Of a stretch of DNA of 38,461 nucleotides, positions 1 through 38,461 are shown piece by piece. The position numbers were made by a program, and so were the translations under genes. Under the pieces are notes generated by a model. It saw only the letters and a list, made by a program, of their open reading frames with translations, was not told the origin of the DNA and did no database searches. The first letter of the stretch is position 1; every line of letters starts with the position of its first letter. The DNA is from a bacterium (GTDB lineage Bacteria; Pseudomonadota; Alphaproteobacteria; Rhizobiales; JAKIUO01), in contig JAAETJ010001201.1 of assembly GCA_024228495.1 (NCBI GenBank), forward strand, positions 1 to 38,461. The letters run 5' to 3'.

Positions 1-177
1 CAAGTGTTTTTTGAAGTTATGGACTGTGGGTTTGCGGTCATCTATCCGGCCTGTTTGCGCGGCACAATATTGGCCGCTGGCCCTGATGGAATCCGTGGAC
101 TGAGACCTTGTCACCGTAATTGTTCGCCGCTCTGCAAAATCTGGAAATGCTGGCTGTTTAAGCTGGGGAGTTACCCT

Positions 178-1569
178 TTATCTGCTTTTCGCGGCGCTCG
201 ATTTGCGCTTGACGGAGCAGCGCTTGCGGATTTCCCACGTGCGGATGGTACGTTTGTTGCGCTGCTCGAGGCTGCTTAGTCTGGGAGCCGCGGAGGTGCA
301 ATTGGAATTATCGAAATAGCGGATGCCTTTTTCGCTTTTGAAGCAATAGCCGTTGCGGTGAAAAATCTCATTGCGGGCGATCCATAATTTATGACAAGTG
401 AGCCCTTCGACCTCCGCGCGCTTGAGAGACTTTCTCGAACTATCGGGAAATATGGCCCGGTAAGTGAGGATATTTGGCTTCTTTACGGGAGGGTTGACCG
501 GTTGTGCAGTTGATGGTTTTGCACCTGCAGCGCGCGCTGTTGTGGCTGGTGGATTTGCAGCCACGATTATATTCTTGTCAGATTTTGGTTTATTAGCTGT
601 TGCCAGCTCTGCGATTTTCAGTTTCGCCAGCGGTGCGAAAACGCCGGTCGGAAAGGCCGTCAGATAGGCTTTGAAAGAAGCCGCGTTACTCGAATTGACA
701 ATGCTCTCCCAAAACAGTTTTTCAAGCGCCGGCACAGAGCTGCTGGAGCGTTGGGCGCTGTTCCCAGCCGTTTTGTCGTCAATTGTGACTTGTTGGGCGG
801 CGAGCGCTTTTTCTTTGCTTTTGAAGAAAAATTCGCCGCGAAAGGCACCGGTCAACCACGGTGTTTGCTTCTGCTCGGTGGCATCTTCGACTGAGGCTAG
901 CACACGCTTGAAGACGGTTTCAACGGCGAGACCTGGCTTGCGGATAAAGCGTGACAAGGCCAGCGTATAAGGACTGTTGAGGCCGTTACCGTCAAACGCC
1001 ACGTCCCCTGGAGCTGTTGAATAGGCGATGAGCGTGCCGCTGGCCGCTTGCACGGGGGCGAGGCCTCTGGTGCCCGAGCGATTGGACCCGGCATAGGGAT
1101 TGTTACGGCAGGCATCGAGGATGATAATATTGAGGCGGCTTTTGGAGCTGCGCATGGTGCCAAGGAAGTCGTTGACATCGACACCTTCAAAGCGCACTTC
1201 CTCTTCGTCTTTAATATCGGCGGTGACCGGCACTATATAGTTGATGCCACGAACCTGCACGCCGTGCCCGGCATAGTAAAACAGACCGATACTGTTTTCG
1301 TTGTTGCGCAAAACACGGCTGAAATCCAGCATGGCTCGGCGCATTTGGCGCTGATCTGCGTCCGTCACCTTGATAACCTCAAAGCCAACTTCTGTGAGGG
1401 TTTTGGCGATCAGTTCAGCATCGTTTTTGGGATTTTTAAGGGGCGGGCTGCCTGTATAGGCTGAATTTCCGATAACCAGCGCATAGCGCCCGGCAGCCTT
1501 CACGCAAGTTGTTGATATCATTATTATGGATACAAGCACGAGCAAGATCTTGTTGGCCGGTCGCAACAT
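178..1569 (-). CDS. Secreted caspase-like (peptidase C14) protein with YARHG tail
   Basis: A 463-aa protein. The ORF extends to a TTG at 1590, but the ATG at 1569 has a GAGG Shine-Dalgarno about 6 bases upstream and begins a clean signal peptide (hydrophobic residues ~7-20, probable cleavage near residue 26), so I start there. Residues ~27-240 are a caspase/metacaspase-like fold: RYALVIGNSAY opens the domain, the catalytic His is in YYAGHG (H102) and the catalytic Cys in DACRNN (C154). A helical segment near 285-325 (FWESIVNSSNAASFKAYL) is of the kind that often follows such domains in alphaproteobacteria. The last ~80 residues, with LWIARNEIFHRNGYCF, match the YARHG domain. The signal peptide places it in the periplasm. 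Substrate unknown; cleavage after basic residues, as in metacaspases, is only an inference from the family. Confidence 0.88.
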   Translation of the reverse strand: MLRPANKILLVLVSIIMISTTCVKAAGRYALVIGNSAYTGSPPLKNPKNDAELIAKTLTEVGFEVIKVTDADQRQMRRAMLDFSRVLRNNENSIGLFYYAGHGVQVRGINYIVPVTADIKDEEEVRFEGVDVNDFLGTMRSSKSRLNIIILDACRNNPYAGSNRSGTRGLAPVQAASGTLIAYSTAPGDVAFDGNGLNSPYTLALSRFIRKPGLAVETVFKRVLASVEDATEQKQTPWLTGAFRGEFFFKSKEKALAAQQVTIDDKTAGNSAQRSSSSVPALEKLFWESIVNSSNAASFKAYLTAFPTGVFAPLAKLKIAELATANKPKSDKNIIVAANPPATTARAAGAKPSTAQPVNPPVKKPNILTYRAIFPDSSRKSLKRAEVEGLTCHKLWIARNEIFHRNGYCFKSEKGIRYFDNSNCTSAAPRLSSLEQRNKRTIRTWEIRKRCSVKRKSSAAKSR

Positions 1570-1761
1570 GGGCACCTCTTTTTTATCCAATATATTCGTA
1601 CACTCCGGTGTAAGAATATAGACTGGCGTGCCGGAAGGAAACAGGATTGATCAGTTTATTTTCAACCGATCATCCGTTTTTTATCGAGCGATGATTTTGG
1701 ATTTTGAATACTGCGCTCATAGGCCTGCGTAATGTTGGTCTTATCGCGGGTAATGTCAGTG

Positions 1762-2246
1762 CTATAGATAGGCCGGATCTGGTTTATACCAACGCGCTCC
1801 AACGTGCTCCAACGCGCTCCAAGTCGAGCCGGTCAGCGTCCCAGCAGGTGCAAACAGTAATATCTCCCTTGGTATGGCCTTTTGTCTGATCCTCACAAGC
1901 GGTTTGCAGGAGTTGCAACTCGCGCTGATCGAGCGGAAAGAACCGGACATTGAGGCTATTGATCCATTGCGCAGCTCGGGGCCCATGTTCAGGGTCGGTG
2001 CCATCGCTCTGGCGCTGCGAGTTATGAAGGAAGGGAAATGTTCTAGGACGCGCAGATTAGCCCCGGTGTGTTTTGGTAGCCGCTGAGCGTTGACGAGTAC
2101 ACACGTCCAATGTGGAACCCCGTGAATGCCCTGTCAGTCAAGTAGAAATTTCTCCTTGAGATGCGCGATGAGTTCGTGAAACAGGACACAAAAGGGCATG
2201 GCATCCGTTGCCGGGGTGATAAACCGGTGCTCAAATATCGTTGAGC
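1762..2246 (-). pseudogene. Decayed HD-superfamily (phosphohydrolase-like) gene
   Basis: No single frame is open, but stitched minus-strand frames give a continuous match to a family of small HD-like proteins. The first part contains GIHGVPHWTCVLVNAQRL and HTGANLRVLEHF. The next part, in another frame, contains DGTDPEHGPRAAQWINSLN, LQLLQTACEDQTKG and DITVCTCWDADRLDLERVG. The end, in a third frame, is YKPDPAYL. Lesions: an in-frame TGA just before QGIHG (where the family usually has a residue such as Trp), a frameshift near 2020 that destroys the expected FHDS metal-binding stretch, and a 10-bp unit present three times (1791-1820) that shifts the frame before YKPDPAYL. No start codon is visible; the 5' end abuts the stop of the TAXI gene. 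Family assignment rests on recalled conserved motifs. Confidence 0.8.
1791..1820. repeat. Three tandem 10-bp units (AACGCGCTCC)
   Basis: Positions 1791-1800, 1801-1810 and 1811-1820 read AACGCGCTCC, AACGTGCTCC and AACGCGCTCC. On the minus strand these encode the end of the DRLDLERVG motif of the HD-like pseudogene. Removing two units (20 bp) would join LDLERVG directly to YKPDPAYL in frame, which suggests slipped-strand duplication. Confidence 0.85.
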
Positions 2247-3242
2247 TTATTTAATCCAGCCTTTTTCCTTGTAATATTTCACAGCACCTGCGTGCAGGGG
2301 AGCCGACAATCCATCTGAAATCATTTTCTTTTCATCAAGATTGGCAAAGGCCGGGTGCATTTGGCGAAATTCAGCCAGATTGTCGAAGACGGCGCGCACG
2401 AGTTCATAAACGATGTCTTGGCTGGTTTCAGAGCTTGCAACAATGGTGGCCATCACACCAAAGGTATTCACGTCTTGCGCGATAGTAGCGTAGGTCCCTT
2501 TGGGGATCGAAGAATAAGTATAGGAAGGATTTTCCAAGATCAGTTGATCAACCGTTTTGCCTGCCAGGGTAATGATGCGCGCACCGCAATCATTGGTGGC
2601 TTGAGCGACACCGACATTTGGCACGCCAACGGTATAGCCAAAAGCATCAATGCGCCCATCACAAAGGGCTTTTGACTGGTTGGTGGAGTTTAACTCGCTG
2701 GTTTCTCCAAAATAGGAGCCATCAACATTATAGGCCAGCATCAAGGCTTCGAATGTGCCGCGTTGGCCAGAGCCGGGATTGCCGATATTGACGCGTTTGC
2801 CGGCCAGATCAGCCCAGTTGTTGATGCCGCTGTCCTTGCCAACAAGGACCTGAAAGGGTTCGGCATGCACCGAAAACAGGGCTCTGATTTTCTCAAATTT
2901 CTGGTCTTCGAATTTGTCGGTACCGCGATAAGCATGCTGCAGCACATCTGATTGCGCGATCCCGATTTCCAGGTCCCTGGCACGAAGGGCGTTGATATTA
3001 TAGACGGAGCCGCCGGTGGAAGGTGCCGAACAGCGCAGCGCATTCCGGTTATCTCCAGCAGCTTTTTGTACCATTTTGCAAATGGCGTTGCCAGCAATGA
3101 AATAGACGCCTGTTGGGCCTCCAGTGCCGATTGCTACAAAGCGTTTGGTAGCTTGTGCTTCGAGCGACAGCAATGACGCGCCAACCACGATTGCCAGCAA
3201 TAGGGCCATCGTTCCGCGTTTGATCTGTTGTCGTGCTAACAT
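2247..3242 (-). CDS. TAXI family TRAP transporter solute-binding protein
   Basis: A 331-aa periplasmic receptor. The ATG at 3242 is preceded by GCGGAGGACGCA, a strong Shine-Dalgarno; the in-frame TTG at 3263 is rejected. A signal peptide spans residues 1-~32 (MALLLAIVVGASLL core, AQA cleavage area). The mature start KRFVAIGTGGPTGVYFIAGN is diagnostic of the TAXI (TRAP-associated extracytoplasmic immunogenic) family, and later stretches such as GKRVNIGNPGSGQRGTFEAL fit too. TAXI proteins bind small organic anions, often dicarboxylates or glutamate-like ligands, and pass them to a fused DctQM permease. No permease gene lies next to it, so it is an orphan here and its ligand cannot be predicted. 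It is followed immediately by the HD-like pseudogene. Confidence 0.92.
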   Translation of the reverse strand: MLARQQIKRGTMALLLAIVVGASLLSLEAQATKRFVAIGTGGPTGVYFIAGNAICKMVQKAAGDNRNALRCSAPSTGGSVYNINALRARDLEIGIAQSDVLQHAYRGTDKFEDQKFEKIRALFSVHAEPFQVLVGKDSGINNWADLAGKRVNIGNPGSGQRGTFEALMLAYNVDGSYFGETSELNSTNQSKALCDGRIDAFGYTVGVPNVGVAQATNDCGARIITLAGKTVDQLILENPSYTYSSIPKGTYATIAQDVNTFGVMATIVASSETSQDIVYELVRAVFDNLAEFRQMHPAFANLDEKKMISDGLSAPLHAGAVKYYKEKGWIK

Positions 3243-3387
3243 TGCGTCCTCCGCTTTATACAAACCATTTGATTAGGTCTTTTACCATACAGATCAATGA
3301 TCTGCGGGCGGTTTAAAAGCATCTTAGCGCCGGTCACGGTAAAATCGGTCAACCAATTGATCTCATGGTTATCTGCCCATCCATTGC

Positions 3388-3747
3388 TTATCTACTAAGG
3401 CTTTGCTCTTCAAGTTCGCGGACATAGCGATCCCAGAGAAAATCCCTGTTTTTACCAATGTCATACAGATGCCTCCAGGAATAGACCCCGGTATCGTGAC
3501 CATCGTCAAAGGTAAGTGTGACCGCATAGTGGCCAACTTCTTCAATACCGGTGATTTTGACATTCTTTTTGCCCGGAATGGTTTTGCGTTGATCGGGAGC
3601 ATGACCTTGTACTTCGGCGCTGGGGCTCATGACACGCAGATATTCGGTTGAAAACTCGAAATTCTCACCATCTTCAAAGGCGATGGAGAGCTGATCCTTA
3701 CCCTTGTTCAGCTTGATCTCCGTCGGCTCCAGTTCAAAGATATCCAT
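3388..3747 (-). CDS. DUF971 (GBBH-like N-terminal) domain protein
   Basis: A 119-aa single-domain protein. The ATG at 3747 is preceded by an AAGGAA-type ribosome site; an upstream in-frame ATG at 3771 would add eight residues and lacks one. LSIAFEDGENFEFSTEYLR near the start and YAVTLTFDDGHDTGVYSWRH near residue 80 are the two hallmark stretches of DUF971, the domain found at the N-terminus of gamma-butyrobetaine hydroxylase and as the C-terminal domain of plant HCF101. HCF101 is a DUF59-Mrp-DUF971 fusion that transfers 4Fe-4S clusters, and a DUF59-Mrp gene lies about 1.1 kb away on the same strand. A role in Fe-S assembly is therefore a reasonable inference, not shown here. Confidence 0.85.
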   Translation of the reverse strand: MDIFELEPTEIKLNKGKDQLSIAFEDGENFEFSTEYLRVMSPSAEVQGHAPDQRKTIPGKKNVKITGIEEVGHYAVTLTFDDGHDTGVYSWRHLYDIGKNRDFLWDRYVRELEEQSLSR

Positions 3748-4061
3748 TTTCACTTTTCCTTCCCGATACATGTTTCACGGCACGCCTGATCTGTAAATGG
3801 GGCTTTTGATGACCCATTAATGCCCTTGCTTATTCATTAGATTGAATATGACTGATCTGACCATTTGTTCAAGGAGAAACCGCAAAAGGGGTGCGTTTGT
3901 CCCGATTCTACGGATTGGAGGATGAAAATGCTGTGGCATTGAACGGGTGGGCGTTCGCCAGCAGATTGGATTAGTGATGTAATACGCTAAAGTGCACGCG
4001 CCACAATTAGTCCGTTAGAATTGTTTTATCATTTCGCACTAAAAGGGGGAGAGACGAATAA
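3748..4061. other. Divergent intergenic region between DUF971 and peptidase genes
   Basis: No coding region is evident. For the minus-strand DUF971 gene there is a weak sigma70-like pair: TTGAAC (3867-3872 read on the minus strand), a 16-bp spacer, then CATATT (3845-3850). A GGGGGAGAG Shine-Dalgarno for the + strand gene lies just before 4062. Nothing else could be supported. Confidence 0.4.
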
Positions 4062-4742
4062 ATGCGAAAGGTTCGGTGGATATTTGGGATCATGGTGTTC
4101 ATGGTAGCGCTGTTCTTTGCGCTCAATTTCAGCTGGACGCATGCGGCAGTGGCGTGGTTGGTGACCAAGTCAGAATGCCCCGCAAAGCTCATAGTGCTGG
4201 CGAAAAAAGATGTTGCGGCCCTGTTTGGCAGCACGCGCTCATCGCCCTTGTGGGTGTGCACCACAAAGCCACTGCTGGGTCTTGATATTTCTCATGGCAC
4301 GACGCGGAGCGCTTTGTTTCTACCCTCGATCATTGTCATTGGTAAAAAGGGGCCAAAGCGCAATGTTATGGCACATGAATATGTTCACGCCGAACTGGCG
4401 GCAAGGTTGGGCGCTCGTTACGCGCTCATTCCCACCTGGTTCGATGAGGGGCTGGCCATGCAGGTCGATTACCGGCGTTTATATACACCCAGGGCGTTGG
4501 CTCGATATCTGCGGCGCAAGGAGGTGCAAAAACCCTATCTTGATGACCTTGCGTCTTCTTTTCGCTTCTACAGACGCGGCAAAGGCAGGATAAACTACGC
4601 CTTCGCCAATTGCGTTGTTAAAAACTGGCTGAAGGCGCAAGGGGCGAAGCAACCCCTCAAGTTGATCACTAATATCGAATGGAAAAAATCCTTCCCAATC
4701 GAACAATTCCGTAAGGCAGAGCAAAGATGTTTGTTGCGTTGA
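4062..4742 (+). CDS. Membrane-anchored gluzincin-like peptidase (peptidase MA-like)
   Basis: A 226-aa protein with a GGGGGAGAG ribosome site before ATG. Residues ~5-24 are one hydrophobic segment (signal anchor or signal peptide). HEYVH at 105-109 is an HExxH zinc site, and WFDEGLAMQ places a Glu at 129 as the likely third zinc ligand, the gluzincin arrangement of peptidase MA-like families. The catalytic domain is therefore probably periplasmic. The usual family size and the short linker fit, but substrate and partners are unknown. It is convergent with mrp, with a shared terminator between them. Confidence 0.75.
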   Translation: MRKVRWIFGIMVFMVALFFALNFSWTHAAVAWLVTKSECPAKLIVLAKKDVAALFGSTRSSPLWVCTTKPLLGLDISHGTTRSALFLPSIIVIGKKGPKRNVMAHEYVHAELAARLGARYALIPTWFDEGLAMQVDYRRLYTPRALARYLRRKEVQKPYLDDLASSFRFYRRGKGRINYAFANCVVKNWLKAQGAKQPLKLITNIEWKKSFPIEQFRKAEQRCLLR

Positions 4743-4766
4743 TGGAGCGATCTGGCACGGAAAGAA

Positions 4767-4800
4767 AAAAGGCAGGTCGCGAGGACCTGCCTTTTCTAAT
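4767..4800. terminator. Bidirectional intrinsic terminator between peptidase gene and mrp
   Basis: GGCAGGTC (4771-4778) pairs perfectly with GACCTGCC (4784-4791) around a 5-base loop. Runs of A before and T after extend the stem and provide U-tracts for both strands. It lies 25 bases after the + strand stop and 42 bases past the mrp stop on the other strand. Confidence 0.85.
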
Positions 4801-4841
4801 TTTTGCACTCAGGAAAAAGCTTCTGCGCCCCTGGCGGCACG

Positions 4842-6008
4842 CTAGCTTTCCATGGTGATCTTGGTCTTTTTGCCCTCGCGTTTTGCTTTGTGGGCTTCGG
4901 CGTTTGTCCAGGCTTTCTCCGCGATTTGGCTATAGATTTTGGCGTGTGGACCATCTGGATCTGAAACGACGACGGGCTGACCGGCATCTGATTTTTCGCG
5001 GATATCCATGTGCAGCGGAATTTCGCCAAGGAACGGCACCTTGATGCGTTCGGCTTCGGTTTTGGCACCGCCATGACCGAAAATGTCTGAGCGCTCGCCA
5101 CATGATGGGCATTTGAAATAGCTCATATTCTCGACAATGCCGAGCACAGGCACTTTCACCTGTTTAAACATGTTGAGACCCTTGCGCGCATCAATGAGCG
5201 CCAGATCCTGCGGTGTTGAAACGATCACGGCTCCGGCCAGTGGTACGGCCTGTGACATGGTCAATTGCGCATCGCCGGTTCCAGGAGGCATGTCGACTAC
5301 CAGCACGTCGAGCTCGCCCCAGGTGACAAATTGCAACATCTGAGTGAGAGCTGACATGACCATAGGACCACGCCAGATCATTGGCGCATCCTCATCAACG
5401 AGAAAACCAATGGACATGACTTCCATGCCAAATGCTTTCATGGGTTTGATTTGATCGTTTTCAGCAGCTTCCGGGTTTTGTCCCTGCAAGCCAAGAAGGC
5501 GCGGGATGGAAGGACCGTAAATATCAGCGTCCAAGATGCCGGTGCGAAGACCATTGGCCTGGAAGGAAAGCGCCAGATTGATAGCTGTTGTTGATTTGCC
5601 AACACCACCTTTGCCAGAGGCAACGGCAATGATTGAACCAATATTTGGCATAGGTATTTGACCGCCGGTGCCACCAGAACCTGGAGCGCCAGCACGGCCA
5701 CCGCCGGTTGAACAGCCGCCACCGCCAGTATCTGGTGCCGAAGCTTCTCCGGCGTTACGGTCTGCGGTCAGGGTCACAGCAACTGATTCGACGCCATCGA
5801 TACGGCCAACAATTTCTTCAGCAGCTTCGCGCATGGGTTCAAGCTCTTTGGCACGCCCTGGCTCAACGCTAATGGCAAAATAGACCTTGCCCTTGTTTAT
5901 TACGATCGGGGAGACGATACCCAGCGATACGATATCATCGCCCTGATCTGGTCCCTTGACTTTTTGCAGCATTTCAAGGACGCGTTCCTTGGTGAGGTTG
6001 GTGCTCAT
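4842..6008 (-). CDS. mrp: Mrp/ApbC-type Fe-S cluster carrier P-loop ATPase
   Basis: A 388-aa cytoplasmic protein of the Mrp/NBP35 family, which binds and transfers 4Fe-4S clusters to apoproteins. The ATG at 6008 gives MSTNLTKERVLEML and has GGGAG upstream; the longer ORF start at 6050 is rejected. Residues ~1-85 are a DUF59/MIP18 domain. A Gly/Ser-rich linker (~90-118) leads to the deviant Walker A SGKGGVGKST (131-140). DADIYGPSIPR and VVDMPPGTGDAQLT are family hallmarks, and the cluster-binding CPSC is at 300-303. The length is normal. The nearby DUF971 gene recalls the domain content of HCF101. Confidence 0.95.
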   Translation of the reverse strand: MSTNLTKERVLEMLQKVKGPDQGDDIVSLGIVSPIVINKGKVYFAISVEPGRAKELEPMREAAEEIVGRIDGVESVAVTLTADRNAGEASAPDTGGGGCSTGGGRAGAPGSGGTGGQIPMPNIGSIIAVASGKGGVGKSTTAINLALSFQANGLRTGILDADIYGPSIPRLLGLQGQNPEAAENDQIKPMKAFGMEVMSIGFLVDEDAPMIWRGPMVMSALTQMLQFVTWGELDVLVVDMPPGTGDAQLTMSQAVPLAGAVIVSTPQDLALIDARKGLNMFKQVKVPVLGIVENMSYFKCPSCGERSDIFGHGGAKTEAERIKVPFLGEIPLHMDIREKSDAGQPVVVSDPDGPHAKIYSQIAEKAWTNAEAHKAKREGKKTKITMES

Positions 6009-6086
6009 TGGCTTTCTTACTCCCTGGGTGGCCTCATGACAGAGGCGCATTTTTTAACTCGACATAATGCAAGGCTTATGAGACCT

Positions 6087-6115
6087 CGTATAGGCACTCA
6101 ATTGCGAGCCGTCAA
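6087..6115 (-). promoter_or_regulatory. Candidate sigma70 promoter of mrp
   Basis: Read on the minus strand: TTGACG (6115-6110), a 17-bp spacer, then TATACG (6092-6087), about 80 bases before the mrp start codon. The spacing is ideal and both hexamers are fair matches. No binding data can be inferred. Confidence 0.5.
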
Positions 6116-6669
6116 TTGACGCTGTGACGCATTAAACCATCATTGACAGGCTAAGGCCTGGCATCACTCAGGGTTATGGTGCTGGCGGCGTGCAATTGTT
6201 TGCTGGCTAGCTTTTTTGCGACGCAGTAGTGCTGGAACTATAAGCGGCGAAAAGTGCAGACCAGCGAGCAAATGCTCGTCGTTCTGAAAGGATTTGATTA
6301 GATTGGCTCCCTTTTGCCCTGTTCGTCGTTGAATATACACCTATGTCCTGCCTTCTCACAAAACAAAATTGAACCAATTTGATCAAACCAGCGCCACAAC
6401 CCTGAGTGATGGCAGGCCCTAGTAGTAGGAATACCTGATGTCTGTTGTCAAGTATTTGAGGGGTGGCATATCAACTTATCTCGATTATTGCATTTAATTA
6501 AGGCTGCGGAAGGTGATTTGGGACGCTCAGGCGGAATGATCTCTTGCGGAATTTCATAGTTTTGACGTAATAACCGCCTTTGAATTAAAACTCTTATTTT
6601 CTGGCTGATATAAACTAAATGCCTTGACAGTTTTTTTGATCAGCCGTGGTTTTTTGTTAAGAATGTGCA
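6116..6669. other. Long non-coding stretch upstream of the class A PBP gene
   Basis: No ORF with coding character or ribosome site is seen. A weak + strand pair, TTGACG at 6562-6567 with TTAAAA at 6585-6590 (17-bp spacer), could be a promoter for the PBP gene. The stretch becomes AT-rich towards the gene. No structured RNA or repeat was identified. Confidence 0.35.
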
Positions 6670-9102
6670 ATGTTGAATCCTATCCGCTTGATAAATCGTC
6701 TGTTTGAATTCCTGGCCGAGTTACCAGCAAGGCTTGTGCGCCTGCCGGTAGCAGTCATGGAGCTGATCCTTGATATTCGTTTCTGGATACGGCTGGTGCT
6801 TTATGGTATTGGTTCATTTTTACTGATCCTGACGCTGGCCTATGCCGCTCCTGCGATATGGGCGCCCATGGCTCTCAAATGGCTGGAGCCACAGCTGGAT
6901 TATTTTGACCAGCGCTCGAAGGGCATCGGTATTTATAGTGCCCGCGGTGATTATCTGGGTATTTTCGATCCGCGAATGGAGCCTGACTTCAATTCCTCTT
7001 CCAAGACTATCGAATGGGAAAGCTTTACCGCCTATCCCGATCACAAGTCGGAGCATGTCGACAAGGTGCCACCTCATTACTGGTCCTGCCTGCACTACCT
7101 GGAAGATCGTAATCTCGGAAAACCGATGCTCAGTTTTCGCAAGGGCTTCCCCTATATTCAGTTCGGCAATCTCTACGGTATTGATCCGCAAGGTCTGATG
7201 CGCATGCCGCGCAAGGCTGTTTCATATATTCTTGGCCAATCCAGTGGTGGCGGTGGTTCGACGATCTCCATGCAGCTGGCCCGCAGCTATTACGCGTCAT
7301 TGCCGTCGCGCAAGGAAAGCTATCTCGACAAGCTGAAGCGCAAAACCTCGGAATGGTGGCTGGCACCGATCATTCAGCACAAGCTGGCTTCTGATGGAGA
7401 TTTCGGACCGCTGCAAAAATGGGCCGCCAATCATCTGCCGTTGGTGCAAAGGGTAGGGGGATCGCTTTACGGGGTTGGTCTCACCAGCCGCATTATCTTT
7501 GGCAAGCCATCAAGCGAGATGACCCGTGCCGAGCAGTTTGTGCTGGCGGCCGCCGTAAATCGTCCCATTCAGGTGTTGCCCAGTAAAAATCCGCATATCA
7601 ACAAGCGGCGGTTGAGCAATTGGCGTCATATCACGGCGATCCGGGCGCAAAGATGCGTGAAAGCGCTGGTTGCTGACCAGCGTGAAGAAAAGAACCTGAC
7701 GATTGCCTTGTCGACCATGTCCATAGATGTACCGCAAGCAAGGCTCGCTCCAGACAAGGAAGCCGAATTAAAGCTATTGTCGCGCTCGCAAGGGGTTATT
7801 CGCAACAATCCTGTACGCCGGGCCAATCATTTCGCGCCCTCTAGCCGGTTTGGGGCACGCGCCGAAATGGTGGATTTGTATGGGGCTGAGTGGCGTGAGT
7901 ATGTGGCCCGCGTCGATCTCACACTCAATTCTGCCCAGAATATTCGTTTTCGTGAAAAGCTAGCCAAACAGCTGGGCAAGCTCAATAGCAAATATCGCAG
8001 CAAGCTTGATCGGCGTTATACGCTCGACGTGCTGGCCCGCAAACGCGGCAAGCGCCTGCCGGACATTATTGTCGCGGCTGCCGATGAAAGCGGCAAAATC
8101 GTGCGCTATTTCGAAGCTGGGCAAAATGCTCATTATTTTGGTTCCAGCCCAGCCAGAGACAGGCTATCAGGGCGCTATGAACGTGATCGCGAGGGGCGTG
8201 CCGTCGCCTCGGTTGCAAAGATGATCGGGGCCATCCTTATTGCCAATGATGGAGAGGATACGCCTGACAGCAAATATCTGGATACCGATGCGCCGTCCAG
8301 GGGATTGCAAAGCTGTCGGCGAAAAGGCGGCAATCGGCGTTTGCGGCGATCTGAAACCGTATTCGCATGTTCCATGTCGCAGCCATTGGCCAGTCGATTG
8401 TTCAAGCTGGGGCAGGGCACCGTGCGCCAAAGTGTGGACCGGTTTGGCTTCAACATGCCCTTTGCTAAGAAAAAGGAAGACGAGACGCCGCCGTCGACGG
8501 CTGTAGCGCATGGGCTGATCACCGGCAGCCCACAAAAGGTGCATCATATGGCCTCGGTCATTCTTGCGTCTCTGACGGGGCGTGGATCAAAGCCTGTGAG
8601 TGTGCCGACAATTATCGCCAATCATTCTCAAACGTCGCGCAAGAGCGAGCAGCTCGACAAGTTGGAAACCACCAGCGATATTATTCCTGATCGTGTGATC
8701 GAACCCGTCGGGCAGGGCATGTTGCGCCGTTTGCTGTCGGCGCCGCTTTGTTATGAAGTGAAAGGTAAGCGTTACGGCACGCTTAAAAGCCAGAGTAAAT
8801 GGTGTGCGAATCGCCATAAATATATCCAGTTGCATTTTGCTAAAACAGGTACGCAGACCACAGTCGATGCAGATACAACCGTTGATGTCTGGGTGGCGGG
8901 TGGCGTGCAATTTACGTCAGGTAAAAGCTATTCCTATGTTATTCTCGTGGGATCCGGGGCCGTCAGCCAACCTCTGGGCTATCGTCTTCATTCAAGCCAG
9001 CTAGCGGCCCCTTTATTGGGTGTTTTGATGAAGGATCTGGAGCAACTCGCGACGCCCGTGCAAGCCGCGATTGCGCCAAAAATTGACAATAAAACACAGT
9101 AA
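6670..9102 (+). CDS. Divergent class A penicillin-binding protein (GT51 plus transpeptidase)
   Basis: An 810-aa inner-membrane protein, probably bifunctional in peptidoglycan synthesis. A transmembrane segment lies near residues 40-66. The GT51 glycosyltransferase region has the catalytic Glu in LEDR (E145), then GIDPQGLMR (170-178) and GGSTISMQLARS (195-206). The gap between ED and GID is about 16 residues longer than in the usual EDxxFxxHxGxD motif. The transpeptidase domain shows SVAK (S514/K517) and KTG (725-727). The SxN position appears as SMS (568-570), with Ser in place of Asn. The motif order is complete, so it is not a truncated gene. It stands alone after a long upstream region and precedes the 1234-aa membrane protein. 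Not a close match to standard PBP1a or PbpC from memory. Confidence 0.85.
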   Translation: MLNPIRLINRLFEFLAELPARLVRLPVAVMELILDIRFWIRLVLYGIGSFLLILTLAYAAPAIWAPMALKWLEPQLDYFDQRSKGIGIYSARGDYLGIFDPRMEPDFNSSSKTIEWESFTAYPDHKSEHVDKVPPHYWSCLHYLEDRNLGKPMLSFRKGFPYIQFGNLYGIDPQGLMRMPRKAVSYILGQSSGGGGSTISMQLARSYYASLPSRKESYLDKLKRKTSEWWLAPIIQHKLASDGDFGPLQKWAANHLPLVQRVGGSLYGVGLTSRIIFGKPSSEMTRAEQFVLAAAVNRPIQVLPSKNPHINKRRLSNWRHITAIRAQRCVKALVADQREEKNLTIALSTMSIDVPQARLAPDKEAELKLLSRSQGVIRNNPVRRANHFAPSSRFGARAEMVDLYGAEWREYVARVDLTLNSAQNIRFREKLAKQLGKLNSKYRSKLDRRYTLDVLARKRGKRLPDIIVAAADESGKIVRYFEAGQNAHYFGSSPARDRLSGRYERDREGRAVASVAKMIGAILIANDGEDTPDSKYLDTDAPSRGLQSCRRKGGNRRLRRSETVFACSMSQPLASRLFKLGQGTVRQSVDRFGFNMPFAKKKEDETPPSTAVAHGLITGSPQKVHHMASVILASLTGRGSKPVSVPTIIANHSQTSRKSEQLDKLETTSDIIPDRVIEPVGQGMLRRLLSAPLCYEVKGKRYGTLKSQSKWCANRHKYIQLHFAKTGTQTTVDADTTVDVWVAGGVQFTSGKSYSYVILVGSGAVSQPLGYRLHSSQLAAPLLGVLMKDLEQLATPVQAAIAPKIDNKTQ

Positions 9103-9424
9103 CTTGCCCCAAAATTCTCCTTGGCTTGCCCGTGCCCGTCATTGGGTGCTAATTGTGGTCAGGCATCAGGGGGCTTGCTAGATCGATGGGTGATCACCTC
9201 AAAGACTTGGATTAGTCACGAAACAGCCTAATTGGCAGACTATACACATGGTTCTGTAAATTGGGGGGCAAGACTTGCGAGGCAGCATTATTGAGCTGTT
9301 CTGACACGGTTTTTCCCTGTTTTAACTGGTTTCTTGATGCATATACGGTTTTGGACCGATATGAATACGCGGGAACATCGCCTCCGATGATGGGAAGGAG
9401 CGATGGCTACAAAGGAGTTTTCCT
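9103..9424. other. Intergenic region upstream of the 1234-aa gene
   Basis: No gene is evident. A weak promoter-like pair, TTGGCA (9232-9237) and TGTAAA (9255-9260), has a 17-bp spacer. Two short ORFs (9387-9440 and 9403-9432) overlap the GTG start of the next gene in other frames; neither has a well-spaced ribosome site. AGGAG at 9413-9417 is the ribosome site of the large gene. Confidence 0.35.
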
Positions 9425-12400
9425 GTGCTTGAGTGGTTGATGAGGAAAATATTTCCAGGTTGGCTTAAAAAACCCCTTTCACGCAAGGAAACGGCACGTC
9501 AGGCAACGCCCCTTGTAAAGGCCGGTGATGGCCGCCGCATTGAGGAGCCACCCCTTGGCAAATCTGTCAGAGCCACCTTCGATGATCAAAATGCGCTTGC
9601 AACAGATGTTGGATATGAGCCACTGGTCGCTGACATACCTTCACAGCCGGGCTCGTTAGATAAATCTGACGATCAATATATGACTAATAATCGCGAGATA
9701 TCAGACAGCGGTGAGAACGAAAAGGTCCATATTTTTCATTTCCGTGCCTGGTTTTATGCGGACCCTGTAAAGGCGTCGCTTACCCTTGGTCTGGCTTTTT
9801 TATCTTGGCTTGCCACCTATACCGGTATGCTGGAGCTCATTCAGGCCAATTCGGGCACTGTCGATATCGGTTCGCGCATCGCCATTGGCTTTGCGGTCAT
9901 GATGCTGATGTTGATGATACTTTATCTGCTCGACAGTCTTTATGCGGGTGGTACACCCACCTGGATCAAGCCCCTGTTCGTGTTTGGATATTTGTTCCTG
10001 ACGCTGATTTCCGTGGGCTTTGGTTTTGGTTTTTACTGGAAATATCTTGAAGCCCGGACTGAGGCGACCCGATCCGCGGAAAGCGCCGTGTCGCAGGTGC
10101 AAGTGGCCTTGCAGATCGGCCAATCGCGGCTCGAACAATTACAGAGCACCTTTGCGCAATTGACCTCCTTGTCGACCCAAAAAGCCATACAAGAGCGTGA
10201 TCACGGCAATAGCTGTCCCAACTCGAAACCGGGCGAGGGACCGCGTATGCGTTTGCGCGATAGTGATAGTCAAAAATTTGGTTATGCGGCTGAATATATA
10301 ACGGGTCGTGCTGGCACCGTTAAAGCTGATTTCAATGCGCTCAATGGTGATTTGAAAAAGGTTGTTAGCCGAGATGCCTCGACCATTGGCAAAGATGGTA
10401 CTCGCAACAAGTTTTTACGCGCCCTTGGCCGCAAGCTGGATCTGACTATTGCGCGCTTTAATACGCTGCGCACCGATCCGCAATTGCGCCAGTTCCGCGA
10501 GAATTTCGATAAGCGCGCCAGTACTACCCGCTTCCCCAATGGCCGTGGAGGCACGTTCCGTTGTCCAGATGTGCAGTTGCAAACGGCACTACGCGGCGTC
10601 GTGCGGGCGATTGATGATATTCCCGAAATAAAAAACCCAAAGATAGCAGCAGTGGAAGGCTCAGAGGCCGTTATTGAGGCGTTTCGCCGCCTTGCCGTGA
10701 CGCTGGCCGCTTTGCCCACGTTGAAACTGCCACCGAGCCCCGACGAGTTGCGCAAAGCTCGCAAACAGGCGATCAGTGCGGGTCGCAAAGTCGAGGTTTC
10801 CAATGTTGATGCTGGTCTCTCGAAGCGCGATTATATTCCGCTTTCAGCTGCTGTTTTTGTCGATCTGTGTATTTTACTGATTTCGCTCAATCGCAGTTAT
10901 GATCATTTACAGCGTATCCAGAAATCGGTTTCGCGTGCGCGCGCCAGTGAATTTGGCGGCACCATGCTCGATATTTTCGAGGCCCATAAAAACAAGATTT
11001 CCGAAGAAATGCTGGAGATCTTTCATAATGCCGAATTTGAGTATGGGCGCGATTATTATCTCGCGGTGCCATTGGTCAAGGGATCGCAAAAGGCACTGCT
11101 GAGCGACCGTTTGGATCGCAATATTGAAGAAGGCTATCGCTCTGAGCGCGATGATTATGATCGGGCAATTCAAAATCTGGAAAAGGAGATGGCGGGGCTG
11201 CGTTCGTTCAAAATCCAGAATGAAGAACTGCAGGCCAGAAAACTGACGCGTGAACATGCTGATACCTGCCGTAATCACAATCTGTTGCTAAGCAATAGCA
11301 AGCAGCTTCGTGCGACATATCAATCAGATTCGGACGAAGAGTTCAGCAAACGCAGGGATGTCATTCAGGTTGTCGAGGAGCTTGAGAAAACCGCGACCTA
11401 TTTCAAACTTTTGCAAAGACAAGAAGACAAGCTTGCCGGACCTTTGGCGCGGATTGTCACGATTGAAAAAGAAATTGATGAACTGAAAAAGAAGCGCACA
11501 ATCAATCTCAAGCTGGAACGGGACGAAATCAAGGGACGACTGTCCACCGGCTATACCCACGATATTGCCAAGGAATCACGGTTCCTTTCAAATCTGTGCA
11601 TTAGCCTGGAAGCCAATGGTATTTTGCACCTGGCCAGTATATGGCCATTGCAAAGAGTGGTGCGGGCACAATTGAAGCGCCATGACAGTCGCTATTATGC
11701 GCAGGGGCGCCAATACCGGGTTTATCGCTTCCGCAAGGTCGCCGATACGCAAAGTCAGATGGTGCTGGACCTTATCATGGAGGCCGTCAAGCGTTCAGAA
11801 GAGAGCGGCGATTTGAATGATAATGTGTCGCCCCCTCCAGTGCAGATAGATATTGCAGCAGCGGATGAAAAAGCTCGCCTTGAGGAGCAAGAGCGCAAGC
11901 AGGAACTGCTATCGGCAAAAGAAGAGATCGAAAGACTGCAAAAAGAAAAAACAGTCACAATGGAGGCGGCTAAGAGGGCCGGATCTCCGATCAATAAAGA
12001 AGCAGCAGATGATGCGGAGATCGTGACGATCCGTGAGCTTTCCCCCGCAGCCATCAGCCGTGCCAACAAAGGCTTGCGGAGCCATTTTGAGGGCATAGCC
12101 GGAGTAGAAGTGCCAGGAGAGCAGCTGGCAGATTTTATAGCCAAAAGCGATAGTGATAGCATTGGCAAGCCTGTTTTTGTCGAGCAGCCACTGGGTTCTG
12201 GTGACCCCGTTGTGATCGACAGGCAAAAGACATCGGGCGCCGTAAAGAAAATGTTTGGCGGGTTTTTGTCATTTGGCAAAAAGAGCCCAGCCGACAGCTC
12301 GTTGCTTGGGAGCGCTAAATCCGGGGATCTTGCCAGGTTCCGTCGTGAGGATGAGATCAACATCGCTTCACAGGATCTGATTGAGGACCGTCGCAACAGT

Positions 12401-13129
12401 GACGGTTTGAGTGCGGATACACTCGATCATTCGGAAAAAGAAATTGAGGAAGATCTGCCCGTCGCTTCTATGGATGCGGCGACAGAACCATCAATTGAGA
12501 GTGAAGAACTTGTTCTTCATAAAGCAAGCTTGAGCGACCCTGAACCTGAGGCGAGCGATATGGACGCAAAAAAAGACGAGCCTTTTGTGGCTGTTAAGCC
12601 AATCACTGAATTTGCCGAATCAACTCCCTCGATTCTTTCGAGATTAAGTGCAGGTGAAAAAGAAAAGCCCGGTGAGCGTCAAGTTAATGAAGATAGTTTG
12701 CTGCCGTCAAGGCCAGAGCCCCGCATCGAGGCGCAACCTGCCCCCGAATCACCAGAGCAATCGGATCGCTTGAGCAATGATCCTGTGTCTGCACGAATTG
12801 CAGAGCTACAGCGGGGCTTGCAAGAACGCGAAATTGGACGCAGCGATAGGGCCACCGCCAAGAACGCCCAGACAGTAGAGCGCAAACCATTGACAGATCC
12901 TGTGATACTGGGGCCTGGAGAGGCAAGTCAGGATCCTGGTTCAATGCTAATGGCGCGGATGAACGCTAAATCAAAAGGGACATATGATGAGCCCTCAGAG
13001 GCTGATGACTTCAAGGAAGGCGCAATGCCGGGCTTTTTGAAGGGAGATGATTTTCTCGATGAAGCGTCCGAAGAAATGAAGGCGCAGAGCCTGGCGAAGC
13101 GATTTAGCCCAAATGGCGATAAAAAATAG
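9425..13129 (+). CDS. Uncharacterised 1234-aa membrane protein with coiled coil and acidic tail
   Basis: Not recognised. GTG start with AGGAG seven bases upstream. A basic, then acidic cytoplasmic N-terminus (~1-115) is followed by three hydrophobic helices near 117-138, 152-172 and 183-205. A 260-residue region follows that should be periplasmic and has two cysteines (C264, C380) able to form a disulfide. A fourth helix lies at ~470-490 (IPLSAAVFVDLCILLISL). After it come long charged, coiled-coil-like segments (~500-700 and ~790-850) and a disordered, Glu/Asp/Ser/Pro-rich tail to the end. No nucleotide-binding motif or enzymatic signature was found. The layout (few helices, a cytoplasmic coiled coil, a long flexible tail) suggests a scaffold, but that is inference. 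The 215-aa gene follows on the same strand after 206 bases. Confidence 0.8.
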   Translation: MLEWLMRKIFPGWLKKPLSRKETARQATPLVKAGDGRRIEEPPLGKSVRATFDDQNALATDVGYEPLVADIPSQPGSLDKSDDQYMTNNREISDSGENEKVHIFHFRAWFYADPVKASLTLGLAFLSWLATYTGMLELIQANSGTVDIGSRIAIGFAVMMLMLMILYLLDSLYAGGTPTWIKPLFVFGYLFLTLISVGFGFGFYWKYLEARTEATRSAESAVSQVQVALQIGQSRLEQLQSTFAQLTSLSTQKAIQERDHGNSCPNSKPGEGPRMRLRDSDSQKFGYAAEYITGRAGTVKADFNALNGDLKKVVSRDASTIGKDGTRNKFLRALGRKLDLTIARFNTLRTDPQLRQFRENFDKRASTTRFPNGRGGTFRCPDVQLQTALRGVVRAIDDIPEIKNPKIAAVEGSEAVIEAFRRLAVTLAALPTLKLPPSPDELRKARKQAISAGRKVEVSNVDAGLSKRDYIPLSAAVFVDLCILLISLNRSYDHLQRIQKSVSRARASEFGGTMLDIFEAHKNKISEEMLEIFHNAEFEYGRDYYLAVPLVKGSQKALLSDRLDRNIEEGYRSERDDYDRAIQNLEKEMAGLRSFKIQNEELQARKLTREHADTCRNHNLLLSNSKQLRATYQSDSDEEFSKRRDVIQVVEELEKTATYFKLLQRQEDKLAGPLARIVTIEKEIDELKKKRTINLKLERDEIKGRLSTGYTHDIAKESRFLSNLCISLEANGILHLASIWPLQRVVRAQLKRHDSRYYAQGRQYRVYRFRKVADTQSQMVLDLIMEAVKRSEESGDLNDNVSPPPVQIDIAAADEKARLEEQERKQELLSAKEEIERLQKEKTVTMEAAKRAGSPINKEAADDAEIVTIRELSPAAISRANKGLRSHFEGIAGVEVPGEQLADFIAKSDSDSIGKPVFVEQPLGSGDPVVIDRQKTSGAVKKMFGGFLSFGKKSPADSSLLGSAKSGDLARFRREDEINIASQDLIEDRRNSDGLSADTLDHSEKEIEEDLPVASMDAATEPSIESEELVLHKASLSDPEPEASDMDAKKDEPFVAVKPITEFAESTPSILSRLSAGEKEKPGERQVNEDSLLPSRPEPRIEAQPAPESPEQSDRLSNDPVSARIAELQRGLQEREIGRSDRATAKNAQTVERKPLTDPVILGPGEASQDPGSMLMARMNAKSKGTYDEPSEADDFKEGAMPGFLKGDDFLDEASEEMKAQSLAKRFSPNGDKK

Positions 13130-13335
13130 CATTTTTCGAAAAAGAAAATTTACGAGAAATAATCGTTAGTAATATCAGTAACTTGCGGTTATTTTTTTGA
13201 TTTTATGAAATTTTTCTGTGAAGCGTTAAAACCTTTTTTACCGTCAGGGCGCAAATTGGTTAAACGAAGGCGACACAGGTTCCTGCATTCCGTCGCTTCA
13301 GATTATTTTCCGATATTAAGACGAGGAGTGTGCGA

Positions 13336-13983
13336 ATGGGTTTGCTCTCACAATTTTCTTCCAAAGCCGAACTTCATCGCAGAGAAACGGTCAAGCGTTT
13401 CGACGATTTTATTTTATCTTATGTTAGCAAAGTCGAAAAACAAGCGACCGCTTCCAAAGAAGATCTGAGCGTCACTTTGATCGCTCGCTCTCCAGAGAGC
13501 GCTGTGACAGATGCCGTACGCCGCCATGCCAACACCTTTGTTGATCTGGGCATTGAGGTACGTGTGATTTTTGCCAGCATAGAACCAGCGTCTGTGTTTG
13601 CTGATTTTGTGGAAATGGCCGGTATGTATAATGGCCAAAACTGTCTTGATACTTCTCTTCGCTGGGCGAAAAATCCTGCCCTTTTGGATGCCCATGAACA
13701 GCTTGTGTTGGGGATGGATCATTGTTGGTCCGGCGATGCTATGCGCCGCGCGGCCGATGTGAGGTTTTCACTTGATCTGTTTGAAAGTGCTGGCGCCAAT
13801 GCGGTGGAACTTGGTCGCGCCGCTTTTATCGGGCTTTGGTCGGCAAGTGCCAATATTCCAAAATCACGATTTCGCAATGTTACACCAGCTCGTGCCAACC
13901 AACCAGTTGTCATTGAGATTGAAGGCATCCGTGATCAGTTGCTTGAAAATGCATTTGAAGGTTGTTATGCAACCCGCCACTAG
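13336..13983 (+). CDS. Uncharacterised 215-aa soluble protein
   Basis: Not recognised. The ATG at 13336 is preceded by GAGGAG with a 7-base spacer; an in-frame GTG at 13330 overlaps that ribosome site and is rejected. No signal peptide or membrane segment. Residues ~35-85 (LSVTLIARSPESAVTDAV, then GIEVRVIFASIEPASVF) look like alternating beta strands and helices of a Rossmann-like fold. Residues ~120-160 hold DHCWSGDAMRRAADVRFSLD. No catalytic motif could be assigned. It is the last gene before a strong bidirectional terminator and may be co-transcribed with the large membrane protein upstream, though the 206-base gap leaves room for its own promoter. Confidence 0.75.
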   Translation: MGLLSQFSSKAELHRRETVKRFDDFILSYVSKVEKQATASKEDLSVTLIARSPESAVTDAVRRHANTFVDLGIEVRVIFASIEPASVFADFVEMAGMYNGQNCLDTSLRWAKNPALLDAHEQLVLGMDHCWSGDAMRRAADVRFSLDLFESAGANAVELGRAAFIGLWSASANIPKSRFRNVTPARANQPVVIEIEGIRDQLLENAFEGCYATRH

Positions 13984-13996
13984 ACCAGATCCAGGC

Positions 13997-14056
13997 AAAT
14001 CGCCAAAAGAAAAAGGGTTGGACCATATAGTCCAACCCTTTTTCTTTTGGCGATTT
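13997..14056. terminator. Perfect 27-bp inverted repeat, bidirectional terminator
   Basis: Arm 13997-14023 is the exact reverse complement of 14030-14056, with the 6-base loop CATATA. The inner part (GGGTTGGAC with GTCCAACCC) forms the GC stem and is flanked on both sides by A/T runs that act as U-tracts in either direction. The outer part (AAATCGCC with GGCGATTT) continues pairing. It sits between two convergent stop codons. Confidence 0.92.
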
Positions 14057-14064
14057 AAGGCGTT

Positions 14065-14631
14065 CTAGAAGTCACCTTTTGAAGCACGGTCGAGGACATC
14101 AAGAATAATCCTTTTGACCTCAATGGCTTCTTTCAACAGTTTTGGAGGCAATGCCTTGCCACCATGGATCATCATGTCCATATCCAGTGTATAGATCCAC
14201 AACTTGCCTTGCTTGTCTTCAAGCAGAGAAATGCGGCACGGCAGGTAAGCAGCGTAGGCGTCCGAATGATCAACCATTTTCTGGGCGGTCAAAGGATTAC
14301 AATAAAGATAGATGTTTAGCTTGCGCCAAGGCTTGCCGTTCATGGCGCTGACCTGATCACCAAGCGGCAGGAAACCAACATCCTTGATATTGTTTTCCTG
14401 GGCAATGGTTTTGATTGATTCGTGAACGTCCTCAAAGGAAATGCCATCAGCAACCTGACGTTTCCAAACGGTCGCTTCGGCGGCATTGCCAGAGGCGAGT
14501 AGTTTTTTGCCCATATTCAAATAGGTTTTGCCAGCTCCAGGATCCAGATTACCAAATTTATAGCCAAGTGTGCCGATACCGATCAAAGCGATTAATCCAA
14601 TTAACGCCAGTATATTACGTATAAAACCCAT
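14065..14631 (-). CDS. DUF302-like membrane-anchored protein
   Basis: A 188-aa protein with a single N-terminal hydrophobic helix (~4-24), so anchored with its domain outside the cytoplasm, or secreted. The body (~55-180) resembles DUF302: YLPCRISLLEDKQGKLWIYT followed by a Met-rich stretch (LDMDMMIHGG) fits the conserved C-terminal half of that fold. DUF302 proteins are small, of unknown function, often near redox or sulfur genes. An AGAGGGAAC ribosome site precedes ATG. Convergent with the 215-aa gene across the perfect-hairpin terminator. The domain call is moderate in strength. Confidence 0.7.
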   Translation of the reverse strand: MGFIRNILALIGLIALIGIGTLGYKFGNLDPGAGKTYLNMGKKLLASGNAAEATVWKRQVADGISFEDVHESIKTIAQENNIKDVGFLPLGDQVSAMNGKPWRKLNIYLYCNPLTAQKMVDHSDAYAAYLPCRISLLEDKQGKLWIYTLDMDMMIHGGKALPPKLLKEAIEVKRIILDVLDRASKGDF

Positions 14632-14858
14632 TGTTCGTTCCCTCTAACTTTTACATTAATCCAAGCACTTTGTATTCTGACAGGTGATTGTCAGTAGCGG
14701 ATCGCAGTTGATATTATTATTATTATTTGTTGGATAAGTTAAACATGCAATGATCCAAGCGTAAAGAGGGGAAGCACGTTGACATGCCCCCATCTGGATG
14801 AATCAAGTGCTGCGATTTGCAATAAAACTGCTATCTGACCGTTCTGTTGTTGGCCAGC

Positions 14859-16418
<1,560 letters not shown>

Positions 16419-16682
16419 ATGGAGCAGAATAGTGCAAACCTTGCTAAAGGCATTCTAACTGGATGCTTTGTTGCAGTGCTCGTCATGTCGTTGGCGACAA
16501 AATCTCATGCGAGTGAGATCATAAAGCCTCTTCTCGAACAAACCGAAGACCTTGTCAGCAAATCTGTGGTCCCGGCCATCTATTATGGCTCTCGCCACTC
16601 ATATAACGAAGAACGTGATATCTGGGGGCTTTCCAATGAGCAACCGTCAGATCGTGTCGCCGAGCCAGAGATTTCCGCTTAG
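16419..16682 (+). CDS. Small secreted protein of unknown function
   Basis: Not recognised. An 87-aa product with a GGAG ribosome site eight bases before ATG. Residues 1-32 form a signal peptide: polar start, hydrophobic core GILTGCFVAVLVMSLA, and a likely cleavage after SHA. The mature part is about 55 residues, polar, with a short helix (IIKPLLEQTEDLVSKSVVP) and a flexible tail. No cysteine remains in the mature part. It lies between divergent ccrM and convergent fmt. Confidence 0.6.
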   Translation: MEQNSANLAKGILTGCFVAVLVMSLATKSHASEIIKPLLEQTEDLVSKSVVPAIYYGSRHSYNEERDIWGLSNEQPSDRVAEPEISA

Positions 16683-16730
16683 CCGACGTTTTTTGTAAGT
16701 CAAGATCTGACTTTGCAACTCAAGATCTGG

Positions 16731-17666
16731 CTATTTGAGGTTTTTACCAGCAATTATCGGCAGTCCTCGCAAGAAGTCGACAGATTTCATTGGCCGCTTG
16801 CCAGCGCGTTGTAGTTTTACCAGACGTACGGCTCCCTCACTACAAGCAACTAATAGCTGATCATCGAGTAATTGCCCGGCGCACCCCTTATCTGCGGGCT
16901 GTTTGTCCGGTTCGCTGCTGAGCACTTTAATCCGCTCATTCTTTCCCTTCACTTCAATCTCGAACCATGCTCCTGGAAACGGGGAGAGGCCGCGAATATG
17001 GTTGTGAACTTGTGAGGCACTCTTGTTCCAGTCGATATGTGTTTCCGATTTTTCGATTTTGCTGGCATAAGTGATGCCCTCAACCGGCTGTTCTATGCAC
17101 GAAAGCGATCCCTCTTGCAGTTTTTTCAGTGCTTCCGCCATCAAGCTGGCACCGCGCACCATTAAATCATCGTGCAATTCCCCGGCGTTCATATTAGGTG
17201 TGATGGCTGTTTTTGTACTCATGCAAACGGGACCGGTGTCGAGCCCTGTTTCCATGCGCATGACCTCGACCCCTGATATCTTGTCGCCCGCCATGATGGC
17301 GCGCTGGATGGGAGCGGCTCCTCGCCAGCGTGGCAGTAAGGAGCCATGCAGGTTGAAGCAGCCATGTTTGGGCGCGGCCAGCACTTTTGGTCCAAGGATA
17401 AGCCCGTAGGCGACGACAATGGCGACATCTGCTTGAAGCGTTTCAAACGCCTTGCGGGCTTCTAGCTTGCGCAAGCAAACGGGGGTCCGCACCTCAAGCC
17501 CGGCCTCTTGTGCAAACAGGTGAACCGGCGACAGGCGGTCCTTTTTTCCTCGTCCAGCAGGTCTTGGTGGCTGGCTATATACAGCAATTACCTCATGACC
17601 GGATTCGAGCAGGGCACTCAATGTCGGCACGGAAAAATCCGGCGTCCCCATAAATATGATCCGCAT
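16731..17666 (-). CDS. fmt: Methionyl-tRNA formyltransferase
   Basis: A 311-aa enzyme that formylates Met-tRNA-fMet using 10-formyltetrahydrofolate for translation initiation. MRIIFMGTPDFSVPTL opens the Rossmann domain. The catalytic signature FNLHGSLLPRWRGAAPIQRA contains N105 and H107, and D143 is in METGLDTGP. The C-terminal OB-like domain (~205-311) is present. AAGGA lies ahead of ATG. Normal length. The usual alphaproteobacterial partner def is not adjacent in this window. Confidence 0.96.
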   Translation of the reverse strand: MRIIFMGTPDFSVPTLSALLESGHEVIAVYSQPPRPAGRGKKDRLSPVHLFAQEAGLEVRTPVCLRKLEARKAFETLQADVAIVVAYGLILGPKVLAAPKHGCFNLHGSLLPRWRGAAPIQRAIMAGDKISGVEVMRMETGLDTGPVCMSTKTAITPNMNAGELHDDLMVRGASLMAEALKKLQEGSLSCIEQPVEGITYASKIEKSETHIDWNKSASQVHNHIRGLSPFPGAWFEIEVKGKNERIKVLSSEPDKQPADKGCAGQLLDDQLLVACSEGAVRLVKLQRAGKRPMKSVDFLRGLPIIAGKNLK

Positions 17667-17829
17667 GGTGCGCTATCCTTTTTCTTGATTGTCTAAACAC
17701 CATTTGCGGAGCTGTCCAATATTCTGGCATCACTTGCCTGCCTGATCGTCTCTATCTATATATACCAAGATTTGAAAATTTGGTTTTGCTGTTTTTTGCA
17801 GCTCCAAAAAACTTTTGACAGGAGCCTGC

Positions 17830-19695
17830 ATGGCCAAGGGAGCGGCGCGCGCCACTTTTGAGAACAAGAAAATTGACGAGGTGGCTGTCCTGCGTGATTT
17901 GCTGCCTTATATCTGGCCCGCTGACCGGCGTGATTTGCGTATTCGCGTGGCTCTCGCCTTTGTTTCATTGATCATCGCCAAAGTGATCACTGTAGCAACG
18001 CCAATCGCCTACAAGGGCGCGGTCGATCTATTGACCGGGCAGGGCGGTGATCCAGCGGTAGTGGTGTCGACAACGGCGCTGCTTGCGACCCCCGTTATGC
18101 TTATCCTGGCCTATGGGTTGGGGCGGATCATGATGATTATCTTCAATCAGATCCGTGATGTGTTGTTCGTCAATGCGGGCCAGCATGCCGTACGGTCCTT
18201 GTCGAACCGCGCTTTTTCCCATACTCACAAATTATCGCTGCGCTATCATCTGGAGCGCCAGACTGGTGGCCATGCGCGTGCCATTGAACGGGGCGTTGAC
18301 GCCGTGGAGCTGATCATCCGCATGGGCTTGCTTAACTCGATTCCAACGCTGGTGGAATTCGGGCTGATCGCGGTGGTGCTGTCATGGTATATAGGCTGGG
18401 AGTTCGTGGTAGTCGTCGCGTTGACGATTTTGATCTATATCTGGTTCACCATTCGGGCCAGCGAGTGGCGTGTCAGTATAATTCGTGAGCTTACAAAGGC
18501 TGACAATGAAGCGGGGACCAAGGCGGTTGATAGCTTACTCAACTACGAAACCGTCAAATATTTTGGCAATGAAAAGCTCGAGCAAAATCGCTATGATCAA
18601 TCGCGCGAGCAATATGAGGCGGCTGCCATCAAGACCCATTATTCGCTTGGCATGCTGAATGCTGGTCAGGCGCTTATTTTCACCGCCGGGCTGACCATTT
18701 GCATGTTGATTGCCGGGTCGCGGGTGGCGGCGGGTCAGTTTACGATCGGCGACTTTGTGATGATCAATGCTTTGTTGATCCAGCTCTATCAACCCCTGCA
18801 TCTGATGGGGACGATCTATCGGGCTATTCGTCAATCTCTGGTGGACCTCGAAAACCTGTTCGGTATTTTAAATACCAAACCGGAGATCATTGATGTTCCC
18901 GGTACCAAAGCCCTCAAAGTCGACACAGGTCACATCCGTTTTGAAGGCGTCGATTTTGCTTATGAAGTGGAACGCCCCATCATCAAGGATGTGAGCTTTG
19001 ACGTGCCAGCCGGGCAGATGGTGGCCATTGTTGGCCCATCGGGGGCGGGAAAATCCACCATATCGCGATTGCTGTTTCGTTTCTATGAACCGCTTGGCGG
19101 AGCGATCAAAGTGGATGGGCAGGATATAGCGGAAGTGACGCAGGCAAGTTTGCGTAAAGCTATTGGCGTGGTGCCGCAAGACACAGTTTTGTTCAATGAT
19201 ACGATCTATTACAATATTGCCTATGGTAATCCTGATGCGTCTCGTGATGAGATCATCGCCGCTGCGAAAATGGCCCATATACATGAGTTTATTCTAGACC
19301 TGCCAAAGGGCTATGACAGTCTTGTCGGGGAACGTGGGCTGAAATTATCGGGAGGAGAAAAGCAGCGTGTTGCCATTGCCCGCACGATCTTGAAGGCACC
19401 GCCCATCTTGATGCTGGATGAAGCAACCAGCGCGCTTGACAGCTATACGGAAAAAGAAATTCAAGCAGCGCTTGATGAAGTTGCCCACAATCGCACGACA
19501 CTCGTAATTGCCCATCGTCTGTCGACCATCATCCATGCAGATAATATTATCGTGCTCGAAAAGGGCCGCATCGCGGAGCAAGGCAATCATGGCGAGCTGT
19601 TGAAGAAAGAAGGGCTCTATGCCGGTTTATGGGCTCGTCAGCGTGAAGCCGATGAAGCGCGACAAAAACTCGCCTATGTCCTGGAAGAAGAGTAA
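17830..19695 (+). CDS. Atm1-type ABC half-exporter
   Basis: A 621-aa half-transporter, six-helix ABC transmembrane domain (~35-330) fused to a nucleotide-binding domain. The ATG at 17830 has GGAG five bases ahead; the TTG at 17815 is rejected. RYHLERQTGGHARAIERG in the intracellular loop region is typical of the Atm1/HMT1 group, which exports glutathione-linked sulfur or metal species. The NBD shows Walker A GPSGAGKST (402-410), signature LSGGEKQR (506-513) and Walker B ILMLDEATSALD (~526-537). Expected to act as a homodimer in the inner membrane. With Mrp and sulfur-carrier genes nearby, a thiol or Fe-S related role is plausible. Confidence 0.92.
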   Translation: MAKGAARATFENKKIDEVAVLRDLLPYIWPADRRDLRIRVALAFVSLIIAKVITVATPIAYKGAVDLLTGQGGDPAVVVSTTALLATPVMLILAYGLGRIMMIIFNQIRDVLFVNAGQHAVRSLSNRAFSHTHKLSLRYHLERQTGGHARAIERGVDAVELIIRMGLLNSIPTLVEFGLIAVVLSWYIGWEFVVVVALTILIYIWFTIRASEWRVSIIRELTKADNEAGTKAVDSLLNYETVKYFGNEKLEQNRYDQSREQYEAAAIKTHYSLGMLNAGQALIFTAGLTICMLIAGSRVAAGQFTIGDFVMINALLIQLYQPLHLMGTIYRAIRQSLVDLENLFGILNTKPEIIDVPGTKALKVDTGHIRFEGVDFAYEVERPIIKDVSFDVPAGQMVAIVGPSGAGKSTISRLLFRFYEPLGGAIKVDGQDIAEVTQASLRKAIGVVPQDTVLFNDTIYYNIAYGNPDASRDEIIAAAKMAHIHEFILDLPKGYDSLVGERGLKLSGGEKQRVAIARTILKAPPILMLDEATSALDSYTEKEIQAALDEVAHNRTTLVIAHRLSTIIHADNIIVLEKGRIAEQGNHGELLKKEGLYAGLWARQREADEARQKLAYVLEEE

Positions 19696-19826
19696 GGACA
19701 GCAGCAGAAACAAACGTCACGTTTAGCTTGTTTTTTTGTCCGTTAGTATGGGTTTTTTTGCCTAGCCGACAAGTAAAAATCTGGCGCTAACCGACCCGTT
19801 TTTTTCGACGGCGGCCCCAAATGACA

Positions 19827-19854
19827 AAGCCCGCTATTTGACATAGCGGGTTTT
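19827..19854. terminator. Bidirectional intrinsic terminator
   Basis: CCCGCTAT (19830-19837) pairs with ATAGCGGG (19843-19850) around TTGAC, flanked by AAAG on one side and TTTT on the other. It lies between the convergent ABC exporter and the 528-aa gene, close to the stop of the latter, and could serve both. Confidence 0.85.
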
Positions 19855-19885
19855 GCAGATTGTTACTTGGGCATATTCGGTTGGA

Positions 19886-21472
19886 TTAGTCTTCGACAAA
19901 CAAGATAATGGAAACAGCCTGTTTGATGGCTTTTTGGGACTGGCTGACTATGCCATCTAGAATAACTGGCAATGTGACTTTGTAATTCTTGCCGATATAT
20001 TCCTGCAAGAAAGCGCCACGCAAGTTAGGTAGATCATCATTGGTGATCGCGGGGCCATGGCGGCGGCCAACAGCTGCAGGGCCATATGTTCCGCCAGAGT
20101 TTTCCAGAACGGTTACATTAGAATAGTCAAAACCACCGGCCATTTTGCCATTATAACGACCTGCGCTGGCTTTGCCCTGCACATAGATCTGGTAATTACG
20201 CTTGCCGTCAAATACGCCCCGGATATCGGAGATCACCCGGTCAAGCGACTGTTTGAAGGCGCCATCATTGACAATTTTGCTATAGCTGGCGCTGGCAAAT
20301 TTATAGGCCTTGCCATCTGCTGGATTTCGCAGGGTGATATTGTAATAGAGGCCACGTTTGCCGTTGACCAGTTCAGATTGGTTCCTTTTGACCATATTAT
20401 AATCGCCAGAGGTCAGCCGTAGTTCGGTTTCGTCCGAATTATATTTTTGCATCATGGCAAGCGGCGTCGCGCGCTTTTCGACGATAGTGCGCGTGGTAAG
20501 CTCGGGAGTCGCTGGGGCAGGCTGACTGCTCATTGCTTTCAATTCAGCCTCTAGAGACGCGATTTTGGCGCTCTGAACTTCGCTGTCATTTCTATAGGCT
20601 TTTAGCAAGCCCGTAACGCGGCCATTTTCAATGTCTGTATTTTCTTTTTCTGACGTCAGGCTGTCGATGCGCGCTGTGAGCCTTGATGTGTCATCATTGC
20701 CTGCAGCCTCGCTGGCGCTAAGTTGTCCGCGAAGCCCACTGATAACGCCTTGCAACCTTGTTACTTCTCCTTCATTGCCGGATCGGCAGTCATTGATATC
20801 ATCTTCTAGCTCGGCATATCTCAACGCGCCTGTTTCGACTTCTCCTGTGAGCCTTTCGATGATGGTATTGCGTGAAGCAAGTTTTGAGGTAAAGCCATCA
20901 TTTTTAGCTTGTAGACTGGTGATATTGTCCTGCATACCATCAAAGCTGGCGACTTCTGGTTGCCAGACAAACCAGCTGGCAAGGCCAAGTGTGAGACCCG
21001 AGACCAGGGTGAGAAAGCCAAAGCCGCGCGGGCGGCCTTTTTTTTCATCGACAAGAGGATGGCGGCGGGTCATTTGGGCAATACCCAAAAGGCTGATCAC
21101 GCCAGCCATAGGTAGAAGTGTCCACAAGATCCATTTGAACTCACTGGCGCCTGGAGCCATGCTGGAATTCCAGACCAACCATGCAAGCCCGCCAATAAAT
21201 AACAAGGAAAGCAGCGCCCAAGGCCAGAAACCCCGACCCCGATGTTTGGATTGATCATGATACTCAGAGTGATTGTTTGTAACTCTACCGGATGAGGCAA
21301 TTACAGGGTCGTCCGTTACGCTTGACGGTGTTTCGCCATGGTTCTCGGTTTTATTGATGCCCTGTTGTTTCTCACGGCGCATCCATCCAACGATGCTCAT
21401 AAGCGCAAAAACTGCTATAATTCCTGCTATCGCCCAAAATAGCCAATGTCCCATTCCCATAATCATACCCAT
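19886..21472 (-). CDS. Uncharacterised four-TM coiled-coil protein with possible OmpA-like tail
   Basis: Not recognised. A 528-aa protein with GGAGAAG ahead of its ATG. Hydrophobic helices lie near 10-30, 83-102, 114-132 and 151-170. Then comes a heptad-rich coiled coil (~180-318) and a globular C-terminal region (~345-528). That end (IYVQGKASAGRYNGK, LRGAFLQEYIG, ending AIKQAVSIILFVED) has the strand-helix-strand order of an OmpA-like peptidoglycan-binding domain, but the key Asp/Arg residues are not clearly kept, so this is only a suggestion. The even number of helices places both ends on the same side of the membrane. Confidence 0.7.
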   Translation of the reverse strand: MGMIMGMGHWLFWAIAGIIAVFALMSIVGWMRREKQQGINKTENHGETPSSVTDDPVIASSGRVTNNHSEYHDQSKHRGRGFWPWALLSLLFIGGLAWLVWNSSMAPGASEFKWILWTLLPMAGVISLLGIAQMTRRHPLVDEKKGRPRGFGFLTLVSGLTLGLASWFVWQPEVASFDGMQDNITSLQAKNDGFTSKLASRNTIIERLTGEVETGALRYAELEDDINDCRSGNEGEVTRLQGVISGLRGQLSASEAAGNDDTSRLTARIDSLTSEKENTDIENGRVTGLLKAYRNDSEVQSAKIASLEAELKAMSSQPAPATPELTTRTIVEKRATPLAMMQKYNSDETELRLTSGDYNMVKRNQSELVNGKRGLYYNITLRNPADGKAYKFASASYSKIVNDGAFKQSLDRVISDIRGVFDGKRNYQIYVQGKASAGRYNGKMAGGFDYSNVTVLENSGGTYGPAAVGRRHGPAITNDDLPNLRGAFLQEYIGKNYKVTLPVILDGIVSQSQKAIKQAVSIILFVED

Positions 21473-21789
21473 TATTCTTCTCCAATTATGTTTGGTATAA
21501 AACCTTGTTTCAAACCCTCTATCGCGGGATTTTTCGCTTAGTTTATCCCGGCATATATTGTCAAAAAAAGGTATTTCAGTGCTTTTTTTATAGCTATCTG
21601 CTCATGATACTGATGAATAATCAAGTTTGAGGAAAGTTACTCTTTCTGGCTAGGGACGTAATTATGGTAGTGCTTGTCGTTTTGGAGCAATTGCCCTATA
21701 TCGTTATTTCACCAAGAAAAAGTTCGCATGTAGCGGGTTTTACGCGTTTAAAAACGCGATCACAACAATGACCAGTAAGGGAGACCGAT
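21473..21789. promoter_or_regulatory. Divergent promoter region, psd versus the 528-aa gene
   Basis: For psd on the + strand: TTGTCG (21674-21679), a 17-bp spacer, TATATC (21697-21702), about 88 bases before the start. For the minus-strand gene a perfect TTGACA (21564-21559) is present, but its -10 partner is poor. No ORF or structured element was found in the rest. Confidence 0.45.
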
Positions 21790-22503
21790 TTGTCGCAAAA
21801 TGGTTCGGTATTCAATAGTATTATGGGATTTTTTGTTCCCATACATCCAGATGGTCACAAGTTTGTGGCAATCGCCGCGATTGTCGCCGTTTTGGGTTTT
21901 TTGCTCTCAAACGTGCTGGGTCTTTTATTGTTTATCATTGTTGCTTATGTGGCCTACTTTTTTCGCGACCCCGAACGGATTGTGCCGCAGCAGGCCGGAC
22001 TGATCATCGCAGCCGCCGATGGGCGTGTTTCGATGATCGAAGAAATTTCGCCCCCTGAAGAGCTGGGGCTGGGGCCGGATATGCGCTTGAAAGTGTCGAT
22101 TTTTTTGTCGGTGTTTGACGTTCATATCAACCGCGCTCCCGTGTCTGGTGAAATCATCGAGAAGATTTATACGCCGGGCCTGTTTCTAAACGCCGAGCTC
22201 GACAAGGCCAGCGAAGATAATGAGCGCTCCTCGCTGATTATTGAAACCATTGATGGCAAAAAAATTGCCGTTGTGGCCATTGCCGGACTGATAGCACGGC
22301 GGATCATAGGCTTTGTTGAAAAAGGCCAGCGTATTGGGGTTGGCGAGCGTTTTGGCTTGATCCGTTTTGGCTCACGGGTGGACGTCTATCTGCCCCAGGA
22401 TACCATTCCTTTGGTGGCAGTTGGCCAAACAGCTATTGGCGGCGAGACGGTGATTGCTGATCTTGGCCAAAATGATCCGGCACGTGAGACCCGCGCCATA
22501 TAG
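21790..22503 (+). CDS. psd: Phosphatidylserine decarboxylase proenzyme
   Basis: A 237-aa short-form proenzyme that makes phosphatidylethanolamine from phosphatidylserine at the inner membrane. It begins at TTG (21790) after AAGGGAG with a 6-base spacer; the next ATG, 11 codons on, has no ribosome site. YFFRDPERIVP and FLSVFDVHINRAPVSG are family signatures. The self-cleavage site that creates the pyruvoyl group is Gly-Ser in RFGSRVDVYLP (S195), which is the alphaproteobacterial form of the usual LGST. The N-terminal hydrophobic stretch (~25-57) anchors the enzyme. It is followed by pssA after 63 bases, so the two are likely an operon. Confidence 0.95.
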   Translation: MSQNGSVFNSIMGFFVPIHPDGHKFVAIAAIVAVLGFLLSNVLGLLLFIIVAYVAYFFRDPERIVPQQAGLIIAAADGRVSMIEEISPPEELGLGPDMRLKVSIFLSVFDVHINRAPVSGEIIEKIYTPGLFLNAELDKASEDNERSSLIIETIDGKKIAVVAIAGLIARRIIGFVEKGQRIGVGERFGLIRFGSRVDVYLPQDTIPLVAVGQTAIGGETVIADLGQNDPARETRAI

Positions 22504-22566
22504 GTTCGTGCGTTTAAGGTGTTTGGATGATAGGGTTGCTTTGAAACGCAATCTGAAAGGCATGAA

Positions 22567-23466
22567 ATGGCACCATTTACACAATCACGCAAGGCAGGGT
22601 CTCGCATAAGAAAGCGTTTCCCACTCAAGAAGCCTATTCCGGTGCGTCTGCTAATCCCCAATATGATCACGCTTTTGGGCTTAAGTGCTGGCCTCACCGC
22701 CATTCGCATGGGCATTGAGCATCGATATGAGCTGGCTATCGCAATGATTTTCATTGCGGCTATTCTTGATGCGCTTGATGGCCGTGTTGCACGCATGTTG
22801 AAGGCTTCCAGCCGGTTTGGTGCGGAGCTGGACAGCTTGGCCGATTTCGTCAATTTTGGTGTTGCCCCGGCGATCATTATTTTTACCTGGGCTCTTGATG
22901 GATTACGCTCGATTGGCTGGATTGCGGTCTTGATCTATACCTTGTGCGCCGCACTTCGTCTGGCCCGTTTCAATGTGGCGCTGGATGATGAGGAAGCCCC
23001 TAACTGGAAGAAAAACTTCTTCACCGGTATCCCGGCTCCTGCTGCCGCCATTATAGTATTGTTGCCTTTGTATTTCTCGTTTCTGGGCGTGCAGGGAGTT
23101 GAGGTTTTAAAGCCGCTGATATTGCTGCATGTGTTGTTTGTTGGCTTGATGATGGTGTCCAAGGTGCCGACCTTTTCCGGCAAGCTCATTGGCGCCAAGA
23201 TTGACCGCGAATATGTGCTGCCCATGCTGGTCGCCGCGGTGATCCTGGCGGCACTTTTGTTTACTTATAACTGGGCTATGCTGATTATTGTCTCGTTGGC
23301 TTATTTGGCGATCATTCCCTATAGCTATCTGCGCTATCGCGCTCTGGACGCCGGTCATAAACGGCGCCGCAAGGACAAGGGTGGCGAAAAGGCAAAAGGC
23401 AAGGATGCTGATATTGCCAAACTTGATGAGAAGAATATAAGACCCCAGTCCGACAGGCTTCAATAG
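22567..23466 (+). CDS. pssA: CDP-diacylglycerol-serine O-phosphatidyltransferase
   Basis: A 299-aa multi-pass enzyme making phosphatidylserine from CDP-diacylglycerol and serine, the step before Psd. The CDP-alcohol phosphotransferase motif D-G-x2-A-R-x8-G-x3-D-x3-D is intact: DALDGRVARM, then FGAELDSLAD (about residues 67-93). Several hydrophobic helices follow up to ~260. A lysine-rich tail (HKRRRKDKGGEKAKGK) is an extension of the type seen in alphaproteobacterial members. GAAAGG precedes the ATG. Its stop faces the RND gene stop, 43 bases away. Confidence 0.95.
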   Translation: MAPFTQSRKAGSRIRKRFPLKKPIPVRLLIPNMITLLGLSAGLTAIRMGIEHRYELAIAMIFIAAILDALDGRVARMLKASSRFGAELDSLADFVNFGVAPAIIIFTWALDGLRSIGWIAVLIYTLCAALRLARFNVALDDEEAPNWKKNFFTGIPAPAAAIIVLLPLYFSFLGVQGVEVLKPLILLHVLFVGLMMVSKVPTFSGKLIGAKIDREYVLPMLVAAVILAALLFTYNWAMLIIVSLAYLAIIPYSYLRYRALDAGHKRRRKDKGGEKAKGKDADIAKLDEKNIRPQSDRLQ

Positions 23467-23509
23467 CTAAATGATCCGGCTATTTGCAGGTCTCTCAATA
23501 TCGTCGAAT

Positions 23510-26500
23510 TTACTCCGCGGCCTTTGGCATCTCTTGCAAGGGTGGCATTGCATTTGGTTGATCGGCCGATCTCTTGTTGCGTCTTCGTAGCGCTTTTTTG
23601 TGCATAAAGTTACGCTTCAGGATGGTTGGCATGGTGAGTAGTACCGGGGTCAAAATGAGCGTCAATATAGTTGCAAAACCAAGACCGAATATGATCGCCG
23701 TTGAAAGCTGAACCCACCAGATCGAGGTCACCGAACCGAGTTGCACAATCCGGTTGAAAAAGTCGAGATTGATTTGCAGGGCCATGGGGGCCAGACCGCA
23801 TATGGTGGTGATGGTGGTCAGCAATACTGGCCGCAGACGTTGAGCGGACGCGCGCAAGGCGGCATCCACCACCGGCATTTTTAGATCCTTGTGGAAATGA
23901 TTAAAAGTATCGATCAGCACGATGGAGTTGTTTACCACAATCCCGGCCAGCGCCACGACCCCCGTACCTGTCATGATGATCGAGAACAGCTGCCCCGTGA
24001 CCATCATGCCAATCAGTACGCCGACAAGCGATAATACAACGGTAAGCAAGGTGATGGTCGTTTGATAGAAACTGTTGAACTGTGTTACCAGAATGATGAA
24101 CATCATGAACAGCGCGCCGATCATGGCCTTGACCAGAAACTCACCTGATTTTTTTTGATCTTCATCGGCACCCTTGAACACCAGGTCGATATCTGCAGGC
24201 CAGGTTTGCTGTTTTAGCCATTTATCGATCTCGGTTATTTTATCGCCGCCCAATACGCCATTGTCTGCATTTGCCTTTACCAGCATCATGTAGCGGCCAT
24301 CTCTTCGGATGATGGAGCTGACTTTTTGCTGGGCTTTTCTGGTGACAAAATTGGTCAGAGGGACAGGACCGTTTTTGGTCACAACGCGCAATTGATCAAG
24401 CTGGTTGATGGTGCGCTCACCGCGCGGCAGGCGTACTCTGATATCGATTTCATCTTCTGCATCATCGGGGCGATAGGTGCCAATCAACAAACCATTGGTG
24501 ACGAGCTGGATCATCGAGCCAACTGACAAGATATCGGTTCCAAAACGCGCCGCTTCCTTTCGGTCCACGTCGAGCACCCATTCGATGCCGGGTAAGGGGG
24601 TACTGTCTTCGACATCGCGAATGTCGGCGATCTGCTCATCGAAAAATTTGCGCACACGCCGCGTTGTTGCCTCGACTTGCGCAAGGTTGCCACCCGTTAT
24701 TTGCAAACGGATATCCTTGCCGGTCGGCGGGCCTTCTTCTCTTTTGCGAACTTCGACGACGATGCCGGGAAGTCCCGTCACTTTGTTGCGGATCTCTTCG
24801 AGGATGACTTTGCCCTTGCGGCGTAGATTATAGTTGGCAGGTTCCAAAATAAGTTGGCCAATGAGATCTGTTGGGCGGTCGGTGCCGCCGCCATCGAACT
24901 GCGTGCCAGATCCAACAGAGCCAATGGTTGTGAATACGGATTTGAGGCCGCCAACCTGCAGGACGCGTTTTTCAACCTCGATGACGAGATCAAACTTTTC
25001 CTTGGCCGACATATTGCCTCGACCCGACACAAACACGAAGGCCTGTTCAGGTTCGGTATCGACAAAAAACTCAACGCCGGCGGCAAGCTTTTGGAAGCCC
25101 AAAAATATACCAACGACGACCAGTGCACTGGCGAGCAGCACGAGGAAGGGATGTTTTACAAGGCGCGCCAGTAAACGGATATAGGTGCCTGCCATGCCGC
25201 GGATCTTGTCATAGTCAACATGTGATCCCCCTGCCAACTGATTGGCAGATTGAGCATCGTTGTTTGAGATTTTATTGCGTCCCAGCAAGCCGCCAAGCAC
25301 GGGTAAAAAGACCATCGCCGTGAGCAGTGAGGCGGAGAGCACAATAATCACCGTAAACGGCAGATAGGACATGAATTTGCCTGCAACGCCGGGCCACAAG
25401 ATCATGGGCGCGAACGCTACAAGGGTGGTGGCGGTTGAGCTGACAATGGGCCAGAACATGCGATTGGCGGCCAGAATGTAGGCCTCTTTTCGGTGCAGGC
25501 CCTCGGCCACCTTGCGATCAGCATATTCGACGATGACAATCGCCCCGTCTACGAGAATACCAACAGTCAGCACCATGCCGAACATATGCATCATGTTGAG
25601 CGTGTGACCGGCCAGACCAAGGATCAGGAAGCTGACCATGAAGGAGGCGGGGATCGACAGGCCAACAAGCAGCGAAGAGCGCATGCCCAACGCGGCCACA
25701 ACCACGACCATTACGAGGGCGATGGCCGTCATGATTGAGGATTGCAGGGAATTGAGAATTTCGAATACCGATGTTGACTGATCCAGCGCGAAATCGACCT
25801 TGATGGCCTTGGGCCAATTCTTGGTGAAAGCCTCAACCACTTCGCGGACCCTGACGCTGTTTTCAACGACATTGGTGCCAAGGCGCTTGACCACCTGAAT
25901 GGCGATATCGGGTTTGCCGTTAAAGCGTGAATAATTTGTGCGGTCCTTGAACGTGCGCTTGATTTCCGCGACTTCCTTGAGGGTGACGACCCCGTTACTT
26001 GTAGAGACAATCGGCAGGTCATAGACGTCTTGTGCTGTTTCGAACAGGCCAGGTACCTTGACATTAAAGCTGCCCCCGCCACCCGTTTCACCGGCATCCA
26101 TAAAGCCTGCAGTGATCAGCTGATTGTTGCGCACGACGGCATTAACGAGCTGTTCCTGGGAAATATTGTAACTCTCAAGAGCCGTGCGATTGATCACCAC
26201 TTCCAGCAGTTCTTCGCGATGACCAGCAAGATTTGCTTCCAGTACGGTGGGGATCGCTTCAATCTGATCCTTGAGGCGGCGCGCATGGCGATAAAGGGTG
26301 CGTTCTGGTATATCGCCTGAGATCACCACCGCGATGATGGGGGCCAGTGAAAAATTGATTTCATTGACGGTGGGCTCTTTGGCTTCACTTGGCAGCTTGG
26401 AGCGGGCCTGGTCGACTTTTTCGCGCACATCGGTTGAGGCTTCGTCATGATCGATGTCGCTTTTGAACTCAAGCACAATGGCTGCATGACCGGTTGAGGC

Positions 26501-26749
26501 AGTAGTGGTGATCTGCTTCAGGCCATCCAGCCCGCGCAATTCTGTTTCCATGGGCTTGACGAGCAATCGCACAGCATCTTCTGGAGAAATGCCCTCATGG
26601 ACGATAGAGACGTAAAACACCGGCACATCAATGTCGGGGTCAGACTCTTTGGGAATGTTGATATAGGTAAAAATACCGGCGATCACCATGACGATCATCA
26701 TGGTGAGAACTGATCGCGGACGCCGCAATATAGCTTCAAGAGCGTTCAT
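23510..26749 (-). CDS. RND-family efflux transporter inner-membrane subunit
   Basis: A 1079-aa pump protein. ATG at 26749 has GGAG nine bases upstream and gives MNALEAILRRPRSVLTMM; the ATGs at 26779 are earlier but poorer. The HAE/AcrB layout is complete: helix 1, a large periplasmic loop, helices 2-6, a second loop, helices 7-12. The TM4 motif reads GILVDGAIVIVE, so the first Asp is kept and the second, Asp in AcrB, is Gly. TM10-11 has GIVVNNSIVLIDTF. It would be driven by the proton gradient and works with the adaptor gene that overlaps its 5' end by 14 bases. Substrate unknown; no outer-membrane channel gene is linked. Confidence 0.92.
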   Translation of the reverse strand: MNALEAILRRPRSVLTMMIVMVIAGIFTYINIPKESDPDIDVPVFYVSIVHEGISPEDAVRLLVKPMETELRGLDGLKQITTTASTGHAAIVLEFKSDIDHDEASTDVREKVDQARSKLPSEAKEPTVNEINFSLAPIIAVVISGDIPERTLYRHARRLKDQIEAIPTVLEANLAGHREELLEVVINRTALESYNISQEQLVNAVVRNNQLITAGFMDAGETGGGGSFNVKVPGLFETAQDVYDLPIVSTSNGVVTLKEVAEIKRTFKDRTNYSRFNGKPDIAIQVVKRLGTNVVENSVRVREVVEAFTKNWPKAIKVDFALDQSTSVFEILNSLQSSIMTAIALVMVVVVAALGMRSSLLVGLSIPASFMVSFLILGLAGHTLNMMHMFGMVLTVGILVDGAIVIVEYADRKVAEGLHRKEAYILAANRMFWPIVSSTATTLVAFAPMILWPGVAGKFMSYLPFTVIIVLSASLLTAMVFLPVLGGLLGRNKISNNDAQSANQLAGGSHVDYDKIRGMAGTYIRLLARLVKHPFLVLLASALVVVGIFLGFQKLAAGVEFFVDTEPEQAFVFVSGRGNMSAKEKFDLVIEVEKRVLQVGGLKSVFTTIGSVGSGTQFDGGGTDRPTDLIGQLILEPANYNLRRKGKVILEEIRNKVTGLPGIVVEVRKREEGPPTGKDIRLQITGGNLAQVEATTRRVRKFFDEQIADIRDVEDSTPLPGIEWVLDVDRKEAARFGTDILSVGSMIQLVTNGLLIGTYRPDDAEDEIDIRVRLPRGERTINQLDQLRVVTKNGPVPLTNFVTRKAQQKVSSIIRRDGRYMMLVKANADNGVLGGDKITEIDKWLKQQTWPADIDLVFKGADEDQKKSGEFLVKAMIGALFMMFIILVTQFNSFYQTTITLLTVVLSLVGVLIGMMVTGQLFSIIMTGTGVVALAGIVVNNSIVLIDTFNHFHKDLKMPVVDAALRASAQRLRPVLLTTITTICGLAPMALQINLDFFNRIVQLGSVTSIWWVQLSTAIIFGLGFATILTLILTPVLLTMPTILKRNFMHKKALRRRNKRSADQPNAMPPLQEMPKAAE

Positions 26750-28031
26750 GTTTCGAGGCTCCGTGAATTTGCACATCATTGCTGCTTTGATTGAGGCTGG
26801 CCTGCTTATCCATCACCACTTGTACTTTTTGACCCTCGACAACATAGTCATTGCCAGTTGTGATGATGACGATTTTTTTCGGCAGACCAGAGACCCAAAG
26901 ACCGGTCTTGCCCTGTTCGAGTATTTTAACCGGCAAGAACTTGACAATATCACCTTCGCCAATAGAACGTACACCCACTTCTCCGTTATCGTTCAAGGTC
27001 AGATAAGCCGGAGAAATCTGGTGACCAATGGTAGTTTTTAGCGGCACATAAATATCGGATGTCACGCCATTTTTCATTTTGAGATTTTTGTTGTCGACTT
27101 CAAGCTCAACGCGAAAGGTGCGTGTTTCGACTTTGGCTGACGGGGAAATAAAGCGGATACGCCCATGTACTTTTTCGCCCGTGACCAGTTCGGCGCGGCC
27201 ATTTTGTCCAACTGTCAGTTTGGTGATATTGCGTTCTGAAACATCGCCGACAATCAGCAAAGGATGCAGCTTTACAAGCTTGGCGCAGGTTTTTCCGGCC
27301 ATTAGAACAGAGAGAAAATCCCCGACTTTGGCCGACCGTTCTTCGATAATACCGGTAAAAGGCGCTCTGATCGAGGTATAATCGAGATCGATCCGCGCTT
27401 TTTTCAAGCTTGCCATCGCGCCATTATAGGCGGCTTTCTTGGCGTTGACATTGAGCTTTGCTGAAAAGCCCCGTTTGGAGAGTTTGGCCGCTGCTAAATA
27501 GTCGGATTTGGTCTGCTCAAGTCGTGCCGTTGCCTGCGACAGGGTCGCTTGCCTTGCGCCCTCATCCAGCTTGCAAAGAACCTTTCCCTGCTTCACCAGA
27601 TCTCCTTTGTGGCCCAGAATTTTTATGACCCGACCAGAGGTTTCAGCACGCACTTCAACGCTGACATCAGCTTTGCTGCGGGCACGGATATGCAGTACTT
27701 CGCGGCGAGGGCGAGAGGTGAACAGCTTGGCGCGGACCGCAAACAGCTTTTTGGTTTTTGCTGCGGCCTGATCTTTTTGCGAGATCGTGTGATCTGAGGC
27801 AATTGAGTCTGCGCCGATTGAGCTGTCTTGCGAGCGGTCATTGTTTTCCTGACCGGCAATCGGAGAAACTTTGTCTGTGTCGCTGCCGCCCACGACTATT
27901 TCGCCAGACAGCATCCATACAGCAATGAAGCCAAGGATAAATACAGCCAATAGCGACGAATTTCCGCTCGGGAAGGATCGGCGGGGGGAGGGAGGCGCTT
28001 TGGGTCGTGTGGGGTCGCTTTGATCACTCAT
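26736..28031 (-). CDS. RND efflux periplasmic adaptor (membrane fusion protein)
   Basis: A 431-aa HlyD/AcrA-type adaptor bridging the inner-membrane pump and an outer-membrane channel. ATG at 28031 has AAAGGAGG seven bases before it; the ORF start at 28055 is rejected. A cytoplasmic Pro/Arg-rich start leads to one helix (~26-42), so it is anchored rather than a lipoprotein. The barrel-sandwich lipoyl halves are near ~105-140 (GRVIKILGHKGDLVKQG) and ~205-230 (IRAPFTGIIEERSAKVGDFL), flanking a short hairpin; beta-barrel and membrane-proximal domains follow. It overlaps padR by 8 bases and the pump gene by 14, so these three are translationally coupled. Confidence 0.92.
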   Translation of the reverse strand: MSDQSDPTRPKAPPSPRRSFPSGNSSLLAVFILGFIAVWMLSGEIVVGGSDTDKVSPIAGQENNDRSQDSSIGADSIASDHTISQKDQAAAKTKKLFAVRAKLFTSRPRREVLHIRARSKADVSVEVRAETSGRVIKILGHKGDLVKQGKVLCKLDEGARQATLSQATARLEQTKSDYLAAAKLSKRGFSAKLNVNAKKAAYNGAMASLKKARIDLDYTSIRAPFTGIIEERSAKVGDFLSVLMAGKTCAKLVKLHPLLIVGDVSERNITKLTVGQNGRAELVTGEKVHGRIRFISPSAKVETRTFRVELEVDNKNLKMKNGVTSDIYVPLKTTIGHQISPAYLTLNDNGEVGVRSIGEGDIVKFLPVKILEQGKTGLWVSGLPKKIVIITTGNDYVVEGQKVQVVMDKQASLNQSSNDVQIHGASKHERS

Positions 28032-28599
28032 AAGATGCCTCCTTTGTGGTTTCATTAGCTACATCCTGGGCCAGATCTTTTGATTGATCGCCTTCAAGCA
28101 GCAGATCCTTACATTCGTGCAAATATTCAAGGGCGGCCTTGTTGGCAGCGATGCCATAGCCAATGGCAAACTGGCTACCGGGGTTTTTGCAGCGATCATA
28201 ATGGGCCTGCATATCTTTAACCAGAGCTGAGAGTTCTCGTTCATGTTGTGCAAACGCTTTTGCTATCAGAGCTGGTGGCAAAGCATTGGCAAACAGGCCC
28301 AGAAACAGAAATTCCGATTTGAAGCGATTAGGTTTGGGGCTTTCTTCGAGGGCGCGAAACAGCTCCGCCTGTCCAGCTGGCGTGATGGCGTAGACTTTGC
28401 GCGATGGCTTGCCTGCCTGGATTTCCGTACGGCAGGTGACGAGCTCTTCTTGCATCATTTTGGTCAAGGCCGGGTAGATCGAACCATAGCTGGCTTCGAT
28501 GAAATGGCTGAAGCGTCCATCTGCCACCAGCTTGTTGATTTCATAACCTGTGGCATCGTCAAACTGTAAAATACCAAGGCAAAGGGTGCGTATATTCAT
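28024..28599 (-). CDS. PadR-family transcriptional regulator
   Basis: A 191-aa regulator, first gene of the padR-adaptor-pump operon. The winged helix (~1-80) has GYEINKLV, SYGSIYPALTKM and RKVYAITPAGQAEL, the recognition helix and wing of PadR. The C-terminal region (~90-165) is the helical dimerisation part. PadR proteins are usually ligand-responsive repressors of their own operon and of nearby efflux genes. The promoter upstream lies in an AT-rich near-palindrome (28676-28696), which fits autorepression. Confidence 0.92.
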   Translation of the reverse strand: MNIRTLCLGILQFDDATGYEINKLVADGRFSHFIEASYGSIYPALTKMMQEELVTCRTEIQAGKPSRKVYAITPAGQAELFRALEESPKPNRFKSEFLFLGLFANALPPALIAKAFAQHERELSALVKDMQAHYDRCKNPGSQFAIGYGIAANKAALEYLHECKDLLLEGDQSKDLAQDVANETTKEASYE

Positions 28600-28675
28600 G
28601 TGTTTCAGATCTTCGTTATAAAAGCCAAGTTTTTAGTCACCCGCTAATTCTCATTGGGGTTGTATGCCATCATGA

Positions 28676-28719
28676 TATATATAGATATAATATATAGCAG
28701 GCAAATACAAGTATATCAA
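28676..28719 (-). promoter_or_regulatory. padR operon promoter with overlapping operator-like palindrome
   Basis: Minus strand: TTGATA (28719-28714), exactly 17 bases, then TATATA (28696-28691), about 95 bases before the padR start. The -10 lies inside a near-palindrome of A and T, TATATATAGATATAATATA (28676-28694), so a bound dimer would block RNA polymerase. PadR binding here is inference. Confidence 0.55.
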
Positions 28720-28823
28720 AACTTTTCCGCTGGAATTGGAAAATGGCCTTGACAAAGCCTCTGCCGCGAGCGCGGTAGGTGCTCTGTGGTGTATAGGCAG
28801 TGTTGGCTTAATTCATCAGGCAG

Positions 28824-29387
28824 CTAGTCGGCGCGCCTCAGATAGGTGATGTCGCTGGTTTGCACGATGATCTTTTCCCCCTGTTTGATAAAGGGGGGCA
28901 CCATGACCCGTACGCCGTTTTCCATGATGGCGGGCTTGTAAGAACTGGCAGCAGTCTGCCCCTTGACGACGGCTTCGGTTTCCGAAACCTCAAGAGTGAC
29001 CTGATCCGGCAGTGCAACACCGATGGGTTTTTCCTCAAAACTTTCCACCTTGACCATCATACCATCTTGCAAGAAGGCGGCGCGTTCGCCGACAAACTCT
29101 GTTTGCAATTCGATCTGCTCATAGCTGGTGGTGTCCATAAATACCAGCATCTCGCCTTCGGCATACAAGAATTGATATTCGTCTTGATCAAGACGCACGC
29201 GCTCAATGGTTTCGGTGGCGCGAAAGCGCTCGTTGAGCTTGGAACCGGTGACGAGATTTTTCAATTCAACCTGCGCAAAGGCCCCGCCCTTGCCAGGTTT
29301 GACCGCCTGGATTTTTACGGCAGACCACAGCTCTCCCTTATGCTGGATGATGTTGCCGGGGCGGATATCATTGCCGTTGATTTTCAT
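28824..29387 (-). CDS. efp: Translation elongation factor P
   Basis: A 187-aa factor that rescues ribosomes stalled at polyproline stretches. Three beta-barrel domains are present: [13 protein letters not shown] to ~64, then ~67-127, then ~130-187. The exposed lysine is K33 in VKPGKGGA, the position modified by beta-lysylation in bacteria that carry EpmA. The end [23 protein letters not shown] is standard. ATG at 29387 is preceded by AGGAC. EpmA or KamA genes are not next to it in this window, so modification cannot be judged. Confidence 0.96.
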
Positions 29388-29517
29388 GGGTTCAAGTCCT
29401 GATGCTGGGTGCGTAAATCTGTATATGGCTTGCTAGCGGCAATCGCAATGCTTTGCAAGCATGGAACTTGTGGGCTGGCTAAGTGAGAAAACGATGAGCA
29501 CCTGTTTTTTCAAATTC

Positions 29518-29557
29518 TTTGTGACATGGGAGACACAGTTTGGTCACAAACTTGACA
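29518..29557 (+). promoter_or_regulatory. Inverted GTCACAA sites and TTGACA upstream of the first fadL-like gene
   Basis: TTTGTGAC (29518-29525) and GTCACAAA (29543-29550) are perfect 8-base inverted copies 17 bases apart, immediately followed by TTGACA (29552-29557), a consensus -35; the matching -10 is weak. The same half-sites occur upstream of the second fadL-like gene. Confidence 0.4.
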
Positions 29558-29657
29558 AGTTTTCGTCAAAAGCCATTGTGTGGCGCGTTTTATCGAGTCT
29601 ATTGTTAATTTTAATAAGGTCAACGAACATAAAAACCATAAAATGGGAACTAAGTAC

Positions 29658-30878
29658 ATGCGCACTATTGGATACATCGCTTCGGGGGTCGTTGTTGGTA
29701 GCAGCTTGGTGATTGCAAGTTCTGCAATCGCGGGTGGTTTCGCAATCAGGGAACAATCAACAACCGGTTTGGGAGCTGCGTTTGCCGATAGTGCGGCTGG
29801 TTCTGATCTTTCTTCGATGTTCTGGAACCCGGCGGCTGTGACAACACAAGATGGCATGAATTCGCTTTCTAGTTTCACAGTGATTGTCCCTGATACAGAG
29901 ATCGATCTGACTGCAGGGTCTACTTTCGGTGCTGGTGGGACGACAATGGATACATTGGGTCTCTTGGCTGGTTCCTACTTTAACTATCAAATTAGCCCAA
30001 AACTTTATGTTGGAGCGTCAATTAATGCGCCCTTTGGTTTGGTTACAGAAGCAAATGATCCTGGTTGGGGGGGCGCGACTTATAATCGCAAATCAGAAAT
30101 GCTGACTTTTAATGTGGCGCCGACAGTTGGCTATAAAGTGACGCCGGGTATATCAATAGCAGCTGGTTTGCAAGTCGAATATATCAAGGCGCGCTTGGCG
30201 AGCGCAGCTCCTGTTGCCGCGTTATTTGCAACGGATATCGTGATCAAGGGTGATGATGTCGCTGTTGGATATACACTTGGTGCTCTTTTTGAACCAACAT
30301 CGAGCACAAAAATTGGTGTGGGGTTTCGTTCTTCGATCAAGCATAAATTGGATGGTACGATCCGTAGTCATGCTGCTGTTGGTCTCAATGATGATGTAAC
30401 AGCAAAATTGGACACGCCAGAGATGGTGACCGCAAGTATACGTCAACAAGTAACGCCAAGCCTTGCTCTGATGGTTAACTATGAGTGGAGTAATTGGAGT
30501 CGTTTGAGTGAATTGAGAGTCGTTCAAGATGGTGGTGGAGCTGACGTCGTCGAGGACTTTTCTTGGGAAGACAGTTGGTTTGTTTCTGGTGGAGCTGAAA
30601 TGATGGTTGGCGATGCTCTGACGGTTCGTACAGGTCTTGGATATGAAAAAACACCTGTTCCAAGCACAACGCGAAGCGCTAGATTACCTGACTCTGATCG
30701 GATTTGGCTTAGCTTTGGTGGCTCCTATAAATGGAGTGAAACGACCACACTCGATTTCGGTTATTCTCATATATTCTTTAAAGATTCGAAGATTGCACAA
30801 ACAGCAAAAGGTGCGCTCTTTGCAGACGTAGAAAACAGCGCCGACATCATCTCCATCGGCATGCGCCACAAGTGGTAA
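29658..30878 (+). CDS. FadL/TodX-type outer-membrane transport protein (first copy)
   Basis: A 406-aa outer-membrane beta-barrel. The start is the ATG at 29658, with GGGAAC upstream; an ATG at 29643 is possible. The signal peptide cleaves after AIA, exposing GGFAIREQSTTGLGAAFA, the FadL N-terminal hatch signature, then FWNPAA (NPA motif). The rest alternates amphipathic strands. The last residues, ISIGMRHKW, end in an aromatic residue as expected for BAM recognition. The family passes hydrophobic molecules such as long-chain fatty acids or aromatic hydrocarbons; the ligand is unknown. A second, quite different copy lies at 37056. Confidence 0.9.
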   Translation: MRTIGYIASGVVVGSSLVIASSAIAGGFAIREQSTTGLGAAFADSAAGSDLSSMFWNPAAVTTQDGMNSLSSFTVIVPDTEIDLTAGSTFGAGGTTMDTLGLLAGSYFNYQISPKLYVGASINAPFGLVTEANDPGWGGATYNRKSEMLTFNVAPTVGYKVTPGISIAAGLQVEYIKARLASAAPVAALFATDIVIKGDDVAVGYTLGALFEPTSSTKIGVGFRSSIKHKLDGTIRSHAAVGLNDDVTAKLDTPEMVTASIRQQVTPSLALMVNYEWSNWSRLSELRVVQDGGGADVVEDFSWEDSWFVSGGAEMMVGDALTVRTGLGYEKTPVPSTTRSARLPDSDRIWLSFGGSYKWSETTTLDFGYSHIFFKDSKIAQTAKGALFADVENSADIISIGMRHKW

Positions 30879-31367
30879 AAGTGGGAAGGGGAACATATCG
30901 GTTTATTTAAGTAATAAGTAACAAATAATTCGATATTTCTTTTCCACGCATAGCCGGTTCTTCGGGGGGAGGGCCGGCTAACGCATTTGATCCTCGTAAA
31001 CCTTGTCTCCGGGCAGTGGTTTATGAGGATTTTTCGTGGGCTTTTGAGGGGGCGTTGGTGCGGTGCGTACCACATCGATTGCGGTTAGAGACACGAACCA
31101 CTATTGTAGTTCTGCATTAAGCGCTTGTGACAGATCATCTATATTGGCTCGTCTGGTGAAAAGCTAACACACCCTGCAGTTTGCTAGCGCAAATTTCAGC
31201 CATTGCTGCGCAGGCCGCCCCGCGGCGAGCGCGCTTTGTGTTCTATTCTGTGTCGCCATTCCCGAGGCTTCATCCAGGGACCAGTAGCAAAAAGTTACAA
31301 TCTCTCATTTATTGCTCTGGATCCTGGATCAGGCCCGGGAAGCTTTTTTGAAGCCAGAAATTCACGA
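30879..31367. other. Non-coding stretch with two hairpins after the first fadL-like gene
   Basis: The stretch holds a GC hairpin at 30951-30980 (TAGCCGG with CCGGCTA, no T-run) and the terminator at 30990-31034. Beyond ~31040 there is no credible gene; an open frame at 31203-31583 mostly runs antisense to the thermonuclease gene. Confidence 0.6.
30990..31034 (+). terminator. Intrinsic terminator of the first fadL-like gene
   Basis: ATCCTCGTAAACC (30990-31002) pairs with GGTTTATGAGGAT (31018-31030), one G-U pair, 15-base loop, followed by a T-run. It lies about 110 bases after the stop codon. Confidence 0.75.
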
Positions 31368-31886
31368 CTATCGTCTTTGCTGGGCGCGCCATGTGCGTGG
31401 GCGTTGGAACTGGCTGGACCAAATACCTTTTTTGGCCCGTTTTGCGGCTCGTTCTTCATTGTGATAGTCGCCAAAGGCCACTGCCCAGCCTTCTGTGATC
31501 ATCCATTTGTTGAGTTCAAACCCACCCACAGAACAAAAAGCCAGCAGGCGGTTATGTTTGTCGTAATGAGTGCCTTTGCATGATATCTTGCGCCGCTTGA
31601 TAAGCTGGTGCAATCGCCGGGTCGCTTCTTGACCGCAGCGCCAGTTTTTACCGCCGCGCTGGCAGTTTTGCTGCCCCTCTGGAGCATCGATGTTCTTGAG
31701 CCTGATTTCCAGCCCATCAACAAACAGGCTGTCACCGTCGACAATCCGCGCTTGCCCCGAAACATGATATCGCGGTGGTCCATCCCCTTTATCAATTGCA
31801 TAAGCAATGAGCCCGATCAGCGCCACGACCCTTAGCCAGGGAAATGCTTTATGCCATATTCGCTTGAATTTTCTTGTTAATGTCAT
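31368..31886 (-). CDS. Thermonuclease (SNase)-like protein, membrane-anchored or secreted
   Basis: A 172-aa protein starting at ATG 31886 after AAGG; the ORF to 31970 is rejected. A hydrophobic segment at ~17-32 anchors or exports it. The staphylococcal-nuclease fold follows: VDGDSLFVDG, IRLKNIDAPEG and YDKHNRLLAFCSV. Residues matching the catalytic Arg, Glu and Arg of SNase are R62, E70 and R113, with calcium-ligand candidates D51 and D67, so it is probably active. Extra cysteines (C75, C84, C103, C118) could form disulfides outside the cytoplasm. Convergent with the first fadL-like gene's transcript. Confidence 0.9.
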   Translation of the reverse strand: MTLTRKFKRIWHKAFPWLRVVALIGLIAYAIDKGDGPPRYHVSGQARIVDGDSLFVDGLEIRLKNIDAPEGQQNCQRGGKNWRCGQEATRRLHQLIKRRKISCKGTHYDKHNRLLAFCSVGGFELNKWMITEGWAVAFGDYHNEERAAKRAKKGIWSSQFQRPRTWRAQQRR

Positions 31887-32088
31887 ATCTGCCTTGAAGG
31901 CTTTTGTTTTGAAAAAGTGACTGTTTTTGCGGTTTTGATAAGCTGTATACGGGAAATTAGGAACTTCCAACCTATGCTATGTAATCACCCTTGTTTTGCG
32001 TCATTTTTTGAGCAGTCAGTTATTTGATCCGTTCGCCTAGTTCCTTGCGTATATTTTAGCCATCAGGACGAGCCAGGTACGCAGTCCC

Positions 32089-33717
32089 ATGAATCAAGAA
32101 TTTGAGCCTGGCCCCTTTGAGGCCGGAAACGGGTATTCACGGCGACGAAACGCGCGAGAGCTTGATCCAAGCATGCGTGAGGCGCGTGAGAAACTGACGC
32201 ATCGTACGGATGCGCGTCCGGAATTTGAACATGAGCTGCTATATCTGTTTGCTCAAAACAGCATCAAAGCTTCTATTATACTACCATTGATTGCGTCGAT
32301 TGTTGCCCTTGCCAGCCTGGCCTGGACGCCGGCCCGTCATGTTGGTATTTGGCTTGGGGCGCTATTTATCAGCTCACTGATCTTGGTCTTGTTGTGCCAT
32401 CGGCTGATCAATCTGCCGCGTAAGGAGGTCAAGGTGCATATCTGGCGCACCAAGGTCATGACTGCCGAATTTTTACACGGATTGAGCTGGGGGGTAGTAG
32501 CTCTGTTTGGTTTGTCCTCTGGCGATCACCGCGCTCACATGTTTGTTTTTGTGACCTTGAGCATCGTCACCTCCTTGCGCATGATGCTGGCCAATGCGGC
32601 GCTTAGCATTGTCTATGTGGGGACGCTGCCAGTGATCCTCGCTTTATTTGCCCGTTTTTGGTACCTCAACACGCCGTTTTATTGGGCGATGGCCAGTATG
32701 GCGGTTGGCACTTATATCTTTTTTATCTATCTGATGTCGCATCTGCACGCCAATACGCTGACCACCTTGATGCTGCGCACGGAAAAAGACAGCCTGATCG
32801 CCGAGCTTGAGCAGTCGCACTCCGTCTCAGAAGAGGGAAGGCGGCGGGCCGAGGCTGCTAATCTGGCCAAGTCGCGCTTTTTGGCCACCATGAGCCATGA
32901 GTTGCGTACGCCCTTGAATGCCATTATCGGTTTTTCAGAAATGATGAAAGACGAGATGCTGGGGGCGCATCATGTGAGCGCCTATAAAGGTTATTCCAAT
33001 GATATCCATACCAGCGGTCAGCATCTGTTAAATCTGATCAATGAAATCCTTGATATTACCCGTATTGAAGCTGGTAAATATGATCTCAACGAAGAGGCTA
33101 TCTTACTGTCGCATGTGCTCGAAGATTGCTGTCATCTCATCAAAATGCGCGCTGATGCGAAAAGCCTGACGATCGAGCAGAATTATCAAGGGGGCCTTGA
33201 ACGCCTGTGGGCTGACGAGCGCGCGATCCGGCAAATCGCTCTCAATCTATTGTCAAATGCTGTCAAATTTACCCCAAATGGCGGCACCATTACCGTGACT
33301 GCCGGGCGTACCAGCAATAAAGGGCAATATCTGAGTATCAAGGATAATGGTCCAGGCATCCCGAAAGACGAGCTGCCCCGCGTCATGTCTTCGTTTGGTC
33401 AAGGATCGCTGGCTCATGAAAATGCGGAAGGTGGTACAGGTCTTGGTATCCCGATTGTCAAGGGCCTGATCAAACTGCATGGCGGTCTGTTCGACCTCAA
33501 GACTAAAATGCGTGAAGGGACAGAGGTCATCGCTATGTTCCCGAAATCCCGTGTGCTGCAGGTAATGCCGCAAATCCAACCTGATCTGCTGGAAGCCACT
33601 CCGCAGCAAGTTGCTGCTCAGCCGAGTGCTATGGAGCAAGAGTTGTCGGCTCAGAAATCTGTCGCTGATGCGAATGCAACAAAAGCGGCAAATGGCGACG
33701 TCTCATCGGTGGTGTGA
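32089..33717 (+). CDS. Sensor histidine kinase of DivJ/PleC/PdhS type
   Basis: A 542-aa membrane kinase. A cytoplasmic N-terminus (~1-55) is followed by six hydrophobic helices up to ~219 (about 57-78, 84-106, 124-145, 149-171, 173-193, 196-219), then a short coiled coil. The phosphoacceptor is H270 in FLATMSHELRTPLNAIIGFS. The stretch GQHLLNLINEILDITRIEAG is shared by DivJ, PleC and PdhS kinases, which phosphorylate the response regulator DivK in alphaproteobacterial cell-cycle control. The ATPase domain has N-box NLLSNAVKFTPNGG, G1 DNGPGIP and G2 GGTGLGIPIVKG. No receiver domain, no PAS domain and no linked regulator gene. Confidence 0.9.
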   Translation: MNQEFEPGPFEAGNGYSRRRNARELDPSMREAREKLTHRTDARPEFEHELLYLFAQNSIKASIILPLIASIVALASLAWTPARHVGIWLGALFISSLILVLLCHRLINLPRKEVKVHIWRTKVMTAEFLHGLSWGVVALFGLSSGDHRAHMFVFVTLSIVTSLRMMLANAALSIVYVGTLPVILALFARFWYLNTPFYWAMASMAVGTYIFFIYLMSHLHANTLTTLMLRTEKDSLIAELEQSHSVSEEGRRRAEAANLAKSRFLATMSHELRTPLNAIIGFSEMMKDEMLGAHHVSAYKGYSNDIHTSGQHLLNLINEILDITRIEAGKYDLNEEAILLSHVLEDCCHLIKMRADAKSLTIEQNYQGGLERLWADERAIRQIALNLLSNAVKFTPNGGTITVTAGRTSNKGQYLSIKDNGPGIPKDELPRVMSSFGQGSLAHENAEGGTGLGIPIVKGLIKLHGGLFDLKTKMREGTEVIAMFPKSRVLQVMPQIQPDLLEATPQQVAAQPSAMEQELSAQKSVADANATKAANGDVSSVV

Positions 33718-33934
33718 GTGTCACGAAAATCCTCCTTTTTCTCGTTTCCACACGGAGCATGGGAACAGGGCGTTTGAATATCTGTGAGAGCCGGAAGCCC
33801 ACACTTTTTTCGGGCCCGACCTTAACATGACCGTTTTATCTCACTATTCTGGAGCTCAACCATTTATTGTGTGCCAATCACCCACGACAATGAGTGTTTT
33901 AAACGAGTGTTGAAATGAAACGGGATCAATCGCC

Positions 33935-34639
33935 ATGACAGCCTGGCTGGGTATTATACTGCTTGTTATCGCGGCAATCATATTGATGTTGCGTGCCGAC
34001 GGCAGCACGATTGGCGGGCTGGAACAAGGGGAATTTGCGGGCATTGTGACCGGCATCGCGCTGCTGATCTTCATTGGTGGCGGCACATTGATGTCCTATA
34101 GAGGGCAGGGCTCAAGGATGATCAAGGATATTGCCATCTGGCTGGCGATCGCTTTGGCGCTGATTATCGCGTATAGTTTTCGATTCGAATTTGAAACGGT
34201 CGCGCGCCGTGTGGCCGGTGAATTGATGCCCGGTCTTGTCAATTCGAGCTACCAGGATGGCAATGGCGAAAGTGTCGTTGAGATACCAAAGCGTATCAAT
34301 GGCCATTATGTGACACGAGTACGGGTCAATGGGGCATCGATCGAAATGATGGTGGATACCGGGGCCAGCGGTGTGGTTTTGACACAGCAAGATGCACAAA
34401 GGGCTGGTATTGATATTTCCAGATTGTTCTATTCGGTGCCTGTTAGTACAGCCAATGGTCAAGCCATGGTGGCAATGGTGCGATTGCAGGCCATTTCAAT
34501 CGGTGGTATCAGCGCAAGAAATTTGCAGGCCCATATAGCGCAGCCAGGCTCTTTGTCACAAAGCCTGCTCGGTATGAGTTTCTTAAGCCGTTTGCGCTCT
34601 TATGAGGTCAAGAATGGTGTTTTGATCTTGCGGCGATAG
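33935..34639 (+). CDS. TIGR02281-type retropepsin-like aspartic protease, first of a tandem pair
   Basis: A 234-aa protein with three hydrophobic helices (~5-20, ~35-54, ~65-81) and a C-terminal retropepsin domain (~105-234). The catalytic Asp is in MVDTGASGVVLT, the DTG(A/S) motif; LLGMSFLSRL is the second conserved element of this clan AA group. Such proteins act as homodimers because each chain supplies one Asp. No strong ribosome site precedes ATG. A related gene follows after 111 bases. Confidence 0.85.
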   Translation: MTAWLGIILLVIAAIILMLRADGSTIGGLEQGEFAGIVTGIALLIFIGGGTLMSYRGQGSRMIKDIAIWLAIALALIIAYSFRFEFETVARRVAGELMPGLVNSSYQDGNGESVVEIPKRINGHYVTRVRVNGASIEMMVDTGASGVVLTQQDAQRAGIDISRLFYSVPVSTANGQAMVAMVRLQAISIGGISARNLQAHIAQPGSLSQSLLGMSFLSRLRSYEVKNGVLILRR

Positions 34640-34750
34640 GCCTGAAAATCAATAAAATGATACTTTTAGCCAATTCATCGGCGATTTGGCAGGCTTCTTG
34701 AGTATTAAAATAGTTCATATTCAAATCATCTATGCGAACAGGAGATATTG

Positions 34751-35326
34751 ATGACCAGTGGAATGCGCCACATTTTCAGCGAAGCCTTGTTGTGGCTATC
34801 CGTGTTTATCATTGCCCTTGTCGCCTTTTTTTACCTTGATGACCGTATCGGGGCCTATCTTGATCAACAGGCGGAGCAACAAGTCGAAGCTCGGCAACAT
34901 ACCGCCGAGGCTGTGCAGCTCAACGAACAGCCCGCTCAGCAGGAAGAAGGAAGTAGTTATGGCCGCGTTGTCCTGCAGGCGGGTCGTGACGGGCATTTTG
35001 AAGTCAATGCATATATTAATGATAGTAGCGTTAAGCTGATCGCTGATACAGGCGCAACATATGTGGCGCTGAGCTATGAGGACGCCGACAGTCTTGGGTT
35101 GACTTATAATCTCAAATATACCGGCCGGGCGCGCACTGCCAATGGGGTGACAAAAGTTGCGCCAGTGATACTGCAATCTATCCAGGTCGGCGATATCGAA
35201 GTCAAGAATGTTAAAGCCTTCGTGCACGAAGAAGGTGCGCTGCATATCAGCCTGCTCGGCATGAGCTTTATCGGTCGCCTGGAACGCTTCGAAATGAGCG
35301 GCCGGCAATTGGTATTAATTCAATAG
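34751..35326 (+). CDS. TIGR02281-type retropepsin-like aspartic protease, second of a tandem pair
   Basis: A 191-aa paralogue with a single N-terminal helix (~10-28), a Gln/Glu-rich linker, and the retropepsin domain (~70-191). The catalytic Asp is in LIADTGATYVALS, and LLGMSFIGRLERFE closes the domain. ATG at 34751 follows GGAG by six bases; the adjacent TTG at 34748 is rejected. The linker Q/E stretch (~35-65) is unlike the first copy, so only the catalytic domain is shared. Probable orientation: protease domain in the periplasm. Confidence 0.87.
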   Translation: MTSGMRHIFSEALLWLSVFIIALVAFFYLDDRIGAYLDQQAEQQVEARQHTAEAVQLNEQPAQQEEGSSYGRVVLQAGRDGHFEVNAYINDSSVKLIADTGATYVALSYEDADSLGLTYNLKYTGRARTANGVTKVAPVILQSIQVGDIEVKNVKAFVHEEGALHISLLGMSFIGRLERFEMSGRQLVLIQ

Positions 35327-35336
35327 TTTGATCTCA

Positions 35337-35536
35337 CGGCTATTCCGCCTAACGGCGGGCCTCCGATGGGCGGGCAACGCCCGGCGGCCAGTCGGCCTTG
35401 CCGATGAGTACATCGGAATTCACTACAATAAAAAATACGTCTGATGAAAAAGAAATCCGACCAACGGGAGGCAAGCGTGACCACGCGTCGGGCGTTGCCC
35501 GCCCCATCGGAGGCCGCGCGTTAGCGTGAATAGCCG
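35337..35536. repeat. 200-bp imperfect palindromic element, possible MITE or REP-like unit
   Basis: The first ~55 bases and the reverse complement of the last ~55 align with few mismatches, sharing CGGCTATT, GCCTCCGATG and GCGGGCAACGCCCG. Weaker pairing continues inwards (GTCGG, CTTGCC, TCGGA) to an A-rich centre near 35430-35445. It fills the gap between two convergent genes, and the outer pairing (TTGAT with ATCAA) even reaches the stop codon of the minus-strand gene. It encodes no transposase. Confidence 0.75.
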
Positions 35537-35545
35537 GGAGATATA

Positions 35546-36001
35546 TCAAAGCGATTTTAATCGTGTCTCCAATTGCGGGCGACCAACGAGGGTCAGGTCG
35601 TAACCCACATCAAACACCTCTTCGATGAGATCTTCGATTTCCCTGTTTTCCAGTTGCGACAGGGCCCAGACAAGGGCGGCGCGATAACCGGCGCGGCAAT
35701 AGACAAATACGGGCTTTGGCGCGGCGTCATAGGCTGCTTTAAAGCGCTGTACCTCTTCTTCGCTGACATGGTGGCGGTCTTCGACAATGGCTTGAGTATA
35801 GCTCATGCCCAACTGTCGGGCGACATTTTCACATTGCTGTGAGGTCAGTACGCGTATTTCTTCGCTGTCTTGCTGGTTGCAGATAACGGATTGGATGCCA
35901 AAGCGCGATAGCTGAGTGAGCATAGCCGCTGTTGGCGTGGCGCCAACCCAAATGTCTTTCGTCAATTTTCTTGGTGCCGCCACGGGTGATCCACCCTCCA
36001 T
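35546..36001 (-). CDS. DUF442 / TIGR01244 phosphatase- or rhodanese-like protein
   Basis: A 151-aa cytoplasmic protein of the family related to cysteine phosphatases and found fused or linked to sulfur-transfer enzymes. IWVGATPTAAMLTQLSRFGIQSVICNQ opens the fold, and VFVYCRAGYRAALVWALS gives the active-site Cys loop CRAGYR. ATG at 36001 has GAGG close by (3-4 bases); a GTG at 35983 with GGTGG upstream is a real alternative. The nearby TusA-like gene supports a sulfur-transfer role, but direction differs, so co-transcription is not implied. Confidence 0.85.
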   Translation of the reverse strand: MEGGSPVAAPRKLTKDIWVGATPTAAMLTQLSRFGIQSVICNQQDSEEIRVLTSQQCENVARQLGMSYTQAIVEDRHHVSEEEVQRFKAAYDAAPKPVFVYCRAGYRAALVWALSQLENREIEDLIEEVFDVGYDLTLVGRPQLETRLKSL

Positions 36002-36413
36002 GTTCCTCAGTTATTTTGTGTCTTAATCGACGAGACGGGAAAGAACAATAGCCATGACCCATGCAAGGAAGGTCGAAAGCGACTCGTCTGTCTCGCAGGG
36101 CGGCAAGATTAAATTCTATTTATTCAAGCATTAATATATATTGTCCTGTTGACACAACCGGCTTTGACAAGGCAGTTAAAGGAAACAGACCCCTCGGTCT
36201 GGCGACATTTGCGTGAATGGTTGCTTGTTGGAGTACCATTACCGGTTTGAAATGGACACTAGAGATGATTGACTGGATTGAACTTGGCACCGCCGCACCT
36301 TATATCGAGGCGGGATTTAACGCCAATATCAATCACGATATCTAGATCCAGGCATTTGGATCAATTCACACCCTAACCCACCACATAAGCCCCACCTATA
36401 AGGAGACAATTAA
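36002..36413. other. Intergenic region between DUF442 and TusA-like genes
   Basis: AT-rich stretch around 36110-36140, then a more mixed part. A 26-codon frame at 36265-36345 (starting MIDWIELGTAAPYIEAG) has no ribosome site and is not called a gene. TTGACA occurs at 36150-36155 without a clear -10. AAGGAG before 36414 is the TusA-like ribosome site. Confidence 0.4.
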
Positions 36414-36638
36414 ATGGCTGACGTAACACTCGATGCTAAAGGTCTGAACTGCCCACTACCAATTCTCAAGGCTAAAAAAGCCCTCAAGGATGTAACATCA
36501 GGCGGTACGCTGGAAATTCTTTCAACTGATCCAGGCTCAGTTGCCGACTTCGAAAGCTTTTGCAAGACCACTGGTCATGAACTGCTGGAATCAGGTGAAG
36601 ATGCCGGTGCCTACCGTTTCTTGATCAAAAAGAGCTAA
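36414..36638 (+). CDS. TusA/SirA-family sulfur carrier protein
   Basis: A 74-aa single-domain protein with AAGGAG eight bases before ATG. DAKGLNCPLPILKAKKAL carries the CPxP motif whose Cys (C13) bears a persulfide in TusA-like carriers. Full normal length. In alphaproteobacteria these proteins feed sulfur to tRNA thiolation, molybdenum cofactor or sulfur oxidation pathways; which applies cannot be said. A terminator follows 60 bases on, so it is probably a single-gene transcript. Confidence 0.93.
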   Translation: MADVTLDAKGLNCPLPILKAKKALKDVTSGGTLEILSTDPGSVADFESFCKTTGHELLESGEDAGAYRFLIKKS

Positions 36639-36698
36639 CTGGGCGTCCAGGTAATATTCAATGCTGTTTTCCTGCAGACAACAAGACAAGATAAATAC

Positions 36699-36740
36699 AC
36701 AAAGGCAGGTTTCGATTTGATAGGAACCTGCCTTTGTTTT
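36699..36740 (+). terminator. Intrinsic terminator of the TusA-like gene
   Basis: ACAAAGGCAGGTT (36699-36711) pairs with AACCTGCCTTTGT (36725-36737), followed by TTTT. Confidence 0.85.
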
Positions 36741-36841
36741 CGGGCCAATCGCATATTTGTGAAATTCTTCTCTGTCATCCAATTTCTTATGCAAACTTGT
36801 TATATATTAGCCGTTGTATCTCATTTATCACAGACAAGACG

Positions 36842-36866
36842 GTCACAAACTGATACAAATTGTGAC
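36842..36866 (+). promoter_or_regulatory. Inverted GTCACAA site upstream of the second fadL-like gene
   Basis: GTCACAA (36842-36848) and TTGTGAC (36860-36866) are exact inverted copies separated by 11 bases, with a further TTGTGAT just downstream. A promoter-like pair follows: TTGACC (36882-36887), 17 bases, TGGATA (36905-36910). The half-sites match those before the first fadL-like gene. Confidence 0.4.
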
Positions 36867-37055
36867 GGGATTGTGATTGTTTTGACCAATCTATGGCTAA
36901 AAAGTGGATAACAAGCTGCTGGGTCAATTGATTTAGATGGTTGAATAACAAGAATTGAAATAGCGTGGATCAAGGTGATCCTGAGAAAATTGGATAAGCA
37001 GGCTGGCAAATGTTAAGTCAGGTTGTGTTGAGTTCACAAGAAGGATGACTTGAGA

Positions 37056-38333
37056 ATGAAAAGCTTCACAAAAGCACTGATGACCACGACAATGGCATTT
37101 GCTGCTACGGCGATGGTAGCGACAAGCGCGATGGCGACTGAGGGATTGTTCGGCAATGGTACTGGTGCACGTAACAAAGCGCTTGCTGGTGCAGGTGTTG
37201 CGGATCAGAATGATGCGACTGCGATGTCGATCAATCCAGCGGGCATGGTCAACTCGGATACGCAGGCAACGATATCAGGATCGCTTTTCTCACCTCTTCG
37301 TAGTTATACAACAAATGGTACGGTGTTTGTGCCTGACGCTGGCAAGGTCGAGAGTGATACTAACTATTTCATCATTCCTAATCTTGCTTATGTTTATCGC
37401 ATGGATGCCAATTCAGCCTTTGGTCTGAGTATGTATGGCAATGGCGGCATGAATACAGATTACAATGATAGCAATACCTTTCTGGCCGGAAATACTGGCG
37501 CGGATTTGACGCAGATTTTCTTGTCGGCTGGCTATGCTCAAAAAATGGGGAACTTTTCATGGGGTGTGGCTCCGATTGTTGGTGTCACGCTCTTTGAAGC
37601 AGTTGGCCTTGGAGCCTTTGCTGGGTTTTCGAGTGATGCAACTAGTCTAACTGGTAATGATCATGATATCGCGGTTGGTATCGGAGCACGTGGCGGTGTG
37701 GAGCTGGCTCTTACACCTAATTTCCGCGTAGCTGCTGCTGGTTCTACTCGCATTTTTTATCAAAAACTAACCGATTATTCCGGTCTGTTTGAAGATGGTG
37801 GTAGTTTGGATGTTCCCGCAACTGTCCAGGCAGGTGTTGCTCTGGATGTCACGCCGAATTTAACCATCATGGCGGACTATAAACACATATTCTATAGTAG
37901 TGTTGGCGCTATCGGGAATACATCGACGGATGTCGCTGCCGGATCATTGGGTACAAGTGGTGGTCAGGGATTTGGTTGGAACGATATCAACATTTACAAA
38001 ATCGGTTTTGAATGGGATGTTAATCCTGGTCTGACGCTGAGAGCTGGCTATTCTTATAATGATCAGCCGGTGCAGTCTAAAGAAGTGATGTTCAATATTC
38101 TCGCTCCTGCTGTTGTGCAGCATCATATTACTGGTGGTGCCAAGATGAAAATTTCTGACAGTATGGATTTAGAATTCTCAGCCATGTATGCGCCAGAAGG
38201 TTCTGTCAAAGGCCCTGAACTTGCGCAGGTTGGTGGTGGCGCTATTGCTGATGCAATTGAGCTTAATATGCATCAGTGGGAAGCGACTGCTGGTATTGTC
38301 TGGCATCTTGGAACACCAGAAGCTCCGCTGTAA
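37056..38333 (+). CDS. FadL/TodX-type outer-membrane transport protein (second copy)
   Basis: A 425-aa outer-membrane barrel with a normal-length signal peptide, cleaved after AMA to expose TEGLFGNGTGARNKALAG. ATG at 37056 has AAGGA upstream; an in-frame TTG at 37050 is too close to it. DATAMSINPAGMV is the NPA-containing hatch region. Strands alternate to the end, with GYSYNDQPV near ~335 common to FadL barrels. It ends in LGTPEAPL rather than in an aromatic residue, unlike the first copy. Ligand unknown. It has its own terminator. Confidence 0.88.
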   Translation: MKSFTKALMTTTMAFAATAMVATSAMATEGLFGNGTGARNKALAGAGVADQNDATAMSINPAGMVNSDTQATISGSLFSPLRSYTTNGTVFVPDAGKVESDTNYFIIPNLAYVYRMDANSAFGLSMYGNGGMNTDYNDSNTFLAGNTGADLTQIFLSAGYAQKMGNFSWGVAPIVGVTLFEAVGLGAFAGFSSDATSLTGNDHDIAVGIGARGGVELALTPNFRVAAAGSTRIFYQKLTDYSGLFEDGGSLDVPATVQAGVALDVTPNLTIMADYKHIFYSSVGAIGNTSTDVAAGSLGTSGGQGFGWNDINIYKIGFEWDVNPGLTLRAGYSYNDQPVQSKEVMFNILAPAVVQHHITGGAKMKISDSMDLEFSAMYAPEGSVKGPELAQVGGGAIADAIELNMHQWEATAGIVWHLGTPEAPL

Positions 38334-38397
38334 TATCATTGAATTAAAGATGTTTGGAGGAGCGCCGGGGGGCTGCTTTTCTAGGGCAAACTTTAAG

Positions 38398-38427
38398 AAA
38401 GCCGATCCTTCCGGGATCGGCTTTTTT
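38398..38427 (+). terminator. Intrinsic terminator of the second fadL-like gene
   Basis: GCCGATCC (38401-38408) pairs with GGATCGGC (38414-38421), extended by AAA/TTT, followed by a run of T. Confidence 0.93.
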
Positions 38428-38461
38428 GTGTGTGGTGAGCGAGGCCCGCTTTACAGACAAC

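Follow-up and report, generated by a model that had tools for sequence, protein, structure and literature searches.

A Conserved Membrane Protein and a Predicted Phospholipase D-Fold Protein Encoded beside an Extra Class A Penicillin-Binding Protein as Candidate Helpers of Cell-Wall Synthesis in Hyphomicrobium-Like Bacteria

Introduction

Members of the Hyphomicrobiales grow at the pole, and Hyphomicrobium and Filomicrobium bud from stalks. To our knowledge, the placement and regulation of the class A penicillin-binding protein (PBP) of polar growth are poorly understood. In Agrobacterium and Sinorhizobium, polar growth is driven by the class A PBP1a and not by the Rod complex (PMC8546619). 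A role in defence and repair has been suggested for the operon of alpha-2-macroglobulin (A2M) and PBP1C (PMC4498604), and MagB of the Pseudomonas Mag A2M complex is a membrane protein with one predicted transmembrane (TM) helix, encoded in an operon with a thioester-less A2M partner (PMC5764988). The phospholipase-D (PLD) superfamily includes Nuc/NucT, Zucchini, the TrmB effector domain, and the DUF1669 of FAM83; the FAM83 pseudo-PLDs are reported to serve as binding modules (PMC6008594).

The locus described here lies in a 38,461-nt stretch of DNA (contig JAAETJ010001201.1; hereafter, the window) and comprises the genes of a 1234-aa protein (LP), a 215-aa protein (SP), and a class A PBP encoded upstream of LP (PBPx). 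PBPx shares GT51 and the SxxK, SxN/S, and KTG motifs with the class A PBPs of the PBP1a and PBP1c families, but its score is far under the PBP_1a cut-off, and its genome already encodes PBP1C and three canonical members of the PBP1a family. In many genomes, the same thioester A2M-PBP1C pair as in the YfhM (ECAM)-PBP1C operon is located directly downstream of LP-SP; however, that operon as described contains no counterpart of LP or SP, and the genome of the window has its A2M-PBP1C elsewhere. Like MagB, LP is a membrane protein that, in many genomes, is encoded together with an A2M; as described, MagB differs in having one predicted TM helix and a thioester-less A2M partner (PMC5764988). SP resembles the PLD superfamily in its predicted fold and conserved active-site His; its single-domain size is that of Nuc, and its degenerate site is like that of the FAM83 pseudo-PLDs (PMC6008594). 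It differs from the superfamily by HxQ and GD.M in place of HKD, by having no detectable sequence family, by its setting in a peptidoglycan cluster, and by a C-terminal (T/P)RH. No description of these genes was found in the titles and abstracts of the papers searched on Hyphomicrobium, PBP, budding, and A2M.

Because the conserved LP-SP pair travels with an extra cell-wall synthase, LP and SP are promising candidates for proteins with a so far undescribed role in assisting cell-wall growth among Hyphomicrobium-like bacteria. The gene set provides a short candidate list for the genetic study of the extra class A PBP in cultured Hyphomicrobium and Filomicrobium, and the reading proposed below, if true, would extend the few known non-catalytic PLD folds to a peptidoglycan setting.

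Results and Discussion

Gene Organization of the Locus

The LP open reading frame (ORF) is located between positions 9425 and 13129 on the forward strand, with a GTG start. This GTG is a mechanical start choice; the frame is open for approximately 20 codons further 5', and the orthologue alignment revealed that the LP ORFs of congeners start upstream, with MVQRSFPVLEW. The SP ORF, on the same strand, runs from 13330 to 13983 when read from a GTG (217 aa) and from 13336 to 13983 when read from an ATG (215 aa), and the ATG at 13336 was preferred because the orthologues begin there. PBPx (6670-9102, forward strand; Pfam Transgly) encodes a divergent class A PBP with GT51 and transpeptidase parts and is the probable functional partner. 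A 30-nt inverted repeat (13997-14056; 97% complementary, with U-runs on both strands) lies between convergent genes and is likely a bidirectional terminator that closes the PBPx-LP-SP unit. The gene of an ApbC/MRP iron-sulphur carrier (4842-6050, reverse strand; NCBIfam PRK11670, 351.9 bits against a cut-off of 348) is the divergent neighbour that marks the ancestral site, and it is outside the module.

The dN/dS values calculated against two congeners were 0.10-0.16 for the whole LP, 0.03-0.05 for its membrane/periplasmic core, 0.15-0.19 for its tail, 0.07-0.10 for SP, and 0.06-0.07 for PBPx. The low values, together with the open frames of LP and SP orthologues across dozens of genomes, indicate that both are genuine genes under purifying selection. 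Searches of LP and SP against Pfam and NCBIfam gave no match even at E<=1, nor did LP, SP, or PBPx match any PADLOC model at E<=1. The whole-alignment searches were likewise negative, with nothing over the cut-off for LP (Pfam, NCBIfam) or for SP, and the profiles found only chance-level matches among PDB sequences (best E 0.19 for LP and 0.46 for SP). The original prediction, namely two real genes on one strand, of no nameable family, between a class A PBP and a very strong terminator, thus holds in each of these respects.

Two further genes of the window are kept in congeners. A DUF302 protein with an N-terminal hydrophobic stretch (14065-14631, reverse strand) is convergent with SP across the terminator and is found there in congeners as well. 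A 226-aa protein (4062-4742, forward strand) gave a weak HExxH-like match (flagellinolysin, E 7e-4, far under the cut-off).

PBPx Is an Additional Class A PBP with Conserved Motifs

PBPx scored 58.2 bits with the Pfam Transgly model (cut-off 27), did not reach the Pfam transpeptidase model, and scored 44.3 bits with PBP_1a (TIGR02074), below the curated cut-off of 508.75. The catalytic Glu of GT51 is conserved as E145 in 49/49 and as E228 in 50/50 aligned sequences. The motifs EDR, GGST, and RKxxE are conserved among 52 orthologues, GGST and RKxxE being invariant where aligned. As for the transpeptidase, SxxK and KTGT are present in all 52 and SxN in 45 of them, with SxS in the other seven, including that of the window. 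Judging from these motifs, PBPx is expected to be enzymatically active. Its genome has four other class A PBP-like genes, namely three of the PBP1a family over the cut-off and that of PBP1C, which makes PBPx the fifth.

Predicted Architecture of LP

The AlphaFold model of LP covers residues 105-862 (pLDDT 76.9, pTM 0.49). Together with the orthologue alignments, it places a cytoplasmic N-terminus before four TM helices (residues ~114-143, 148-173, 181-205, and 467-491). A periplasmic helical domain (~206-460) holds C264 and C380, which are invariant in 80/80 aligned orthologues, so that a C264-C380 disulphide is likely. A conserved cytoplasmic alpha/beta domain (~505-580 and 716-800) is split by a coiled coil (~552-700), and a disordered acidic tail, whose length varies among orthologues, occupies residues 870-1234. 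The four membrane helices and the loop with two cysteines had been read from the sequence beforehand and are supported by the model and the alignment. The long coiled coil, also named beforehand, is present in the window but is not a defining feature, since the alignment showed it to be an insert seen only in the genus of the window and missing from orthologues outside it. The fold search with the LP model recognised no specific fold and returned only generic coiled coils and designed four-helix proteins (best Z 13.1, which is at chance level for helical bundles; model pTM 0.49).

The C-terminal end of LP (positions 13025-13129, forward strand; ending in QSLAKRFSPNGDKK) carries a short linear motif, roughly [ILMV]xxR[FLMI]xP or [ILMV]xxW[FY][AG], which reads LAKRFSP in the window and IAKWFA, IARHFSP, LAGRLRP, or LIRRIAP elsewhere. 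This motif was found in the last 34 residues of 55/83 distinct orthologues, as compared with a mean of 0.7 after shuffling and 0-1 in neighbouring windows of the tail. The excess is real but has no clean P value, because the expression was written post hoc and the sequences are related.

Several candidate assignments were rejected. DUF4407 (PF14362), the topology of which we take to resemble that of LP, gave weak matches in five of 80 LP members (best E 0.18); in the genomes of relatives, its model was never over the cut-off and matched weakly at loci other than LP. A winged-helix reading of the cytoplasmic domain found no clear fit in the helix/strand order of the model. The terminal motif was also considered as a PBPx-linked trait; it is missing in one family without PBPx (f30), but also in some short-tailed LPs with PBPx (L144, L145, and L148), and thus no clean correlation was obtained.

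SP Is Predicted to Have a PLD-Superfamily Fold with a Degenerate Site

SP (13336-13983, forward strand) is a soluble protein whose AlphaFold model (pLDDT 83.8, pTM 0.77) has the fold of the PLD superfamily, where a Rossmann-like fold had been expected. A degenerate HKD site was already hinted at by the motif DAHEQLVLGxxxxWxGDxMRR before the structure model existed. All of the top fold matches belong to the PLD superfamily, with Z of 10-12 over approximately 130 residues: Nuc (1byr; Z 12.1, rmsd 3.2, 135 residues), Zucchini (4h4a; 12.1), NucT (11.6), the TrmBL2 domain (11.5), and FAM83B (10.3). The site residues in the model are R109, H120, E121, Q122 (for Lys), G133, D134 (for Ser), M136 (for Asn), R137, and R138.

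Among 71 SP sequences, R109, H120, E121, W131, G133, R137, and R138 are invariant (71/71). The motif HxK(x)4D(x)6GSxxN is not matched, however: the Lys position is Gln in 66/71 and Lys in 0/71, GS is changed to GD/GE in 71/71, and N to M/L in 71/71. When the Pfam PLD models were searched against the 71 members, only one matched PLDc_2 (E 0.037), and no other PLD model was among the matches listed. The fold match and the residue counts suggest that SP is a PLD-fold protein that has lost the catalytic signature and kept a cationic pocket (R109, H120, R137, and R138).

The C-terminus of SP, after a variable linker, is -(T/P)RH, and the -RH end is found in 57/81 distinct SPs. The SPs of a second family (f31), which mostly keeps SP alone, retain it (...LLRH), and the partner of -RH is therefore probably not LP alone.

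Gene Order and Distribution in Hyphomicrobiales

Gene order was counted at the 80 best-scoring LP loci, restricted to those with enough flanking sequence. In 70/70 loci, the gene next to LP on its 3' side is SP, which has the same orientation (median gap 152 bp). PBPx immediately precedes LP in 43/70 loci, lies a few kb away in four, and is absent from the retrieved flank in 23/70. A2M follows SP in 42/64 loci, and PBP1C comes next in 37/37 where the sequence allows; the CxEQ thioester motif is present in all 42 long A2Ms. The fuller order is PBPx-LP-SP, extended in Hyphomicrobium-like genomes to MoeA-PBPx-LP-SP-A2M-PBP1C. In the genome of the window, A2M and PBP1C are on another contig (C423). 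The original prediction had suggested an undescribed envelope or division module. Since the cluster runs on into A2M and PBP1C in many genomes, an envelope role has become likelier; as to the other half, we have no evidence that favours division over general wall synthesis. At two of the loci inspected, a small, apparently secreted Cys-containing protein (117-123 aa) is encoded 3' of SP (L051:11946-12317 in G036 and L061:4145-4498 in G006).

Because the best-scoring loci were used, divergent families are under-represented in these counts, and the order-wide search, which is less biased, showed exceptions. In 297 Hyphomicrobiales genomes spread over the order, PBPx (threshold E<=1e-100) was found in 34, LP in 44 (45 matches minus G035, which has the paralogue alone), and SP in 55. 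Presence is nested, with LP in 34/34 PBPx genomes and SP in 43/44 LP genomes, the exception being G167, where a contig end cuts LP off. These co-occurrence counts are inflated by conservation along a single vertical lineage. The proposed association of the pair with the neighbouring PBP is supported, in that LP is present in every PBPx genome. In class-wide samples of 240 and 230 genomes, the genome of the window was the sole one with SP and LP, the 229-239 others giving no match, and a search of plasmids for LP gave no match. The named loci are nearly all from Hyphomicrobiales (Hyphomicrobium, Filomicrobium, Rhodomicrobium, Methyloligella, Methyloceanibacter, and MAGs), and the gene set is present in the cultured Hyphomicrobium facile, H. 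sulfonivorans, and Filomicrobium insigne. The LP-SP pair is confined to part of Hyphomicrobiales.

The exceptions come from two families. In f30, PBPx is gone, and six of the seven genomes with both LP and SP have the two genes apart; LP is beside ApbC in several genomes, and SP has been relocated. In f31, ten genomes have SP without LP and PBPx, and in eight of them, SP lies directly beside ApbC, PBPx and LP having been lost (e.g., L178, L181, and L186, with the -LLRH end). The ancestral site has the arrangement of the window, with ApbC/MRP and PBPx-LP-SP pointing away from each other, and the two families represent a deletion series, not independent assembly. The loss patterns indicate that SP is useful without LP and LP without PBPx; PBPx was never seen without LP. 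The predicted conservation of the pair thus applies to the best loci with enough sequence, in all of which the genes are adjacent, and fails in f30, where unlinking is routine, and in f31, where SP mostly stands alone. Accordingly, LP-SP is not an obligate two-protein unit everywhere, and LP cannot depend on PBPx everywhere, because f30 keeps LP without it.

Proposed Function and Alternative Explanations

The reading that we favour, at slightly below an even chance and with the coupling drawn from genomic context, pairs PBPx with LP as its partner in the membrane and makes SP a cytosolic pseudo-PLD adaptor that can also act in the absence of LP; both would belong to a vertically inherited cell-wall synthesis module of Hyphomicrobium-like Hyphomicrobiales. 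PBPx would be an extra class A PBP whose glycosyltransferase/transpeptidase active site appears intact by its motifs, and LP would be its dedicated inner-membrane partner, with an N-in/C-in four-helix membrane part. The periplasmic helical bundle of LP, probably stapled by the C264-C380 disulphide, may contact PBPx or its substrate, and its cytoplasmic domain and long tail with the terminal motif may recruit cytosolic factors that set where or when the synthase works. SP, given its predicted fold and the absent catalytic Lys, would bind a phosphate-bearing or protein ligand via its cationic pocket and might pass the ligand signal to LP and other targets. Since one family retains SP in the absence of LP, SP must be more than an LP subunit. 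The module may have a role at the growth pole. A more specific version, which we regard as possible but doubtful, holds that in Hyphomicrobium-like bacteria, many of which are stalked and budding, and only there, LP and SP form a hitherto undescribed complex that regulates a dedicated class A PBP, and that the cytosolic pseudo-PLD relays a ligand or cell-cycle signal through the disulphide-stapled four-helix membrane protein to the wall synthase at the growth zone. We know of no other PBP regulator with a pseudo-PLD.

Other explanations place the weight elsewhere in the locus. LP could be a membrane receptor that works mainly with SP: a helical sensor in the periplasm would signal to SP, a pseudo-PLD that binds a ligand, and PBPx would be no more than a co-transcribed neighbour. 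A TM-flanked helical bundle is found in sensor proteins (TorS was among the fold matches, Z 9.9), degenerate PLD folds bind ligands or proteins in TrmB and FAM83, and f30 keeps LP and SP without PBPx; however, this arrangement is unlikely given that six of seven f30 genomes have LP and SP at separate sites, that f31 has SP without LP, and that PBPx was never found without LP. Alternatively, LP-SP may be part of an A2M/PBP1C unit for envelope defence and repair, with LP as the sensor or anchor of periplasmic damage, A2M as the protease trap, and the PBPs as the enzymes that mend the wall. A2M-PBP1C is far commoner than LP-SP, approximately one third of the loci lack A2M and PBP1C next door, and in the genome of the window both are on contig C423, all of which makes this explanation rather improbable in spite of the CxEQ A2M after SP in 42/64 loci, the PBP1C in 37/37, the proposed role of A2M-PBP1C in defence and repair (PMC4498604), and the precedent of membrane-anchored A2M complexes such as that of MagB in Pseudomonas (PMC5764988).

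The SP site bears on a further possibility, that SP is a catalytically active nuclease or phosphodiesterase of the PLD superfamily, using His120 with an Arg in place of Lys. The seven residues invariant in 71/71 sequences (R109, H120, E121, W131, G133, R137, and R138) go beyond what a dead site would need, and the nearest folds are those of the nuclease Nuc and of Zucchini. Nevertheless, the Lys of HxK is Gln in 66/71 and never Lys, GS..N has become GD.M, and the Pfam PLD model is unreached (1/71 members, E 0.037), so that activity of this kind seems quite improbable on the sequence evidence. Finally, the genes could be neighbours by history alone, with LP and SP as unrelated lineage-specific housekeeping proteins; the locus was indeed inherited vertically and broken up in two families. 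We consider this very improbable, because LP-SP adjacency is maintained across about a dozen families whose SPs share roughly 25-35% identity, and because the genes have a nested distribution. A module centred on PBPx, with LP as its membrane partner and SP as an adaptor, remains the reading that we prefer.

An LP Paralogue and Neighbouring Cell-Cycle Genes

LP has a shorter paralogue (LP2; approximately 640 aa) of similar layout, and the genomes that carry the one and the other are nearly the same. In the genome of the window, LP2 is divergent from the gene of envelope integrity protein A (EipA) and close to that of the cell-cycle regulator GcrA (LP2/EipA/GcrA locus on G000:C214; L068:8186-9298, reverse; 9845-11779, forward; 12970-13515, reverse). 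In Methyloligella-like genomes, LP2 is convergent to SP. The setting of LP2 fits the envelope reading.

The window also encodes a DNA methylase (14859-16166, reverse strand) that is homologous to a CcrM-like gene (N6_N4_Mtase and RAMA). A homologue was also found near LP2 at another locus (L069), and both LP-family loci are thus near cell-cycle genes in some genomes.
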